Shown: piece after piece, positions 1 through 64,000 of the stretch
Position numbering within the stretch: the stretch's first letter is position 1
Layout: each line of letters opens with the position of its first letter
NCBI GenBank assembly: GCA_011390465.1
Contig: JAABSH010000003.1
Span: 1 to 64,000 of the forward strand
Reading direction: 5' to 3'
Length of the DNA stretch: 64,000 nucleotides
Source of the DNA: Desulfobacteraceae bacterium
GTDB lineage: Bacteria > Desulfobacterota > Desulfobacteria > Desulfobacterales > Desulfosalsimonadaceae
Translations under genes and position numbers: made by a program
The notes under the pieces: model-generated
Told to the model about the DNA's origin: nothing
Seen by the model: only the letters and a program-made list of their open reading frames with translations
The model's database searches: none

Positions 1-618
1 CGACTGGCCTGTGAAAACCCCCTGTCCGACGGCATCCGGGTGGATTGGGCCGGGGAAGGGGAATGGAAAATCACCCTTCGGGTGTTTCGGGATATGGGTC
101 TTGCGTTTGCCGCCGCACTCATGGGAATTTATATTTTGATGGTCATTCAGACCGGTTCTTTTTTCATGCCCCTGCTGATCATGATGGCCATTCCCCTGAC
201 CTTGATCGGCATCATGCCGGGATTCTGGCTGCTGAATCTGATTGCCGGCAACGTGGTGGGCGGTTATGATGATCTGATTTTTTTCACCGCCACCAGCATG
301 ATCGGCATGATTGCATTAGGCGGCATCGTGATCCGGAATTCTCTGGTCCTTATCGAATTCATCCAGGACGCGCTCAAGGAAAACATGCCGGTGAAAGAAG
401 CCATTCTTCAGAGCGGGGCTATCCGGATGCGCCCCATTGTTCTCACTGCCATTACCACCGCTTTAGGGGCGTGGCCCATCACCCTGGATCCCATTTTTTC
501 AGGCCTTGCCTGGGCATTGATCTTCGGGCTGTTCGCGTCCACACTTTTTACTCTGGTGGTGGTGCCGGTGAGTTATTACGCAATCTACGGACAGAAGCTG
601 AAACCGTCAGCTTCCTGA
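1..618 (+). CDS. RND-family efflux transporter, C-terminal fragment
   Basis: The reading frame is open from base 1, so the gene starts before the window; 205 residues are visible. This is the last membrane part of an inner-membrane RND pump of the AcrB/HAE-1 type, which exports drugs or other small molecules using the proton gradient. Several hydrophobic helices are visible. The conserved stretch ending VLIEFIQDAL and the following MRPIVLTAITTALGAWP are typical of the last helices of this family. The first possible start codon, a GTG at 40, is internal. A universal stress gene starts 19 bases after the stop, so the two are probably co-transcribed. Substrate cannot be told from this fragment. 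Confidence 0.85.
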   Translation, partial: RLACENPLSDGIRVDWAGEGEWKITLRVFRDMGLAFAAALMGIYILMVIQTGSFFMPLLIMMAIPLTLIGIMPGFWLLNLIAGNVVGGYDDLIFFTATSMIGMIALGGIVIRNSLVLIEFIQDALKENMPVKEAILQSGAIRMRPIVLTAITTALGAWPITLDPIFSGLAWALIFGLFASTLFTLVVVPVSYYAIYGQKLKPSAS

Positions 619-637
619 ATTAAGGAAGGATAAAACA

Positions 638-1570
638 ATGCGGAAAAAAATTTTAATTGCAACAGATGCTTCCCTGTATTCCCGGAAAGCCATGGAGTAT
701 GCCACAAGCCTGGCGGCGAGCATCGGGAAAGTTGATTTTGTACTGCTGCACGTCCAGCCCATGGTTTCCCAGTATCTTGCGGAAGATGCGATGCGCCTTC
801 CCAAGGTCAAACAGGAGCTCACCCGGGTAAACAAAAAAAACGAAACGATTTCCCGCCAGCTGCTCGAAGAATGCAAATCTTTTCTGGTGAGCCGGGGGGT
901 GGATGCCGGGTGCATTGCCATAGAGACCCAGGCCCGGAAGGGCGGCATTGCTGAACATATCCTGCAGATTGCCGAAGACCGGTCTTTTGATGCCGTGGTC
1001 GTTGGCCGGCGGGGGCTTTCCGGGCTTCAGGAACTGTTTGTGGGCAGCGTGACCACCAGCCTCCTGAATCACTCCCGGGTCATTCCGGTGTGGGTGGCCG
1101 GCGGTCCCTTTGTACCAGACAAGGTGCTGGTGGCGGTGGATGGATCATCCCAGTCCCTGCGGACCGTGGACCATCTGGCGTATATTTTTTCCGGCAATGG
1201 GACCGTGCGGTTCGAGTTTTTAAATATTGAGCCGCTGTTGAGCCGAATTTGTGAAATTGACACAACGGTTTCTGAAACCACTGAACTGGAGGCGGCCATT
1301 TTAACGTCCAATCAGAAATGCATTTCCGATTTTTCGGCGCAAGCCCTGACAATTTTTGCAAACGCGGGCATTGAAAAAGACCGGATCCGTTTTCACACCC
1401 TTAAAAAACAATTGCTCACCGGAAAAGCCATTGTGGATTATGCGCAAAAGGAAAAATTCAGGACCGTGGTCATCGGCAAATCCGGGGCCGGCGGCAGCAG
1501 CGATATCGGAAAAGTGGCAAAATATGCTGTCCAGAAACTCTCTGACGACACGGTGTGGGTGGTTCCATAG
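638..1570 (+). CDS. Universal stress protein, two tandem Usp domains
   Basis: A 310-residue cytoplasmic protein made of two UspA-like domains. The first (about 1-155) keeps the ATP-binding pattern G-x2-G-x9-G-S at residues 123-137 (GRRGLSG...GS). The second (from about 158, VLVAVDGSSQS) has a degenerate version (GKSGAGG), so it may not bind nucleotide. The start at 638 has a good AAGGA ribosome site. It follows the RND pump gene closely. Tandem Usp proteins are known to help cells survive stress or energy limitation; a precise role cannot be assigned. A second tandem Usp lies at 10145-11038. Confidence 0.85.
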   Translation: MRKKILIATDASLYSRKAMEYATSLAASIGKVDFVLLHVQPMVSQYLAEDAMRLPKVKQELTRVNKKNETISRQLLEECKSFLVSRGVDAGCIAIETQARKGGIAEHILQIAEDRSFDAVVVGRRGLSGLQELFVGSVTTSLLNHSRVIPVWVAGGPFVPDKVLVAVDGSSQSLRTVDHLAYIFSGNGTVRFEFLNIEPLLSRICEIDTTVSETTELEAAILTSNQKCISDFSAQALTIFANAGIEKDRIRFHTLKKQLLTGKAIVDYAQKEKFRTVVIGKSGAGGSSDIGKVAKYAVQKLSDDTVWVVP

Positions 1571-1645
1571 CCAAAACCCATTAAAACAGACATCGTTTGC
1601 GTGTGTTTTGACAGGTAAATACTGTACAGCCGGGAGGGGAGCGGT

Positions 1646-2086
1646 ATGCTGAAAAAGTTTGAAAAAGTGATCATTTTCGCGCTGATCGCCATGATGGTGG
1701 TGGTGGTATTCATCTCCACGTTAGAGCTTGCGATTCTGATTGTCAAAGATATCCTGGAGCCGCCTAAATACTGGCTGGGCATTGACCAGTTGTTTGAAAT
1801 CTTCGGCTTTTTTCTGATGATTCTTATTGGCGTCGAGCTTCTGGAAACCATCAAAGCCTATCTTTCGGAAAATGTCGTGCACACGGAAATCGTCCTTGCC
1901 GTGGCCCTGATTGCCATTGCCCGGAAAGTCATCACCCTGGATGTGAAAATGTACGACCCCCTTACGATTTTCGGTATCGCCGCATTGATTTTCGCCATTG
2001 CCATTGCCTATTTTCTGATCAAAAAATGCCGGATTTCTGTTCGGCTGATGGGCAAGGATGCCGAAAGATCAGATACCTGTGTCTGA
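1646..2086 (+). CDS. PsiE-like four-helix membrane protein
   Basis: A 146-residue integral membrane protein with four hydrophobic segments (about residues 8-30, 45-70, 78-100 and 110-130). It fits the phosphate-starvation-inducible PsiE family (PF06146) in size, topology and the GVELLETIKAYL stretch after the second helix. The function of this family is not known. The start is well supported by a strong GGAGGGGAG site just upstream. It lies 75 bases after the stress protein and ends before a likely terminator, so RND pump, Usp and this gene may be one transcript. Confidence 0.75.
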   Translation: MLKKFEKVIIFALIAMMVVVVFISTLELAILIVKDILEPPKYWLGIDQLFEIFGFFLMILIGVELLETIKAYLSENVVHTEIVLAVALIAIARKVITLDVKMYDPLTIFGIAALIFAIAIAYFLIKKCRISVRLMGKDAERSDTCV

Positions 2087-2108
2087 GTTCGGCTGCGGAA
2101 GCAAGATG

Positions 2109-2147
2109 AATAAAATCAGCAGGTAAGAAGTTGATTTTATTTTTTTT
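2109..2147 (+). terminator. Likely intrinsic terminator after the PsiE-like gene
   Basis: Perfect 10-base inverted repeat AATAAAATCA / TGATTTTATT with a 13-base loop, running directly into a T tract. The stem is A/T-rich, so efficiency is uncertain. Confidence 0.55.
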
Positions 2148-2168
2148 GGATGATTCATAATTCACGGT

Positions 2169-2197
2169 TTGACATCCCAGCATCCCCAACCTTTAAG
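2169..2197 (+). promoter_or_regulatory. Possible sigma-70 promoter for the CGGC remnant and SGNH hydrolase
   Basis: TTGACA, a 17-base spacer, then TTTAAG. It lies just after the putative terminator and before the ribosome site AAAGGA of the 2214 ORF. The -35 is perfect; the -10 is weak. Confidence 0.4.
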
Positions 2198-2213
2198 AAT
2201 TGAAAGGATTTAA

Positions 2214-2399
2214 ATGAAGACAAAGATCGGGATAATTATGTGCGATCGCTATAAGGTAGATGTTATTGTGGGGACGCACCCGATTCCGAAAAAATATCTT
2301 GAGATGCACACTAATCTCGGGACATGGAACAACTCTGCCTGGAAGCCCTTTACAGCGCCGACCCTGAGTAATGAAGCAACCCGCGCAAGTTACGACTGA
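2214..2399 (+). pseudogene. Internally deleted CGGC-domain protein remnant
   Basis: A 61-codon ORF whose start (KIGIIMCDRYK) resembles the beginning, and whose end (VIVGTHPIPKKYLEMHTNLG) resembles the C-terminal end, of CGGC-domain (PF08821) proteins, which normally run to roughly 120-150 residues. The Cys-rich centre that names the family is absent, and the two ends are joined in frame after residue 14. The ribosome site (AAAGGA) is intact, so a short peptide could still be made. The family match is from memory of the conserved ends, not from a search. It may instead be an unrelated small protein. Confidence 0.5.
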
Positions 2400-2468
2400 T
2401 AATTGCCATTGCAAACCTGTTTGGATGCATTGATAGGATTTTGTTCGGCTGCCAATTTAAGGTGTCAA

Positions 2469-3491
2469 ATGATATACGATGGGGTTGAACTGCATAATAT
2501 TGAGGATCTTGTTTCTGTTCGGGGCTGCGCAGGGTTGCGGATGCAGCGGATTCCCGAATCTGTCCGCACAAAGCTGAATCCCGAGGCCCAGGCTCAGATG
2601 TGCCGCCCGTCCTGCGCGGAAATTCGTTTTGTGAGCCATCAACCGGTCATAGTAGAACTCTCCTGCCCGGAAGGGACGGGGGATATTGAAGTGTTTTACG
2701 GCCCGTTTCAGAGTCGAAAACGATATACGGTGAAACAGGATATATCCGTGATTAGGGTAGAGATGCCGGATCAGATGAATTTGTATGACCGGTCCAAACT
2801 ACCGGATTTGGCATTTTCACCGGATGTCTGCCGGCTTCTCATGTCCGGCGATCCCATGTTTATTCATAGCGTGAAGGGCTCTCGGCTAAGGCCCCCGAAT
2901 TTTGAAGAACTGCCACGCCTGCGGTATCTGGCCTACGGCACATCCATTACCCAGCAGGGCCATGCCACCGGTCCCCATCTTACCTATGTAGAGCAGGCCG
3001 CCATCCGCCTGGGGGCGGATGCAATTAATCTGGGTACCGGCGGCTCCGCCTATTGTGAGCCGGAAATCGCGGATTATATTGCCGGCCGGGAGGACTGGCA
3101 TTTTGCAACCCTTGCCCTTTCCGTCAACATGCTCAAATTTTCGGTGGATTTTTTCTATGACCGGGCCGCTTACATGATCAATACCATCTGCGGATCAAAC
3201 CCTGTTCGCCCGGTGATTTGCATAACCCTGTTTCCGTATGCCAGGGAGTTCGGGGACACGTTTATCGGTCTGGAGGACAAAGGCTCGCCGGATGATTACC
3301 GGAAAGCCCTGCATCAGGCTGTGGCTGACTGTCCTTATAACAATGCGCAGCTTCTCGAAGGTTCCCAGGTGCTGGATGATATTTCCGGATTGTCACCGGA
3401 CTTGCTTCACCCCGGAGACCAGGGCATGATTTTTATGGGGGAAAATCTGGCGCGTCAGATCCGGCCCTTGATCCGGAAACTGGATTTTTAA
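2469..3491 (+). CDS. SGNH/GDSL-type hydrolase (probable esterase)
   Basis: About 340 residues from the ATG at 2469, preferred over an in-frame upstream start at 2403 because AAGGTG lies just upstream and the extra 22 residues look non-native. The N-terminal half (about 1-140) is beta-rich, like the jelly-roll domain preceding SGNH domains in carbohydrate esterases. The SGNH domain then shows the nucleophile motif YGTSIT, a Gly-rich block with LGTGGSAY, an SVNM segment in place of the usual G-x-N-D, and the C-terminal catalytic pair in DLLHPGD. No signal peptide is seen, so it is probably cytoplasmic. Substrate unknown; deacetylation of a sugar is a reasonable guess. Confidence 0.7.
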   Translation: MIYDGVELHNIEDLVSVRGCAGLRMQRIPESVRTKLNPEAQAQMCRPSCAEIRFVSHQPVIVELSCPEGTGDIEVFYGPFQSRKRYTVKQDISVIRVEMPDQMNLYDRSKLPDLAFSPDVCRLLMSGDPMFIHSVKGSRLRPPNFEELPRLRYLAYGTSITQQGHATGPHLTYVEQAAIRLGADAINLGTGGSAYCEPEIADYIAGREDWHFATLALSVNMLKFSVDFFYDRAAYMINTICGSNPVRPVICITLFPYAREFGDTFIGLEDKGSPDDYRKALHQAVADCPYNNAQLLEGSQVLDDISGLSPDLLHPGDQGMIFMGENLARQIRPLIRKLDF

Positions 3492-3495
3492 AAAA

Positions 3496-3524
3496 TTGAC
3501 GTTTTTTGAAATGATTACTATGAT
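3496..3524 (+). promoter_or_regulatory. Good sigma-70 promoter for the small ORF at 3580
   Basis: TTGACG, exactly 17 bases, then TATGAT, placed about 55 bases before the start of the 85-residue protein. Both hexamers match the consensus at five of six positions. Confidence 0.6.
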
Positions 3525-3579
3525 ACGTCTAAGGTAATGTTTTGCGTTTCATTATGACATTCAACAAAAGGAGAGCACC

Positions 3580-3837
3580 ATGTACGAAAAAGAACAACTT
3601 TGCAAAAAAATTCAGGAGATTTATCCGGATATCGGAGAATGCGGCATTGATGTGGATGTGGATTATGATGAATCGGAAAAAAGCTGGGTGGTCAACCTGA
3701 AGTCCGGCCAAAAAGCGTTAAAAACTTATCTTGAAGATAAAGACGCGGATTTGTGCATGGAAGGCAAACAGTGTGTCTCCCTTGGTATTGAGATCAACCA
3801 GCTGAAAGACAGCATTGAACGAATGCCAAAAGATTAG
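3580..3837 (+). CDS. Small acidic protein of unknown function
   Basis: An 85-residue, soluble, strongly acidic protein preceded by an AAAGGAG ribosome site and a good promoter, so it is likely expressed. It has four Cys (LCKK, ECGI, LCME, QCVS) and a GIDVDVDYDESEK segment that could fold as a small alpha/beta unit. No recognised domain. It stands alone between two intergenic gaps. A G-rich imperfect hairpin at about 3878-3910 (GGGGTGC...GCACTCCCC, then ATTTTT) may terminate it. Confidence 0.6.
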   Translation: MYEKEQLCKKIQEIYPDIGECGIDVDVDYDESEKSWVVNLKSGQKALKTYLEDKDADLCMEGKQCVSLGIEINQLKDSIERMPKD

Positions 3838-3963
3838 CCGCGTCTCATTTTTTGAAAACTTCGATTAATTGACGTCGGGGGTGCGGAAATCTCTGCACTC
3901 CCCGCAATTTTTCAAACCTGAAGTTCGCTGCGTTATTTTATACACAGAGAAGAGGGGGATACC

Positions 3964-4236
3964 ATGTCATTAAAAGATAATCTGATCAAAAAACTGGAAT
4001 CCCAGATTGACGCCTGGGACAAGGAAGTGGAAGCCAAAAAAGCAGCAGCCGAGCAAAAGGAAGCAGAAGCAGAAACCGAAAAAGCGGCCGCGGAAGTAAA
4101 AGACGGCATCTTGGATAATGTGCGGTCCCTCCAGGCCGATATTAATGCGGCAAAGAAAAAAATTACCGAAATCCGGGAAGCCGGAGAAGACCGTATTGAC
4201 GGGTTTAAAAAACAGATCAGCGACTGGTTGAAGTAA
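3964..4236 (+). CDS. Small coiled-coil protein coupled to the oxidoreductase
   Basis: A 90-residue, almost entirely charged helix rich in Ala, Lys and Glu (for example EVEAKKAAAEQKEAEAE), with no Cys and no membrane segment; a continuous coiled coil is expected. Its stop codon overlaps the start of the following flavoprotein gene (TAATG), so the two are translationally coupled. This suggests it works with, or scaffolds, the reductase. It recalls small coiled-coil stress or apolipoprotein-like proteins, but no family is recognised. Confidence 0.65.
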   Translation: MSLKDNLIKKLESQIDAWDKEVEAKKAAAEQKEAEAETEKAAAEVKDGILDNVRSLQADINAAKKKITEIREAGEDRIDGFKKQISDWLK

Positions 4237-5648
4237 TGGACGCCCATGATTTTTTCGATGTCGTGATTGTGGGCTCCGGCACCGCCGGACAGAGTGCAGC
4301 ATTCTTTTTGAAGCAAAAAGGGCTGTCCGTGGCAATAGTGGAAAAATCGGACCGGCCCGGCGGGGTTTGTGCCCTTGCCGGGTGCCAGGCCAAGAAATGG
4401 TTTTATGAAACAGCCGAAACCCTTGCCCGCAGCCGGCATCTTCTGGGAAAAGGCATTTCATCGGCGGCAGAAGGTGACTGGTCCCAAGTATTCGCCCAAA
4501 AACAGCAGTTTACGGAAAAAGTACCCCGGGGCACGGTAAAAAGTCTTGAAAAAGCCGGCATTTCCTTTATCCCGGGCCATGCCGCGTTTCAGGATCCGAC
4601 AACCCTTTTGGTAAACGGCAGCGCCATTGCCGCCCGCTATGTTATTCTTGCCACAGGCGCCCGGCCCATGGCGCTTCCCTTTGACGGCGCCGGACACATG
4701 ATCACCAGCAGCCAGTTTCTGGCACTGGAAACCCTGCCCGCCGCTATTGCGTTTATCGGCGGCGGGTTTATCTCTTTTGAATTTGCCCATTTTGCCGCAC
4801 GTATCGGGGATGCCCGCCGGAAAATCGCCATATTTGAAGTGAGCCACCGGCCCCTGGGGCCTTTTGACGCGGAAATGGTGGGGTTGCTTCAGCAGGCAAG
4901 TGCTGACGAAGGAATTTCCGTGCACTGCAATGTCAAAATTACCGCCATTGAAAAAGTCAAAGGCCCGGAAGCCGGGTTTTTGATCCATACCGCAGGAGGC
5001 GATGGGTTCAAGGCTGATCTGGTGGTACATGGGGCCGGCCGGGTGGCGGATCTGGAACCTCTCGGGCTGGATGCGGCGGAAATTGAGCATACCCGCCAGG
5101 GGATCATTGTGGATGCAGCCATGCGTACGTCCAATCCCCGGGTGTTTGCCGTGGGCGACTGCGCGGCCACAGTTCAGCTGGCCCGGGTGGCGGATGCGGA
5201 AGCCCTGGTGGCGGCCGGCACTATCCTGGAAGAAATGGGAAACGGTCAGGGCCAAAAACCTGCCATGGATTATCATGCGGTGCCGGCAGTGCTTTTTACC
5301 TATCCGCAGCTGGCCATGATCGGAAAAACCGAAGATATGCTTAAAGAGGACATGCTTATAAAGGACGGGCAGTCCTATGGGAAAAGTTTTGCCAAACAGC
5401 TCTCCTGGCCCACTTACCGGCGAGTGGGCATGAAACACGCAGCTTACAAAATACTGGTGGATGATCAGCGCCGGATTCTGGGGGCGCATTTTCTCTCGGA
5501 TAATGCCACCGGCCTTGCAAGCATCATCCGCCAGGCCATGCTGCACAAGATACCGGCAGATGAACTCTACCGCGAGACCCTTATGAATCCTTACCCCAGC
5601 CGGGAAAGCGATTTGCGTTACATGCTTGAACCGTTTTTAAAAAGCTGA
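4236..5648 (+). CDS. FAD-dependent pyridine nucleotide-disulfide oxidoreductase (Lpd/MerA-like)
   Basis: A 470-residue class I flavoprotein reductase. It has an N-terminal FAD-binding GSGTAG (residues 13-18), the redox-active disulfide C45-x4-C50 in GGVCALAGC, a second nucleotide-binding GGGFISFEFAH, the FAD motif VFAVGDCA, and a C-terminal dimerisation domain. The usual C-terminal His-Pro...Glu base motif reads NPYPSRES, with Tyr where His normally stands, as far as can be aligned by eye. It is therefore probably not a standard dihydrolipoamide dehydrogenase or glutathione reductase; mercuric-reductase-like or unknown disulfide reductases are alternatives. No 2-oxoacid dehydrogenase or mer genes lie nearby. 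It is coupled to the preceding coiled-coil gene. Confidence 0.8.
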   Translation: MDAHDFFDVVIVGSGTAGQSAAFFLKQKGLSVAIVEKSDRPGGVCALAGCQAKKWFYETAETLARSRHLLGKGISSAAEGDWSQVFAQKQQFTEKVPRGTVKSLEKAGISFIPGHAAFQDPTTLLVNGSAIAARYVILATGARPMALPFDGAGHMITSSQFLALETLPAAIAFIGGGFISFEFAHFAARIGDARRKIAIFEVSHRPLGPFDAEMVGLLQQASADEGISVHCNVKITAIEKVKGPEAGFLIHTAGGDGFKADLVVHGAGRVADLEPLGLDAAEIEHTRQGIIVDAAMRTSNPRVFAVGDCAATVQLARVADAEALVAAGTILEEMGNGQGQKPAMDYHAVPAVLFTYPQLAMIGKTEDMLKEDMLIKDGQSYGKSFAKQLSWPTYRRVGMKHAAYKILVDDQRRILGAHFLSDNATGLASIIRQAMLHKIPADELYRETLMNPYPSRESDLRYMLEPFLKS

Positions 5649-5689
5649 GGGTGGTACCTTTTTCAACCGATCGATTACAATACACTATG

Positions 5690-5719
5690 CTTTCAGAAAT
5701 GAATTTTCATTTCTGAAAG
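5690..5719 (+). other. Perfect 13-bp hairpin between reductase and radical SAM genes
   Basis: CTTTCAGAAATGA, a 4-base loop ATTT, then TCATTTCTGAAAG. It is not followed by a T tract, so a factor-independent terminator is doubtful. It could be a transcript-end hairpin or a protein-binding palindrome. Confidence 0.5.
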
Positions 5720-5750
5720 TCCATCATCAGCACATCAGAGAATTATAATC

Positions 5751-7199
5751 ATGCCGACGCAATTAAACCGCCCGGAAACCCGCTTCAAAGAAAACCATCC
5801 AAACCCCACCGAATCTGCCGCGTCTGCTGATGTCGTGCTGGTCTATCCGTATTTTTTCACCCATTCGCCCCAGGCCATGCTGTTTCATCCCCTTGGTATC
5901 GCTCAGCTGGCAGCTGTTCTCAGAGGCCGCGGGCTGCGCACGCAGGTTGTTGACTGTACATTTGGCCAAACCGACGACGTTATTTCAACAATCGTTCATG
6001 CCCGGCCCCGGATTGTGGGGATTTATGCCATGCTGTCCATGTCGGAAAATGCCCTGGCCCTGGCCCGTGAGATCCGCCGAATGCTTCCCCGAATGCTTCC
6101 CCGGACGCTGCTGGTCTGCGGCGGTCCGCTTCCCACGCTGCAACCGGACCGGTTTTTACCGGATTTTGACACGGTATTCTGCGGCGAGGCCCATGCCGCT
6201 TTTCCCGATTTTTGTCTGGATTACATTCGGTCCAACAGCCAGTCCAAAGATCTTTTCCACTGGGTCAAAAATCCGGAAAAATATCCCGGCATCTATGTGA
6301 AGCATCCCCAAAGTGAAATTGTGACCCAAAGCATGCCCCGATCATCTGAGGCAAAAACCCTTAACGCTCTTTGCCTTCCGGACCGCAGTGATTATGATCA
6401 TAGACAGTATCAAGGGTTCTGGCTGGATCGGGAAGGGGTTTCACTGGCCACCATCATGACCAGTTACGGGTGTCCTTTTGACTGCGAGTTCTGCTCAAAA
6501 CCGATATTCGGCAATCATTTCCGGCAGCGGGACATGGATCCGGTATTTGAAGAAATCAAAGACATCAAACGCCTGGGATACACAGGACTCTGGATTGCAG
6601 ATGACTGCTTTTGCCTGGACCCGGCATACGCGCGAGAATTTTGCCGCCGCATGATATCTGAAAAACTGGACATGAAATGGTTCTGCCTGTCCCGGGTGGA
6701 TCGCATGACGCCATCTGATATTGCGCTGTGGCAGGATGCCGGATGCCGGAAAGTCTTTTTCGGCCTTGAGTCCGGCAGCAATGATATTTTGAAGCTGATG
6801 AACAAGAAGACCACAATCGAACAGGCGGAAAAAACCATTCACCGGTTTGCGCAAACCAGCATCCAAACCGCCGGGTTTTTTATGGTGGGATACCCCGGAG
6901 AAACCTATGACACCATTGAAATGACGTTCAAATGGGCGCTTTCTTTGCCTTTGGACGAGATTTCCTTTACCGTTCCCTATCCTTTGCCGGGAACACGATT
7001 GTATGATCGCGTAACACCGGTAAAAGAAAATCCGGACTGGCGGTATGAAAATGAAAACCGCCTGGTTTTTCAATCCGAGTTTGATGAAGCCTATCTGAAA
7101 AAACGGATTAAGAGCGTTTATGAACAGTTTGCGGCCCGGGACCTGGTTAACGCTGCCAGGCCGCAGCCGAAAACCCCGGCAAAACCCCCTAAGAATTAA
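5751..7199 (+). CDS. Radical SAM protein with N-terminal B12-binding-type domain
   Basis: A 482-residue protein. Residues about 25-165 form a cobalamin-binding-like Rossmann domain of the kind found before radical SAM domains (VLVYPYFF..., then GGPLPTLQPDRF and CGEAH); the DxHxxG cobalamin ligand motif is not seen. The radical SAM 4Fe-4S motif C241-x3-C245-x2-C248 lies in YGCPFDCEFCSKP, followed by the typical FGLESGSNDIL and TAGFFMVGYPGE stretches. Members do methylations, ring rearrangements or C-C bond chemistry; the substrate is unknown. A 12-base tandem duplication near 6079-6104 gives RMLPRMLPR. An uncharacterised gene begins about 20 bases after the stop. Confidence 0.85.
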   Translation: MPTQLNRPETRFKENHPNPTESAASADVVLVYPYFFTHSPQAMLFHPLGIAQLAAVLRGRGLRTQVVDCTFGQTDDVISTIVHARPRIVGIYAMLSMSENALALAREIRRMLPRMLPRTLLVCGGPLPTLQPDRFLPDFDTVFCGEAHAAFPDFCLDYIRSNSQSKDLFHWVKNPEKYPGIYVKHPQSEIVTQSMPRSSEAKTLNALCLPDRSDYDHRQYQGFWLDREGVSLATIMTSYGCPFDCEFCSKPIFGNHFRQRDMDPVFEEIKDIKRLGYTGLWIADDCFCLDPAYAREFCRRMISEKLDMKWFCLSRVDRMTPSDIALWQDAGCRKVFFGLESGSNDILKLMNKKTTIEQAEKTIHRFAQTSIQTAGFFMVGYPGETYDTIEMTFKWALSLPLDEISFTVPYPLPGTRLYDRVTPVKENPDWRYENENRLVFQSEFDEAYLKKRIKSVYEQFAARDLVNAARPQPKTPAKPPKN

Positions 7200-7220
7200 A
7201 TTCCTGCGGGATCTATTGAG

Positions 7221-8021
7221 TTGCTTTCGCTTTCAGATACTCTGTTTTTAGTTCAGTCCGCTTCACCCGGAGAAGGCAAAACCCGCGAAATGGCAAAGGG
7301 CCTTATCCTGTGCCATCAGGATGGGGAATTTTCCGGAGAATCTGCGGGATTTGGATTGCCCGTACTGAAAACAAAAAACCAGACGATTTTTCCGTCTTAT
7401 GTTTCCACCACCCGACACCCATCCGGCAGCGTGGAAGTGGTGTATCATTTAAACCGCGTTACCGCCTGGCAGATTTCGGGGGTCGCGGCGCCAGCGCTGT
7501 TTTCGCATTTTATGGAAAAAATCGTGGCCTTTTATATGAACCGGCCAAAATTTCAATCAACCGGTTTAACCATTCGAAATACGTTATTTACGTTTTTTAA
7601 GATTCAGAGCACCATGACACCCGGCAAAAGTTTTGGATACTGCCGGGTTCTCTATGAGGCAAACCGTCTTCAGCTGAAAATCAGTGTAAAGGGTCCGGTG
7701 CTCAAAAATCCGGACCAGCTGATTTTGTTAAACGAGGTTCCGGGTGTTGATTTTACGCGATTGGTCATTTCCGATAAAAACAGCAAAAAAATACTTGAAG
7801 GCGCAGATTTTTGTCCCTGGCAGCCGTGCCCCATTGAAACAGCTGTTGAAAATCCCGGTCTTCACATTGGATTTTTTTTATCCCTTCCGGAAAACCAGAA
7901 AAAATCACGCTTTGACATTGCTGCGGGCCGGGAAGTGGGGCAGGATCTCAACTGGGCCGGGTTGTCCCTTGCCCCGGACTTAAGCAAATTTGTGTATTTT
8001 GTCAATTTTTATCAGTTTTGA
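7221..8021 (+). CDS. Uncharacterised protein downstream of radical SAM gene
   Basis: A 266-residue protein with no recognised domain, probably cytoplasmic and beta-rich. The start is uncertain: the TTG at 7221 has only a weak ribosome site, and an internal ATG at 7290 (MAKGLILCHQDG) is an alternative. It lies 21 bases after the radical SAM gene and 14 bases before the next ATG, which suggests a three-gene operon. Recognisable features are limited to scattered Cys residues and a run of aromatic residues at the C-terminus (FVYFVNFYQF). Confidence 0.6.
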   Translation: MLSLSDTLFLVQSASPGEGKTREMAKGLILCHQDGEFSGESAGFGLPVLKTKNQTIFPSYVSTTRHPSGSVEVVYHLNRVTAWQISGVAAPALFSHFMEKIVAFYMNRPKFQSTGLTIRNTLFTFFKIQSTMTPGKSFGYCRVLYEANRLQLKISVKGPVLKNPDQLILLNEVPGVDFTRLVISDKNSKKILEGADFCPWQPCPIETAVENPGLHIGFFLSLPENQKKSRFDIAAGREVGQDLNWAGLSLAPDLSKFVYFVNFYQF

Positions 8022-8035
8022 AAAAAGGAGACAGT

Positions 8036-8320
8036 ATGACGGAAAGTTTTGCATTCAAAGACCTGGAAGCACTGATGGCAGAAGCGGACGAACTGATTCA
8101 AAAAATTAACCGTGATGCGTCAATGGACGCGGCAGAAGCCCATGGCCGGGAGCTTGAAAAACAAACCCGGCAACTTGAACAGATCAAATCCGAACTTGCG
8201 GTTTCCAAAGAAGCGCACCCGGAAAAATCATCTGAGAGTACCGGCAGTGCGGAAGGCATGCACGAGGCCATTGAGGATATCGTAGAAGCCATGAAAAACT
8301 TGAAAAACAAAATTTTCTGA
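8036..8320 (+). CDS. Small coiled-coil protein
   Basis: A 94-residue, acidic, helix-rich protein. The ATG at 8036 is chosen because AAAAAAGGAGAC lies just upstream, even though the frame is open six codons earlier. It begins MTESFAFKDLEALM and shows heptad-like spacing (LEKQTRQLEQIKSEL), a flexible Ser/Glu-rich middle and a C-terminal helix. No family recognised. It lies close behind the preceding unknown gene, probably in the same operon. Confidence 0.6.
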   Translation: MTESFAFKDLEALMAEADELIQKINRDASMDAAEAHGRELEKQTRQLEQIKSELAVSKEAHPEKSSESTGSAEGMHEAIEDIVEAMKNLKNKIF

Positions 8321-8346
8321 TTATTATAAAAGGTAGCTTTTTTATG

Positions 8347-8405
8347 ACCTGCCCATAGCGGCAGGTACTTTACTTTTAGCAAAAACCTTTGGAAACGCCA
8401 AAGGT
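8347..8405 (+). other. Two hairpins in the leader upstream of sufC
   Basis: ACCTGCC...GGCAGGT (8347-8366) and ACCTTTGG...CCAAAGGT (8385-8405) lie 70-130 bases before the sufC start. The first could terminate the upstream operon; the second, with a short GAAAC-type loop, lies within the likely sufC leader. No known riboswitch or Rrf2-type operator was recognised. Confidence 0.4.
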
Positions 8406-8472
8406 CTGTCCGGCTTTGTTTTTCAATTATTACCAACCAGGGTATTCCCAATCTGGAAAAGAGAGAAGACCT

Positions 8473-9237
8473 ATGCTTGAATTAAAAAATGTGACATTTG
8501 AGGTTCCGGACGCGGATTCAGACGGTGAAAATCCGCACCGGAAAACCATTGTCAACGATGTGAGTTTTACTTTTGAAACCGGCGGCTTTTACGCCATCAC
8601 CGGTCCCAACGGATCCGGTAAAACATCGCTGGCCAAGCTGATTATGGGCATTAACCCGCTCACATCCGGCAAAATAGTCTTAGACGGCAAAGACATCAGC
8701 GATTTGCCCATTCATGAGCGTTCCAACAGCGGTATTGTGTATGGATTCCAGCATCCGGCCCGGTTCAAGGGGACCACGTTCCGGGATCTCTTGTCCATTG
8801 CCGCGGGAACAGATGATGAAGACCGGCTGGTCCGGCTGATTGCCCGGGTGGGCGTCTGCTCTCTGGATTTTCTGGACAAGCCCGTGGACAGCAAACTCTC
8901 GGGCGGGGAAATCAAAAAAATCGAGCTGGCCACGGTCATTGCCAGAAATCCCAAAGTGGCCATCTATGATGAACCGGATACCGGCATTGATCTCTGGACC
9001 ATCGGCCCCATGGTGGATCTGCTCAAGCGCGAGCAGAAAGAAAACAATACCACCACCATTGTGGTCAGTCACAACCGCGCGTTTCTGGAAGCCGCGGACA
9101 CCCTGCTGCTCATCCGGAAAGGCAGGATCGCCTATGACGGCGGACTGGAAGGTGCCATGCCCATGCTCGAAGATTTGAGCGTCTGTACGTTCAGTGACAA
9201 ATGTGAAGGAGAAAATGATGTTAGATGCTACCGATAA
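8473..9237 (+). CDS. sufC: Fe-S cluster assembly ATPase SufC
   Basis: A 254-residue ABC-type ATPase without membrane segments. It has Walker A GPNGSGKT (about residues 44-51), the ABC signature LSGGEIKK (about 141), Walker B VAIYDEPDTGID with the SufC-type D-loop, and the H-loop VVSHNR. It powers Fe-S cluster assembly on the SufB-type scaffold. The ATG at 8473 has GAGAGAAG upstream; a longer in-frame ORF from 8389 lacks a ribosome site and is not homologous-looking. The 3' end overlaps the start of the SufB-like gene by 23 bases, so translation is coupled. Confidence 0.88.
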   Translation: MLELKNVTFEVPDADSDGENPHRKTIVNDVSFTFETGGFYAITGPNGSGKTSLAKLIMGINPLTSGKIVLDGKDISDLPIHERSNSGIVYGFQHPARFKGTTFRDLLSIAAGTDDEDRLVRLIARVGVCSLDFLDKPVDSKLSGGEIKKIELATVIARNPKVAIYDEPDTGIDLWTIGPMVDLLKREQKENNTTTIVVSHNRAFLEAADTLLLIRKGRIAYDGGLEGAMPMLEDLSVCTFSDKCEGENDVRCYR

Positions 9238-10138
9238 ACAAATTCTCAAGGAAGTGGCCGACCTGGAAGGCATTCCCAAGGGAGCTTACAATATCCGGAA
9301 AAACGGAAAATTACTGGGCCGGGAAGTGTCCGCCAATATCAATATCACGACCAATGAAAAAGGCGACGGTATCATCATCGACATCAAGCCGGGGACAAAA
9401 AACGAATCCGTTCATATTCCCGTGATTCTGTCCCAGGCCGGGCTTCATGATACGGTTTACAACACATTCATCATTGGTGAAGACGCGGATGTGACCATTG
9501 TCGCGGGTTGCGGCATTCACTGCGGGGGCAAGGAGTCCGAAGGCCATTCCGGTATTCACGAATTTCAGATTAAAAAAGGGGCCCGGGTCCGGTATGTTGA
9601 AAAGCATGTGGCCATTGGAGACGGCACGGGCCGCCGCATTTTAAATCCCACCACCAAAGTGTTCATGGAAGAAAACGCTTACGCGGAAATGGAACTGACC
9701 CAGCTGGGCGGCGTGGATGAAGCCCGGCGCGTAAACGAAGCCGTGCTTGGCGCCGGCGCGGCATTGCTCATGACCGAGCGGGTGATGACGGAAAAAGACC
9801 AGATGGCGGAATCCAAAAATGATATTGCGCTGGCCGGCACGGACAGCAAGGCAAACGTGATTTCCCGGTCGGTTTTGAAAAACGATTCGGTTCAGGATTT
9901 TTACGTCAATCTCACGGCAAAGGCCAAATGTTACGGCCACATCGAATGCGACGCCATTATCATGGACAACGGCAAAAATCAGACGGTTCCCGCCCTGCGG
10001 GCCCTGCATCCGGACGCGGAAATGACCCATGAAGCCTCTATCGGCAAAATCGCCAATGACCAGCTCATGAAACTCATGAGCCTGGGCCTGGATTATGATG
10101 CCGCGGTCAACCGGATTATCCAGGGTTTTTTGCGCTGA
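9215..10138 (+). CDS. SufB/SufD-core Fe-S scaffold protein (short form)
   Basis: A 307-residue protein holding only the right-handed beta-helix core of SufB/SufD, against roughly 480 residues for classical SufB. It keeps a Cys in IECDAIIMD (about residue 245) and the His-Glu pair in MTHEASIGK (about 272), which match the residues needed for cluster assembly in SufB; another Cys-rich spot is CGIHCGG. The start is one of two adjacent ATGs (9215 or 9218) after GAAGGAGA, inside the end of sufC. With SufC alone it matches the minimal two-gene SUF/SMS systems of anaerobes. No sufD, sufS or sufU lies nearby. Confidence 0.82.
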   Translation: MMLDATDKQILKEVADLEGIPKGAYNIRKNGKLLGREVSANINITTNEKGDGIIIDIKPGTKNESVHIPVILSQAGLHDTVYNTFIIGEDADVTIVAGCGIHCGGKESEGHSGIHEFQIKKGARVRYVEKHVAIGDGTGRRILNPTTKVFMEENAYAEMELTQLGGVDEARRVNEAVLGAGAALLMTERVMTEKDQMAESKNDIALAGTDSKANVISRSVLKNDSVQDFYVNLTAKAKCYGHIECDAIIMDNGKNQTVPALRALHPDAEMTHEASIGKIANDQLMKLMSLGLDYDAAVNRIIQGFLR

Positions 10139-10144
10139 CACCTT

Positions 10145-11038
10145 TTATAAAAATCCGGCTTTTTTAGGGTTTTTCACAATCAGCACCGGTTTCCGGGTTT
10201 GTTGCAGGCGCAGGGATTCCGCAATATTTCCCAGGAGGGTGGTGACATTTGCGCAATCTCCTTTTGCGCCCACAATGATCATGTGAGCACCTTCATCTTC
10301 CGCCGTGTCACAGATACGGCATCCCTCATCAGTTTTGGCGTCCGCGGGCAGAATGTGACACGGCACTGTTTCAGCACTGAGGTTAAAACGCGCCAGCAAA
10401 TCCCGAAAAGCCTGGTTTGCCTTTTTTTTGGCCGTATCCACGCTTTTTTGGGTGGATGCGGGAAAATACGCCTTTGAAATATCGTGAAGATAGTAACAGA
10501 CAAGACGGGCATTGAAAATTTTCCGGAAATCCAGCCCCCTGGAAAAGGCCGCGTCAGACTCCTTTGAAAAATCAAGAGCGCAGAGAATTTTTTCCGCTTT
10601 TACCGTCGCGTCTTCCGGAATGAACAATGTGTCGCAGCCGGCATTGGCCATGATTTTTTTTCCGTAATGGCCTTTGCGATCCCCGCCGGATTTCTGGCCG
10701 ATGATGACCATATCCGCATCAAGGTCCGCAATGGCCTGAAGAATGCTGTTGGCGGCATCCTGATCTTCGGTTTTGATGATAACGTCTGCTTCTGTCAGCG
10801 CCCATTCTTCCTGTGATATCTGGTCCGCAATGGCCTGATTAATGACCTCGAAGAGATTTTTTTCAATGTCTTGAGATTTTTTTCCTGCGTTTTCCGGCAG
10901 ATCATAGGCCTGAATCACGTGTATGAAAAAAATTTTTTCAATGGAAAGGCGCGGTGCCACAAAAGCGGCGTAGCGGATCAGCAACGGGTCAATATCCGTC
11001 AGATCAAGGCAGACCAAAAGGGTGGTGGTGGGTTTCAT
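10145..11038 (-). CDS. Universal stress protein, two Usp domains
   Basis: A 297-residue tandem Usp. Domain 1 (1-150) has a poorly conserved nucleotide site (GQKSGGDRKG). Domain 2 keeps the spacing G-x2-G-x9-G but with Asn instead of Ser/Thr (GAKGDCANVTTLLGN). Its ATG overlaps the stop of the BCCT transporter gene by four bases (ATGA), so it is the last gene of that operon. Usp domains attached to or encoded with osmolyte carriers often modulate the transporter; here that is only an inference. The convergent sufB-like gene ends six bases away. Confidence 0.8.
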   Translation of the reverse strand: MKPTTTLLVCLDLTDIDPLLIRYAAFVAPRLSIEKIFFIHVIQAYDLPENAGKKSQDIEKNLFEVINQAIADQISQEEWALTEADVIIKTEDQDAANSILQAIADLDADMVIIGQKSGGDRKGHYGKKIMANAGCDTLFIPEDATVKAEKILCALDFSKESDAAFSRGLDFRKIFNARLVCYYLHDISKAYFPASTQKSVDTAKKKANQAFRDLLARFNLSAETVPCHILPADAKTDEGCRICDTAEDEGAHMIIVGAKGDCANVTTLLGNIAESLRLQQTRKPVLIVKNPKKAGFL

Positions 11039-12780
11039 TTGAAATGATCCTCCTCAGGTGATGACGGTTCAGGGGCGTCAGCAAACTTTTGGGTTTTTTC
11101 GGTTCCCGGTGAACGGGCCGGTGAGGGGTTGTACTGCTTGAGCAACTGATCCACAAGATCCTGGTAGGATTCCCGCTCAAAGGTTTTTTCGCTGATTTTA
11201 ATGGATTCATATTCCTGATCAAGGCCTTTATACAAACTCCAGGCCATCAGCAGCAGCAGCGCGGCAAAGGGCAGTCCCGTGGTGATGGCCGCTGTCTGGA
11301 GCGCGCTCAGTCCGCCGCCGAGCAGGAGCACCGCCGCCACGGCCCCTTCCATGGTGGCCCAGAAAATTCGCTGGCCCACCGGCGAGTTGAGCTTGCCCCC
11401 GGATGTGAAGGCATCCACCACTAAAGACCCTGAATCAGACGAAGTGACAAAAAAACTGACCACCAGCATCACTGCCACAAAATTGCTGACAACACTGAAG
11501 GGAAACTGTTCAAGGAGTTTATAAATGGAAATGGCCACATTATCCATAATGGGGGCTGCCAGGGATGCCATGTTGTTGATTTCAAGAAACAGGGCCGATC
11601 CGCCGAAGGCGGTGATCCACAGGAAGGTCAGCAAGCTGGGAATCATCAGGACACTGAAGACAAATTCCCGGATGGTCCGGCCCTTTGAAATGCGGGCAAT
11701 GAACATGCCCACAAACGGGGACCAGGAAATCCACCAGGCCCAGTAAAATACCGTCCAGTTGTTCTGCCAGTCGGTTTGTGCGTAGCTCTCCGTCCATAAA
11801 CTCATGTGGAAGAAATCGTTCAGATAGGCCCCGGTATTTTGAACAAACGCATCAAGAATAAATACCGTGGGCCCAAACAGGAGGATAAAAACAAGCAGTA
11901 TGGCGCCGAGATTCAGATTCATTTCAGACAGCCGTTTAACACCCTGATCCAGTCCTGAAATTACGGACAAGGTGGCGGCCAGGGTGATGACGGCAATCAG
12001 CACCACCTGGATGTTGGGGGTCTCCGGGATGCCGAACAGATGGCTGAGGCCGGCATTGACCTGCCGGACTCCGAGTCCAAGGGAGGTGGCCAGGCCAAAC
12101 AGGGTGGCCATTACGGCGATCACGTCAATGATATCCCCCCATATGCCATGGACCCGGTCTCCCAGAATCGGATAAAAAATCGACCGGATGGCCAGGGGCA
12201 GTTTCCGGTTAAAGCTGAAAAACGCCAAGGCCATGCCCACCAGGGAATAAATGCCCCACGGGTGAAGTCCCCAGTGCAGAAACGTGGTTTTCATGGCGAG
12301 CTGGGCGGCTTCAGCACCGGTGGCATCACCATAGGGGGGCGTGGTGAAATGGTAAATCGGTTCCGCAACAGACCAGAAAAGAATGCCGATGCCCATGCCC
12401 GCGGAAAAAAGCATGGCAAACCAGGCGGAACGGGAAAATTCCGGTATGGCGTTTTTGCCGCCCAGCCGGATATTTCCGTATTTTGAAAAAGCCAGATACA
12501 GGGTGAATATCAGATAAAGGTTGACGCATACCACAAAAAACCAGCCAAAATATTCTGAAATGCCGTTCTGGACCAGTGAAAAAAACCCTTCCATGGGCCG
12601 GCCCACCAGAAAAGTGATACTGATAAAAAAAATGGCAAGCAGGGCTGCCGGCCAGAACACGGGCGGATGAATGTCAAAATGACGTTTGAAAAAATGAGAG
12701 ATCTTGGCGAATAGCGGATTCAGCATCTTCTGCGTCTCTGGCTTATGATTATGAGGATGGTTATTTTGGTTCGCTGACAT
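11035..12780 (-). CDS. BCCT-family betaine/carnitine/choline transporter
   Basis: A 581-residue carrier with about twelve membrane helices. It shows the BCCT glycine-rich helix GMGIGILFWSVAEPI and the family signature WAWWISWSPFVGMFIARIS, with Trp residues that form the aromatic cage for trimethylammonium compounds. The Gly-rich GMGIG form is the one associated with Na+-coupled betaine uptake. A long soluble N-terminus (about 45 residues) and an 80-residue charged C-terminal tail could sense osmotic strength, as in BetP. Its start overlaps the glycosyltransferase end by 20 bases and its stop overlaps the Usp start. Role inferred: osmoprotectant uptake. Confidence 0.87.
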   Translation of the reverse strand: MSANQNNHPHNHKPETQKMLNPLFAKISHFFKRHFDIHPPVFWPAALLAIFFISITFLVGRPMEGFFSLVQNGISEYFGWFFVVCVNLYLIFTLYLAFSKYGNIRLGGKNAIPEFSRSAWFAMLFSAGMGIGILFWSVAEPIYHFTTPPYGDATGAEAAQLAMKTTFLHWGLHPWGIYSLVGMALAFFSFNRKLPLAIRSIFYPILGDRVHGIWGDIIDVIAVMATLFGLATSLGLGVRQVNAGLSHLFGIPETPNIQVVLIAVITLAATLSVISGLDQGVKRLSEMNLNLGAILLVFILLFGPTVFILDAFVQNTGAYLNDFFHMSLWTESYAQTDWQNNWTVFYWAWWISWSPFVGMFIARISKGRTIREFVFSVLMIPSLLTFLWITAFGGSALFLEINNMASLAAPIMDNVAISIYKLLEQFPFSVVSNFVAVMLVVSFFVTSSDSGSLVVDAFTSGGKLNSPVGQRIFWATMEGAVAAVLLLGGGLSALQTAAITTGLPFAALLLLMAWSLYKGLDQEYESIKISEKTFERESYQDLVDQLLKQYNPSPARSPGTEKTQKFADAPEPSSPEEDHFK

Positions 12781-14050
12781 TGATCAATGCTTTTGCCTTC
12801 TGAACCAGGAGATCCCATTCCACGTCAACGGCTTTCAAGAGATCCTCCCAGATCTGGAAATCATTTTCACCAGCCGGCGGGGCCGGTTTTTTGGCCTGCA
12901 TTACCCGCCGGTACAGATCTTCCAGATGCTTTGCGCTGTTTTCCCGGGAAAACGCCATGGCGGTCTGCAAGGCTCCGGCTTTCCAGGATTTTAATTTTTC
13001 AGGAGATTTAAAAATGTCCTGGAGGCAGCTCGCAAACGTTTCTGCTGAAGCTTCCGCGTCCAGCATCCGGCCGTTTTGATCGTCTTTTAGCACTTCCCGG
13101 ACCCCGGAGGCGTCTAATGCTACCACCGGCGCACCGGCCGCCATGGCCTCGGTGAGCACCATGCCCTGGGTTTCGGATTTGGAAGCAAACACGAACATGT
13201 CAAATGCCTGGTAAGCATCTGCAAGGGCCTGACCGGTAAGAGGGCCGGTCAGAATGACCTGATCCTCAACTCCTTTATCTTTGCAAATTTTCCGGATGTC
13301 TTTTTTGGCGCTGCCATCCCCTGTCACTACAAACATGGCGGTGGGGGTTTTTTTCAAAAACAGCGCCACGGCCCGGGTGAGATAGGCCAGATTTTTTTCA
13401 AGGGCCAGGCGGCCCACATGTCCGGCCACAAAGGTTTCAGGCGCAATGCGGTATTTTTTTCTGAAATCATCGCCCCGGCCTTTGGCGAAAAATTCAAGGT
13501 CCACGCCCGTGGGAATCACGGTAACCGGTTTTTCAACCCCGCGATCTGTTATCAATTTTTGGATGCTCTGGCTGGGGGCCACAATATGATCGCACAGATT
13601 GGCGTAATGGGTGGAGATTTCGATGGCAAAGCGCTGCATGGCCGGCGAATCGATTGGCGTGTAATGGGTGTACTGCTCATAGAGGGTGTGATGGGTGAAG
13701 ACAATGGCAAGATCCCGTTTCCGGGCGGTGCGCATGGCCGCATCGCCCATGAGAAAAGGGTGATGACTGTGGATAATGTCCGGTTTGAATGCGTCCACTG
13801 CTTCGGCCACCATCATGGGGATGGGGATGCGCACGGAAAAATCACTGCCGTTGAAATTCTGAATCGCCGGCAGGCGGATCACATCCGGGGGCTCGGTTTC
13901 AGCTTCTGTGTCGGTGTCATCTGAATAGGCAGGGGCAATGATCAGCACCTGGTGGCCGCGTTTTTGTAAATCTTCTTTAAAACAGGCAATGGATTTTGCC
14001 ACCCCGCCCACATGGGGCAGATACGTGTTGGTGAACATGCAGATGTTCAT
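12761..14050 (-). CDS. GT4-family glycosyltransferase
   Basis: A 429-residue GT-B retaining glycosyltransferase. The N-terminal domain begins MNICMFTNTYLPHVGGV, with HSHHPF and TPIDSP stretches seen in glucosyl-diacylglycerol synthase-like members. The C-terminal donor domain has HVGRLALEKN and the E-x7-E motif (ETQGMVLTE, about residues 290-298). It may glycosylate a lipid or a small acceptor; the exact reaction cannot be told. It overlaps the upstream glycosidase gene by four bases and the downstream BCCT gene by 20, so all four genes are one operon. Confidence 0.8.
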   Translation of the reverse strand: MNICMFTNTYLPHVGGVAKSIACFKEDLQKRGHQVLIIAPAYSDDTDTEAETEPPDVIRLPAIQNFNGSDFSVRIPIPMMVAEAVDAFKPDIIHSHHPFLMGDAAMRTARKRDLAIVFTHHTLYEQYTHYTPIDSPAMQRFAIEISTHYANLCDHIVAPSQSIQKLITDRGVEKPVTVIPTGVDLEFFAKGRGDDFRKKYRIAPETFVAGHVGRLALEKNLAYLTRAVALFLKKTPTAMFVVTGDGSAKKDIRKICKDKGVEDQVILTGPLTGQALADAYQAFDMFVFASKSETQGMVLTEAMAAGAPVVALDASGVREVLKDDQNGRMLDAEASAETFASCLQDIFKSPEKLKSWKAGALQTAMAFSRENSAKHLEDLYRRVMQAKKPAPPAGENDFQIWEDLLKAVDVEWDLLVQKAKALINVSEPK

Positions 14051-16299
14051 ATTTTTTCCAGTTTAAAAGGTTTTTGCCAGTCATTTATTTTTCCGGCCTC
14101 ATAACCGGGGACGCAAACAGAGAGTGTTGGCTGATTTTCGCGCCAGTCTGCCTCCAGATGGAGCGCAGGCCCGTTGTCCCCGTGGGTGATATGAACCGAA
14201 ACCGGACCGTAAGGGGTCGGGGTGGGGCCGAAAGAAATGGGTTTTCTGGCAGCCATCCACTCAGGGAAAATGCCTGCGCCGATCACCAGTTCATTTTTTT
14301 CTTCCCGCACAAACAGGTTCCGGATCATCATGAGCCATTCCGCGGCCGCCCATCCGTGCTGGCCGTCTCCCATGCATCCGCCAAGGGTTTGGGGGTGGAT
14401 GGCTTCCGGCCACTGGCCCGTGGGAGAAGCCAGATCCGCTGTGGCCTGGATTAACTCCTGAAACCGGGGATCGTTGTTTCGCAAAAGGGTCTGGGCAATG
14501 CTCAGGGTGAGATAGGCATTGATGCCGGAATGGATCATGTCCTGGAAAAACCCGCCCTTAAAAAAACAGTTTTCCATTAAAAAAGTGACGGTATTCATGA
14601 TCCGCTGGTCTTTTTGAGGGGCGAGTTTCAGGGGATAATCCGCCACCAGGCTGCCCACGGCCCCGGCATCCATGCGCCGGTACGGCGAGGCCGGTATGCA
14701 TCCCTTGGCAAGATTTTCCGGGATGCTGTCAACGATGTTAAAAAGGGTTTTTTCATAATCCGCGGCCCAGGCCCCAAATCTCCGGCTGCGGGCAAAATCG
14801 CCGCAAAGATCTGCCTGACGGGCGGCCGCGTGAAATCCGGCCAGGCTCCAGAAATTGTCCCAGAAATAATAGTCATTGGGCCCGAAATGCTCTGCTGAAA
14901 ACCCCGGGGGCAGCAGTCCGTTGTGACGGCTTGCCGGCATATTTGTCAGCCGTTTTTCCTGAATCCAGTTTGCGCCGGAAAAAATGGCGTCCAGCCATGT
15001 TTTTGCAAGGGGCCGGCCGGAGAGCTCAAAAAACCGGTCCATGATCCAGAGCACCTGGCCGTTGGAATCCCATTCCCCTTCCTGGGATTGAAAATAGCCG
15101 GATGATTTCTGGCGTTTCGGAAAAGCGTTCAGCAGCCGCCGGGCCCGGTCAAGTCCGCCGCAAATCATGAGGGCGTGGAGCATGAGGCACGCGTCCCGGA
15201 ACCAGAACCGGTTGTATGTGTAAGGTCCGGGTACTACCTGGCGCGACGATAGCAGGAGAAGGGTGGTAAGCGATGCCTGGTATAAAAATTCAATTTTTTC
15301 ATCCGGCACGTTCAGCTTTGCCATGGACTGCCGCGTCTCATGCCAGTTTTTCCCTGAGCGGGCCACTCTATGATAGACCGCGGGGGGGTCTTCATATTCC
15401 AGGGGAACGTGGAGGGTCAGGGTTTTGGGGGCGGTTGCCGTTAGAGAAAACAGGGCCGCCGCTGTTGCCATGCCTACCTTGCTTTCAACGCGGGTGATGT
15501 CTGAGGCCTGGTTTACGGCATGCAGCACGTCTCCGTTCTGATAGTTTGAAAGCACCACTTTTTCCGGTGGTTCTGAAAATAGAACCGGGGTGTGTTTGTT
15601 CACCCGAAAACCTGATAGTTCCTTTATGTAGTCAACGGTTTCAATGAACTGAATCCCTTCGGGGTTATACGGCCGCAGGGCTACGGCCAGGCGGCCGCTG
15701 CCTTCGGCCTGAAGGGCAATCTCCAGCACCGGCCGGGTGGGGCAAAGCAGCAGCCGCACCCGGGAGGTAATTTTTTTTTTATCTGCCTGGCACATGGTTT
15801 GAACCACGAGATCAGAATTCATTTCCAAGCGCTGGTGTGCTGTTTTTGCTTTTGACGGAAAAAGGGAGTTTCCGTTATTGTCGACAATCCAGAAATCCAG
15901 GGACCATCCGTCATAGAGCGGGGTTACCAGGCCCCGGGGATCCACAATGGGATAGACAGACAGAGCCGGGTGTCCCACCGCGGTCCAGTTTCGGTGGGTG
16001 AGGTTGACGTGGGAGAATGAAAAGGCCCGGGGAATAAACGACGGGTCATTGGGATTGAATTGTTTTTCCACCCAGAACGGCCAGACCCAGTCCAGGTTGT
16101 GCTGAATGGCCCGGGTGTTGATCAGGCCCCTGGCGTGAAATAAAATGCCGGCGCGAAGCAGCTCTAACGGTTCTGCAATCTCGGACGGCTGGGCAAATTG
16201 TCGCATTTTGGCGAGAATATCCAAGGGGTTGATGATCCCGTACCGGCGGGCCGCAAACTTAACCAGAAAATTCCATGGCATCCATTGAAGTAAACGCAT
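14047..16299 (-). CDS. Six-hairpin glycosidase, amylo-alpha-1,6-glucosidase-like
   Basis: About 750 residues. The C-terminal two thirds resemble the (alpha/alpha)6 barrel of glycogen-debranching or GH15-like enzymes, with FWFRDACLMLHAL, a WDSNGQVLWIMDRF block and a late MGDGQHGWAAAEW block carrying acidic residues likely to be catalytic. The N-terminal third is a beta-sandwich. The start is uncertain: ATG 16299 (MRLLQWMPW) is chosen over TTG 16335 because a TATAAT-like element lies between them; neither has a clear ribosome site. As first gene of the operon with GT4, BCCT and Usp, it may process a glycoside used in stress adaptation; substrate unknown. Confidence 0.65.
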   Translation of the reverse strand: MRLLQWMPWNFLVKFAARRYGIINPLDILAKMRQFAQPSEIAEPLELLRAGILFHARGLINTRAIQHNLDWVWPFWVEKQFNPNDPSFIPRAFSFSHVNLTHRNWTAVGHPALSVYPIVDPRGLVTPLYDGWSLDFWIVDNNGNSLFPSKAKTAHQRLEMNSDLVVQTMCQADKKKITSRVRLLLCPTRPVLEIALQAEGSGRLAVALRPYNPEGIQFIETVDYIKELSGFRVNKHTPVLFSEPPEKVVLSNYQNGDVLHAVNQASDITRVESKVGMATAAALFSLTATAPKTLTLHVPLEYEDPPAVYHRVARSGKNWHETRQSMAKLNVPDEKIEFLYQASLTTLLLLSSRQVVPGPYTYNRFWFRDACLMLHALMICGGLDRARRLLNAFPKRQKSSGYFQSQEGEWDSNGQVLWIMDRFFELSGRPLAKTWLDAIFSGANWIQEKRLTNMPASRHNGLLPPGFSAEHFGPNDYYFWDNFWSLAGFHAAARQADLCGDFARSRRFGAWAADYEKTLFNIVDSIPENLAKGCIPASPYRRMDAGAVGSLVADYPLKLAPQKDQRIMNTVTFLMENCFFKGGFFQDMIHSGINAYLTLSIAQTLLRNNDPRFQELIQATADLASPTGQWPEAIHPQTLGGCMGDGQHGWAAAEWLMMIRNLFVREEKNELVIGAGIFPEWMAARKPISFGPTPTPYGPVSVHITHGDNGPALHLEADWRENQPTLSVCVPGYEAGKINDWQKPFKLEKI

Positions 16300-16335
16300 A
16301 AATAATATTATACAAGAAAATGGGACGGATTTCAA

Positions 16336-16701
16336 CCGTTGGGGATACGCTGAATTTGTTCTATCTTTTTTACGGCAGGCGCGGTGGCCTGCTCTGCGAA
16401 CCGGTCAATGTCTCCGGGCCTTGTCGGGACGGTCACTGCGCCGTCCTTTTTTATGGCAACAGGTCTGTGGTTAAGGGCTTCAGGATCAGAACAAATTTAT
16501 CAATTTATCCTGGGATTTTGGCATGGAGGATCGAAAAATTTTTATCTGCTTATCCGGTTCGATCAAGTTCAGCCATCGAAATCGGTATCGGTATCGAAAT
16601 CGGTATCGAATCCGATCCCGATCCCGATTTCGATGCCGATAAAAACACGGCAGCTTGAGTTAATCAGATAACCATATTTTTATTTTTGCCGAACAGGTAT
16701 T
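16336..16701. other. Intergenic region without a gene
   Basis: 366 bases between the glycosidase start and the hydrolase stop. The only structure seen is the ATCG-type repeat array listed separately. Open frames through it have repeat-derived, low-complexity translations and no ribosome site. Confidence 0.6.
16575..16640. repeat. Hexamer ATCGRT/ATCGAA array forming an inverted repeat
   Basis: A run of six-base units (atcgaa, atcggt, atcggt, atcgaa, atcggt, atcgaa), followed by the complementary series (tccgat, cccgat, cccgat, ttcgat, gccgat). The two halves are imperfect reverse complements, so the RNA would fold into a hairpin of about 30 bp. It lies in the gap between two minus-strand genes. 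Confidence 0.75.
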
Positions 16702-17673
16702 TCAGGGGGCCTGAGAGGAATCCTCAGGTTGGGATCCAAGATCACAGGCCCTTAAAAAATCCAGTTTCTTTTTTTTGATGTCGTCAATATGGCTGGAAAT
16801 CGATAACTCGTGCATGCCGTCCGGCACCCAGAAAATTTTGGCATGGGGGATGGTTTGAAGTGCGTTTTCCGGATGATCCCTGCCCACTTCCGCGTCATGC
16901 CTGCCGTGGAGAATCAATGTGGGGGATTGTATTTTTTCAAGGGGCAGGGGATCAAGTCGGGCCAGCTGGTCCAGATCATTTTTAAGCCCTTTTTTTCTTA
17001 AACTGAACGGGCTGATGGACTTGATCATGCCCATCATTACCTGTTTTTTCCGCTTGTCCTGAATAACGTTTTCAAGCACGGTTTCAATTTTTTCGTCGTC
17101 AAAATCCCCTTCAACATCAATAAATGATTTGATGATCGAAGCCGGCGCGTATTCCGCCAGCAGGTTGCACAGCCAGGTGACGGGGTCATTTAAGAAAAAA
17201 TGAAACAGCAGGCGCTGAATCCGGGTTTCAGGTTTATAAGCCTGTGTGACGGCAGACTCCATTATCAGGGCCCCCACCCGGTCCGGATACTTGAGCGCGA
17301 ATGCCAGGGCCACGGGCCCGCCCGCGGAAAACGCATTGACAGCCACACGTTCCAGACCGAGGGTGTCCAGAAGTCCGGCCAGCAGATCAGCCTGTCCGGG
17401 AAACGTTTTTCCGGCATCAAGGGGGGTGCGAAGATAGCCGGGCCGGGACCAGGAGATCAGGCAGATATTTTGCCCTTTCATATAATTCAGATAGGAAAAT
17501 GCCTGGTCATATCCTCCCGGGCCGCCGTGAACAAATACCAGGGCCGGATGCTGAAGGTTGCCCTGGACCGCATATTCCACCGGCCCGTTTTCGGTTTCCG
17601 CCATCCGGCTGCCGGCCCTGAGCTCGGCTTCCAGGTCATTGCGCCATAAAAAAAATTCTTTGTGTCGGTTCAT
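16702..17673 (-). CDS. Alpha/beta-fold hydrolase (proline iminopeptidase-like)
   Basis: A 323-residue cytoplasmic hydrolase. The oxyanion motif HGGPGG (about residue 49), nucleophile elbow NAFSAGG (about 114), a late Asp in LHGRHDAEVG and a His in PDGMHEL form the expected catalytic triad, with a helical cap between about 140 and 230. HGGPG is typical of prolyl aminopeptidases and related esterases, but the nucleophile context is not the usual GxSxG of that group (Ala in the first Gly position). Substrate unknown. It follows murI by about 45 bases and may share its transcript. Confidence 0.75.
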   Translation of the reverse strand: MNRHKEFFLWRNDLEAELRAGSRMAETENGPVEYAVQGNLQHPALVFVHGGPGGYDQAFSYLNYMKGQNICLISWSRPGYLRTPLDAGKTFPGQADLLAGLLDTLGLERVAVNAFSAGGPVALAFALKYPDRVGALIMESAVTQAYKPETRIQRLLFHFFLNDPVTWLCNLLAEYAPASIIKSFIDVEGDFDDEKIETVLENVIQDKRKKQVMMGMIKSISPFSLRKKGLKNDLDQLARLDPLPLEKIQSPTLILHGRHDAEVGRDHPENALQTIPHAKIFWVPDGMHELSISSHIDDIKKKKLDFLRACDLGSQPEDSSQAP

Positions 17674-17718
17674 GCGTTGAAAAATCCCTGGCCCCGGGGT
17701 GCAGTGAATTGTTTTAAT

Positions 17719-18504
17719 CTATTTGCTGACGTTTTGAAGCCGGATGGGCTGACGGATCACAAACCGGGCGGTTTTTTCAAACTGCGGCGTGAGGTCGGAC
17801 ACGTAAAACCGGGATTCGCTGTTTTTTGAAAGCTGGGCCTCAATTTCCGGAGATGACGCAAGAAACCCCCGGACCTGGTCCGCCACTGCCGTGGAAGAGC
17901 TGATCACCTGCACCCGTTTTCCGATTTTTTCCTGAATAATGGGCTTTAACACGGGATAATGGGTGCATCCCAGAATCAGGGTGTCGATCTGGCGTACTTT
18001 GAGCGGGTGGAGATATTTTTTCACAATCATCCGGGTTTCCGGCTTTTTCAGCCAGCCTTCTTCCACCAGCGGCACCAGAAGCGGGCAGGCTGCGGAATGG
18101 ACCCGGACGTCCGGATTCCGGGCGTTGATTTTTTTTTCATAAATCCCGCTGTTGACGGTGGCCCGGGTGCCGATCACACCGATGGCGGATTTTCGGGTTG
18201 TTTTCAGGGCCAGTTCCACCGCCGGGGTGATCACCTCAAAAATCGGCAGGTCAAATTTTTGCTGCAATGCCTCAAAGGCAACACTGGAGGCGGTGTTGCA
18301 GGCCATGATGATTATTTTGGCGCCTTGCTGGATCAAAAACTCGGTGTTTTCCAAGGCGTAATCGATCACCGTGCGGCTGCTTTTGGTGCCGTAAGGGGTG
18401 CGGGCCGTATCGCCGAAATAGATCATGTCATAGCCCGGCAGCTGGTCCATGATGGCCCGGACCACGGTCAGGCCGCCGATGCCTGAATCAAAAATACCGA
18501 TCAT
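17719..18504 (-). CDS. murI: Glutamate racemase
   Basis: A 261-residue enzyme that converts L- to D-glutamate for peptidoglycan. Recognised by FDSGIGGLTV at the N-terminus and the two catalytic Cys in MACNTASS and LGCTHYPVL. The start is set at 18504 (MIGIFDSG): it overlaps the stop of the upstream YkgJ-like gene as ATGA, while the 15 residues of the longer ORF have no homology-like content. It lies in a minus-strand run with recR, ybaB and dnaX. Confidence 0.92.
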   Translation of the reverse strand: MIGIFDSGIGGLTVVRAIMDQLPGYDMIYFGDTARTPYGTKSSRTVIDYALENTEFLIQQGAKIIIMACNTASSVAFEALQQKFDLPIFEVITPAVELALKTTRKSAIGVIGTRATVNSGIYEKKINARNPDVRVHSAACPLLVPLVEEGWLKKPETRMIVKKYLHPLKVRQIDTLILGCTHYPVLKPIIQEKIGKRVQVISSSTAVADQVRGFLASSPEIEAQLSKNSESRFYVSDLTPQFEKTARFVIRQPIRLQNVSK

Positions 18505-18926
18505 CTGGGATAATCCCGCTGGTCCTGGAGGAGTTTTTCCCGGACGCATTTTTGCACCACCTCAGGTGGAAAATCCGTGCGGATGCCCGGACAGGCGCCG
18601 GACATGATTTCCCAGTTGAACGGGTCAATCAGCACGCTGGGGATATAAGGCCACTGCCGGCACATGCGGGGTTTTACCGGATGGATGGTGCATTGGCGGG
18701 TCGGGTCGAAAAAAATGCAATATCCGTCATCTTTCTGCGCCAGTACCAGCTTGGATCCGGACGGCCGGCAGTAGATTTCCACAAAGGTTTCCAGGGGCGC
18801 CTCGATATAGGCCGCAATATTTTGAATGTCTTTATCCGTGACATAAGTGCCGCCAAACCCTCTGCAGCATTCGCCGCACATCTGACAGTCGAACAGGTCC
18901 CCGGGCCGGACGGATTTATATGGCAT
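18501..18926 (-). CDS. YkgJ-family Cys-cluster protein
   Basis: A 141-residue protein with the CxxCGxCCRGFGG cluster at residues 14-26, followed by the CxxxF...C..HxxxPxMCRxWP pattern (CIFFDPTRQCTIHPVKPRMC). This marks the zinc- or iron-chelating CxxCxxCC family (PF03692). Function is not established. It overlaps recR by 11 bases and murI by four, so it is embedded in the operon. Confidence 0.85.
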   Translation of the reverse strand: MPYKSVRPGDLFDCQMCGECCRGFGGTYVTDKDIQNIAAYIEAPLETFVEIYCRPSGSKLVLAQKDDGYCIFFDPTRQCTIHPVKPRMCRQWPYIPSVLIDPFNWEIMSGACPGIRTDFPPEVVQKCVREKLLQDQRDYPR

Positions 18927-19515
18927 GCCGGGCCTCCATGGCCTTTTTCAGGGTCACCTGATCCACGTATTTGAGCTCCCCGCCCATGGGCACCCCCGAG
19001 GCAATCCGGGTGATAGGTACGGAAAACCGGGCCAGACGTTCCGAAATATAGGTTGCCGTGGCTTCTCCTTCCACCTGGGTACTGGTAGCGATAATCACTT
19101 CTGTTATATCCCCTTTGTCCATTTTGGCGATCAGCTCTCTGATCCGGATGTCGTCCGGCCCCACATTGTCCATGGGCGACAGGAGCCCCTGGAGCAGATG
19201 GTATTCGCCGGTGTAAGCGCCTGCATTTTCAATGGCCGCCATGTCCGCCTGATTTTCCACAACACAGATGATCGAATGGTCCCGGGCCGGATTGCCGCAG
19301 ATGCGGCACAGGTCCCTGTCGGTCAGGGCGAAACACCGGCGGCAGATGCGGATGGATTTTTTCAGCTCCGCAATACCGGCGGCAAGGGATAGCACATCGG
19401 TTTCCGGCGCGCTCAAAAGATGCATTGTCAGGCGCTCCGCGGTTTTTATGCCGATGCCGGGCAGCTTGTTTAAGTGCCGGATCACATTTCTGATGGAAGC
19501 AGGGTAATGGTTCAT
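18916..19515 (-). CDS. recR: Recombination mediator RecR
   Basis: A 199-residue protein of the RecFOR gap-repair pathway. It begins with a helix-hairpin-helix (LNKLPGIGIKTAERL), then a four-Cys zinc finger (CRRCFALTDRDLCRIC), then a Toprim domain with VVENQADMAAIE and the C-terminal GVPMGGELKYVDQ block. Length is normal. It lies downstream of ybaB, the usual dnaX-ybaB-recR order. Confidence 0.95.
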   Translation of the reverse strand: MNHYPASIRNVIRHLNKLPGIGIKTAERLTMHLLSAPETDVLSLAAGIAELKKSIRICRRCFALTDRDLCRICGNPARDHSIICVVENQADMAAIENAGAYTGEYHLLQGLLSPMDNVGPDDIRIRELIAKMDKGDITEVIIATSTQVEGEATATYISERLARFSVPITRIASGVPMGGELKYVDQVTLKKAMEARHAI

Positions 19516-19564
19516 GAATTAATGACGAATTAAAAATTACGAATTACGAATTCAACCGCAAAAA

Positions 19565-19581
19565 GGCGTATACCATACGCC
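19565..19581. repeat. Small palindrome in the recR-ybaB gap
   Basis: GGCGTA, five-base loop, TACGCC. It is preceded by AT-rich direct repeats of ATTACGAA (19536-19551). This sits between two minus-strand genes and may be a fragment of an interspersed repeat; there is no T tract for termination. Confidence 0.45.
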
Positions 19582-19618
19582 CCTGCAACGGCAACAGTCA
19601 AGACAAGGATGCCATGGA

Positions 19619-19930
19619 TCACATGAGGCCGGGAATGTTCATCCCCCCGGTCAGTTTGCTCATTTCCTCGGACACCATTTTCTGGGATTGTGTCAGGGCT
19701 TCGTTTACCGCCGCGAGAATGAGATCCTGAAGCATTTCTACATCTTCCGGATCCACCACTTCTTTTTCAATATGAACGGAAATAATTTCCTGCCGGCCGT
19801 TGGCCACCACCTTGATCATGCCCCCGCCCGCGGATGCCTCAATGGTTTTATCGCCCATCTCTTCCTGCATTTTTGCCATTTTTGTCTGGAGCTGCTGGGC
19901 CTGTTTCATCATATTTTTCATGTTTTTCAT
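19619..19930 (-). CDS. ybaB: YbaB/EbfC nucleoid-associated protein
   Basis: A 103-residue DNA-binding dimer of the YbaB/EbfC family. It has an N-terminal helix rich in Met and Gln (MKQAQQLQTKMAKMQEEM), a beta-hairpin with GGGMIKVVANG, and a C-terminal helix and tail ending GGMNIPGLM, all typical. It lies four bases after dnaX and before recR, the conserved order. Confidence 0.92.
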   Translation of the reverse strand: MKNMKNMMKQAQQLQTKMAKMQEEMGDKTIEASAGGGMIKVVANGRQEIISVHIEKEVVDPEDVEMLQDLILAAVNEALTQSQKMVSEEMSKLTGGMNIPGLM

Positions 19931-19933
19931 GGA

Positions 19934-21730
19934 TTACGCCTCCTGTAGTATTTTGATGTCAACAATTTTGCCGTTGAATATTCTCATGGCATCCGCCACC
20001 AGCGGATGATTAAGGGCTTCCGCCTCCAATTGTTTGCTTTTTTGTTTGTTTGCCAGGCCGTTTCTGGATGCGGCCGCGGTTCCGGCAAGGCTCACTTGTA
20101 TATCATCTGAAAAATACAAACTGCAAGTTTTTTGAATCAGGGCCTGGTGACCGTCCCGGTTCGCATAGGTGACATTGAATTTGTTGGTTGCAAACCGGAT
20201 TTCCACGTGACCGTCCCCGGTTTTTACCATTTTGCTGGTGCTGAAGCAGGCGGCCAGGGCGGGATTTTCTTCCGCGATGCGGCAGATGATGTTTTTCCAG
20301 GATGTTTCCAGGGGTTCTGTTTTCTTTGCATTATTTTCCGGCCGGGGAGGGGGGGGCGCCGGGCCGGCGGCCGGATCAGGAGCCTGGTTTGGACATTCCG
20401 GAACTTCAGGTGCGGGCTTCAGTTGTTCCGGCTTTAGTTGTTTCGGTGTCAGTTGTTTCGGGGCCGGTTGTTTCGGGGCCGGCGCGGGCCTACTTTCCGG
20501 TCCGGCAGGTGCCGGCGGTGCCGGTGCCGGTGATTTTATGGCCTCTTGGGTTGCTGCCGGCGGCGGGGCAAGGGGCAGGTTTTTCGCCAGATTTTTTTGC
20601 AGGATGTCAATTTTTTCAATCAGGGTGTCAATGGGCAGGGCCGGCCGGATCTGGATGATCCGGACAAAGGCCATTTCCAGGGCCAGCCGGGGGGAGGAAG
20701 ACTGACGGATTACAATTTCTTCCTTGAACAGGACATCCAGAATCTGGTGCAGGTAAACCTGTGAAATGTCGCTGACCTGGGCTTTTATGGCATTTAATTC
20801 ATATTCCGATACATCGGAAAGGGCCTGGCTGGTCCCGCCCATTTTTACCACCAGCAGGTTTCTGAAATGGGTCAGCACTTCAGCAAACAATTTTATCATG
20901 TTCTGGCCCCGGTCATAGAGCCGGGCGATAATATCAATGATTTTTCCCGCATCCCGGTCAAACACTGCCTGGGAAATATCAAACAGGCTCTGCCGGTCCA
21001 GGCCGCCCAGCACATCCAGCACCAGTTCCGCGGTGATTTTTCCCGTGGCGCCGGTAATGATCAGATCCAGCAGGCTCAACGCGTCCCGGATGCTGCCGTC
21101 AGCTTCCCGGCCGATAAGGGTAAGCGCGTCTTCGGTAATCTCAACGGTTTCATTTTCGCACAGCCGGGCCAAGTGCTGCACGATGGCGGTTAAATCCACC
21201 CGCCGGCAGTCATGGCGCTGGCACCGGGACAGAATGGTGATCGGAATTTTATTGGGATCAGTGGTGGCAAAAAAGAATTTTACATGGGCCGGGGGTTCCT
21301 CCAGAATTTTCAGAAGGGCATTGAACGCGGAATCGCTGAGCATGTGTACTTCGTCGATAATGTATATTTTAAACCGACTGTGGGCGGGCATATAATTGGC
21401 GTTTTCCCGCAGTTCCCGGATATTTTCCACCCTGTTGTTGGAGGCCCCGTCAATTTCAAACACATCCGCGGCATGGCCGCCGGTAATTTCCCGGCAGGAC
21501 CGGCAGGTGTTGCAGGGAGTTGCGGTGGGGCCGGTTTCACAATTGACGCATTTGGCCAGAATCCGCGCAATGGTGGTTTTGCCGGTGCCCCGGGGGCCGG
21601 CCAGGAGAATGGCATGGGCCAGCCGGTCTGAGGTCAGGGCATTGGCCAGGGCCCGGGTAATGTGTTCCTGTCTGACAACCTCCTCAAAATTCTGGGGACG
21701 GTATTTGCGCGCAAGCACCAGATAGCTCAT
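19934..21730 (-). CDS. dnaX: DNA polymerase III subunit gamma/tau
   Basis: 598 residues. AAA+ clamp-loader ATPase with Walker A AGPRGTGKTT, the zinc module C-x8-C-x2-C-x2-C (CETGPTATPCNTCRSC), Walker B IYIIDEVHML and the SRC sensor (ILSRCQRHD). After the collar domain comes a Pro/Ala/Gln-rich linker of about 90 residues with PKQ repeats, then a short tau-like C-terminal domain. It loads the sliding clamp and tethers the polymerase. First gene of the dnaX-ybaB-recR cluster. Confidence 0.95.
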   Translation of the reverse strand: MSYLVLARKYRPQNFEEVVRQEHITRALANALTSDRLAHAILLAGPRGTGKTTIARILAKCVNCETGPTATPCNTCRSCREITGGHAADVFEIDGASNNRVENIRELRENANYMPAHSRFKIYIIDEVHMLSDSAFNALLKILEEPPAHVKFFFATTDPNKIPITILSRCQRHDCRRVDLTAIVQHLARLCENETVEITEDALTLIGREADGSIRDALSLLDLIITGATGKITAELVLDVLGGLDRQSLFDISQAVFDRDAGKIIDIIARLYDRGQNMIKLFAEVLTHFRNLLVVKMGGTSQALSDVSEYELNAIKAQVSDISQVYLHQILDVLFKEEIVIRQSSSPRLALEMAFVRIIQIRPALPIDTLIEKIDILQKNLAKNLPLAPPPAATQEAIKSPAPAPPAPAGPESRPAPAPKQPAPKQLTPKQLKPEQLKPAPEVPECPNQAPDPAAGPAPPPPRPENNAKKTEPLETSWKNIICRIAEENPALAACFSTSKMVKTGDGHVEIRFATNKFNVTYANRDGHQALIQKTCSLYFSDDIQVSLAGTAAASRNGLANKQKSKQLEAEALNHPLVADAMRIFNGKIVDIKILQEA

Positions 21731-21810
21731 GACAACCTTTCGGGTTATGATGCGATGGTCAGGTTAAAAAAATCAAATTAAAAAAAATGAGTATAAGCGG
21801 ATTTCATTTC

Positions 21811-21877
21811 ATTGACAAGAACGGAATTGGACAAGAACGGAATTGGGCAAGAGCGGAATTGGGCAAGAGCGGAATTG
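21811..21877. repeat. Four tandem 15-16-bp repeats
   Basis: Units ATTGACAAGAACGGA (15 bases), ATTGGACAAGAACGGA, ATTGGGCAAGAGCGGA and ATTGGGCAAGAGCGGA, then ATTG. They lie in the 315-base non-coding stretch between dnaX and tRNA-Ser, where no other feature was seen. The last two copies are identical, which fits a recent duplication. Confidence 0.8.
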
Positions 21878-22045
21878 CCGGTGCCGCTAAAAACTGAAAC
21901 CAGGGACGCTAAAAAGCAGTTGAGCCGGGTCAGCCGCGGATGCCCGGCCAATCGTGCTGTTGTTTGATCGTGCAGATTTCGATGCTGGAAAAGAATGTTG
22001 AAAAAAGCCGGGATGTGTGTTTAACTATTTGAATTAATATAAAAA

Positions 22046-22135
<90 letters not shown>

Positions 22136-22326
22136 GCAAAACGGCATTTTTTATGGTAAAAACGGCCGCTTTTGATTTAAAGAATTGATTTTTTAAATGG
22201 TTACCGGTTTAGGGCCGGTAAATTTAAAGCCCTGTCATACCGGTATTTGATGCAGGTGTCAATTGTTTTATTCGGGTTTTGTATCGGCCGTTGTTTTGAT
22301 CTTAAGAAGAATCGGACGGGCCAGGG

Positions 22327-23250
22327 TCAGCGCATAAAATCCATGATCCACCGGGCCAGGCCGATGGCCACCAGGATGCCCCCTTCGACTCTGGAAACCC
22401 GCCATCCGGTACGCATCATGATCACCACGCAGATCACCATGCCGCACAACAACAGGAGGCTGCCGTAAGCTTCCGGGCTGACGGTAAGCGATTGAAGGGT
22501 GCCGGCAAGCCCCAGCACGCCCAGAAGATTGAAAATATCGCTGCCGATGAGGTTGCCGGCGGAAATGCCGTGATGGCCTTTGATGACGGCCACAAGAGAA
22601 GTGGCCAACTCCGGCGTGGAGGTGCCCATGGCCACGATGGTCACCCCGATCACCCATTCGGAAATGCCGAATGATCGGGCGATAAAGGCGGCGGATTCCA
22701 CCAGAAAATGGCTGCTCAGCAAAATGGCGGCAAGACCGACGATGAGTTTTGCGGGCTGGCGCCAGTTAAACGGCAGCGGTTCAATTTCTTCCCCGATTTC
22801 CGCCCGCGCGTGAAAGAGCATCAGGATATAGCAGACCAGAAAAGTTATCAGCAGCATGCCTTCCCATAGGGAAAGGCGGAGATCCAGAAAGATCAGCAGC
22901 AGCAGAAACGTACTGAGAATCAGCACGCTGCCGTCCCGCCGCACAATAGCCTCTGACGTGGCAATGGGCCGGACCAGGGCCACCCCGCCCAGGATGAATC
23001 CCAGATTGAAAATATTGGAGCCCACAATATTGCCCACGGAAATATTGGACAGCCCTTTGAACGCGGAGATGATGGTCACCGCAAATTCCGGCGCGGACGT
23101 GCCCATGGAGATGATGGTCAGGCCGATGATCAGCTCGGAAATGCCCAGTTTGCGGGCAATGCTGACCGAGCCTTCCACCAGCCAGTCCGCTCCGAGCCAG
23201 AGTCCGCCAAGGCAGACAAGAATAATGATGCTGTGAAACGTCAGAGTCAT
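22327..23250 (-). CDS. Calcium/sodium antiporter, CaCA family
   Basis: A 307-residue carrier with about ten helices and the two inverted alpha-repeats of the family: MGTSAPEF...GSNIFNLG in the first half and MGTSTPELA...GSDIFNLL in the second. This is the YrbG-type subgroup of inner-membrane cation exchangers. It is transcribed on the minus strand from the 240-base gap before the BREX locus; this gap shows no gene. It probably belongs to the core chromosome rather than to the defence island. Confidence 0.88.
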   Translation of the reverse strand: MTLTFHSIIILVCLGGLWLGADWLVEGSVSIARKLGISELIIGLTIISMGTSAPEFAVTIISAFKGLSNISVGNIVGSNIFNLGFILGGVALVRPIATSEAIVRRDGSVLILSTFLLLLIFLDLRLSLWEGMLLITFLVCYILMLFHARAEIGEEIEPLPFNWRQPAKLIVGLAAILLSSHFLVESAAFIARSFGISEWVIGVTIVAMGTSTPELATSLVAVIKGHHGISAGNLIGSDIFNLLGVLGLAGTLQSLTVSPEAYGSLLLLCGMVICVVIMMRTGWRVSRVEGGILVAIGLARWIMDFMR

Positions 23251-23488
23251 GATTTTCTGTGTTGAATTTCAAAAGTTGCTTTTATCCGGTTTGCCGGAAA
23301 ATTTGTCCTTAAAATGAGATAAAACCGGAGGGAAAGCAATAATAAATATTGCGGCAATTTTAGACAAGGGACAGAAGATGCTGAGTAAGGGCCAGGATTC
23401 TGGAAAGGATCAAATACACAAAACATCATCGCTCGGATAAAATCAAAAATTATTGGTGTGCCGCGCTTTGATAATAATGAATGATTTT

Positions 23489-25519
23489 TTACTCCACCCC
23501 CAGCGCCTTAAACGCAGCATCCACCGGATCGGAATAAAAACTGGTCTGGAATTTGGCAAATAGCTCTCCGGGGATTGTCTGGATGTCGCCGACATTGCTC
23601 ATGGGGATAAGAAGCCGTTTGGCGCCGGAGTCGAAGGCCACCTGAAGGGTTTCGGCCAGGTTTGTTGAGTTGACAATGGTTCCGCCAAGGCTCATGTCGC
23701 CCAGAATCACCATCTGGCTTTGAATCGGCTTGCCCATGAGTCCGGAACAAAATGAAATAAAGCTGCACAGGGTCAAAGCGGTGGCGGCCCCGGTATTGTG
23801 GATTTCAACGATATGCAGGTGATAATCATGATCACCCACCTTGCTCATTGAGCTGACCCGGCCAATATTGGCTTTAAAATAATCAAAAGCGATCTTTATG
23901 GCTTCTTTTGTCTTTGTATTTGAACCAGATCCGGAAATCGAAAGTTTTCCGTTGCCGCCGGTCACCTGAAGCTCTAGTCGATAGAGTCCAAGGTGCTCAG
24001 ATGTGCCCAGTGTCACCGTATGCATGGTCCCCGGATTCATCGGCCCTTCAGGGATCAAAGATCCGCCGCCTTGCTCCAGTACGCTGACAAATTTTTCTTC
24101 CAAAGTTTCATTGTCAATATAACTGAAATGGACATCATAAAATTCCATGCCACCTATTTTTTTTAATTGTTCCTTTACACGACGCCGGCTTTCAAGGGCA
24201 TATACAAAGCAGCGTTCCACCACATCCTTGTCAAATTCACCATGCGGATATAAAAGCTTCAGCAATCCTGAAACCGTCTTACGAACAGCAATAACATCCC
24301 GCTGGTTCAGGTTGTTGCCGATTTTATAATACTGATCAATGGCATCCGTAAAACTGCGCTTTCGCATCTCCCGCAAAAACTCCGCCAGAAAATCCACAAT
24401 CAGGCCATACTGATTGGTCAAAAACTCCGGTCGCATTTTAGGTATTTCCCAGCCCGGCAGATAGGCATGCATGCGGTCAAAAAACGCAGAATCAATCATT
24501 TCTTCGGGAAACGGCGCAAACAGGTGCCCGGTTTTTACCAGCACATCCACGCTTTGATTGATGTTGCCCACAAATACCATGGCAGCATTGGCGTTAATGA
24601 CATCGCGACCCCTGGAAAATGATCCGGATGCCATAAAATCCTTCATGATCTGCACGCCGTCTTTGTCTTTAAATCTGATGCCGGCCACTTCATCAAATGC
24701 CACCACATCCCACATCCCCACCAGCCCCACCTGCCGGCTGCTCATATTGTAGAAAAGATTGGCAACCGTGGTCTGCCCTCCGGATACCAGAATGGAGTTC
24801 GGGCTGATTTCTTTATAAATGTGGCTTTTACCCGTCCCTCTGGGGCCAAGTTCACAGATATTATAATTGTTTTCAACCAGCGGAATCAGTCGCGCCAACA
24901 GATGCCATTTTACCCGGTTTTCAAAATTGGTCGGCTCCAGGCCGGTGGATCTCAGCAACACATCAAGCCACTGGTCTTCGGTAAATTCCTTTCGAGCGTC
25001 AAATACCGACTGCAAATCAAGGTTCGGCATCTGGATCGGTTTCAGCTCGGAAATAATAAACGGAGACACCCTGGCACCTTCATCATAATAATATTCAATG
25101 TTAAGAATGCACCAGATACCGCCCACCAGCAGCTTTTCATATTTTTTTATGGTTGAACTGGGAATTTCAATGCCCTTAACACCCAAATTGGATAATACCG
25201 CCTCATACTTATCCCGGTTCTCATTGAGCTTGACCGTGACCTTATCAATGATCTTGTAGTTGCCCAGTTCCTTTATCTTTGATTTTACTTTTTCCGCTTC
25301 ATCCGGGCGCACGTAATTTTCAGCAAGGATATTTTTAACCGTGACCATTCCTTCAGCGATCACTTCCTCATCATCCACCGCACAATACATGCCCAGCAGG
25401 TATTCCAGCACATACACCGGAACATTTGCGCCTTCCTTGAGCAGCTTGGTCAGATCCTTGCGCACCACACGTCCTGCAAAATGGACGTTCAGCAGTAAAT
25501 CAATATCATTTGTTTCCAT
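23489..25519 (-). CDS. brxL: BREX protein BrxL (Lon-like protease/AAA ATPase)
   Basis: 676 residues, last gene of the BREX locus. The middle holds an AAA+ module with Walker A GPRGTGKSHIY (about residues 222-232) and Walker B VAFDEVAGI. The C-terminal Lon-like domain has the Ser motif GDMSLGG (about residue 605) and a downstream Lys in GAKRLLIP. Known type I BREX needs BrxL for phage restriction in several systems; it forms DNA-binding rings. The start has AGGATT upstream. A hairpin repeat separates it from pglZ. Confidence 0.92.
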   Translation of the reverse strand: METNDIDLLLNVHFAGRVVRKDLTKLLKEGANVPVYVLEYLLGMYCAVDDEEVIAEGMVTVKNILAENYVRPDEAEKVKSKIKELGNYKIIDKVTVKLNENRDKYEAVLSNLGVKGIEIPSSTIKKYEKLLVGGIWCILNIEYYYDEGARVSPFIISELKPIQMPNLDLQSVFDARKEFTEDQWLDVLLRSTGLEPTNFENRVKWHLLARLIPLVENNYNICELGPRGTGKSHIYKEISPNSILVSGGQTTVANLFYNMSSRQVGLVGMWDVVAFDEVAGIRFKDKDGVQIMKDFMASGSFSRGRDVINANAAMVFVGNINQSVDVLVKTGHLFAPFPEEMIDSAFFDRMHAYLPGWEIPKMRPEFLTNQYGLIVDFLAEFLREMRKRSFTDAIDQYYKIGNNLNQRDVIAVRKTVSGLLKLLYPHGEFDKDVVERCFVYALESRRRVKEQLKKIGGMEFYDVHFSYIDNETLEEKFVSVLEQGGGSLIPEGPMNPGTMHTVTLGTSEHLGLYRLELQVTGGNGKLSISGSGSNTKTKEAIKIAFDYFKANIGRVSSMSKVGDHDYHLHIVEIHNTGAATALTLCSFISFCSGLMGKPIQSQMVILGDMSLGGTIVNSTNLAETLQVAFDSGAKRLLIPMSNVGDIQTIPGELFAKFQTSFYSDPVDAAFKALGVE

Positions 25520-25545
25520 TTATCAATCCTGTGTTAAAAAAAATA

Positions 25546-25713
25546 TCTCACCGCAAAGAACAGATTAGTGTTGAATGTTGAGTGTTGAGTTGCGGTTGCG
25601 CTGCCGCGCCGTCTTTTTTAAAAAATGATCCAAATCCTTAACTCAACACTTAACATTCAACACTCAACATTTCTTTTATTTCTCTTTGCGTCCTCTGCGC
25701 CTTTGCGGTGAGA
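25546..25713. repeat. BREX junction repeat A (brxL-pglZ gap)
   Basis: Left end TCTCACCGCAAAG (25546-25558) and right end CTTTGCGGTGAGA (25701-25713) are perfect reverse complements. Inside is a second inverted pair built on GTGTTGAATGTTGAGTGTTG and CAACACTCAACATT-type words. It fills nearly the whole gap. It is the longest copy of the CACCGCAAAG repeat in this locus. Confidence 0.85.
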
Positions 25714-25714
25714 A

Positions 25715-28351
25715 TCAAAAGTCATTGGCAAACGCAATATCTATAATAATGGGAATCCGGTCATATTCCGTATCATCCACATTCCGTAATACCAGATGGT
25801 ATTCTCGTTTATTGTCATAGGTCACATTTTTTAACGCCAGTTTTACGGTCTTCTGGCGATCGTCTAATGATGCGGAGGTACTGTTAAATGTTACAGTTTC
25901 CTCGTTGCTGATCAGTTCATTGTCGTCCCGCAGGGCAATTTTTAATGTGATCGGTTTCATTCTTTCAGATACCGGTTCCGTCTGGATAAACTTATACACC
26001 GGCCGGTTGGTCACCAGTTTTTTAACTGATCCCAGAAGGGAAACCCCCACCTGACGCACTTCGGATTTTTCCAGGTGAATACCTTTCATTTCGGTTACCG
26101 TGACGACCGGCAATACGATCTCCTGCAGCATGGCCCCGCCATGAAAAAATCTGGCCCCACCGCTGAAATTAAAGCGGTTGGTTCCTTTTGGCATTAAAAA
26201 ATCCATATCTGTTTGCGTATGTGCCGTCACTGACGTATTGCCGGAAAAGGCTTTATCCGATGCGCCAAGATTCCTGCCCAGCAGAAACCGTTTATGACTT
26301 TTAATGATTTCTTTGGGGTTTGATTCCAGTTTACTCTTGTTTATGGGTGTGGGGGGCTTTTCCTGATAAATAAACCCGTGGTCCGCGGTAATAATGACTT
26401 TTGTGCCGTTTAAGCTGTTGATGATGAAACTAACCAGCGCATAGAGATCATTGATGGCTTTTCGAACCGCATCAAAAGTATTGCTTTCAGACACCGCTTT
26501 ATCACCCACTGCGTCAATCTGATCATGATAGATGTAAATCACCCGATGGGGCTTCACAAATTCCCGGCCTTTATCTTTGCTCATGGATAAGAGTGCATCC
26601 GCTTTGATCGCTGTTCCTTCATATTGGCTTAAAACAGCGGCGCGTTGTTCTGTTGATCCGGCAGGCTTTCCATCAATTAAGACATCCGCATTGGCGCTGT
26701 CTTTTATTTCAATGGTTTTGTGCGGCAATAAGCTGGCCATTCCCAGCGCCGTGTAACTGGGCAGCACCCCCAGCATAGGCTCAATTGCAGCTTTTAAACG
26801 ATATTTCCCATTAATCGTCCGATTCAGTTCTTCGGCTGCTTCAAACCGGAAGGCATCGCTGATGATCACAAACAAACGACTTCTGGCAGATTCTTTCAAA
26901 GTGGGCTGGATATACCGGTCAAAAAAATCATATTGATTGGAAATTCCGGAAAGCCGCCATCTGTCAAACAGGTTATCTTTCAGTGCAGCGTCTAAGAAGT
27001 CCCCCCATTTTAAGCACAGCTGATCCATGAACCATCCGCTGTAGCAGTCCTCTACGGTTTCACGGAGCGACTTTAAAACATCCCACCCGGCAACATCCGC
27101 TTTGTCCGCCAGTTCATGAAATATCCGGTAATGCTGGTCAAACAGATACAGTTCATTGACATATGCGGAAAACATATCCTGAGCTGCGGGATAGCTGAAC
27201 CCGGCATCATACTTTTTTCTTAACTCAAACAAACAAATGGCATTTTCAAGGGCATGATAAACGGTTTTATAAAGGTTGGACTGGTCAGCTTCCCCGAAAA
27301 CAGTGGTGGCCCAGTATCCGTCCAATCTTGTTTTGATGGCCTGCCGTATTTCTTTAAATCCGTTTTCCTGAAATTTGATGATCTGATCCCGCATGGCACT
27401 GATAATCCGGCGTTCCACTGCCGCAAATGTCATCACGTCAATCAGCGATTCTTTGTCATAGCCCACTAGCAGATCATCGATTTTGAGCTTGCTGCCGAAA
27501 TACTGTGAAACAATATTATAATTTCTAAAATGCCCGGTATGGCTGCGCCATTGGGACAGAAACACCGACGCATTCATAGAAACAGATGGGCTATGGATAA
27601 CAAAATGGGAAAGGGATGCCGGAAGGTCCGCTTTTATGTTGTTTGAAAAGTCTGTTACAAATATCCGTATCAGGAAATCAGTAAGATTTGTGGAATCTTC
27701 ATTCACGTATCCGAATGTTTGCGCCAGCATTTTCCAGAAAAACGGCATCAGCTCCAGTTTTTCAATTTCCATCCAGATTTTCGATGGGGCGTTTGACGGG
27801 TCGGCTATATCGAATTTCCCGTCAACGCATAAAGAATCAAACAGTTTCATCAAAATTGAAAACGGTTCCGCCTGGTCTGACCGGGCAATCACCGCCAGCA
27901 TTTTCAGGTCAATATCATCTTCCGTGTCATGGGGTTGAATCCATTTTTTCAACCGGTTGAGCCGATCCTGGCTGCGGAAAAAAGCCTTCCGGCGTTTGAT
28001 GTAAGGATGAAGGCTCTGGTTTTCCAGGTTCAGTTCTTTAAGGATGATGGATGCGTTATCCGCATGAAACGTATGACTGTACAACCGGATATCAAACAAC
28101 CAGTCCGCCTCCGGCGCTGGTTCGTGCCAGGGGGCGTAGAGGATAAATTTGTCCTCGGGATTTTCAAATTCAAGTTTGATTTTCAGCTCAAGCGCGCCAT
28201 GTTCATCCAGACGCAGCAGTTCGGCATTGTCTAAAGAAATGGAAGACAGGGCTTCATCAAACTCTTTGTCTCCATCATACCAGAAGATGATGCGCTTATT
28301 TTTTTCAGAAAATATCTGATTTAATGTGTCTGATATCTGTTTGGTGTTCAT
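25715..28351 (-). CDS. pglZ: BREX phosphatase-fold protein PglZ
   Basis: 878 residues, with the alkaline-phosphatase-like PglZ domain in the second half: a metal-site ISDAFRFEAAEEL, followed by ITADHGFIYQE (about residue 655). The N-terminal part is helical and specific to BREX type 1 PglZ. Essential in characterised BREX systems, with unknown chemistry. The probable ribosome site GGTGAGA before ATG is supplied by the end of the neighbouring hairpin repeat. Confidence 0.93.
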   Translation of the reverse strand: MNTKQISDTLNQIFSEKNKRIIFWYDGDKEFDEALSSISLDNAELLRLDEHGALELKIKLEFENPEDKFILYAPWHEPAPEADWLFDIRLYSHTFHADNASIILKELNLENQSLHPYIKRRKAFFRSQDRLNRLKKWIQPHDTEDDIDLKMLAVIARSDQAEPFSILMKLFDSLCVDGKFDIADPSNAPSKIWMEIEKLELMPFFWKMLAQTFGYVNEDSTNLTDFLIRIFVTDFSNNIKADLPASLSHFVIHSPSVSMNASVFLSQWRSHTGHFRNYNIVSQYFGSKLKIDDLLVGYDKESLIDVMTFAAVERRIISAMRDQIIKFQENGFKEIRQAIKTRLDGYWATTVFGEADQSNLYKTVYHALENAICLFELRKKYDAGFSYPAAQDMFSAYVNELYLFDQHYRIFHELADKADVAGWDVLKSLRETVEDCYSGWFMDQLCLKWGDFLDAALKDNLFDRWRLSGISNQYDFFDRYIQPTLKESARSRLFVIISDAFRFEAAEELNRTINGKYRLKAAIEPMLGVLPSYTALGMASLLPHKTIEIKDSANADVLIDGKPAGSTEQRAAVLSQYEGTAIKADALLSMSKDKGREFVKPHRVIYIYHDQIDAVGDKAVSESNTFDAVRKAINDLYALVSFIINSLNGTKVIITADHGFIYQEKPPTPINKSKLESNPKEIIKSHKRFLLGRNLGASDKAFSGNTSVTAHTQTDMDFLMPKGTNRFNFSGGARFFHGGAMLQEIVLPVVTVTEMKGIHLEKSEVRQVGVSLLGSVKKLVTNRPVYKFIQTEPVSERMKPITLKIALRDDNELISNEETVTFNSTSASLDDRQKTVKLALKNVTYDNKREYHLVLRNVDDTEYDRIPIIIDIAFANDF

Positions 28352-28358
28352 AAATTTG

Positions 28359-28462
28359 TCTCACCGCAAAGGCGCAAAGAGCGCAAAGAACAGATTAATT
28401 TTTTTAGTGTTGAATGTTGAGTGTTGAGTGTTGAATTGTGGTTGCGCTGCCGAACTGTCTTT
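28359..28462. repeat. BREX junction repeat B, half copy
   Basis: Begins TCTCACCGCAAAGGCGCAAAG and continues through the same GTTGAATGTTGAGTG and GGTTGCGCTGCCG words as the left half of repeat A, but the right half is missing. On the minus strand its end lies directly before the pglZ start. Confidence 0.8.
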
Positions 28463-28527
28463 AGCTCAGGCTTCGCCTGTCTTTTCATGATATACATAGA
28501 GATCAGGTTTTGCCGGCCGGGTCCATT

Positions 28528-28713
28528 TTACCATTTTTCAATTTCTTTCTTAAGATCATCAATGGATGTCACGTCCCCTCGGTCAGCGGCTTGCCTGCCC
28601 TTTCTGATCTTGTCGATGACATAAAGACGATACATAATTTCTTCCATATCGGCCTGCTCCGGCATTTTTGCAATCGCGTCAATGGCTTCCTGCTTTATGG
28701 TTTGCATTTTCAT
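28528..28713 (-). CDS. Small antitoxin-like protein
   Basis: A 61-residue, highly charged, helical protein (QTIKQEAIDAIAKMP... ending DDLKKEIEKW). The shape resembles small antitoxins with no folded DNA-binding domain visible, in which a helical N-terminus is followed by a toxin-wrapping tail. AAGGAA precedes the start. No toxin gene is adjacent: the neighbours are repeats B and C, then pglZ and the AlbA_2 gene. It may be an orphan antitoxin, or a remnant of a toxin-antitoxin pair. Family assignment is by general appearance only. Confidence 0.5.
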   Translation of the reverse strand: MKMQTIKQEAIDAIAKMPEQADMEEIMYRLYVIDKIRKGRQAADRGDVTSIDDLKKEIEKW

Positions 28714-28747
28714 TTCCTTATTTCAGTTGTTGGGTAAAATATATTTA

Positions 28748-28842
28748 TCTCACCGCAAAGGCGCAAAGAGCGCAAAGAAAAAAAAGAAATGAAAAGCGCT
28801 TCGCGCAAAAAAAACTTTGCGAACTTTGCGCCTTTGCGGTGA
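28748..28842. repeat. BREX junction repeat C
   Basis: Left arm TCTCACCGCAAAGGCGCAAAG and right arm CTTTGCGCCTTTGCGGTGA form a long imperfect hairpin, with GCGCTTCGCGC nested at the centre. It lies between the antitoxin-like gene and the AlbA_2 gene. Confidence 0.85.
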
Positions 28843-28911
28843 ATATTTTTTCATTTTTCCCCGGTTATCGCTTTCTTTTCCACCTATGGTTTGCATACTT
28901 ATATCCTCTTT

Positions 28912-30390
28912 TCACTTTCCAGTTTTTCCCTCTATTTCTTTCACAAGCCGGTATTTCTGAAAACGGCTTTTGGGTTTTTCGGGGATGGTATGAGCGATTA
29001 CCCCTTCCTTGACCAGTTTACTTAAAATCTTTTTAAGTTGACCTGAAACCCGTTTTTGACCGAAATATTGAGAAATTTCAGTCGCTGCAAGTGATCGTTT
29101 ATCAAGTAGATTCACAATCTGTTCACTTAATGACTTGGACTGCGACTTGGACTGCGACTTGGACTGTGACTCGGGCTGTGACTCGGGCTGTGACTCGGGC
29201 TGCCGGTCGGATTTATCTCGTAGAGGGGTGAAGGTCAGCACAACAGAACCCGCCCGCACTTGCCATTGAGGCACAGGATTTCCGTTTTCCCGGCACCAGT
29301 CAATGATGTTTAATGTTCCGGTCCCCCATTTTTCGATAATGCCTGCCCGGTAAAACACACTGGCGATGATGGGGTTCCAGGGCCTGGACTCATGGGGGCG
29401 GGTCAATGCTTTGGGTGTGATGCCGAAATGCAAATCACCGGGATTGATGACTTCCATCCGGTCATCATAAACGGCAACAGAAGTGGATGCTCCGGGCACG
29501 GCATAGTCCCGGTGGCAAAACGCATTGGCCAGCGCTTCGCGGAAGGCCCGGGGATGGTAAAGGGGTCGATCCTCGCGTTTGAATCGGTCCGGATACACCT
29601 TCCCGGCGATGGGAATGTGGTCCTTAAAAAAGGCTTCGGCCCGTTGCAGCAGGCTGAACGCATGCCCCCAATATTGCCGGTTATCGGAAAAATCGGAAAG
29701 ACGATCAAGCCCCCGGAATCTCGCCAGTTGAATTAAACACTGGGGATAAAGCGATTCCAGTTTCGGGCTTTTTCCGTATAGCACCACTGCCGCGTTGGTA
29801 AGAATGCCGTCAACAATCAATCCAAGTCCCGTCAGGATCGATTTTGTATCGGTTTTCCGGGGGCGTGTCATTCGGCCGGCGTCAATGGCATTGGTCAAGG
29901 TCAGGTGGATCTCATCCTGATCCAGGTCTTTTATGGAAATCCCATCTGCTGCGGGCTCATTTTCCCAGCGGCGGGTGGCATGCAGGCGTTCAACCACTCT
30001 GCGCTCATACTCTGCTTTCGGCATGATACTTGTTGTAGGGCCGCTGCGAATATAAGGGCGGCCATCATAGGTATAAAGCCCGGCACCGCCCGGCACTCTC
30101 AAAACGATCACGGATTTTCCATTTTCCAATGCCACGGTTTCTATATCCGGAAATGCGGGCGGGTCAATGCGCCCTAGTTCAGCAGACACATCAGCCATGG
30201 TTTTGGCAGTCACATCCTGGCCAAGAACATTGCCTTTATCTGATATGCCGAAAAGGACAAATCCGCCCAGGCCGTTCAACATGGCGCAAACGGTTTTCAT
30301 GGCAGCCGTGCGCTGGCCGGTGGAGGTTTTAAATTCGAGTTGATCGGATTCGCCGGAGGAGACGAGTTTTTTGAGTTCTTGAAGGTTCAT
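28912..30390 (-). CDS. AlbA_2 / ATP-binding putative transcriptional regulator in BREX locus
   Basis: 492 residues. The N-terminal AlbA_2 (Schlafen-type) domain starts near residue 15 (SDQLEFKTSTG, then GGFVLFGISDKG). A HATPase_c_4-like module follows (EALANAFCHRDYA, INPGDL, KWGTGTLNII, about 285-370), then a repeat-rich hinge and a C-terminal winged helix (LAATEISQYFGQKRVSGQLKKIL). The hinge is encoded by six 12-base tandem repeats at 29131-29202, three of each of two types, translating as (S-Q-P-E)3 then (S-Q-S-K)3-like runs. Such proteins occur in defence islands and as regulators. Here it lies inside the BREX operon between pglX and pglZ. Its role there is unknown. Confidence 0.8.
   Translation of the reverse strand: MNLQELKKLVSSGESDQLEFKTSTGQRTAAMKTVCAMLNGLGGFVLFGISDKGNVLGQDVTAKTMADVSAELGRIDPPAFPDIETVALENGKSVIVLRVPGGAGLYTYDGRPYIRSGPTTSIMPKAEYERRVVERLHATRRWENEPAADGISIKDLDQDEIHLTLTNAIDAGRMTRPRKTDTKSILTGLGLIVDGILTNAAVVLYGKSPKLESLYPQCLIQLARFRGLDRLSDFSDNRQYWGHAFSLLQRAEAFFKDHIPIAGKVYPDRFKREDRPLYHPRAFREALANAFCHRDYAVPGASTSVAVYDDRMEVINPGDLHFGITPKALTRPHESRPWNPIIASVFYRAGIIEKWGTGTLNIIDWCRENGNPVPQWQVRAGSVVLTFTPLRDKSDRQPESQPESQPESQSKSQSKSQSKSLSEQIVNLLDKRSLAATEISQYFGQKRVSGQLKKILSKLVKEGVIAHTIPEKPKSRFQKYRLVKEIEGKTGK
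29131..29202. repeat. Six in-frame 12-bp tandem repeats inside the AlbA_2 gene
   Basis: Three units of the type YGACTTGGACTG, then three of TGACTCGGGCTG, exactly 72 bases. Because the unit is a multiple of three, slippage changes linker length without breaking the frame. The two sub-families suggest two rounds of amplification. Confidence 0.9.
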
Positions 30391-30396
30391 TTTATA

Positions 30397-30870
30397 TTAT
30401 TTGATTAAAAGACCAATTATAAGCCCTATAATTCCAGTAACCCATTTGAGATAGTGTTCACGAGTCTTATAGACCCATTCCAATTCCTTGTATATTGCTT
30501 CTCTTAACTGGGTAAGTCCCTTATCCGTTAAATACCATAATTTGAGTTCAGGACTTTCTTCCCAGCATCCAGTTGAATTTCCTTCTTTGTCAAATATTGA
30601 TGGCACAAAAACCCTTAACCGTCTGGCTTTTCTGATCAACTGGTTTGTATAATGTTCATCTAATTGCTCATAAAGAACTGAAATTTCAAATTTATGATCA
30701 AACTCCAAACGTTGAAGTTTTAACCGATCCTTGTCTTCTGATGCTTTTAAAACTGCTATCTCTTTACGAAAAATCAAATCCGTTAAATGGGCCTGCCATG
30801 TGAGGCGCAGTCCCTTTGGAATGGGAATTTTGTTTAGAGCTCTGCATATCAAGGTTAACGGTAATTTCAT
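30397..30870 (-). CDS. Tail-anchored unknown protein 1 in BREX locus
   Basis: 157 residues, no recognised family. The N-terminus is basic, the middle (about 40-75) is charged and helical, a winged-helix-like segment follows (LKLWYLTDKGLTQLREAI), and the C-terminus is one hydrophobic helix (WVTGIIGLIIGLLIK). That predicts a cytoplasmic protein held to the inner membrane by its tail. It follows the other tail-anchored gene by 149 bases and precedes the AlbA_2 gene by only six bases. No strong ribosome site is seen. A role in abortive defence at the membrane is possible but speculative. Confidence 0.6.
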   Translation of the reverse strand: MKLPLTLICRALNKIPIPKGLRLTWQAHLTDLIFRKEIAVLKASEDKDRLKLQRLEFDHKFEISVLYEQLDEHYTNQLIRKARRLRVFVPSIFDKEGNSTGCWEESPELKLWYLTDKGLTQLREAIYKELEWVYKTREHYLKWVTGIIGLIIGLLIK

Positions 30871-31019
30871 TTTAATTGCCTGTACATCTTTGATTTCATA
30901 CGATTTTTTTTATTGGGAGCTGTAACGGCATCATATTCTTAACTGTTTCAATGTCTGATACTCTGTTACTGCAAGCTGTAGCCCAATCCAATCCAAAGCA
31001 AAACAATTGTTAAGGCAGA

Positions 31020-31514
31020 TTAACTCGCAGCCACACTGATGATTAACCCGATGACCGCAAGTACCGCCGATATCCACCAGCGCCTCTCCTGACCGTGTTT
31101 GATTTCCTGTTCATGTAGATTTATCGCAATGTCAACAAGCTTCGATATTTCTTCAGTGCTCAAAGGCGGCCGAGAGAGTCGTTTTTTTCCGCTTTCGTTC
31201 TCTTGCTCAGTCAACCTTAAAGCCTCTTCCCGCGATACAGAACGATTTGTATATGTGTCGTACTTTCGTTCGCGACTGCGGCGCCACACAGCAGAGACAT
31301 CGCCACCTTGTATCGTAAAAAACTCAGGATGTTGCTTGAATATGGTTTCCCAATTAGTGGCAGATACTGGATCGCGTCCGAGCCTTTTTTCCCATTTTTG
31401 TAGTTGTCTACTGGCACACCGATAAGACCCTAATACCTGGATTGCTGCGATCAAGTCAGCCAACCGGTTGGGATTACGTATATAAGGAGAGGTACTGCTA
31501 TAAAACATTTGCAT
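31020..31514 (-). CDS. Tail-anchored unknown protein 2 in BREX locus
   Basis: 164 residues, no recognised family. The N-terminal half has a helix-turn-helix-like region (LADLIAAIQVLGSYRCASRQ) and a GGDVSAVWRRSRERKYDTY block; a charged helix follows, and a single C-terminal membrane helix (WWISAVLAVIGLIISVAAS) ends the protein. The start lies 11 bases past the pglX stop, with AGGAG between, so it is translated from the pglX message. It shares architecture, but not evident sequence, with the next gene at 30397-30870. Confidence 0.65.
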   Translation of the reverse strand: MQMFYSSTSPYIRNPNRLADLIAAIQVLGSYRCASRQLQKWEKRLGRDPVSATNWETIFKQHPEFFTIQGGDVSAVWRRSRERKYDTYTNRSVSREEALRLTEQENESGKKRLSRPPLSTEEISKLVDIAINLHEQEIKHGQERRWWISAVLAVIGLIISVAAS

Positions 31515-31525
31515 AAGTGCTCCTG

Positions 31526-34500
31526 TTATTCCCCTGTTACTGCTTTGGTTCCTGCCAGCAGGTTGCCGAATTTGCCGTAATTGACTTTCACGCCGTCATC
31601 AAGATCCAGGGCTATTTTCATGTCTGCGTAATGACGGAGTTCATCATCAAATTTAGAGAGCTCGATCTGTTTCTTTTTCAGCACTTCGATTTCTTTCTGA
31701 TATTTGCGCTGGTCAGAGGCGGATGTGGCAGCATCTTTTTCAGATGTAAGAAACTCGATTCGTGCCCGGATGTTGCCCTGAAGCGGGGTGACGTATGCGC
31801 TGCGCATACGGGACAAGGTGGTTTCATTGTACCGGTGCAGATACACCAGGCATTCAAAGGCTTTTTGCTTGCCGCTGGAAAACAGCCAGTAAATGGGGCG
31901 TTTCTTATAGGTTCTGAGATGATCTTTAAAAAAGGTGGTACTCAGATACCGACGGATGGTATCAATGGGCGCCTCGTTTTTCTTGGGGTTTAAGCTGTCA
32001 GCAACAAATTTGAGGTTTTCATCCAGATGTTCCGCCGGCCAGGCGACTTTGATGAACTCCACAAACCGGTTGGCGGCATCGTCGGGGAACCAGGCGAGAT
32101 CCATGATGGGGATGATGCCGTCATCATCTGCCGGAAAAGCTTTGTATTTGGAAGCATCAAATCCAATGTTACCACTATGAGCATAAATCAAACCGGGTTC
32201 ATCCAGGCTGTATCGGCCCATCATGCAGCCGATGGCATAGGAAATCAGTTCCTTGATGGTGTCGGTCAGAAGCAATGTTTCCAGCTCTTCTTCGCTCTTG
32301 TCCCCGTTGTATCGGTAATGGGGATTGCAGGTCAGGGTGATTTCAGAAAGCGAAACATCCGGTGTGAGTTCACCTTGCAGGCCATAAGCTTCTATAAAAA
32401 TACGGTTATTTTCTTCTTCGAGGTTTTTCATTTTCACGGTTATGGCCAGCCAGTGTGCGCTGATAGTTTCGTATGTGGCTTTCAGCGTCGGCTGGTGATG
32501 GTCGGGGTGGAGAAGCGGAAGATAGGAGAAGTCCCAAGAGATTTCAAAAGCGTCCCAATTTTCTTTTGAAATAGTGATTAGCTCATAAGTGTTATGGATA
32601 CATTTTTTATTAAAAAAGTTTTTAGGAAGTGGAAAATTAAGTACATCTCCGACATTTAGAGCTAATGTCGGATTTAACATTTTTAAGAGATATTGAGCTA
32701 CAACGCTGTTTAGTACTGAAAGAATGAAATATAAATTGTCATCGTTGTGATTTTTTAAAAAAATGGTTGGGGATACTGAGCTATATTGTGCGTCATCAGT
32801 TTTTAATCTAAAGGAAAATTCTTCCCGGGACGTTACAATCGTCCATGTAATACCTGTTTTATTCCAAAAAGTTTTTTTTGTTAACCCTCCAAATTTTAAA
32901 TAATGCTCTTTAGCTTCTTGAGACCAATCAATTAAATATTCTTTATTACCATAATGTTTTCTATAACTTCCGCCTTTAAATATAATACTCCATTTTTTAT
33001 AATCCCCAATTTTTTTTGAGTCTACTTCCCACAAAAATCGCAAGTATTTATCATCCCCATGAGTTTTGCATCGACCACCAGAAATTAATTCGTTAGATAG
33101 TTTGTCTTCAGAAAAAATTTTGACAACTTTATCATTTAACCAATATACAATAGGACTGCTTGGAATATATTTAAACTTTTCAGATGTTGATACTGATAGC
33201 TTGTCATTTTGAACTGGGAATTCAATAGGGACATTCATCCTATTCAAATCTTTGTAATCTACATATGAAAAATTGCTTTTATGGTTCTTCAAGCAATTTT
33301 TTCTCCACACAGTTGAGCAAGTTCCAAAAGCTATCCCCATAACCATATTTGACATATGTACAAGTTTTTCTATTGTATATAACTCTATAAGTTTTTCTCT
33401 TAATTTTTGATATGAAGAGAGAAACATCCAGCTTTGCATGGTTACCATCGACATATACATATTTTTTTTTACAAAACTGAATCCACGTTCAATAAACATA
33501 GAGAATAGATCGGATTTAGAATTTGGAAATATTTTTTTGCCAAACTGCTTTAATTCTAAATTCATAAACCCAGTTCCCATATACGGAGGATTCGTCACCA
33601 CGCAATCATACTTTCTCCCTAAAATCCCTGCCTGTTTCAAAAGGGTTTGCAGACGTTCCACATTCCCCTGACCAAACACACCGGCCATGTGTTCCTGAAT
33701 AGCGGTTTCAAATTGATCAGCCTTTTCTGCCAAGTTTTCCGGCACGGTAATCAGGGACCCAAAGGTTTTAGCATGTTCAAACAGCGTAATCAGTTCGTTC
33801 AACCGATCTCTGGTTTCCGGATCATCTTTGAAAAAAATATCAATATTCTTAATATCAGCCGCATCGCTTTGCTGAATTGACATAATATTGAGACAGAGGG
33901 CATCCCGGCCCAGAATACGGCGGTCATCAGCCCGGGCTTTCATCAACACGGCAAAACTCGCCAGTTGGGCGGCCCGGTCATCAATATCCAGGCCGAAAAG
34001 GTTTTTTGAAAGGATCAGTTTGGGGATCTCCCGGGTCCGGTAGCCCCTTTCCAGATAGATTTCTTTAAACACATCATAGGCTTCCACCAGGATATGACCG
34101 GAACCGCAGGCAGGGTCCAGAAATGTGATGTTTTCAGGATCAAGTTCTCTGGGCGTAATCTCGTCAAGTTGTTTCTGAACGTCCGGTTCCTGTTCTGCCG
34201 GCTCAATGTAATAGTCCATTTTATCCCGCAGAGAAGATTCCGGATAGGTGGCCAGCCACATGCGGCCCAGGGTGTTCTGGGCCATGTATTTGACGATCCA
34301 GTTGGGCGTAAAGAGCTGGGTGGCTGCCGGGATGTCTTCGCTTTTGACCACTTTGCCGATGACTTCATCTTTTTTCTCGGAAATATAAAACTGATAGAGC
34401 CAGCCGATGATTTCCACATCATCCCAATCAGATTCGTCACTATCTGAGACTAGCTTGCGTATGAGAGAATCAGAATGCAGCAGGTTATCCGGCAGGAGCA

Positions 34501-35041
34501 GTTCGGTTTCATCATCGATTTTTTCAAACAAAAACGGCATGGCCTGATGCAGGGCATTGCACTGGGCAACAATCAGCATGCGGTAAAGTTCATTATCTTT
34601 ATTGCCTGCCAGACGAAGCTCAATCACTTTCTCTTTTTTAAGCCCGGGCAAATCAATATCTGCCGCATGTTCCAGAATTTCCGGCACGTCAGATTCTGTT
34701 TCAGCTCTGGTGGAATTACTTAACACCCGGTATCCATGGTCCAGATAATCATGGAGTTCCATATAGCGAAGCGCCACAAACCGGTTGAACCATGAGTAGG
34801 CAGCATTGCGCATGGTCATTTCAAAGCCTTTTTTTTCAACCCTCTCAACCAGCCGCTCCCGCAGGTTTCCTTCCTTTTTAGGAATGGCCCGGTCGCCTAT
34901 AATTGCTATATCTCCCGCAAATTCAATGGGCTCGATTTTTTTATCGCTGAATATTCCGTAATAATTGGCCCGCTCAGTAACGGCCTTTAAGAAATCCCGG
35001 CGTGCGGCAATGGCGTAGGATTTGATTCTTGATGTGTTCAT
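31526..35041 (-). CDS. pglX: BREX adenine-specific DNA methyltransferase PglX
   Basis: 1171 residues. SAM-binding motif I DPACGSGHILVEA (about residue 303) and the catalytic NPPYMGTGFM (about 481) define an N6-adenine methyltransferase. It marks host DNA so that BREX does not attack it. The stretch coded by about 32570-33560 (residues about 495-825) is visibly more A/T-rich than the rest and corresponds to the target-recognition part. AAGGAA precedes the start. Intact length for the family. Confidence 0.94.
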   Translation of the reverse strand: MNTSRIKSYAIAARRDFLKAVTERANYYGIFSDKKIEPIEFAGDIAIIGDRAIPKKEGNLRERLVERVEKKGFEMTMRNAAYSWFNRFVALRYMELHDYLDHGYRVLSNSTRAETESDVPEILEHAADIDLPGLKKEKVIELRLAGNKDNELYRMLIVAQCNALHQAMPFLFEKIDDETELLLPDNLLHSDSLIRKLVSDSDESDWDDVEIIGWLYQFYISEKKDEVIGKVVKSEDIPAATQLFTPNWIVKYMAQNTLGRMWLATYPESSLRDKMDYYIEPAEQEPDVQKQLDEITPRELDPENITFLDPACGSGHILVEAYDVFKEIYLERGYRTREIPKLILSKNLFGLDIDDRAAQLASFAVLMKARADDRRILGRDALCLNIMSIQQSDAADIKNIDIFFKDDPETRDRLNELITLFEHAKTFGSLITVPENLAEKADQFETAIQEHMAGVFGQGNVERLQTLLKQAGILGRKYDCVVTNPPYMGTGFMNLELKQFGKKIFPNSKSDLFSMFIERGFSFVKKNMYMSMVTMQSWMFLSSYQKLREKLIELYTIEKLVHMSNMVMGIAFGTCSTVWRKNCLKNHKSNFSYVDYKDLNRMNVPIEFPVQNDKLSVSTSEKFKYIPSSPIVYWLNDKVVKIFSEDKLSNELISGGRCKTHGDDKYLRFLWEVDSKKIGDYKKWSIIFKGGSYRKHYGNKEYLIDWSQEAKEHYLKFGGLTKKTFWNKTGITWTIVTSREEFSFRLKTDDAQYSSVSPTIFLKNHNDDNLYFILSVLNSVVAQYLLKMLNPTLALNVGDVLNFPLPKNFFNKKCIHNTYELITISKENWDAFEISWDFSYLPLLHPDHHQPTLKATYETISAHWLAITVKMKNLEEENNRIFIEAYGLQGELTPDVSLSEITLTCNPHYRYNGDKSEEELETLLLTDTIKELISYAIGCMMGRYSLDEPGLIYAHSGNIGFDASKYKAFPADDDGIIPIMDLAWFPDDAANRFVEFIKVAWPAEHLDENLKFVADSLNPKKNEAPIDTIRRYLSTTFFKDHLRTYKKRPIYWLFSSGKQKAFECLVYLHRYNETTLSRMRSAYVTPLQGNIRARIEFLTSEKDAATSASDQRKYQKEIEVLKKKQIELSKFDDELRHYADMKIALDLDDGVKVNYGKFGNLLAGTKAVTGE

Positions 35042-35058
35042 TTGTTTCCTTATTGTTT

Positions 35059-35200
35059 TTCACCGCAAAGGCGCAAAGAGCGCAAAGTAAAAAACTAATT
35101 GCGCTTCGCGCTTCTGCGAAGCAGAAGAACCCGTTTTTGCGCGCAGCGCTTATCTTCTTTCTTTTTCTTTTCTTTGCGTCCTCTGCGTCTTTGCGGTGAA
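35059..35200. repeat. BREX junction repeat D
   Basis: Left end TTCACCGCAAAGGCGCAAAG and right end CTTTGCGTCCTCTGCGTCTT plus TGCGGTGAA, with GCGCTTCGCGC and TCTGCGAAGCAGA palindromes inside. It fills the gap between pglX and the GxxExxY gene. Confidence 0.85.
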
Positions 35201-35210
35201 TTTTTCTGGA

Positions 35211-35594
35211 TTACAAACCGTTTACAATCCGCTTTATCCCATTCTTCAATACCGGAACATTGAAATTGATCAACATTCCAAGTTTCAGGCCCGATAGTTT
35301 AAGATACGTCAAAAGCTGGGCTTCATGGATTGGTTCAATTGTCTGAACCGCTTTCAGTTCAAGAACAACCATATTTTCGACCAGCACATCCAGCCGGTAC
35401 CCACAATCCAACTTCACCTTTTTATATTCCACCGGCAGGGGCTTCTGGCATTGAAAATTAATTTTACGAAGTGAAAGCTCATGACACAGGCATTCTTCAT
35501 AAGCAGATTCAAGGAGACCCGGCCCCAGGTTTTTATGTACTTCAATAGCAGCGCCGATAATTTCCCTGGATAGCTTATCTTCTTTTTTTATCAT
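35211..35594 (-). CDS. GxxExxY-family protein (PD-(D/E)xK-like)
   Basis: 127 residues. The family-naming motif is GLLESAYE; a restriction-endonuclease-like core is suggested by YRLDVLV...VVLELKA (Asp, Glu-x-Lys) and the end [11 protein letters not shown]. Members are widespread, often adjacent to mobile DNA, and their activity is not established. It sits between brxC and pglX, flanked on both sides by hairpin repeats, as if inserted as a cassette. Confidence 0.85.
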
Positions 35595-35603
35595 TTCTTA
35601 TTT

Positions 35604-35677
35604 TCTCACTGCGAAAGTGTGTTTTGCGCGTAGCGCTTTTCTTTTTTTCTTTGCGTCCTCTGCGTCTTTGCGGTGAA
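35604..35677. repeat. BREX junction repeat E (degenerate)
   Basis: Left end TCTCACTGCGAAAG is diverged; right end CTTTGCGTCCTCTGCGTCTT plus TGCGGTGAA is identical to repeat D. It lies between the GxxExxY gene and brxC. Confidence 0.7.
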
Positions 35678-35699
35678 TATTTTTTTGGCGGCTCTGCGG

Positions 35700-38600
35700 T
35701 TAGATTATTTTCACTCGAATATCATTCTTCACCGCATCCAGCAGCACATCCTTCACGCTGTCCACATATTCATTAACGTCTGCTTCTGTTTCCAGGTATA
35801 CCTTATTTACAAATGATGTTGGATCTACTGTTCTGGTTTTTTTGGGGTCAACTTTTGGTTGAAACTCATTTTCAATTTTATCGAGTGAATCTTCAAATAA
35901 ATCATGGGTTTCTGATGTTGTATAAGATATTTCCGGAATGCTGTATTCTGCCTGAATCTTTTTCTTTACCTGCTGAAAAGGATGCAAAATTTCACCCCGA
36001 AGATTCTCTCCGGCTTTGTATTTATCCAGCTCTGCCTTTAACTGGTCAATTTTTGCATCCACTTTGCTTTCCGCTGCTGCCTGCTGTTTTTGCAGCAATT
36101 CTTTGTTTACAGTATCCACCCGTAAAATCAATGACTCCACTTCCTTGATCATGGCATAAGGGTGAGGCGCTTTTTTAATCTCAACCATCCGTTTTAAGGC
36201 GCTGGCGGCATCCACGTTTTTATCAAGGGCGGATTTATTGGGCATAAAGCGATTTAGAGAACTTCTGAGACTTTCCCATGTGGATCGCTGATTGGTATAA
36301 AAATCCGTAACGGTCTGGATATCTTCTTCCGCATCCAACAGGTCCTCTTTAGCCGCATTAAACGCTTTGATACATTCATAGGCATCATGTATTTTTGTGA
36401 TCCTGACAATGATTGCCAGGCAGTCATCCATTTCCTGCTTTCCAGGGTAATTGCCGGTATCTGCCAGAGGTTTGAATTTTTTAAGGGTTGAAGACCATTT
36501 TTCAAGGCTGTCTGCAACATGCTGTCTGAGTTTTTCCTTACTGTCCGGGGGGATGGCTCCAAACAGGTCTTTGGCCAGCTTTTTGGCATTGTTCAGTGTT
36601 TTCTGGTCAATGATCGGGGTTTCAATAATTTTAACTGTTTTCCACTGATGGGTTTTGGAAAGCGGGGCAATGGCATCTTTGGGGGTGATTTTTGTTTCAT
36701 CCACCACCAGTTTGATATTGCCGGCCATAAACAGTTTGGCCACCAGGATGACCACCTGAAAATCTCCCCATCCATAGGGTCTTTTGGTAAAGTGTTTGAC
36801 CAGCTCATCTAAAACGACCGGATGGTTGATGGCGGTTTTACCATGAATATAGTTTTTGACCTCTTTTAGATCCGGTTTAATATTTGGGGGCTCTTTTTCC
36901 TTAAGATCCAGAGACAGTTGATGTTGGGCCACATCATCGGACATCAGAATCTGTTTTATTTCTTTTAGCGGATCACTGGCAACATAGGTGAGATACGAAA
37001 ACTTGCTGAAGATATTTTTGACCAAATAATCAAATCCCTCATTGATCGCCTTTGTGGTTGTCTGGCCGTCAATATCAAGCTTTTTACCCAGGGCATAAAA
37101 CTCCGCCCGTGCCATCAGGTCATCCAGCAACTCAATGAGCCGATCTTTTCTTTCCCGGTTTTCATCGGCCCGGTCCCGAATGATCTGTTTTAAGCTGGCA
37201 GAGGCGGATGCGTCACTTTTATCTTGAATGTATTTTTTCACCTGAAGGTACAGCCGGATTTCATCAATCAGGGTTTTATCGTCATCCAGTTTGACGATCA
37301 GGTTGCCGTCTTTGCCGGAGCTGTATAAATTGCATTTTGCCGGAATAAAGAGCGTGTATTCATCATGCAGCGGGCTGATAATTTCAAGGCCCAGATCATC
37401 CTGGAGTTCTTTTCCCCAGAAACGGTCATCACAGATCCGGTTAAATGCATAATCCCGATTATACGCCATGTATTTATGCTTGGTTTTACCTTTTAAAATA
37501 TCATCAAAAATAATATCTCCCATCAGTTCCGTTTCAGCGGTAGATGATATTTCAACATTTTTGATTTCCCGGGAGACTTCCCGCTCCTCATTGGTAAGGA
37601 AAAAATACAGATCCCCGTTGCGGTTGATAAGGGTTTCTTTTTCAAGGCGCTGCAAAGATGCTTCAATTTTTCTTTTGAGATTGATTCTGTCCGCGTCCAC
37701 CTGATCGATACAGAGGGTTACCAGGTTTTCCACGTTGGGCTTGATGATGTCCACATAACGAATCAGAAACAGGGCCTGCAACACATTGATATCAAAGTCA
37801 GCCTCCAGGCCGGCATTGCCTTTTGCCTGGTCAATGCTGCGTTTAACGGACGTGTCTAAAAAGCTTTCAATACAGGGATAAAATTCATAGAGCGGCACCA
37901 GGGACCCGATTTCTTTATCTGAAATATTGACCGCCGAAGACTGGAAGGCATCAAGCATGGACCGTTCACCACGGCTTAAATGCAGGCCTGTGGCGCCGGC
38001 TTTGCGGATGGATTCGAAAATTTTCTGTACCAGTTGAAAATGATACGGAGTAAAAGGGTATGTTTTAACGAAATCGTTTTTAGATGAATAATTTTTCAAC
38101 GTGCTGGTGTCATAAGAGAAGCTTAGCTGATTTTTCAGGATATCGCCTTTTTCATCAAACAGCTTTTCAAGCAGCGGAACCGCCTCTTTATCCTTGTCAA
38201 GCAGCCGGGCATGGATGACTTCATCGGTATTGGCGCTGGATAAAGACAGGCGGGTATTAAAACGCCCCTGAATTTTTGAAAAATCATTTGCCTTGGATGC
38301 AACAAGGCCATCGATGACTTTTTCAATATCTTCCTGAGAGGTGACCAGAACCCAGGCTCTTCCATTACAAAGCCTGCCCAGATCTTCAACAATCGTCTGG
38401 AGATTTAACATCAGATGGGTGTCCTGGCCGATAAACTGCCCGATTTCATCCACCAGAAAGACAATGCGATGGTCTTTTGATCTGGAATCCAGGTATTCGT
38501 TGACCCGCTTAGCAAAGTTTTCAACTGATACAATCAGGTTTTTTTCTGAATGCTCAAAATATTCGGCTGCGGCTTCCCTGCTTTTGCCCAAGACATCGGA

Positions 38601-39272
38601 AAGTGCTTCCACAATTTCGTCTTGCAGCAGACTGTAGGCATCCCGCTCATCTTCCCATTTTGCGCCGTATATTTTCTCGAACTTTTCTTTAAAGGCTTCA
38701 TACTTTCCTTTTTTACTCAGGTAACGTTCGATCTCCGCCAGGTGGAGAGACTGGCTGCAAAATCCCAGTTTTTCATTAAACACCCGCCAGAACACAGAGA
38801 GCAGGGCGGTTCTTCCGTCATTGGCATCTGCACGACTGTCTATGTTAAAGAGAATAACGTCCGTGTCATCACCGACAACTCGTTTAATGTCGCCAAACAG
38901 CATGGGGTCTTTAATTTTGGCTTTAAAAAAATCAAGCGCACGTTTTGCTTCTTCTGTTTCCGGAGAAACTGTTTCTCTGTTACCCAGCAGGTATGACAGT
39001 ATTTTGAGGAAGTGGGATTTACCGGACCCGAAAAAACCGGAGATCCATACAGCCATCCGGCCTGTGATTGCCGGGTCTGTTTTCATGCCGTATTTTGCGT
39101 CGGTGGCCGCAAGATAGGCTTTGATAAATTCCCTGAGATACTGATCCAGTTCACGGGTAATAACAAATTCATCAAGCTCCTGCCATATAACTGATTCATC
39201 GAGTTGTTCAGCCTTAACAACCCCATTGATGGTGCGGGAAATGGGTTTTTTGAAAATGTTTTTGATTTGCAT
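35700..39272 (-). CDS. brxC: BREX ATPase BrxC
   Basis: 1190 residues. P-loop GFFGSGKSHFLK at about residue 79, a Walker B-like IVFLVDEIGQFIG near 270, and long helical C-terminal regions with coiled coil (LQKQQAAAESKVDAKIDQLK). This is the large BREX ATPase required for defence and for methylation in the systems studied. AGGAAG precedes the ATG. Length is as expected. Confidence 0.94.
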   Translation of the reverse strand: MQIKNIFKKPISRTINGVVKAEQLDESVIWQELDEFVITRELDQYLREFIKAYLAATDAKYGMKTDPAITGRMAVWISGFFGSGKSHFLKILSYLLGNRETVSPETEEAKRALDFFKAKIKDPMLFGDIKRVVGDDTDVILFNIDSRADANDGRTALLSVFWRVFNEKLGFCSQSLHLAEIERYLSKKGKYEAFKEKFEKIYGAKWEDERDAYSLLQDEIVEALSDVLGKSREAAAEYFEHSEKNLIVSVENFAKRVNEYLDSRSKDHRIVFLVDEIGQFIGQDTHLMLNLQTIVEDLGRLCNGRAWVLVTSQEDIEKVIDGLVASKANDFSKIQGRFNTRLSLSSANTDEVIHARLLDKDKEAVPLLEKLFDEKGDILKNQLSFSYDTSTLKNYSSKNDFVKTYPFTPYHFQLVQKIFESIRKAGATGLHLSRGERSMLDAFQSSAVNISDKEIGSLVPLYEFYPCIESFLDTSVKRSIDQAKGNAGLEADFDINVLQALFLIRYVDIIKPNVENLVTLCIDQVDADRINLKRKIEASLQRLEKETLINRNGDLYFFLTNEEREVSREIKNVEISSTAETELMGDIIFDDILKGKTKHKYMAYNRDYAFNRICDDRFWGKELQDDLGLEIISPLHDEYTLFIPAKCNLYSSGKDGNLIVKLDDDKTLIDEIRLYLQVKKYIQDKSDASASASLKQIIRDRADENRERKDRLIELLDDLMARAEFYALGKKLDIDGQTTTKAINEGFDYLVKNIFSKFSYLTYVASDPLKEIKQILMSDDVAQHQLSLDLKEKEPPNIKPDLKEVKNYIHGKTAINHPVVLDELVKHFTKRPYGWGDFQVVILVAKLFMAGNIKLVVDETKITPKDAIAPLSKTHQWKTVKIIETPIIDQKTLNNAKKLAKDLFGAIPPDSKEKLRQHVADSLEKWSSTLKKFKPLADTGNYPGKQEMDDCLAIIVRITKIHDAYECIKAFNAAKEDLLDAEEDIQTVTDFYTNQRSTWESLRSSLNRFMPNKSALDKNVDAASALKRMVEIKKAPHPYAMIKEVESLILRVDTVNKELLQKQQAAAESKVDAKIDQLKAELDKYKAGENLRGEILHPFQQVKKKIQAEYSIPEISYTTSETHDLFEDSLDKIENEFQPKVDPKKTRTVDPTSFVNKVYLETEADVNEYVDSVKDVLLDAVKNDIRVKII

Positions 39273-39295
39273 TGAAAAACTTCCTTTTTTATTTT

Positions 39296-39412
39296 TTCAC
39301 CGCAAAGGCGCAAAGATCGCAAAGGGTATTTTTCCGCTTCGCGGAAGGACCATTTTTTTGCGCGAAGCGCTATTTTTTCTTTTCTTTGCGCCCTCTGCGT
39401 CTTTGCGGTGAA
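39296..39412. repeat. BREX junction repeat F
   Basis: TTCACCGCAAAGGCGCAAAG at the left, CTTTGCGCCCTCTGCGTCTT plus TGCGGTGAA at the right, with CGCTTCGCG and GCGCGAAGCGC inside. It fills the gap between brxC and brxB. Confidence 0.85.
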
Positions 39413-39421
39413 TTTTTTTTA

Positions 39422-39994
39422 TTACACCACCAGCTGAAACGCCCGGTAATAGTTCGCTTCTTTCAATTTGCCGAAAAGCCTTAGTCCCTGTCCGGTATAA
39501 ATACCAGGATAAAACATCACCAAAGGCGTATCTCCCATAAGGGGATGCAGGTTATTTAAAAGATTGTGACTTCGAAGCAAGGGATAAGCATTGCCCACCC
39601 CTGAAACCAGGATAAGGTCCTGATGTTCCGGATCAGCAGCATCAACAAAGGCTTTGGCGATATTTTTAGGATCTAACGGGCTTTTGATTTTTTTTAAAAG
39701 TTCCTGATCCCCTTTTTGTTTCTGCATGGTCAGCACACGATCCAGCAGTTTACGGGATTTCAGGTAATCAAGAATCAGTTCGAATAAATTGATATGTTTA
39801 AATTTGAGAGACGGTTTTCGTTTGGGAAGCTGGCGGAGCACAAATTGGATATGATCTCTCATTTCCAGTTCATGTTCTGGCGGGTAATCAAAGATATAAA
39901 ATCCGATTTCCTTACCAAGACCTTTATTTTGCAGTAATTCATCAGATGTTAGACGATCAAGAATATTGTCAAGTCGAGTTTTAAAGGTGTTCAT
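39422..39994 (-). CDS. brxB: BREX protein BrxB
   Basis: 190 residues, matching the DUF1788 BrxB family in size and in the conserved stretches FYIFDYPPEHE, LVSGVGNAYPLLRSH and VMFYPGIYTGQGLRLFG. It is required for BREX in studied systems; mechanism unclear. It starts 15 bases after brxA, so the two are translated together. Confidence 0.92.
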   Translation of the reverse strand: MNTFKTRLDNILDRLTSDELLQNKGLGKEIGFYIFDYPPEHELEMRDHIQFVLRQLPKRKPSLKFKHINLFELILDYLKSRKLLDRVLTMQKQKGDQELLKKIKSPLDPKNIAKAFVDAADPEHQDLILVSGVGNAYPLLRSHNLLNNLHPLMGDTPLVMFYPGIYTGQGLRLFGKLKEANYYRAFQLVV

Positions 39995-40009
39995 TGGCAG
40001 CCTGTTTTA

Positions 40010-40618
40010 TTACTGGGTTATATTCATACAGCGTAAGACGTATTCCTCCGAATTTTTCACAAGGTACTTTTTCACTTCAGGTATAATGGAAACCGGCAGC
40101 AGTTTGAGGGAACGGGTCGTATCAATGTATTTGGATTCTGCAAGGATGCGAAAGACAACCTGCTTCAGCTTTGCCATGGTCGTGTCCGTCCAGGTGCCGA
40201 TGGCCGGTTCTTTTTGAATGCAGGTTTCGATAAAAGCGTTCCAGTCTGTTGTCGAAATGTGGGTCGCAAAGGTTTGCCAGTAGCGCCGTATCACCTGATC
40301 CATAAAATCGCCAAGAATATGGCTGTGTTTGATTGTAGCCGCAAGAATTGCCTGGGTGGCCGCATCATTGGAGCCCTGGTCGATCATTTCCCAGAGTGCC
40401 GGCGTCATCAGGGACAATCGATTTCTGATGAGTTTTGCCTGGCGTTTTGCCGCCGCAGGTGATCGTTTCTGAAGCACATTATCAATGACAATCGCCTGAT
40501 GCCATGTGTCTTCATCGGCATTGGCCATGAGCAGGCGGGCGATATGCCGGCTTTCGGGGATAAGGAGCGATCCGGCAACAATTTCGCCGTTATAGATTTG
40601 CAATGGGTCTTCTGTCAT
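40010..40618 (-). CDS. brxA: BREX protein BrxA
   Basis: 202 residues, DUF1819/BrxA family: early YNGEIVAGSLLIPESRHIARLL, helical middle, and late EVKKYLVKNSEEYVLRCM. BrxA is a small DNA-binding protein of the BREX core. It is the first gene of the locus and faces the 345-base gap that should hold the promoter. Confidence 0.92.
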   Translation of the reverse strand: MTEDPLQIYNGEIVAGSLLIPESRHIARLLMANADEDTWHQAIVIDNVLQKRSPAAAKRQAKLIRNRLSLMTPALWEMIDQGSNDAATQAILAATIKHSHILGDFMDQVIRRYWQTFATHISTTDWNAFIETCIQKEPAIGTWTDTTMAKLKQVVFRILAESKYIDTTRSLKLLPVSIIPEVKKYLVKNSEEYVLRCMNITQ

Positions 40619-40963
40619 TAACGTGAAAAGGGCCTGTTTGGTGATGGTTTTTATGAAACTTTATTCATATCATGAACGGCTTGCCCATTCAATCAGTTTG
40701 ATTTTTTAGCAAACGGTTCTCCGATAATAGGGTCGTCATCGTAAAGTGGTCGAAACGATGATAAGGGCCGCAATTTCCAAGAGAAAGGTGGTCCGTTTTA
40801 AAATTTCAGATAAATTGAAGGGCCAGCTGAATGGGGGACAGGGCAGGGGATGAAGAAAAAGATATCGTCGGGGGCCGGTGTTATTTAAAAAACAAAAGTT
40901 TATAACGAATATTTTGAAAAAACAGAATAAGAACTTTTTGTTAAATATTTTCAAATAGTTGAA
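40619..40963. other. Leader region between brxA and tRNA-Ser(CGA)
   Basis: No gene seen. It must contain the promoter of the minus-strand BREX operon. A palindrome TCATCGT...ACGATGA (about 40737-40760) and a minus-strand TATTAT (40724-40729) are possible operator and -10 elements, but no good -35 pairs with it. The part near the tRNA is A/T-rich. Confidence 0.4.
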
Positions 40964-41051
40964 TGGCGGAGAGGGTGGGATTTGAACCCACGATCCCGTG
41001 AGGGATACCGCTTTTCGAGAGCGGCGCCTTCAGCCGCTCGGCCACCTCTCC
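40964..41051 (-). tRNA. tRNA-Ser, anticodon CGA
   Basis: An 88-base gene with encoded CCA. Acceptor GGAGAGG/CCTCTCC, T arm GTGGG-TTCAAAT-CCCAC, anticodon loop CTCTCGAAAAG with CGA (reads UCG), and a long variable arm (GTATCCCTCACGGGAT). Its 3' end faces the start of the BREX locus. Confidence 0.95.
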
Positions 41052-41119
41052 GTAAGATTTGTTTTTTTGCAGGCTGGTCAGCTGAATATGTGCGTATTTT
41101 TTGTGCTTCAGTACCTGTT

Positions 41120-41899
41120 TTACCCTGGTGTGTCAAATAAAAAGTCTTTATCTTCGCCATCCGCGGAAGATGCCGCGTCCATTTCAAATATCCGTCTGGC
41201 CGCATTTGAATATCCGCCCTTCCTGTTATAGATAACAAACGGCGGGGGGATGTCAAGGCCGGAACGGCCGCCTTTAACGCCTTTGACAAGCACCCGCCGG
41301 GCAGGGGTGTCCGGTTTTGAATAGATAGCAATCAGTTGTCTGGGTTCAATGTCAACGGCGCGCATCCGGCTCATGAGTTCCGGTACCCGGGCCGGCGGAT
41401 AGATGATCTGCATTTGTCCCATGGGAGAGAGCATTTTGGCGGAGATCGAAATGATATCCCGGAGTGTTATTTTAATTTCATGCCGGGCAATGGCGGCAGC
41501 CGGATCAGGGTTGATCCGGCCCCGGAATTGTTCTATGTGCGGCGGATTGCAGATCACTGTATCCACTGTGCCGCTAGTGGCCGCAGGTGACAGCGCCGCC
41601 ATATCCTGATGCAGGATTGTCACCCGGTGCGACAAAAGGTTTTCCCGGACATTACTGCTGGCGACGGTTGCAAGGGACTTCTGAATTTCCACCCCAAAAA
41701 CAGTGATTTCCGGGTGCCGGTGGGCCAGAATCAGCGCCACAACACCGCACCCCGTGCCCAAATCCAGGACCCGGCCGCTGGGGGGGATATCCGCCAGTCC
41801 GGCAAGAACCAGGGCATCCATGGAAAACCGGTATCCGGTTCGGGGCTGCCGGATTTTCAGCCCGGGCCCGGGCCGGTGGCGTGGTGTTTTTGCTGTCAC
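41120..41899 (-). CDS. TrmN6-like tRNA adenine methyltransferase
   Basis: 259 residues from a GTG start. Small-domain SAM methyltransferase with motif I VLDLGTGCGVVALILA and the N6-adenine motif CNPPHIEQ. It begins with RQPRTGYRFSMDALVLAGL, the pattern seen in tRNA1(Val) A37 N6-methyltransferases (YfiC/TrmN6). NPPH replaces the usual NPPY/NPPF. It follows the DUF721 gene by seven bases, so both are one operon. Confidence 0.78.
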   Translation of the reverse strand: MTAKTPRHRPGPGLKIRQPRTGYRFSMDALVLAGLADIPPSGRVLDLGTGCGVVALILAHRHPEITVFGVEIQKSLATVASSNVRENLLSHRVTILHQDMAALSPAATSGTVDTVICNPPHIEQFRGRINPDPAAAIARHEIKITLRDIISISAKMLSPMGQMQIIYPPARVPELMSRMRAVDIEPRQLIAIYSKPDTPARRVLVKGVKGGRSGLDIPPPFVIYNRKGGYSNAARRIFEMDAASSADGEDKDFLFDTPG

Positions 41900-41906
41900 G
41901 GGACCG

Positions 41907-42224
41907 TCAGAACTGGCCGGTGGTGATTTTGAGTTCCGACACCAGGACCTGGCGGGCTTCGGAATTGATCACCTGGATAATGTCTTTTGCAAGAAACCGG
42001 AGCTGATGGGTCAAGGTTGAGCTTTTCACCACAACCAGAAGGGTGCCGGTTCTGAAGGCCGCCGGCTGGGCATGGGCGGTAATCAGCGGGTCCAGTTCCG
42101 CATTCCAGATATTTTTAATGCGCGCCAGTTCAGCGCAGGATTCCCGTCGGCAGCTTTTAATGACCGTTGCAAGGACATCCTTTATATGGGCATATGGGGC
42201 ATTTGCAGGGCGATGGGGTGCCAT
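41907..42224 (-). CDS. DUF721 / DciA-like protein
   Basis: 105 residues with the DUF721 pattern: IKNIWNAEL, a central LLVVVKSSTLTHQLRFL strand-helix and a short basic end. Some members (DciA) load the replicative helicase. Likely soluble and DNA-associated. No strong ribosome site. It is the first gene of a two-gene minus-strand operon. Confidence 0.75.
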   Translation of the reverse strand: MAPHRPANAPYAHIKDVLATVIKSCRRESCAELARIKNIWNAELDPLITAHAQPAAFRTGTLLVVVKSSTLTHQLRFLAKDIIQVINSEARQVLVSELKITTGQF

Positions 42225-42668
42225 GGTTTATCGGGACCGTTCCTCGGATATTGCTTTTGTGTTGGTTTTTCTGTTTTTCGACCGGATTATACGCTGAATC
42301 AGCGGGTGCCGTCAACAGCGGCTTTTCAAAGGATGCCTGTAACGGGTTTCGGGAACGGGTTTTTGTAAGGGCTTTCAGGATTCATCGCCGGGAAATTTGG
42401 AAGGGATATCAGGGGGTTTGGCCGGAATTTTGATCGGGGTTTTTCAGGTATTCTCCGGTTTTCCACAGCAATGCCGGGATATGGCATTTTATCCGGTTTT
42501 TCTTGACTTACGGCCGGATGTTATTTAAAAGATTAGTAATAATCATTCCGCACGTCTTTTCTCGATTTTCCATTTTTATTCTATCGTGGTATTGCTTGCG
42601 GTATTGTATTTTTAAAACGCCTTTTGTGAGGGGACAGGTATTTATTTAATCATGAACAGGAAAATATT
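42225..42668. other. Divergent intergenic region before hflK
   Basis: 444 bases without a convincing gene. A possible plus-strand promoter TTGACT-17-TAAAAG lies at 42503-42531; the -10 is poor. The stretch 42225-42450 shows no recognisable structure. It separates the DUF721 operon (minus) from hflKC (plus). Confidence 0.45.
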
Positions 42669-43721
42669 ATGAATTGGGATTGGGAAAAACTTCAGCAGAA
42701 ACAAAAACAAAGAGGTACCGGTAGTAGCGGGGGCGGGCCCAAGCCGCCGCAGATGGATGAAATTGTTGAAAAATTTAAAGGATTTAAGCTTCCCGGCGGA
42801 TGGCTGCTGCTGATTCTGGCCGGGGTGGTGCTTTTTTTCGGCACATCCATGGTGTATACGGTGGATGTTAACGAAGTGGGCGTGGTCCAGCGGTTTGGCA
42901 AATACATCCGCACTGAGATGCCGGGGCTGAATTTTAAACTGCCCGCAGGCGTTGAAAAAGTGACCAAGGTAAAAACCAAACGGGTCTACAAGGAAGAATT
43001 CGGTTTAAGTACCGGATCATCCCGGGCCGCGCGCTTTGCTTCCAACACGGAATCCATTGATGAATCCCTGATGCTCACCGGCGATCTCAATGTGGGGGTG
43101 GTGCCCTGGATTGTGCAGTACCGGATCAAGGATCCGTATCGGTATTTGTTCAGGGTACGGAATGTGACGCAGTTTCTGCGGGATATGTCTGAAGCGTCTA
43201 TGCGGCTGGTGGTGGGGGACCGCAGCATCAATGAAGTGATCAGCAACCGGGAGGAGATTGCAGACGCGGCCCAGGTCTGGCTGCAGAAAGAACTCAATGA
43301 GGCGGAAACCGGTATTGAAATTGATACGGTGGAGCTGGGCAACACCAATGTGCCCGTGCCGGTGCAGGATTCGTTCAACAAGGTGAACCAGGCGGTGCAG
43401 GAAAAGGAAAAATTGATTTATCAGGCCATGGAAGAATACAACCGGGTGATCCCCCGGGCCCGGGGGGAAGCGGAACAGACCATTAAAAGCGCGGAAGGGT
43501 ATTCCAGTGAGCGGGTGAATCAGGCAAAAGGTGACGCGGCCCGGTTTATCTCCCAGTATGAGGAATATGCCAAGGCCAAGGAGGTTACCCGCCGCAGGCT
43601 GTATCTGGAAATGGTGGAACTGGTGTTTCCGGAATTGGGGGAACTTTACATCATTGATTCGGACCAGAAAAATGTGCTGCCGCTCTTGAATCTTGGCGAT
43701 AAATGGGGGTTACAGAAATGA
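42669..43721 (+). CDS. hflK: FtsH-protease modulator HflK
   Basis: 350 residues. A short Gly/Gln-rich cytoplasmic N-terminus, one membrane helix (about 42-62, LLLILAGVVLFFG), then an SPFH/band 7 domain with VQRFGKYIRTEMPGLNFKLP and a long helical region (EYNRVIPRARGEAEQTI). With HflC it forms a ring around membrane protease FtsH and limits its action. It shares an ATGA overlap with hflC. Confidence 0.92.
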   Translation: MNWDWEKLQQKQKQRGTGSSGGGPKPPQMDEIVEKFKGFKLPGGWLLLILAGVVLFFGTSMVYTVDVNEVGVVQRFGKYIRTEMPGLNFKLPAGVEKVTKVKTKRVYKEEFGLSTGSSRAARFASNTESIDESLMLTGDLNVGVVPWIVQYRIKDPYRYLFRVRNVTQFLRDMSEASMRLVVGDRSINEVISNREEIADAAQVWLQKELNEAETGIEIDTVELGNTNVPVPVQDSFNKVNQAVQEKEKLIYQAMEEYNRVIPRARGEAEQTIKSAEGYSSERVNQAKGDAARFISQYEEYAKAKEVTRRRLYLEMVELVFPELGELYIIDSDQKNVLPLLNLGDKWGLQK

Positions 43722-44701
43722 AGACGCACTATATTATACTCGTTATTATTGTGGCGCTGGGGGTGATGGGATTGACTGCCTCCGCGTTTGTGGTGGATGA
43801 AACCGAACAGGTGGTGGTGACCCAGTTCAATAAAGTGGTGGGAGATCCCATCACAGAGCCTGGACTAAAGTTCCGGATTCCGTTTATCCAGCGGCCCAAT
43901 TATTTTTTGAAAAATATCCAGGAATGGGACGGGGAGCCGGGGCAGATTCCCACCCTGGACAAGACGTATATCTGGGTGGATTCCTTTGCCCGGTGGCGCA
44001 TCATTGATCCTGTCGCGTTTTTTGAAACGGTCACCGATCGCATGCTGGCCCTGACCCGCTTAGATGACATTATTAATCCGGCGATCCGGAATGCGGTCAC
44101 CTCCAATCACCTGATTGAGACCGTCCGCAACAGCAACCGGGAAATGACCACCCTGGAAGAAGATATTGATGTGGATGTGGGGGATGTGGAAGTGGAAATG
44201 GGCGGTGAGATCATTGACCCGGGGGAATATGTGATTCAGACCGGCCGGGAAAAATTGTCCCGGGAAATATTAAAAGCGGCCCAGCCCAAGCTTGAAAAAT
44301 TCGGTATTGAATTGATTGACGTGAAAATCAAGCGGGTGAATTATGTTCAGAAAGTCCGGGATTCGGTGTATGCGAGAATGGTTGCCGAACGGAACCAGGT
44401 GGCGGAGAAAATCCGGTCCCAGGGCCGGGGAGAAGCTTTCCGTATTGAAGGTGACAAGGAAAAAGATTTAAAGCTGATCCAGTCCGAAGCCTACCGTACG
44501 GCCCAGGAAATCAAGGGGAAGGCGGATGCCAAGGCCATCAAGATTTACGCGGATGCCTTTAGCAAGGATCCTGAATATTATTCGTTTACAAAGTCCCTGG
44601 AAGTTTACCAGACATCTCTGGACAAAAAGAGCAAAGTGGTTTTGTCCACGGATGCGGAACTGCTCAAGTATTTAAAGGATTTTGCCGGGCCCCAGGGATA
44701 G
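43718..44701 (+). CDS. hflC: FtsH-protease modulator HflC
   Basis: 327 residues from the ATG at 43718, which overlaps the hflK stop (ATGA); an upstream in-frame GTG lies within hflK and is not used. One N-terminal membrane helix (about 3-25), then an SPFH domain (TQFNKVVGDPITEPGLKFRI) and a C-terminal helical region with RVNYVQKVRDSVYARM and SEAYRTAQEIKGKADA, both typical of HflC. It is followed by a strong terminator. Confidence 0.92.
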   Translation: MKTHYIILVIIVALGVMGLTASAFVVDETEQVVVTQFNKVVGDPITEPGLKFRIPFIQRPNYFLKNIQEWDGEPGQIPTLDKTYIWVDSFARWRIIDPVAFFETVTDRMLALTRLDDIINPAIRNAVTSNHLIETVRNSNREMTTLEEDIDVDVGDVEVEMGGEIIDPGEYVIQTGREKLSREILKAAQPKLEKFGIELIDVKIKRVNYVQKVRDSVYARMVAERNQVAEKIRSQGRGEAFRIEGDKEKDLKLIQSEAYRTAQEIKGKADAKAIKIYADAFSKDPEYYSFTKSLEVYQTSLDKKSKVVLSTDAELLKYLKDFAGPQG

Positions 44702-44721
44702 GGCCGGTTTATACAGAAAAC

Positions 44722-44762
44722 AAAAAAAGCGGTAATTCTTGTAAGCAATTACCGCTTTTTTC
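44722..44762 (+). terminator. Intrinsic terminator after hflC
   Basis: AAAGCGGTAATT, short loop, AATTACCGCTTT, ending in T6 (and beginning with A7, so it could work in both directions). It would also serve the minus-strand COX24-like ORF. Confidence 0.9.
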
Positions 44763-44830
44763 GTTTTTGTCGGCTTTGTTTTTTGAGCTCCGGTTTTATA
44801 TCGCCGGTGTTTTATCTCTGGTGCGCCTTA

Positions 44831-44926
44831 TTATCGTTTATTTCTTTGGTGCCGGGTGCGCGCCAGCAGTTTCCGGTGTTTATGTTTTCGCATTTTTTTT
44901 CTGCGTTTTTTGATTACACTGCCCAA
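44831..44926 (-). CDS. Very small basic protein, AURKAIP1/COX24-like
   Basis: A 31-codon ORF, too short for most gene finders. It starts with TTG at 44926 behind a near-perfect ribosome site (GGAGGTGAT, seven bases away). The translation begins MGSVIKKRRKKMRKHKHRK and ends in further Arg/Lys. This matches the short, highly basic bacterial proteins with the AURKAIP1/COX24 domain, which resemble a mitochondrial small-subunit ribosomal protein and are probably ribosome-bound. It has its own transcript on the minus strand. Confidence 0.72.
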   Translation of the reverse strand: MGSVIKKRRKKMRKHKHRKLLARTRHQRNKR

Positions 44927-44989
44927 ATGATCACCTCCAGAATTTGATTTAATGAAGTTAAAGTTATAAATATTACTCATACCATCATC

Positions 44990-45043
44990 AAATTCCATTT
45001 GTCCATAAAATTTTTACATTTTTTATTTTTAAAAATGGAATTT
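44990..45043. repeat. 11-bp inverted repeat with A/T-rich spacer
   Basis: AAATTCCATTT and AAATGGAATTT, separated by 32 bases of mostly A/T. It lies between the COX24-like ORF and the next plus-strand gene, where both promoters should be. Possibly a regulator site. Confidence 0.5.
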
Positions 45044-45164
45044 TGTGTATAAGTAAGCATGAAGTTTGATTTAAGCGGATTTACCGTTTCCGGTTTGTCC
45101 GGATAGGGGCTATGTTTGTTTCAGGCCTGTTTATTTCAGACAACAGCAAAAACGGTTCGGGTAT

Positions 45165-45695
45165 ATGACGCAATATCATTATTTCAGTCTCGATGAGCTG
45201 GGCATTGTCAATAACGCGGTGGCAATTGCCGAAGAACTGGTGAGCAATCACTATAAACTGTCATCCTCCCAGCTGCTCCATCTGAATTATGACATCAAGA
45301 CCCTGGCGGATCTGGGTCCCGAAGAAATTGTGGACGATCATTTTGCCCAGATTATCCGGTACGCGGAAAAGAAAAAAACCGATTTCCCGGATGGCCCGGT
45401 AAAGGATTTCTACAAAATCTGCATTCAGGACCATTCCATTCTCCGGGTGATCGGGCAATGCGAGGATCTGGATCTTTACCCGTTTGCCGTATACATTGTA
45501 TGCCATGAGCTGATTCACATTATTCGTTTCAGAAAATTTTTACAGCATTTTGATGCCCCCCTGCCGGAGAAAATTGAAGAGGAAATCCGGGTACACATAA
45601 AAACCCATGAAATTTTAGCCAATATAAATATTAAAAATCTGGGGCCGGTGTTTGAATTTTACCGGAAATGGCGCATGGCCGCTCCCGGATATTAA
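45165..45695 (+). CDS. Protein with zincin-like HExxH motif, unknown function
   Basis: 176 residues, soluble, mostly helical. The segment VCHELIHIIRF (about residue 110) fits the HExxH zinc-protease signature, and a more distal His/Glu-rich part (HIKTHEILANINIKNL) could give a third ligand. No signal peptide. No family recognised with certainty. The stop codon lies in the first unit of a tandem repeat array. An isolated gene between the COX24-like ORF and an FmdB-type gene. Confidence 0.6.
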   Translation: MTQYHYFSLDELGIVNNAVAIAEELVSNHYKLSSSQLLHLNYDIKTLADLGPEEIVDDHFAQIIRYAEKKKTDFPDGPVKDFYKICIQDHSILRVIGQCEDLDLYPFAVYIVCHELIHIIRFRKFLQHFDAPLPEKIEEEIRVHIKTHEILANINIKNLGPVFEFYRKWRMAAPGY

Positions 45696-45758
45696 AACGG
45701 TATCAAAACGGATATTAAAACGGATATTAAAACGGATATTAAAAAGGCGGTTAAAAGG
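45688..45758. repeat. 12-bp tandem repeat array at a gene end
   Basis: Units of GGATATTAAAAC: one exact copy, a diverged 11-base copy (GGTATCAAAAC), two exact copies, then GGATATTAAAAA and a diverged GGCGGTTAAAAG. The first copy contains the TAA stop of the zincin-like gene. Each unit offers TAA in one frame. Confidence 0.8.
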
Positions 45759-45915
45759 AATGTTGACAGGGGAATCGCAGCGGGGAAACTGCAGAAAAAT
45801 TTTTTTTCATCCCCTTGACAACAGTAATTTATTAACTATCTTTCAGGTGATTTAAAAAACAAAGGATTCCCCCATGGCGGGTTTAAATCATCGCAACGAC
45901 CAGGAGATCAAGAAA

Positions 45916-46203
45916 ATGCCGATTTACGAATATGAATGTGAAAAATGTGGTCATATTCATGAAATAATGCAGAAAATGTCCGACAAACCCTTGGCCAAAT
46001 GTCCTGACTGCTCGGGAAAACTCCACAAATTGATTTCACAAAGCGCTTTTCATTTAAAAGGGTCCGGATGGTATGTCACGGATTATGCGAATAAATCCAA
46101 TTCCGCCACAGGGCCTTCAAAGAAAAATGAAACAGCAAAATCCACTCCGGATACCGGTGCCGCAACGACCTGTTGCGGGGCCAAGCCCAAAGATGCATCC
46201 TGA
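45916..46203 (+). CDS. FmdB-family zinc ribbon protein
   Basis: 95 residues. Starts at ATG 45916 behind AGGAG; an ORF beginning at 45874 adds 14 non-native residues. The first 45 residues are a zinc ribbon: MPIYEYECEKCGHIHE..., then CPDCSGKLHKLISQSAFHLKG, the standard FmdB (CxxC...CxxC) regulatory-type domain. The tail is low-complexity Ser/Thr/Ala with two Cys near the end. Such proteins are found next to groES in related genomes. Function not established. Confidence 0.85.
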   Translation: MPIYEYECEKCGHIHEIMQKMSDKPLAKCPDCSGKLHKLISQSAFHLKGSGWYVTDYANKSNSATGPSKKNETAKSTPDTGAATTCCGAKPKDAS

Positions 46204-46457
46204 CCGTTTCAAAAAAATCACCAGTTCGGTATTTTTCGGGCAGGCCTGTCCGCCCCGCCGGGTATTGACGGTTATATAAAAAAAGCAGTGCTGCGGCGCT
46301 TATCAGGCAAATGCCAGTGCATGCGGCCGTTGTTTAGCAAACAAAACAATTTGTTTTTACGGGTCTGCATTTCACATATTAACACTGGTTCAAACGATAA
46401 CAGATTTTTTATCAAAACGATGAAAATTTTTAACCAATCAAAAGGAGAAGAGGTAAA

Positions 46458-48424
<1,967 letters not shown>

Positions 48425-48458
48425 TCCGTTTTTACTTTCGCTGTAAGCTGAATCTGAA

Positions 48459-48494
48459 ATGCCTTCACGCGTCCATGCGTGAAGGCATTTTTTT
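48459..48494 (+). terminator. Intrinsic terminator after groEL
   Basis: ATGCCTTCACGC, loop, GCGTGAAGGCAT, followed by a T tract. A classical strong hairpin, ending the groESL transcript. Confidence 0.92.
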
Positions 48495-48639
48495 GCGTTG
48501 TTTCTGCCGGGTTTTCCCGAAGCTTTAACTTGACAGGTGCCCTGTTGTTGGATAATTTCCAACAACAGATGCTGCCCTTTGCCGTCAAAATGAGGCTTTT
48601 TGCGGATTCAACAAATCTTTGAAACGGGAGATCTGGTTT

Positions 48640-49371
48640 ATGGTTTCTGACAGGCTTGATGTCATTCACATGATATTAAATGCCGGCCTGATGGTTCAGT
48701 TTGTCATGCTGCTGTTGTTTCTTTTTTCCGTCGCGTCCTGGGCGATTATTCTGATCAAATTCATTCAAATCCGGAAAGCCTACAAGGAATCCGCCTGGTT
48801 TATTGAATATTTCTGGAAATCCAAAGATTTTTCAGAGTCTTTTTCCCGGGCCAAGGGCCTGCCCTTCAGTCCGATTGCGCGTATTTTCCGTACCGCCTAC
48901 CTGGAATTGCGCAAAATTTACACGGACAGCGCTCCCCGGAATCCGGCCCTGTCTGAGGCCGACCGGAAGATCACCCGGGATGAAGGCATCAAAGGATTTG
49001 AAAACGTCAAGCGGGTATTGCACCGGGCCGGAAATACCGAAAGCATCCGGCTGATTCAGATGGTGCCGTTTCTGGCTACCACCGGCAATACCGCCCCGTT
49101 TATCGGCCTTTTCGGTACGGTCTGGGGGATTATGAATTCTTTTCACGGCATTGCCACCCAGCAGGGGGGCGCGACCATTGCGGCCGTGGCGCCCGGCATT
49201 TCCGAGGCACTGGTGGCCACTGCCGCCGGTCTGGCCGTGGCCATTCCCTCAGTGATCGCGTTTAATTTTTTTACCCAGAAAATCCGTATCATCGAATCGG
49301 AAATGGACAGTTTTTCATCTGATTTTTTAAACATCATTGAACGGGAGCTGATTTACTCCCGCGAGGGCTGA
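48640..49371 (+). CDS. tolQ: Tol-Pal proton channel subunit TolQ
   Basis: 243 residues from ATG 48640 (GGGAG upstream). A MotA/TolQ/ExbB-type inner-membrane channel with three helices: N-terminal (about 13-38), then a pair near 140-165 and 175-205, including NTAPFIGLFGTVWGIMNSF, which lines the proton path. With TolR it uses the proton gradient to work the envelope-spanning TolA. First gene of the tol cluster, two bases before tolR. Confidence 0.9.
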   Translation: MVSDRLDVIHMILNAGLMVQFVMLLLFLFSVASWAIILIKFIQIRKAYKESAWFIEYFWKSKDFSESFSRAKGLPFSPIARIFRTAYLELRKIYTDSAPRNPALSEADRKITRDEGIKGFENVKRVLHRAGNTESIRLIQMVPFLATTGNTAPFIGLFGTVWGIMNSFHGIATQQGGATIAAVAPGISEALVATAAGLAVAIPSVIAFNFFTQKIRIIESEMDSFSSDFLNIIERELIYSREG

Positions 49372-49373
49372 AA

Positions 49374-49808
49374 ATGGCGTTCAACCGCAATACCAATGAC
49401 TCGCTGCTGTCTGATATAAACGTCACCCCGTTTGTGGATGTGATGCTGGTGCTGCTGATTATTTTTATGGTCACCGCGCCCATGATGGTTCAGGGGGTGA
49501 ATGTGGCCCTGCCGGAAACGGAAAATGCGGACAATATTGCCACGGAAGAAGATCAGTTGATTGTATCCATTGACAAGGACAACAAAATCCTGATCAATGA
49601 TTTTGAGGTGGGCATTGATTTTTTAAAGGAAAAACTGACCGCGATTTTTAAAAACCGGTCCACCAAAAACGTGTTTCTAAAAGCTGATAAGAATATTCCT
49701 TACGGCACTGTGGTTCGCGTCATGTCTGAAATCAAAGGCGCCGGCGTGGAAAAGCTCGGCATGGTGACCCTGCCGCCGGCGGACGGAGCATCCAAGAAAT
49801 CGCTTTAA
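49374..49808 (+). CDS. tolR: Tol-Pal subunit TolR (ExbD family)
   Basis: 144 residues. A single N-terminal membrane helix with DINVTPFVDVMLVLLIIFMV, including the Asp needed for proton flow, then a periplasmic ExbD/TolR domain. The start lies two bases after tolQ, and its stop overlaps the next start (TAATG). Confidence 0.92.
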   Translation: MAFNRNTNDSLLSDINVTPFVDVMLVLLIIFMVTAPMMVQGVNVALPETENADNIATEEDQLIVSIDKDNKILINDFEVGIDFLKEKLTAIFKNRSTKNVFLKADKNIPYGTVVRVMSEIKGAGVEKLGMVTLPPADGASKKSL

Positions 49809-50695
49809 TGATGATAGCTCCCGCTTTCATAATCGGCCATCCGGACGATCAGGTGCGCCGTTTTCTGGTGTTTGCCCTGATTTCTTTCGGGTGTCATGTG
49901 CTGCTGTTCTGCATGGTGGCATTTGTGCATTTCCCGTCTTCCGTTGAACGGCGCATTGTGCCGCCGGAAAGCATTGATGTGGATCTTCTGGCATTTAATG
50001 CCGAAACCCCGCTGCCCCCGGCCCGGACAGCGGTTCAGGAACCGGCGGCAGCCCCCGGCTCGACAGCCGCGTCCGCACCGGCTGCGCCTGCCGCACCGGA
50101 GCCCGCTGCCGTGCCCGTCAAAAAAGGACTGCAGAAAAAAAGGGATCTGTCTGATGCGGTAGTGGCAAAACCCCAAAAGCAGAAAAAAATTGTTAAAAAG
50201 CCTGCCGCCAGAAAAGAGATTGATTCGGAACAGGTGCTGCAGGATGCCGTGAAGCGCATTGAAGCGCAGGCCGCGGCGGCCCAGACCCAATCGGTTGCCG
50301 ACCGGATTGAAAACCTGAAAAAAGAAGTGCGGATCCAGACCGGCAAGCCCGCTGCCAGTCAATTGCCCGCCGCCAGGTCCGGCAATGCCTATCCCCGGGA
50401 TTTTTCCCAGATCGAAGTGTTTCAGGCGGAGGTGTCTGTACGGCTGAAAAACAACTGGGTATTTTCAGAAAAACTGGCCGGCGAGACAAAAGGCCTGGAA
50501 AGCCGGCTGGTGATCAAGGTGCTGCCGGACGGCACCATTACGGATGTGTGGTTTGAAAAACGCTCCGGCAATGAATACCTGGACAATTCCGCCTATAAAA
50601 CCGTGATGAAATCCAATCCGCTGCCGCCGCTGCCGTCCGGGTTTGCCTATTATCATCTGGTGCTGGGATTTACACCGTCCGGTCTGAGTCACTAA
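49808..50695 (+). CDS. tolA: TolA-like energy-transducing protein (TonB C-terminal fold)
   Basis: 295 residues: an N-terminal anchor helix (about 22-40), a long Ala/Pro-rich then Lys-rich spacer (about 65-190), and a C-terminal TolA/TonB-like domain (YPRDFSQIEVFQAEVSVRL... LVIKVLPDGTITDVWFEKRSG). Its position between tolR and tolB supports TolA rather than TonB. It would carry energy from TolQR to Pal and TolB. Confidence 0.83.
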   Translation: MMIAPAFIIGHPDDQVRRFLVFALISFGCHVLLFCMVAFVHFPSSVERRIVPPESIDVDLLAFNAETPLPPARTAVQEPAAAPGSTAASAPAAPAAPEPAAVPVKKGLQKKRDLSDAVVAKPQKQKKIVKKPAARKEIDSEQVLQDAVKRIEAQAAAAQTQSVADRIENLKKEVRIQTGKPAASQLPAARSGNAYPRDFSQIEVFQAEVSVRLKNNWVFSEKLAGETKGLESRLVIKVLPDGTITDVWFEKRSGNEYLDNSAYKTVMKSNPLPPLPSGFAYYHLVLGFTPSGLSH

Positions 50696-50894
50696 GGGGA
50701 ATAAAAAATATCAAAATACCCCATTCCGTCGGTTTTAAGGCATTGAATGTCGGGATATCAATCCCAACCTGCAAAAAACAGGGCGTCTGCTGCGGAAAAA
50801 GTCATAAACGGGCAGATGGCCGAGACCCAGCCGGCAAACCGGGCAAACAGACCTTTAACCGTATTTATTCAAGGAGAACAGAGCCGTTATCAAT

Positions 50895-52241
50895 ATGACA
50901 TTTATCAGAATGACATTTATCAGGCGATTTTTTTTATTATGGACTGGACTGGTGGTATTTGCGGGACTGTATCCCTTTCAGGCGGCTGCGGAATATGATT
51001 ATATCAATATCAGTGATCCGTTTTTGAATAAAACACCCGTGGCCGCGCCGGTTTTCAAAAACATGGCGCCGGAGACCACGGCCCCCGCGCTGGCGGTTGA
51101 GGCTGCGGATCTGGTGCAGCAGTCATTGGAATTTACCGGGTATTTTCAAATGATCGACCGGGCTGCTTTTCTTGAAGAGCCTTCGGCCAAGGGCATCACC
51201 GGTCAGGCGATTAATTTTGACAATTGGACGGACATTGGCGCGGAACTGCTGATCACCGGCGGGATAACCGCAACAGAGGATTTTTTGCAGATTGAATGCC
51301 GGCTTTTTGACACGTTTTCAAAAGACATGCTTTTTGGCAAACGCTATAAGGGCCGTTCCGATGATCTCCGGAAAATCGTCCACCGGTTCTGCAGTGAAAT
51401 GGTTTACCGGCTAACGGGAAAGCGCGGCATTTTTGAAAGCGATATTGCCTTTGTCTCTACTGCTACAGGCACCAAAGAGATATTTACCTGCGCCTTTGAT
51501 GGCCAGGATGTAAAACAACTGACCCAAGCCGGTTCCCTGGCATTGTTTCCGGCCTGGTCCCCGGACGGCATGGCCGTTGCCTATACTTCCTATCAGAATG
51601 ACCGGCCGGAAATTTTTATCCGCCGTCTTGACCAGCCGCGCGCCGAAGCCAAAATTTCTTATAAAGGCATCAATATCACACCGGTATGGGTGCCGGGAAC
51701 AGACCGCATGGCCGCCACCCTGTCTTTTGAAGGGGATGAAGAAATATATCTTTTGACCCATGCGGGAAAAATTGATAAAAGACTGACTAAAAACTGGGGA
51801 ATAGATGTGTCGCCCACATTTTCGCCGGACGGGAAAAAAATGGCATTTGTGTCCAAACGGTTTGGTTCGCCCCAGATTTTTATCTGTGTCCTGGAAACCG
51901 GATCGGTGCGCCGGCTGACGTATGCGGGAAAATACAATACCCAGCCGGACTGGTCACCGGCCGGTGACTGGATCGCGTTTTCCAGCATGGAAAACGGCCG
52001 GGCTGATATTTTTGTGATCCGTCCGGACGGGGAAGGCCTGAAACAGCTCACTATCGACAGCGGCAGCAATGAATCACCGTCCTGGTCTCCGGACGGAAGC
52101 ATGATTGCATTTTCTTCCACCCGGACAGGGACTTCCCGTATTTATGTGATGACCGCTTCCGGCACGGACCAGCGGATTCTGGTTCGCGCTGACGGTGCGC
52201 AGACAGACCCGGCCTGGTCACCGGGATTTAAAAAGTATTAG
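50895..52241 (+). CDS. tolB: Tol-Pal periplasmic protein TolB
   Basis: 448 residues with a signal peptide (hydrophobic core LLWTGLVVFAGLYPF, cut near AAA). The N-terminal domain (about 35-160) is followed by a six-blade beta-propeller shown by repeated PAWSPDG / FSPDGKKMAF / PSWSPDG motifs. The start region contains a 15-base direct duplication, so two near-identical starts exist (MTFIRMTFIRR); the best ribosome site is unusually far away (about 18 bases). Confidence 0.93.
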   Translation: MTFIRMTFIRRFFLLWTGLVVFAGLYPFQAAAEYDYINISDPFLNKTPVAAPVFKNMAPETTAPALAVEAADLVQQSLEFTGYFQMIDRAAFLEEPSAKGITGQAINFDNWTDIGAELLITGGITATEDFLQIECRLFDTFSKDMLFGKRYKGRSDDLRKIVHRFCSEMVYRLTGKRGIFESDIAFVSTATGTKEIFTCAFDGQDVKQLTQAGSLALFPAWSPDGMAVAYTSYQNDRPEIFIRRLDQPRAEAKISYKGINITPVWVPGTDRMAATLSFEGDEEIYLLTHAGKIDKRLTKNWGIDVSPTFSPDGKKMAFVSKRFGSPQIFICVLETGSVRRLTYAGKYNTQPDWSPAGDWIAFSSMENGRADIFVIRPDGEGLKQLTIDSGSNESPSWSPDGSMIAFSSTRTGTSRIYVMTASGTDQRILVRADGAQTDPAWSPGFKKY

Positions 52242-52261
52242 CCATTGACGGCTTCGCAAAA
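52241..52261. repeat. Fragment of the GACGGCTTCGTAAAA repeat
   Basis: GCCATTGACGGCTTCGCAAAA here matches GCCGTTGACGGCTTCGTAAAA at the left end of the complete element at 56929-57076, but no matching right arm follows. It overlaps the last base of tolB and lies before pal. Confidence 0.5.
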
Positions 52262-52308
52262 CCATATCAGGCAATCATTAATTTTAATTTTTTTTTAAGG
52301 AGAAACCC

Positions 52309-52917
52309 ATGAAAAAAGGTAATCTGTATGTCAATATTTTTGTGATGACGCTCATGCTTTGTTTTCTGGTGACGGTATCCGCATGTTCCAAGAAAAAACC
52401 GGCGGTGGATCCCATGGAAACTTATCCTTCTGAGTCGGCCATGACAGGGGCGGATGCGGAAGCTGAGGCCGAAGCCGCGGCCCAGGCCCTGGCTGAAGAG
52501 GAACTTCAGGCGGAACGGGAAACTGAAGCCGCCCGCCAGGCCGCCCGGGAAGCGGCTTTGAAACAGGAAGAAGCCCGGAGCGCCTTTGTAAATGAAGATA
52601 TTTATTTTAACTTTGACGATGCCAGCCTGAGTGCGGATGCCCGGATGGTGCTGAAAGATAAAATCGACTGGCTGCGGAACAACCCGAATGCCACGGTGCT
52701 GATTGAAGGGCATTGCGATGAGCGGGGGACATCGGAGTATAACATTGCCCTGGGCCAGCGGCGCGCGGAAAGCGTTAAAATGTATCTGGTGAATGCCGGC
52801 ATCAGCCCTTCCCGGCTGAGTACCATCAGCTACGGCGAAGAACGGCCGGTGGATTTTGCCAGCAATGAGAGCGCCTGGGCCAAAAATCGGCGGGCCCATT
52901 TTAAAATCCAGAATTAA
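52309..52917 (+). CDS. pal: Peptidoglycan-associated lipoprotein Pal
   Basis: 202 residues. A lipoprotein signal with lipobox VSAC (Cys about residue 25), a coiled Ala/Glu-rich linker (about 45-90), then an OmpA-like peptidoglycan-binding domain with EGHCDERGTSEYNIALGQRR. It anchors the outer membrane to the wall with TolB. AAGGAG precedes the ATG. Confidence 0.94.
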   Translation: MKKGNLYVNIFVMTLMLCFLVTVSACSKKKPAVDPMETYPSESAMTGADAEAEAEAAAQALAEEELQAERETEAARQAAREAALKQEEARSAFVNEDIYFNFDDASLSADARMVLKDKIDWLRNNPNATVLIEGHCDERGTSEYNIALGQRRAESVKMYLVNAGISPSRLSTISYGEERPVDFASNESAWAKNRRAHFKIQN

Positions 52918-52965
52918 TTTGTTCGTTAACCTGAAATCCGCAACCTGTTTTTCCGGGGAAAAGCC

Positions 52966-53832
52966 ATGGTAGCTCTAAAAGTGACCGTCATGAAATCCAC
53001 TGTTGCTGTATTTTTAATGATACTGGTTACCGGATGTGCGCTCAACCAGGACGTAAAACAACTGGAAGCGCGCATGGCCCGCCTGGAGCAGGAAACCAGG
53101 GGGCAGGACGCCAGAATCGCGCAGTTGAAGGCGGACCTGGAAAGCCGGATGGCGGTGGAAAACGGACTGCGGGACATGTATGCCAGCCAGGGCGCGGAAT
53201 TTTATGCTTTTAAAGAGGATGTCCGGCAGATCAACGGCCGCCTGGATGAACTGGATCACCGCATGAATAGAGAATTTAAAACCGTGTCAGGCGCCGTTGA
53301 AAATACCGCTGACACGGTCAGTCATTTTTCCAAAACGGCAGCGGAAACCAAAGATCGCATAGAACGCCTTGAGCATTATGTGGGCTTTGAGCCGGGAGGG
53401 GGATCATCCGACAAGGCAACCGGTGATTCCCCGGCAGCCGCAGCCGCTACCCCGTCTGAAGATGATCTTTACACAGCCGCCAAACAGGCCTTTGACCGGG
53501 CGGATTATGAAACCGCCCGCCAGGGATTTACCCGGTTTCTGGAAATTTATCCGGGATCCAGCCGGGCGGATAATGCCCGGTTCTGGATCGGCGAAATTTA
53601 TTACGCGGAAAAATGGTTTCAAAAAGCCATTGTCGAGTATCAGGACGTTATTGAAAAATATCCGGACGGCAACAAGGTGCCGGCAGCTTATCTGAAACAG
53701 GGGCTTGCGTTTCATGAAATCGGTGAAGATGCCAATATGCTGCTGGTTTTAAAGACCCTGGTCAGTAAATTTCCGGATTCAACGGAGGCCGGGATTGCCA
53801 GACGGAAAATGGACCAGTTGCAGCAGCCTTAA
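52966..53832 (+). CDS. cpoB: Tol-Pal accessory protein CpoB/YbgF
   Basis: 288 residues. Lipobox LVTGC suggests a lipoprotein or secreted form; an internal ATG at 52990 (MKSTVAVFLMILVTGC) would give the more usual signal peptide, but ATG 52966 has the better ribosome site (GGGGA). A coiled coil (about 25-110), a linker, and C-terminal tetratricopeptide repeats (YTAAKQAFDRADYETARQGF, then EYQDVIEKYPDG). It coordinates wall synthesis with Tol-Pal in other bacteria. It precedes ruvC by 30 bases. Confidence 0.86.
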   Translation: MVALKVTVMKSTVAVFLMILVTGCALNQDVKQLEARMARLEQETRGQDARIAQLKADLESRMAVENGLRDMYASQGAEFYAFKEDVRQINGRLDELDHRMNREFKTVSGAVENTADTVSHFSKTAAETKDRIERLEHYVGFEPGGGSSDKATGDSPAAAAATPSEDDLYTAAKQAFDRADYETARQGFTRFLEIYPGSSRADNARFWIGEIYYAEKWFQKAIVEYQDVIEKYPDGNKVPAAYLKQGLAFHEIGEDANMLLVLKTLVSKFPDSTEAGIARRKMDQLQQP

Positions 53833-53862
53833 CCATGGCCGGCCCTGGGACCGGCCCCTGGA

Positions 53863-54354
53863 ATGCTGAAAGTTGTCGGCATTGATCCGGGCCTGGCCGC
53901 CACCGGCGTGGCAGTGCTTGAAGGAACCGGCCTTACGGTGGGCTGCTTTTCCTATGGCACAATCCGGACATCTCCCCAAACAGCGCTGCCGGATCGGCTC
54001 AACCGGATTTATACCCGGCTTTCTGATCTGCTGGCCCGGGAACAGCCGGATGTCATGATTGTGGAAGATGTGTTTTCCATGGAGCGATTTCCGCAGTCCG
54101 GCATCACGCTGGGCAAGGTGACCGGCGTTATTCTCCTGGCCGGCTGCCGCAATCACATTCCAGTGGTGGAAATTCCGGTGCGCGAGGCAAAGCAGGTGCT
54201 TACCGGCAGCGGCAGTTCAGACAAAGAGCAGCTTGAAAAAAGCGTCCGCCGCCGCCTCAACCATCACCAACCCATAAAACCTTATCACGCCTCTGACGCC
54301 CTGGCCCTGGCCATGATTGGGCTGTTTCGCCTTGGTACGGGCGGGTGCCGGTGA
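53863..54354 (+). CDS. ruvC: Holliday junction endonuclease RuvC
   Basis: 163 residues, RNase-H fold. Catalytic acids are in GIDPGLAATG (Asp 7), IVEDVF (Glu) and HASDALALA (C-terminal Asp). Normal length. First of ruvC-ruvA-ruvB, 30 bases after cpoB. Confidence 0.95.
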   Translation: MLKVVGIDPGLAATGVAVLEGTGLTVGCFSYGTIRTSPQTALPDRLNRIYTRLSDLLAREQPDVMIVEDVFSMERFPQSGITLGKVTGVILLAGCRNHIPVVEIPVREAKQVLTGSGSSDKEQLEKSVRRRLNHHQPIKPYHASDALALAMIGLFRLGTGGCR

Positions 54355-54402
54355 AGTTGCAATTTTCCCGGGGGCAGCGCCGCCGGCGTCAGTTTTGAAA
54401 TT

Positions 54403-55059
54403 ATGATTGTATATCTTGAGGGGACATTGCTGAAAAAAGAAGACGACCGCATTATTCTGCTGGTGAATCAGGTGGGGTACGAGGTGCTGGTTCCCATGTT
54501 TGTCATGGAAACCCTTTGCGCAAAAAAAACCGGCGATTTTCTGTCTTTTTTTATTTATTACCACCAGACCGAGCGCCAGCCCCGGCCCGTGCTGATCGGG
54601 TTTCACCTGGAAGCAGAACGGGAATTTTTTAAACGCTTTATTTCCGTTGAAGCCATCGGGCCCCTCAAGGCCATTAAGGCGCTCAATTTTCCGGTGCGGG
54701 ACATTGCCCGGGCCATTGAATCCGGAAATCTTGATTTTTTAAAGGGGTTAAGCGGCATCGGCGAACGCACGGCCCAGAAAATCATTGCCACCCTCAGGGG
54801 GAAAATGGGGAAATTTGCCCTGATCCGGAAAGACAGCAGCGGTTCGGGGGAAGAAGGACCAGATGATGAGGGGATGGCGGATGAAGCGCCGGATCGGGAT
54901 TTCGTGGATCAGGTCATCCGTGTGCTGGTGGAACAGCTCGGGCACCGGCTGCCCGAGGCAAAACAAATGGTCAGGGCCGCCATGAAACGCAACCCCCTGA
55001 TTGCCAGTCCCGAGGATCTGTTTGATGAAGTGTATCGGGGGGAGGCCCTGAATGAGTGA
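54403..55059 (+). CDS. ruvA: Holliday junction branch-migration protein RuvA
   Basis: 218 residues: OB-fold domain ([12 protein letters not shown]... [10 protein letters not shown]), helix-hairpin-helix pair ([16 protein letters not shown]), a flexible linker, and domain III that contacts RuvB. The ribosome site is weak. Its end overlaps ruvB by eight bases. Confidence 0.94.
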
Positions 55060-56089
55060 TGATATTCTGTCCTTCCGGTCGGACGAGCAGGGCATTCTTT
55101 CCAGCACGGCTTTGCCCGTGGATCAGGAGCCGGAAATGGTTTCTCTGCGGCCGGATCGGCTGCATGAGTATGTGGGCCAGGCTGAAGTGCTGGAAACCCT
55201 TCAGATTGCCATTGAAGCCACCAAACAGCGGGGGGAGGCGCTGGAGCATGTGCTGTTCCACGGCCCCCCGGGACTGGGCAAAACCACCCTGGCCCATATT
55301 ATTGCCAATGAAATGAACACCCGGCTGGTGGTGACATCCGGCCCGGCCCTGGAAAAAGGCGGGGATTTGATCGGATTGCTGACGCACCTGGAAACCGGGG
55401 ATGTGCTGTTTATTGATGAGATTCACCGGACCCCCAAGACCGTGGAAGAGCTGCTTTATCCGGCCATGGAAGATTTTTCTATTGATTTTATCTTTGACAA
55501 GGGAATTCACGCCAGAAGCCACCGGTTTCAGCTCAGGCAGTTTACCCTGGTCGGGGCTACCACCCGGGTGGGGTTGCTGTCCGCGCCGCTCAGGGATCGG
55601 TTTGGTCTGTTCCGGAGCCTGGATTTTTACAGCATTGGGGATCTGGAAAAAATTGTGCGCCGCTCAGCCGCATTGCTGAATCTGGCCCTTGATACGGACG
55701 GGGCCGCGGCGCTTGCCCGGCGGTCCCGGGGCACCCCCCGGATCATCAACCGTCTGTTGAAACGGGCCCGGGATTATGCCCAGGTGCGGTCTGACGGCTG
55801 CATCACCCGGCAAACCGTGGAAGCGGCCCTGCACCTGGAAGGGGTGGATGCCGCAGGACTGACGAATCTGGATCGGCGGTATCTCAAAACCATTATGAAT
55901 TACTACAATGGCGGGCCCGTGGGCATTGAGGCCGTGGCTGCCACCCTTCAGGAGGAGACCGACACCCTGGTGGATGTGGTGGAGCCGTTTCTTCTGAAAA
56001 TCGGATTTCTCATGCGCACCGCCGCCGGCCGGAGAGCATCGGATGCTGCTTACGCGCATTTGAAACTATCGCCTCCGTCCCGAAAATGA
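55052..56089 (+). CDS. ruvB: Holliday junction helicase RuvB
   Basis: 345 residues. AAA+ motor with Walker [12 protein letters not shown], Walker [10 protein letters not shown], arginine-finger region [18 protein letters not shown] and C-terminal winged helix. It drives branch migration with RuvA. It shares an ATGA overlap with the next gene. Confidence 0.97.
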
Positions 56090-56907
56090 TCACCCTGATC
56101 ACGGATTTCGGCCTTGCCGACCCCTATGTGGGGATCATGAAAGGCGTGATGCTTTCCATTGATCCGTGTGCCGTCATTGTTGATTTGACCCACGCCGTTG
56201 ATCCCCAGGATATTGCGGGCGCAGCCTATGCCATTGACGGGGCCTACCGGTTTTTTCCGGAAGGCACGCTTCATGTGGTGGTGGTGGACCCGGGCGTTGG
56301 CAGCGACCGGCGGATTTTATGCGTATCTGTCCGCGGGCATCTGTTTCTGGTGCCGGATAATGGCGTGCTTACCCGGGTGATGGCTTCCGCCCGGCCGGAT
56401 GCGGTGTTCAGGGTTGAAAATAAAGGGTTTTTTCGTTCTCCGGTGAGCCGGACGTTTCATGGCCGGGATATTTTTGCGCCAGTGGCGGGACATATAAACA
56501 AAGGGGTCCCTATCCACCGGCTGGGCCGGGAAATTTCTGTTCAAGAAATGCATTCTCTGGCCCTGCCCGTGCCCAAAATATCCCGGGACGGGCAGATTAC
56601 CGGGGAAGTGATCCGGGTCGATGGGTTCGGCAACCTGATTACCAATATTGACAATGCCCTGATCCGGAAAATCAGGGGCTGTGCCGGGAACAGGGAGGGC
56701 GGTCCGGATGTGTGTAAAGACGTTTGTGTCACTATCGGCAAGCGCCGCATTCACGGTCTTGCCGACAGTTATCAGCAGGTTTCTTCCGGCAGTCTTCTGG
56801 CAATTATCGGCAGTTCCGGATTCGTTGAGATTTCAGTGAACCTGGGCAGCGCAGCCCGGCTTTGCAATGCCGGCCGCGGCACCGCCATCCAGGTCAGTCC
56901 GGGATGA
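56086..56907 (+). CDS. SAM hydroxide adenosyltransferase (DUF62 family)
   Basis: 273 residues. The DUF62/SAM hydrolase fold is shown by [28 protein letters not shown], the metal-free active-site triad pieces [11 protein letters not shown] and VPDNGVLT, and the C-terminal INNxDG-like beta domain ([12 protein letters not shown]). It cleaves S-adenosylmethionine to adenosine and methionine; halogenating relatives need a different loop. Its start overlaps the ruvB stop, so it belongs to the ruv operon. Confidence 0.88.
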
Positions 56908-56928
56908 CAATCGGTTTTTTTCTTTGCC

Positions 56929-57076
56929 GTTGACGGCTTCGTAAAAAGTCCAAATTCTTTGTTGCGCTTCATCCCCAGCTGCTTCAACGTAGGCAAGTAC
57001 GCATCATTGCTGGGGATTTGCGCGCCTTGCATTTGGAGCTTTTTTCTTTGCCGTCTGAATTTGACTTTTTACGGTT
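56929..57076. repeat. Interspersed hairpin element with TTGACGGCTTCGTAAAAAGTC end
   Basis: CGTAAAAAGTCCAAATTC (56940-56957) and GAATTTGACTTTTTACG (57057-57073) are near-perfect inverted ends enclosing about 100 bases. It lies in the 440-base stretch between the SAM hydrolase and rplM, which has no gene. A likely short palindromic mobile or REP-like element. Confidence 0.7.
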
Positions 57077-57255
57077 TATCCGGAGGGGAGTTTCGGAAAA
57101 AAACTTGACTTCCTGATATAAAACCGTCATGTAATAAGCTTTTTCATGTCAGCCGGCCATTTTTAGCTGGATGGCTTTTTTTCGGGCGGTTCAATTTTAA
57201 CCTGTTATGTGTCATTTTGTCTTGAATAGAGAGATACGCAAATGGCCGTGCAGGG

Positions 57256-57283
57256 AAACCGGCTGAAAAAAATCCGGTTTTTT
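57256..57283 (+). terminator. Hairpin with T tract just before the rplM promoter
   Basis: AAACCGG, 11-base loop, CCGGTTT then TTT. Together with the earlier G/C hairpin near 57140-57170 (AGCCGGCC...GGCT, then T7) it could isolate rplM from upstream transcription, or act in a leader. Confidence 0.5.
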
Positions 57284-57284
57284 C

Positions 57285-57313
57285 TTGACATTTGGAAAAA
57301 ATTTCATTAATTA
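57285..57313 (+). promoter_or_regulatory. Possible promoter for rplM-rpsI
   Basis: A perfect TTGACA, then 17 bases and a poor TAATTA. It lies about 35 bases before the rplM start. A second TTGACT at 57105 with TGTAAT 19 bases away is an alternative upstream promoter. Confidence 0.35.
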
Positions 57314-57347
57314 TCACAAATTAATTTTTTGACAGGAGTTGGATACC

Positions 57348-57794
57348 GTGAAGAAATATACATACAGTGCCAAAGAAAACGACATACAGAAGAAATGGTG
57401 GGTGGTGGACGCCGATGGAATGGTTCTCGGCCGCCTTGCCAGTGTCGTTGCGGCCCGATTAAGAGGAAAACACAACCCCCTGTTCACCCCGCATGTGGAT
57501 TGCGGTGACTTTGTGGTGGTGATCAATGCGGATAAAGTCCGCATGACCGGCCGGAAATGGCAGCAGAAAACATACTATCGTCACAGCGGTTATATCGGCG
57601 GGTTAAAAGAAATCACAGCAGAGAAACTGCGGGAAAAAAGACCGGAAGACCTGGTGCGGTTTGCGGTTAAGGGGATGTTGCCAAAAAATTCCCTGGGCCG
57701 TTCCATTTTTGGAAAGCTCAAGGTCTATGCCGGCGGCGATCATCCGCATACCGCTCAGCAGCCGCAGCCCCTTAATGTGAGTGCAAATTTATAA
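57348..57794 (+). CDS. rplM: Ribosomal protein L13 (uL13)
   Basis: 148 residues. Start set at GTG 57348 ([11 protein letters not shown]) because AGGAG lies nine bases upstream; the in-frame TTG at 57339 touches that site. Family landmarks: [37 protein letters not shown] and [13 protein letters not shown]. Large-subunit protein. It is co-transcribed with rpsI, which begins about 40 bases after. Confidence 0.96.
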
Positions 57795-57834
57795 ACAGGT
57801 TTCATTTAATTTATCAGACGGAGCAAAGCGTTTA

Positions 57835-58230
57835 ATGGGACAAGATATGATTTATTATGCCACAGGAAGGCGTAAAACAGCCATTGCAAGAACCTGGATG
57901 ACCCCCGGAACCGGTAAGATCATCATCAATGATAAACCCATGGATGAATATTTCAGAGTGGATGCCGCCAGGCAGATTACCGCTCAGCCCCTTGAGTTGA
58001 CCAATACTGTGGGTGAATTCGATATCCGGGCGACAGTGCGGGGCGGCGGTACGGTGGGCCAGGCCGGCGCTGTGCGCCATGGCATTACCCAGGCGCTTTT
58101 TCAGGCCAATCCGGAATTCCGGCAGGTGCTGAAACGGGCCGGATTTATTAAACGGGATCCGCGGAAAAAGGAACGGAAGAAATACGGCCAGAAGGGGGCC
58201 CGCGCAAGATTCCAGTTTTCCAAACGGTAA
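57835..58230 (+). CDS. rpsI: Ribosomal protein S9 (uS9)
   Basis: 131 residues from ATG 57835 (GGAG upstream). The longer ORF from 57781 overlaps rplM and is not used; ATG 57847 is another possibility. Landmarks: YYATGRRKTAIARTW, GGGTVGQAGAVRHGI and the conserved basic end KKYGQKGARARFQFSKR, which reaches the ribosomal P site. Confidence 0.96.
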   Translation: MGQDMIYYATGRRKTAIARTWMTPGTGKIIINDKPMDEYFRVDAARQITAQPLELTNTVGEFDIRATVRGGGTVGQAGAVRHGITQALFQANPEFRQVLKRAGFIKRDPRKKERKKYGQKGARARFQFSKR

Positions 58231-58262
58231 AATTACGGTTTTTACATTTCTATCAGATCATT

Positions 58263-60362
58263 TCAGGGGATCCGGCGAATATGCCGCTGATCCCCTTTTT
58301 TGTTGTCGCCGGTCAGTCCGCCCACCACCTGATTGCGCCCGCTGGTCTTGGCCGCGTACAGGGCATTGTCCGCGTCTTTGATCAGATCGTCAACCGATAC
58401 GCTCCGGGCCGGAACGATAGAGGCAGCCCCAAGGCTTAGGGTGATAAAAGGCTCAGCAGAGGAGGCCCGGTTGGGAATATTGAGGTTGGCCACGGCTGAG
58501 CGGGCCGTTTCCGCCACCCGCAGGGCCCCGGAAAGCGTGGTATTGGGCATGATAATGGCAAATTCTTCCCCCCCGTACCGGGCCACCAGATCCACGGACC
58601 GCTTCACGGACCGGGAGAGGGTATCGGCAATGGCCCTGAGACACCGGTCGCCGTTCTGGTGACCATAGGTGTCATTATAGGCTTTAAAACAGTCCACATC
58701 ACACATTATCAGGGAAAGGGGCCGGCCGTCCCGCAGCAGCCGCTGCCATTCACTGGCCAGTTTGTCGTTAAACTGCCGCCGGTTTGCCACCTGGGTCAAT
58801 TCATCCATCACCGCGAGGATACGCAGCCGCTCATGGGCATCCTGAAGCGCGGCTTCCGCTTTTTTCCGTTTGGTAATGTCAAAAAAGGAGACAATACTGC
58901 TTTCCTGTTCCGGCGGGGTATAGATTTTCATGACCACATGCTTTTGATTGCGCTGCCGGTCCACCATCAGGCATTCGTATTCCGTGGGCAGGGGCAGCCC
59001 TTTTTCTTTTTGTTTACCGATAAACCGGCGGATCCGGATAAGGTTTCGACGCTCGATAAATTCACTGAGCCGTTTTTTGCCGGTGAGTTCTTTTTTGGAA
59101 AAACCGGTCAGTTCGGAAAATTTGGTATTGGCCATGGAGATGCGCATGTTTTTTTCCACCAGAATGGTGGCCGTGCCGGTATTTTCAAACAGATTGCGGT
59201 ATTGCTTCTGGCTCCGGGCCAGTCTTGAGGCTGTCTGCCGCAGCCGTTTGATGGAAGTCTGCAAGGCGGATTTTGCCTGCTTCCGGGACGTGATATCTTC
59301 AATGGTGGCCATGATCCGTTCGTGCCAGTGGGTGATGTTGAACCGGATGATCACATGGCGAATATTGTTTTCCCGGTCCACCATCTTGCATTCGTATTCC
59401 GTGGGGGTTGTGCCGCCCATGCGGCGCCGTTTGGCATGAAACCGCCGGATGCGCTGCAAATCATCTTCATAAATCAGATCCGAGAGTTTTTTCGTGTTGT
59501 AAAGATCACTTTTGGTATATCCGGTAAGGGTGAGAAATTTTTCATTAACTAATGAAATCAGCATATTATCTTCTATAAGCACCATGGCGACGCTGGAATC
59601 GTCAAACAGATTCCGGTATCTGGCCTCACTTTTCTGGAGCGCCATTCCCAGCTGTTTGAGTTTGTAATTGTTAAGTTCCAGCCGGGTGGTGCGGGCATCT
59701 GCCGCCGCCTGAAGTCTGTCCATGCGCACAATCAGAAAATAGGCATAAATCAGAAAAAAAGCATTGAGCAGGACAAAGGGCAGGGCGGAGAGGTGAACGC
59801 CGGTGATCTGAACCCGGGCCAGGATTACAAGGGGCGTCAGTACGGCGGTTAATTTTAAAATGGCCCGGAAAGCCGCTCCTCCCTGCCGGAAGCCATTGGC
59901 AATGGCGGCCACGGCCACCAGCAGCATCATGGGCGCCGGGATTGCCGGATCAAACATCCAGGAGAGATGGGCAACCATTATGTCCACCTGGTTGGCGGAC
60001 AGGATGATTTTTCGCTGGGTCCCGGGCCGGGTGGCCGGGTGACGATACAGGTACAGATGATACAGCATAAAAAAGAAACAGGCGCCAATTATCCCATACA
60101 GGGGCACGATCAGCGGGGAAACCGGCGACAGGGAAAAATAGAGGATCGCCGCCACCGGCAGGATGAGCCGTATCAGCAGCAGCCGCTCCGGGGCCTTGAT
60201 TCTGGATGCAACCAGACGACCGCGGGCTATTTTTTCCGCGTCAGTGCCGGAAAGGCTGCTCAGGTCCACCACCCGATGATCTTCCGGTCTTTCTTTGACA
60301 ATATCGACAAGATCAATTATCGGCTGATGGTCGTATGTTTTGATTTCAGAAGAAATCTGCAT
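58263..60362 (-). CDS. Membrane PAS-PAS-GGDEF diguanylate cyclase
   Basis: 699 residues. About five membrane helices (residues about 80-215), then two PAS domains of very similar sequence (each starting YRNLF and ending in DIT-x-RK), then a GGDEF domain with active GGEEF (about residue 596) and an RSVD inhibition site five residues before it. It makes cyclic di-GMP and is probably product-inhibited. No EAL domain. The similarity of the two PAS repeats suggests internal duplication. It is convergent with rpsI; the rpsI terminator hairpin lies within its 3' end. Confidence 0.92.
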   Translation of the reverse strand: MQISSEIKTYDHQPIIDLVDIVKERPEDHRVVDLSSLSGTDAEKIARGRLVASRIKAPERLLLIRLILPVAAILYFSLSPVSPLIVPLYGIIGACFFFMLYHLYLYRHPATRPGTQRKIILSANQVDIMVAHLSWMFDPAIPAPMMLLVAVAAIANGFRQGGAAFRAILKLTAVLTPLVILARVQITGVHLSALPFVLLNAFFLIYAYFLIVRMDRLQAAADARTTRLELNNYKLKQLGMALQKSEARYRNLFDDSSVAMVLIEDNMLISLVNEKFLTLTGYTKSDLYNTKKLSDLIYEDDLQRIRRFHAKRRRMGGTTPTEYECKMVDRENNIRHVIIRFNITHWHERIMATIEDITSRKQAKSALQTSIKRLRQTASRLARSQKQYRNLFENTGTATILVEKNMRISMANTKFSELTGFSKKELTGKKRLSEFIERRNLIRIRRFIGKQKEKGLPLPTEYECLMVDRQRNQKHVVMKIYTPPEQESSIVSFFDITKRKKAEAALQDAHERLRILAVMDELTQVANRRQFNDKLASEWQRLLRDGRPLSLIMCDVDCFKAYNDTYGHQNGDRCLRAIADTLSRSVKRSVDLVARYGGEEFAIIMPNTTLSGALRVAETARSAVANLNIPNRASSAEPFITLSLGAASIVPARSVSVDDLIKDADNALYAAKTSGRNQVVGGLTGDNKKGDQRHIRRIP
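58265..58301 (+). terminator. Terminator of rplM-rpsI inside the dgc 3' end
   Basis: AGGGGATC-CGGC, six-base loop, GCCG-(CT)-GATCCCCT, then a T6 tract on the plus strand. The hairpin encodes the last residues of the minus-strand cyclase (ending IRRIP). Confidence 0.85.
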
Positions 60363-60614
60363 TAAAAATGGCCCTGTTGCTGGTTGTATATTTGTTAATT
60401 TCCTTCAAAAACAATAGTTTGTCAATAAAAAACACCGCTGACCCCTCCGGCCCCGGCCTCCAGGCGTTGCGGAAAGCCTGATTTCAAGGTCAATATTGTT
60501 TTCTTTTCATAGGTCTTGATAAAGAAAGCTTTATTTACTATTGGTAGCCCATGCCCTGTCGGGGAAGTATCCGTTTTTTTGAACTCTGATACCTGTAACA
60601 GGAAATTTTTTTCC

Positions 60615-61658
60615 ATGGAACGGCTGGATTATTTTATTAAACGCCTGCTGCTGATCATACCGACGTTTATCGGCATCACAGTGCTGTGTTTTTTGTTGAT
60701 TCAGTTTGTGCCCGGTGGACCGGTGGAACAGGCCATCATGCGGATGAAGGGGATCGGCAGCGGGGAGGTCAGCGCCGGCACCGGCACAACCGCTTCCATT
60801 TCCGATACCCAGCGTAAAGAGATAGAAGCCTATTACGGGTTTGACCGGCCCCTTTATCAGCGGTACTGGAAATGGCTGGTGACGGACCGTATCGGCATGT
60901 CCATGCCGTCCTACCGGTTTCCCAACAAAACCGCCTGGCAGCTCATCCGGGAGCGGTTTCAGGTGTCGCTCATTTTCGGGATTACCGGTTTTCTGCTGTC
61001 CTATCTGGTGTGTATCCCCCTGGGGATTGTCAAGGCCCTGCGTCACAATACCCTGTTTGATATGGTCTCGAGTATCGTTGTGTTCGTGGGCTATGCCATT
61101 CCGGCCTTTGCCATGGGCATGGTCCTTAAAATGCTGTTGTGCGGCACAGTGGAAGGCATGTGGGATATTTTTCCCATCTCCGGGTTTCATTCCGAGGGGT
61201 ACGGGGCCCTTTCCGTCGGCGGCAAGGTCAAAGACATTTTTATGCACATGTTTTTGCCGGTTTTGTGCTATGTGATCGGCAATTTTGCCGTTCTCACGCT
61301 GCTCATGAAAAATTCCCTTATTGAACAGATCAGCAGGGATTATATCCGAACGGTAATGGCCAAAGGCGGGAGTTTCCGCCGCGCCGTCTGGGGGCATGCC
61401 TTCAGAAATGCGCTGATTCCCATTGCCACGGGCATGGGCGGGATTTTGACCGTCATGTTCGCGGGATCGGTGATCATTGAACAGGTGTTTGAGATTCCAG
61501 GCATGGGCCGCCTGAGCCTGGAAGCCATTGTCGGCAGGGATTATCCGGTGTTTATGGGGATTCTTGCCCTGACCTCCCTGCTCGGGCTGCTGGGCAATAT
61601 TTTGTCTGATTTTCTATATGTCATCATTGATCCACGGATTAATTTTCAGCAGTCCTGA
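60615..61658 (+). CDS. yejB: Peptide ABC transporter permease YejB-like
   Basis: 347 residues from ATG 60615 (AGGAA upstream); the longer frame from 60516 has no ribosome site. DppB-type permease with six helices. It begins MERLDYFIKRLLLIIPTFIG and has PGGPVEQAI plus the EAA loop AKGGSFRRAVWGHAFRNALIPI. The insert GIGSGEVSAGTGTT followed by ETQR-like text is typical of YejB. With yejE and yejF it forms an importer for peptide-like substrates. No substrate-binding yejA gene is nearby; upstream lies the divergent cyclase. Confidence 0.87.
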   Translation: MERLDYFIKRLLLIIPTFIGITVLCFLLIQFVPGGPVEQAIMRMKGIGSGEVSAGTGTTASISDTQRKEIEAYYGFDRPLYQRYWKWLVTDRIGMSMPSYRFPNKTAWQLIRERFQVSLIFGITGFLLSYLVCIPLGIVKALRHNTLFDMVSSIVVFVGYAIPAFAMGMVLKMLLCGTVEGMWDIFPISGFHSEGYGALSVGGKVKDIFMHMFLPVLCYVIGNFAVLTLLMKNSLIEQISRDYIRTVMAKGGSFRRAVWGHAFRNALIPIATGMGGILTVMFAGSVIIEQVFEIPGMGRLSLEAIVGRDYPVFMGILALTSLLGLLGNILSDFLYVIIDPRINFQQS

Positions 61659-63283
61659 TGCCGGGTTTATCCATGAAATTGCAGATTCTTAAAAATCCGG
61701 TCACCCGAAAGCGTCTGGCGCGCTTCAAGGCCATGAAGCGGGCGTATTATTCCCTCTGGCTGCTGGGGATTTTATACGGCCTGAGCCTTGTGGCGGAACT
61801 GGTGTGCGGCAATGTTCCCCTGTATGTGCGCTTTGAGGGATCCTCCTATTTCCCGGTGGTAAAGTATTACGCGGAGACCGAATTTACCGGCAGCGGCCGG
61901 CTGACCCGGCCGGACTACCGGCAGCTTGACCAGTCCCCGGCGTTTTCCGGCAATCCGGAAAATTTTATGATTTTTCCCCTGATCCCGTTCAGTCCGCTGG
62001 AGAGCATTGATCCGGACACCATTGCGGTGGAGGACCGGGTCAAACTCCGGCTGACGGCCGCGCCCCGGATGGGCACGGTTGATATTTCCCCGGAGAAAAC
62101 CATTGTCCGGTCTGTAATGATGGCCCCTTTTTTTGACGGGGCAGAAAACCGGCCGCCAGATGCGCGTCTCACCGGCACCCGGCTCAGCAGCTGGATTTTA
62201 CTGCCGGCAGATTTTGAACAGGCAGTTGCCCTGCGGTTTGCCAACCAGGCAGCCCCTTTTGCCCGGTTTGAGGTTCGCACCCGGAACGGCGACCCCCTTA
62301 CCGCCACCCTGGCCACGTTCCGGCCCCGGAAATTACCGCCAAAAAGCATCCGGATCACCCTTAGCGACATGGCAGAAGATGCCGCATCCGCTGCACTGGT
62401 GGTTTTTGACAGGTCCCTTGCGCGGGTTTCAGATTCAGATGCCATGTGGACCCGGATTTCTGATACCTCCCGGCGCATCCTGGAAGAATTGGTTGCCAGA
62501 CGCTTTGATCAGTATGTGGAAAATTATTCCGTCACCATTGAGGGCCGCCAGTATACAGCGGCGTTTATAAAAGAAGACGTCCGGTTTCCGTATCCGCCGG
62601 TTCAGGGCCATGTGCTGGGCATTGACAGCGCGGGCCGGGATGTGCTGGCCCGCATTATTTACGGCCTCAGGATATCGTTGACCTTTGGCCTGCTGCTGGT
62701 GGGCTGCTCCATGCTCATCGGGATCATGGCCGGGGCAGTGCAGGGATATTATGCCGGAAAACTGGATATCACGGCCCAGCGCTTCACGGAAATCTGGAGC
62801 GCCCTGCCGTTTTTGTATGTGATGATTTTGATGGGGGCCATTTACGGCCGGAGTTTTATGCTGCTGCTGGTCTGTTACGGCCTGTTCAACTGGGTGGGGA
62901 TTTCCTATTACATCCGGGCGGAATTTTTAAGCCTGCGCAAGCGGCCCTTTGTGGAAGCCGCCAGATGCATGGGCGTGTCTTCCTTTACCATTATCGTCCG
63001 TCATATTCTGCCCAATGCCCTGGTGCCGGTGATTACATTTTTTCCGTTTTATCTGGTGGGGGCCATTGGCGCTTTGGCGGCCCTGGATTACCTGGGCTTT
63101 GGTCTGCCGCCCCCCACCCCAAGCTGGGGAGAGCTGCTTTTTCAGGCCCAGCAGTACCGGTGGGCCTGGTGGCTGATTCTGTATCCGGCCCTGGCACTTT
63201 TTGGGGTAATGCTGCTCGGGGTATTTGTGGGGGAAGGGGTGCGCAACGCCTATGATCCCAGGCAATACTCCCGGCTGCGGTAA
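61658..63283 (+). CDS. yejE: Peptide ABC transporter permease YejE-like, with large inserted domain
   Basis: 541 residues, about 200 more than E. coli YejE. The N-terminal helix and SSYFPVVKYYAETEF are YejE-like, and from about residue 310 (LGIDSAGRDVLARIIYGLR) the permease is normal, with EAA loop EAARCMGVSSFTIIVRHILP. The extra part (about 112-308) is a soluble, probably periplasmic, beta-rich segment, placed between helix 1 and the permease core. The start overlaps the yejB stop (TGATG). Confidence 0.85.
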   Translation: MPGLSMKLQILKNPVTRKRLARFKAMKRAYYSLWLLGILYGLSLVAELVCGNVPLYVRFEGSSYFPVVKYYAETEFTGSGRLTRPDYRQLDQSPAFSGNPENFMIFPLIPFSPLESIDPDTIAVEDRVKLRLTAAPRMGTVDISPEKTIVRSVMMAPFFDGAENRPPDARLTGTRLSSWILLPADFEQAVALRFANQAAPFARFEVRTRNGDPLTATLATFRPRKLPPKSIRITLSDMAEDAASAALVVFDRSLARVSDSDAMWTRISDTSRRILEELVARRFDQYVENYSVTIEGRQYTAAFIKEDVRFPYPPVQGHVLGIDSAGRDVLARIIYGLRISLTFGLLLVGCSMLIGIMAGAVQGYYAGKLDITAQRFTEIWSALPFLYVMILMGAIYGRSFMLLLVCYGLFNWVGISYYIRAEFLSLRKRPFVEAARCMGVSSFTIIVRHILPNALVPVITFFPFYLVGAIGALAALDYLGFGLPPPTPSWGELLFQAQQYRWAWWLILYPALALFGVMLLGVFVGEGVRNAYDPRQYSRLR

Positions 63284-63304
63284 CACGGGAAAAATGATAA
63301 CGAC

Positions 63305-64000
63305 ATGACAGAACAAAAAAAACAGAACCCGCTGCTCTCGGTCCGGAATCTCACCGTTCAGTTTGAAACGGATGACGGCCTGGTGACAGCGGCTGACCAG
63401 GTGAGTTTTCATCTGATGAAAGGTGAAAATGTCGGACTGGTGGGGGAATCCGGGTGCGGCAAATCCGTAACCGCTCTTTCCATTCCCCGCCTGATTCCAT
63501 CTCCTCCGGGCCGGATTGCGGCAGATGAAATTCTCTTTGACGGTCAGGATATCCTTTCCATGACATCAAAGGAGATGCGGCAGATCCGGGGCCGGGCCGT
63601 GAGCATGATTTTTCAGGAACCGTCATCCGCCCTGTCCCCCCTGCACCGCATCGGCCGGCAGATGACCGAAGCCCTGCTGCTTCACCGGAAACTGCCGGAA
63701 AAAGAGGCCTGGCAGGTGGCACAACAATGGCTGGCAAAAGTGGGCATAGCTGATTCCCCGGAACGAATGTACGCCTATCCGTTTCAGCTTTCCGGCGGCA
63801 TGCAGCAGCGGATCATGATCGCCATGGCCCTGATGCTGTCTCCCCGGCTGATTATTGCGGATGAACCCACCACAGCCCTGGATGTGACCACCCAGGCTCA
63901 GGTGTTTGATCTTATCCGGGACATGAAGCAGGATGACACCTCTATGCTGCTGATTACCCATGATATGGGAGTGGTGTGGGAAATGTGCGAGCGGATTCTG
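63305..64000 (+). CDS. yejF: Peptide ABC transporter ATPase YejF-like, 5' part
   Basis: The frame is open from ATG 63305 to the window end (232 codons), so the gene is cut. Oligopeptide-type ABC ATPase: Walker [25 protein letters not shown], signature LSGGMQQRI, Walker [14 protein letters not shown] and H-loop LLITHD are visible. In full-length YejF a second ATPase half follows; that part is outside the window. It starts 21 bases after yejE. Confidence 0.88.

Follow-up and report, generated by a model that had tools for sequence, protein, structure and literature searches.

A widespread, unnamed family of small, predicted winged-helix proteins with a C-terminal membrane helix recurs beside DNA-targeting defence genes

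T1, a 164-aa protein encoded directly downstream of pglX in a BREX operon of a Desulfobacteraceae bacterium, may be regarded, judging from its homologs, as the founding member of a widespread, unnamed family. Genes of this family recur inside or directly behind the genes of several defence systems, i.e. in the position of embedded accessory genes of defence operons. Our tentative reading, to which we give slightly less than an even chance, is that T1 is a membrane-tethered accessory protein (an adaptor or a sensor) that binds nucleic acids or a partner and serves DNA-targeting defences. We infer its membrane location, its nucleic-acid binding and its adaptor or sensor role.

T1 and a second small gene, T2 (157 aa), are located within a complete type I BREX operon of the window (the whole stretch of DNA analysed, 64,000 nt). 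Matches to Pfam and PADLOC gave the gene order brxA, brxB, brxC, a gene for a GxxExxY-type PD-(D/E)XK protein, pglX, T1, T2, a gene for a Schlafen/AlbA_2-HATPase-wHTH protein, pglZ and brxL (Table 1). The product of the Schlafen gene is likely a backup effector, by analogy with the BREX backup RNase of the same architecture, since Schlafen-kinase-wHTH proteins have been described as a backup effector of BREX (PMC12839542). The G+C contents of T1 (46.7%), T2 (36.1%) and the Schlafen gene (51.8%) are unequal, and the three inserts are therefore probably of separate history. T1 and T2 are each present in a single copy in the window's own genome.

Table 1. Features of the BREX operon in the window, including those predicted within T1 and T2
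Feature	Position (nt)	Strand	Basis
brxA	40010..40618	-	Pfam + PADLOC
brxB	39422..39994	-	Pfam + PADLOC
brxC	35700..39272	-	PADLOC
GxxExxY-type PD-(D/E)XK_3 protein	35211..35594	-	Pfam
pglX, BREX type I methyltransferase	31526..35041	-	PADLOC PglX, 1426 bits
AGGAG, putative ribosome-binding site of T1, just past the pglX stop, 5 nt before the ATG	31520..31524	-	Sequence
T1, 164 aa: predicted winged-helix body, stalk helix and C-terminal membrane helix	31020..31514	-	
Predicted winged-helix domain of T1, residues 10-80, motifs RLADVIAAIQ and HPEFF	31275..31487	-	pLDDT 97-98; invariant columns; structure comparison
Predicted C-terminal membrane helix of T1, residues 146-163, preceded by RRWW	31026..31079	-	Hydropathy; part of helix 120-163
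T2, 157 aa: predicted helical body with beta hairpin and C-terminal membrane helix	30397..30870	-	
Predicted C-terminal membrane helix of T2, residues 141-156	30403..30450	-	Hydropathy 2.2; helix 116-156 in model, pLDDT about 77
Schlafen/AlbA_2 + HATPase_c_4 + C-terminal wHTH protein	28912..30390	-	Pfam
pglZ	25715..28351	-	Pfam + PADLOC
brxL	23489..25519	-	Pfam

The first-pass annotation had described two ORFs, encoding proteins of 164 and 157 aa with one C-terminal membrane helix each, and had held both to be translated from the pglX message. Both ORFs are present exactly as it stated, and the hydropathy of T1 and T2 peaks only at the C-terminus (residues 147-163 of T1, Kyte-Doolittle 2.7 over 16 aa; residues 141-156 of T2, 2.2), in agreement with the predicted helices. 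The stop codon of pglX is located at 31526-31528 and the ATG of T1 at 31512-31514, 11 nt past that stop; the AGGAG reported just beyond the stop codon was also found, and T1 thus appears tightly coupled to pglX. The proposed shared translation holds well for T1, but T2 follows only after an AT-rich gap of 149 nt (35.6% G+C), so that its translation from the same message may at most be presumed. A terminator-like site was sought on the coding strand of this gap and none was found, and scans for sigma-70 promoters and terminators scored within the range given by shuffled sequences.

Relatives of T1 were identified at 67 loci in one-genome-per-species data and on three plasmids. They are distributed among Pseudomonadota, Bacteroidota, Nitrospirota, Deinococcota and Cyanobacteriota, with aa identities of 70% in Alcanivorax and 66% in Kangiella. 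Given these 67 homologous loci, T1 is a real gene and not a chance ORF. As the first-pass annotation had also concluded, neither small protein belongs to a named family: T1 showed no significant match in Pfam, NCBIfam or PADLOC and only matches of E >= 0.056 in PHROG, and T2 matched only phrog_19471, weakly. The 59 T1 members compared with Pfam produced scattered weak matches only, and the best match of T1 among PDB sequences (E 0.52) pointed to no family. The viral contigs and phage records searched contained neither T1 nor T2, and a DNA-level search of E. coli genomes with one T1 gene returned no match.

The AlphaFold2 model of T1 (56 sequences, pLDDT 95) contains (i) an H-E-H-H-E-E winged helix at residues 10-80 and (ii) a continuous helix at residues 120-163, the end of which is the membrane segment. 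The top neighbours of this model among PDB structures are mostly winged helices (MarR, IscR, LOTUS, Z-alpha and Cdt1; best Z 7.0), and Z scores of this size, being below 8, indicate a shared fold only, with no match standing out. The LOTUS, Z-alpha, MarR and IscR types are level at Z 5.6 to 6.3 and many unrelated winged helices fall within 1 Z, so the model assigns T1 to the winged-helix fold class and the Z scores do not tell the subfamily. Residues 10-80 resemble LOTUS (TDRD5/7), Z-alpha and MarR/IscR domains in fold, but these share no sequence relation with T1 and none of them is tail-anchored in the same manner. A comparison of the model with BFVD gave nothing below E 0.2.

From the RRWW motif that precedes the membrane segment we infer, by the positive-inside rule, that the N-terminus of T1 faces the cytosol. 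The first 90 residues have a median pI of 9.4, and such a basic body permits, without proving, the binding of nucleic acids; in some members the pI is below 6.6, and binding may therefore not be general. The residues R17, L18, W55, H62, E64, F65, F66, R78, R115, L126 and W146 are invariant in the 59 members compared, in which the HPEFF motif is mostly invariant (P63 in >90%). A hydrophobic C-terminal helix is present in 59-60 of the 61 full-length members, and a GxxxG motif in 46 of 59 tails, compared with 18 +/- 2.8 in shuffled tails, a figure uncorrected for the relatedness of the tails.

Such a tail could also be that of an effector. According to this alternative, a refinement of the membrane-disrupting effector suggested by the first-pass annotation and one that we consider rather unlikely, T1 would be a membrane effector or guard of abortive infection. 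Its winged helix would recognise phage DNA, a stalled restriction complex or an anti-restriction protein that mimics DNA, and its tail helices would form oligomers and make the membrane permeable. Lamassu acts abortively, and T1 adjoins Lamassu genes at one locus. Backup effectors embedded in BREX and R-M operons are well documented (PMC12839542, PMC11411939), and the GxxxG motif would allow oligomerisation. However, the motif is missing from the window's own T1 clade, only one transmembrane helix of about 17 residues is predicted, the invariant residues are placed in the winged helix and the stalk and not in the membrane segment, and the Schlafen gene next door to T1 and T2 already encodes a separate, RNase-type candidate effector. 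Judging from the model, a winged helix with no second transmembrane helix would fit tethered binding at least as well as membrane disruption.

The gene neighbourhoods link T1 to defence. Genes of type I R-M systems are found beside T1 at 10 loci, at 8 of which they are co-directional with it in the same gene run. HsdR is encoded directly upstream of T1 at distances of 2 nt (L034), 11 nt (L059) and 72 nt (L017) or with an overlap of 4 nt (L071); HsdS overlaps T1 by 17 nt in L024, and in L031 a PD-(D/E)XK nuclease gene that follows HsdR overlaps it by 4 nt. T1 is placed further down the R-M run in L018 and L020, and R-M genes are only nearby in L036 and L037. Other systems include (i) DISARM at three rhizobial loci, with a 4-nt overlap between DrmMI and T1 in two of them (L006 and L063), and, preceding T1, (ii) GmrSD-RAMA (54 nt, L010), (iii) LmuB of a Lamassu-type operon (11 nt, L042) and (iv) a CARF-STK-AAA (CARF-kinase) gene (16 nt, L007). 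HsdR occurs within 7 kb of T1 at 9 of 66 loci, compared with 0.4 expected (P about 2e-10) from a background density of 0.34 per Mb determined in 27 of the T1 genomes, and defence-island clustering accounts for part of this enrichment. On the tree of T1 the type I R-M label needs 7 changes, at least 2 of them forced by well-supported branches, which means that the linkage arose more than once. The recurrence near defence genes, whose lack the first-pass annotation had named as evidence against a defence role, is thus strong for T1, encompassing R-M, DISARM, GmrSD, Lamassu and CARF-kinase systems.

Several of these neighbourhoods contain unusual arrangements. In the rhizobial DISARM locus L068 (10016-11632) the T1 frame continues, with no intervening stop codon, into the next gene, encoding an XRE regulator, which may represent a fusion or a lost stop codon. 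The Lamassu-type locus L042 (6201-17028) has the order LmuA, a 171-aa protein, LmuB and T1; behind these come a 1654-aa protein, for which neither Pfam nor PADLOC gave a match, and a 528-aa gene product. In L071 (6891-12788) HsdR and T1 are followed by a GmrSD protein fused to Schlafen AlbA_2, with the GmrSD_N and Schlafen domains in one polypeptide. In Thermaceae (L048, L054 and L061) a protein of 184-198 aa is encoded directly before T1, with a gap of 2 or 6 nt or an overlap of 11 nt; the L054 and L061 proteins are mutually related, and none of the three gave a match in the libraries against which each was scanned.

The same neighbourhoods bear on the possibility that T1 is a membrane-tethered regulator of the ToxR type, whose winged helix would switch the defence operon on or off and whose anchor would respond to envelope stress. 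Apart from the predicted fold, this is suggested by the position of T1 before an XRE regulator in the rhizobial DISARM loci and by a variant (L003 and L038) with about 115 additional residues behind the transmembrane helix, including several Cys, which is possibly a periplasmic sensor part. Nearly all members lack a periplasmic domain, however, T1 accompanies very different systems, and its usual position, downstream of large enzyme genes within or at the end of the operon, is one that regulators seldom occupy. A regulatory function is therefore considered improbable.

In the preferred reading, T1, as a membrane-tethered accessory protein, would hold its basic winged helix on the cytoplasmic side of the inner membrane by means of the stalk, a continuous helix predicted to cross the membrane once and carrying, in most members, a motif for self-association. 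It would be made together with the large DNA-targeting or signalling protein of its host operon (type I R-M, DISARM, BREX, GmrSD, Lamassu or CARF-kinase). It may either (i) enrich nucleic acid, or the defence complex itself, at the membrane through which phage DNA arrives, or (ii) sense infection at the membrane and pass the signal on. A module that combines binding with anchoring could plausibly assist DNA-targeting enzymes that are separate from it. T1 would then be a portable module, taken up repeatedly by different systems and not a core part of BREX.

T1 is not a component of the BREX core, since it is absent beside pglX in the seven other pglX-bearing genomes found among 395 genomes of the phylum; the co-occurrence with pglX for which the first-pass annotation had called is not borne out (0/7). 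In this sample only one other genome carries T1, and it is outside the pglX carriers; a comparison of the 67 T1 loci with BREX core proteins yielded no match. In the nearest relative of this pglX, the gene is separated from pglZ by 62 bp with no insert, and at another BREX locus of the phylum a Schlafen gene alone occupies the interval, which identifies the pglX-pglZ interval as a slot for accessory genes. Three other BREX loci of the phylum (L088, 10130-11741; L090, 4738-6410; L091, 5488-7143) encode, just before pglX, an OLD/ABC-like ATPase (by sequence) and a 170-180-aa partner, a pair that resembles a PARIS-like module.

The existence of such a slot also allows T1 and T2 to be passengers of tolerant sites, or toxin or defence genes in their own right that insert there, in either case uncoupled from their neighbours. 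The empty interval of the nearest relative and the sharp G+C differences among the inserts are in line with this, as is the single homolog of T2, located outside any defence operon. No defence partner was recognised at about 50 of the 70 T1 loci, and several T1 copies stand alone among the short genes of integron-like arrays, which shows that T1 does not require such a partner. Repeats, several of them as in integron arrays, are found beside T1 in L012, L013, L018, L020, L021, L023, L027, L030 and L040; a strict attC motif search gave candidates only in L023, L030 and L040 and an Rfam search for attC beside T1 gave none, and given this thin attC evidence the term integron-like refers to flanking direct repeats. 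For T1, the passenger explanation is opposed by an enrichment far above background and by the fact that T1 overlaps genes for HsdR, HsdS, DrmMI or a nuclease by 4 or 17 nt in several lineages, observations that are difficult to reconcile with a gene merely carried along; overall, we give this explanation a low probability.

The placement of T1 fits that of known accessory genes embedded in defence operons, but its molecular type does not. TgvAB of type I R-M systems, and BrxU, PARIS and Schlafen RNases of BREX, are, like T1, small modules acquired repeatedly within BREX or R-M operons, often beside hsdR, hsdS or pglX; the embedded genes of type I R-M operons are known as independent or complementary defences (PMC11411939). 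These modules are nucleases or ATPase-nuclease pairs, whereas in T1 no catalytic domain was recognised and a membrane anchor is predicted. In the main text of the BREX survey (PMC12839542) the word "transmembrane" does not occur and "membrane" occurs once. That a defence can act on phage DNA at the membrane while it is being injected is shown by the membrane-bound nuclease SNIPE (PMC13190303). T1 would share with SNIPE the placing of a function directed at nucleic acids at the membrane, the entry point of phage DNA; in contrast to SNIPE, which brings a nuclease of its own and works unaided, T1, in which no nuclease was recognised, would need a partner.

The repeated linkage of T1 to mechanistically different defences across phyla suggests a shared membrane step that is unaccounted for in restriction biology. 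A bolder proposal, which we consider unlikely, casts T1 as a universal plug-in, exchanged among restriction systems, that would dock either the incoming DNA or the complexes which translocate or methylate DNA to the place where DNA comes in through the membrane. If this were true, type I R-M, DISARM and BREX would be spatially coupled to phage DNA injection. As a single small gene that can be deleted, T1 offers a handle on whether these three systems act or signal where phage DNA enters, and with it the libraries used to annotate defence genes gain a family that they had lacked.

T2 is rare and unrelated to T1. It has one homolog in the phylum sample (31% identity, E 4.6e-7), and its C-terminal half (residues 74-155 only) weakly matches phrog_19471 (E 5.7e-5), to which the homolog, in L004, is more similar (E 9.5e-11); the T2 described here is not in a phage. 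T2 is a real gene because of this homolog in another genome and the PHROG match. The homolog is located beside what we take to be VapBC-like genes between ftsZ and pckA, the gene names being read from the sequences. The two small genes, presented as a pair by the first-pass annotation, are never joined at the T1 loci or in the phylum sample, and the idea of a linked T1-T2 pair was rejected. At the single homolog locus no defence linkage of T2 was seen. The model of T2 (two sequences, pLDDT 75) gave weak PDB matches (best E 1.4) and contains a possible winged-helix-like wing. T2 is treated here as a separate accessory or passenger gene in the same pglX-pglZ slot, with the passenger reading favoured.

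The BREX block also contains a 19-bp repeat, CTCTGCGTCTTTGCGGTGA, with 9 copies in the window, compared with 0.01 expected. The repeat is found in 25693-39411, often as inverted pairs, at the junctions brxL/pglZ, pglZ/Schlafen, pglX/GxxExxY, GxxExxY/brxC and brxC/brxB; it is absent around T1 and T2, and only 5 more copies (<=2 mismatches) are present in the 3.9-Mb genome. The block is flanked by two tRNA-Ser genes on the same strand, with anticodons GGA and CGA, at 22046-22135 and 40964-41051, which suggests a tRNA-linked island.
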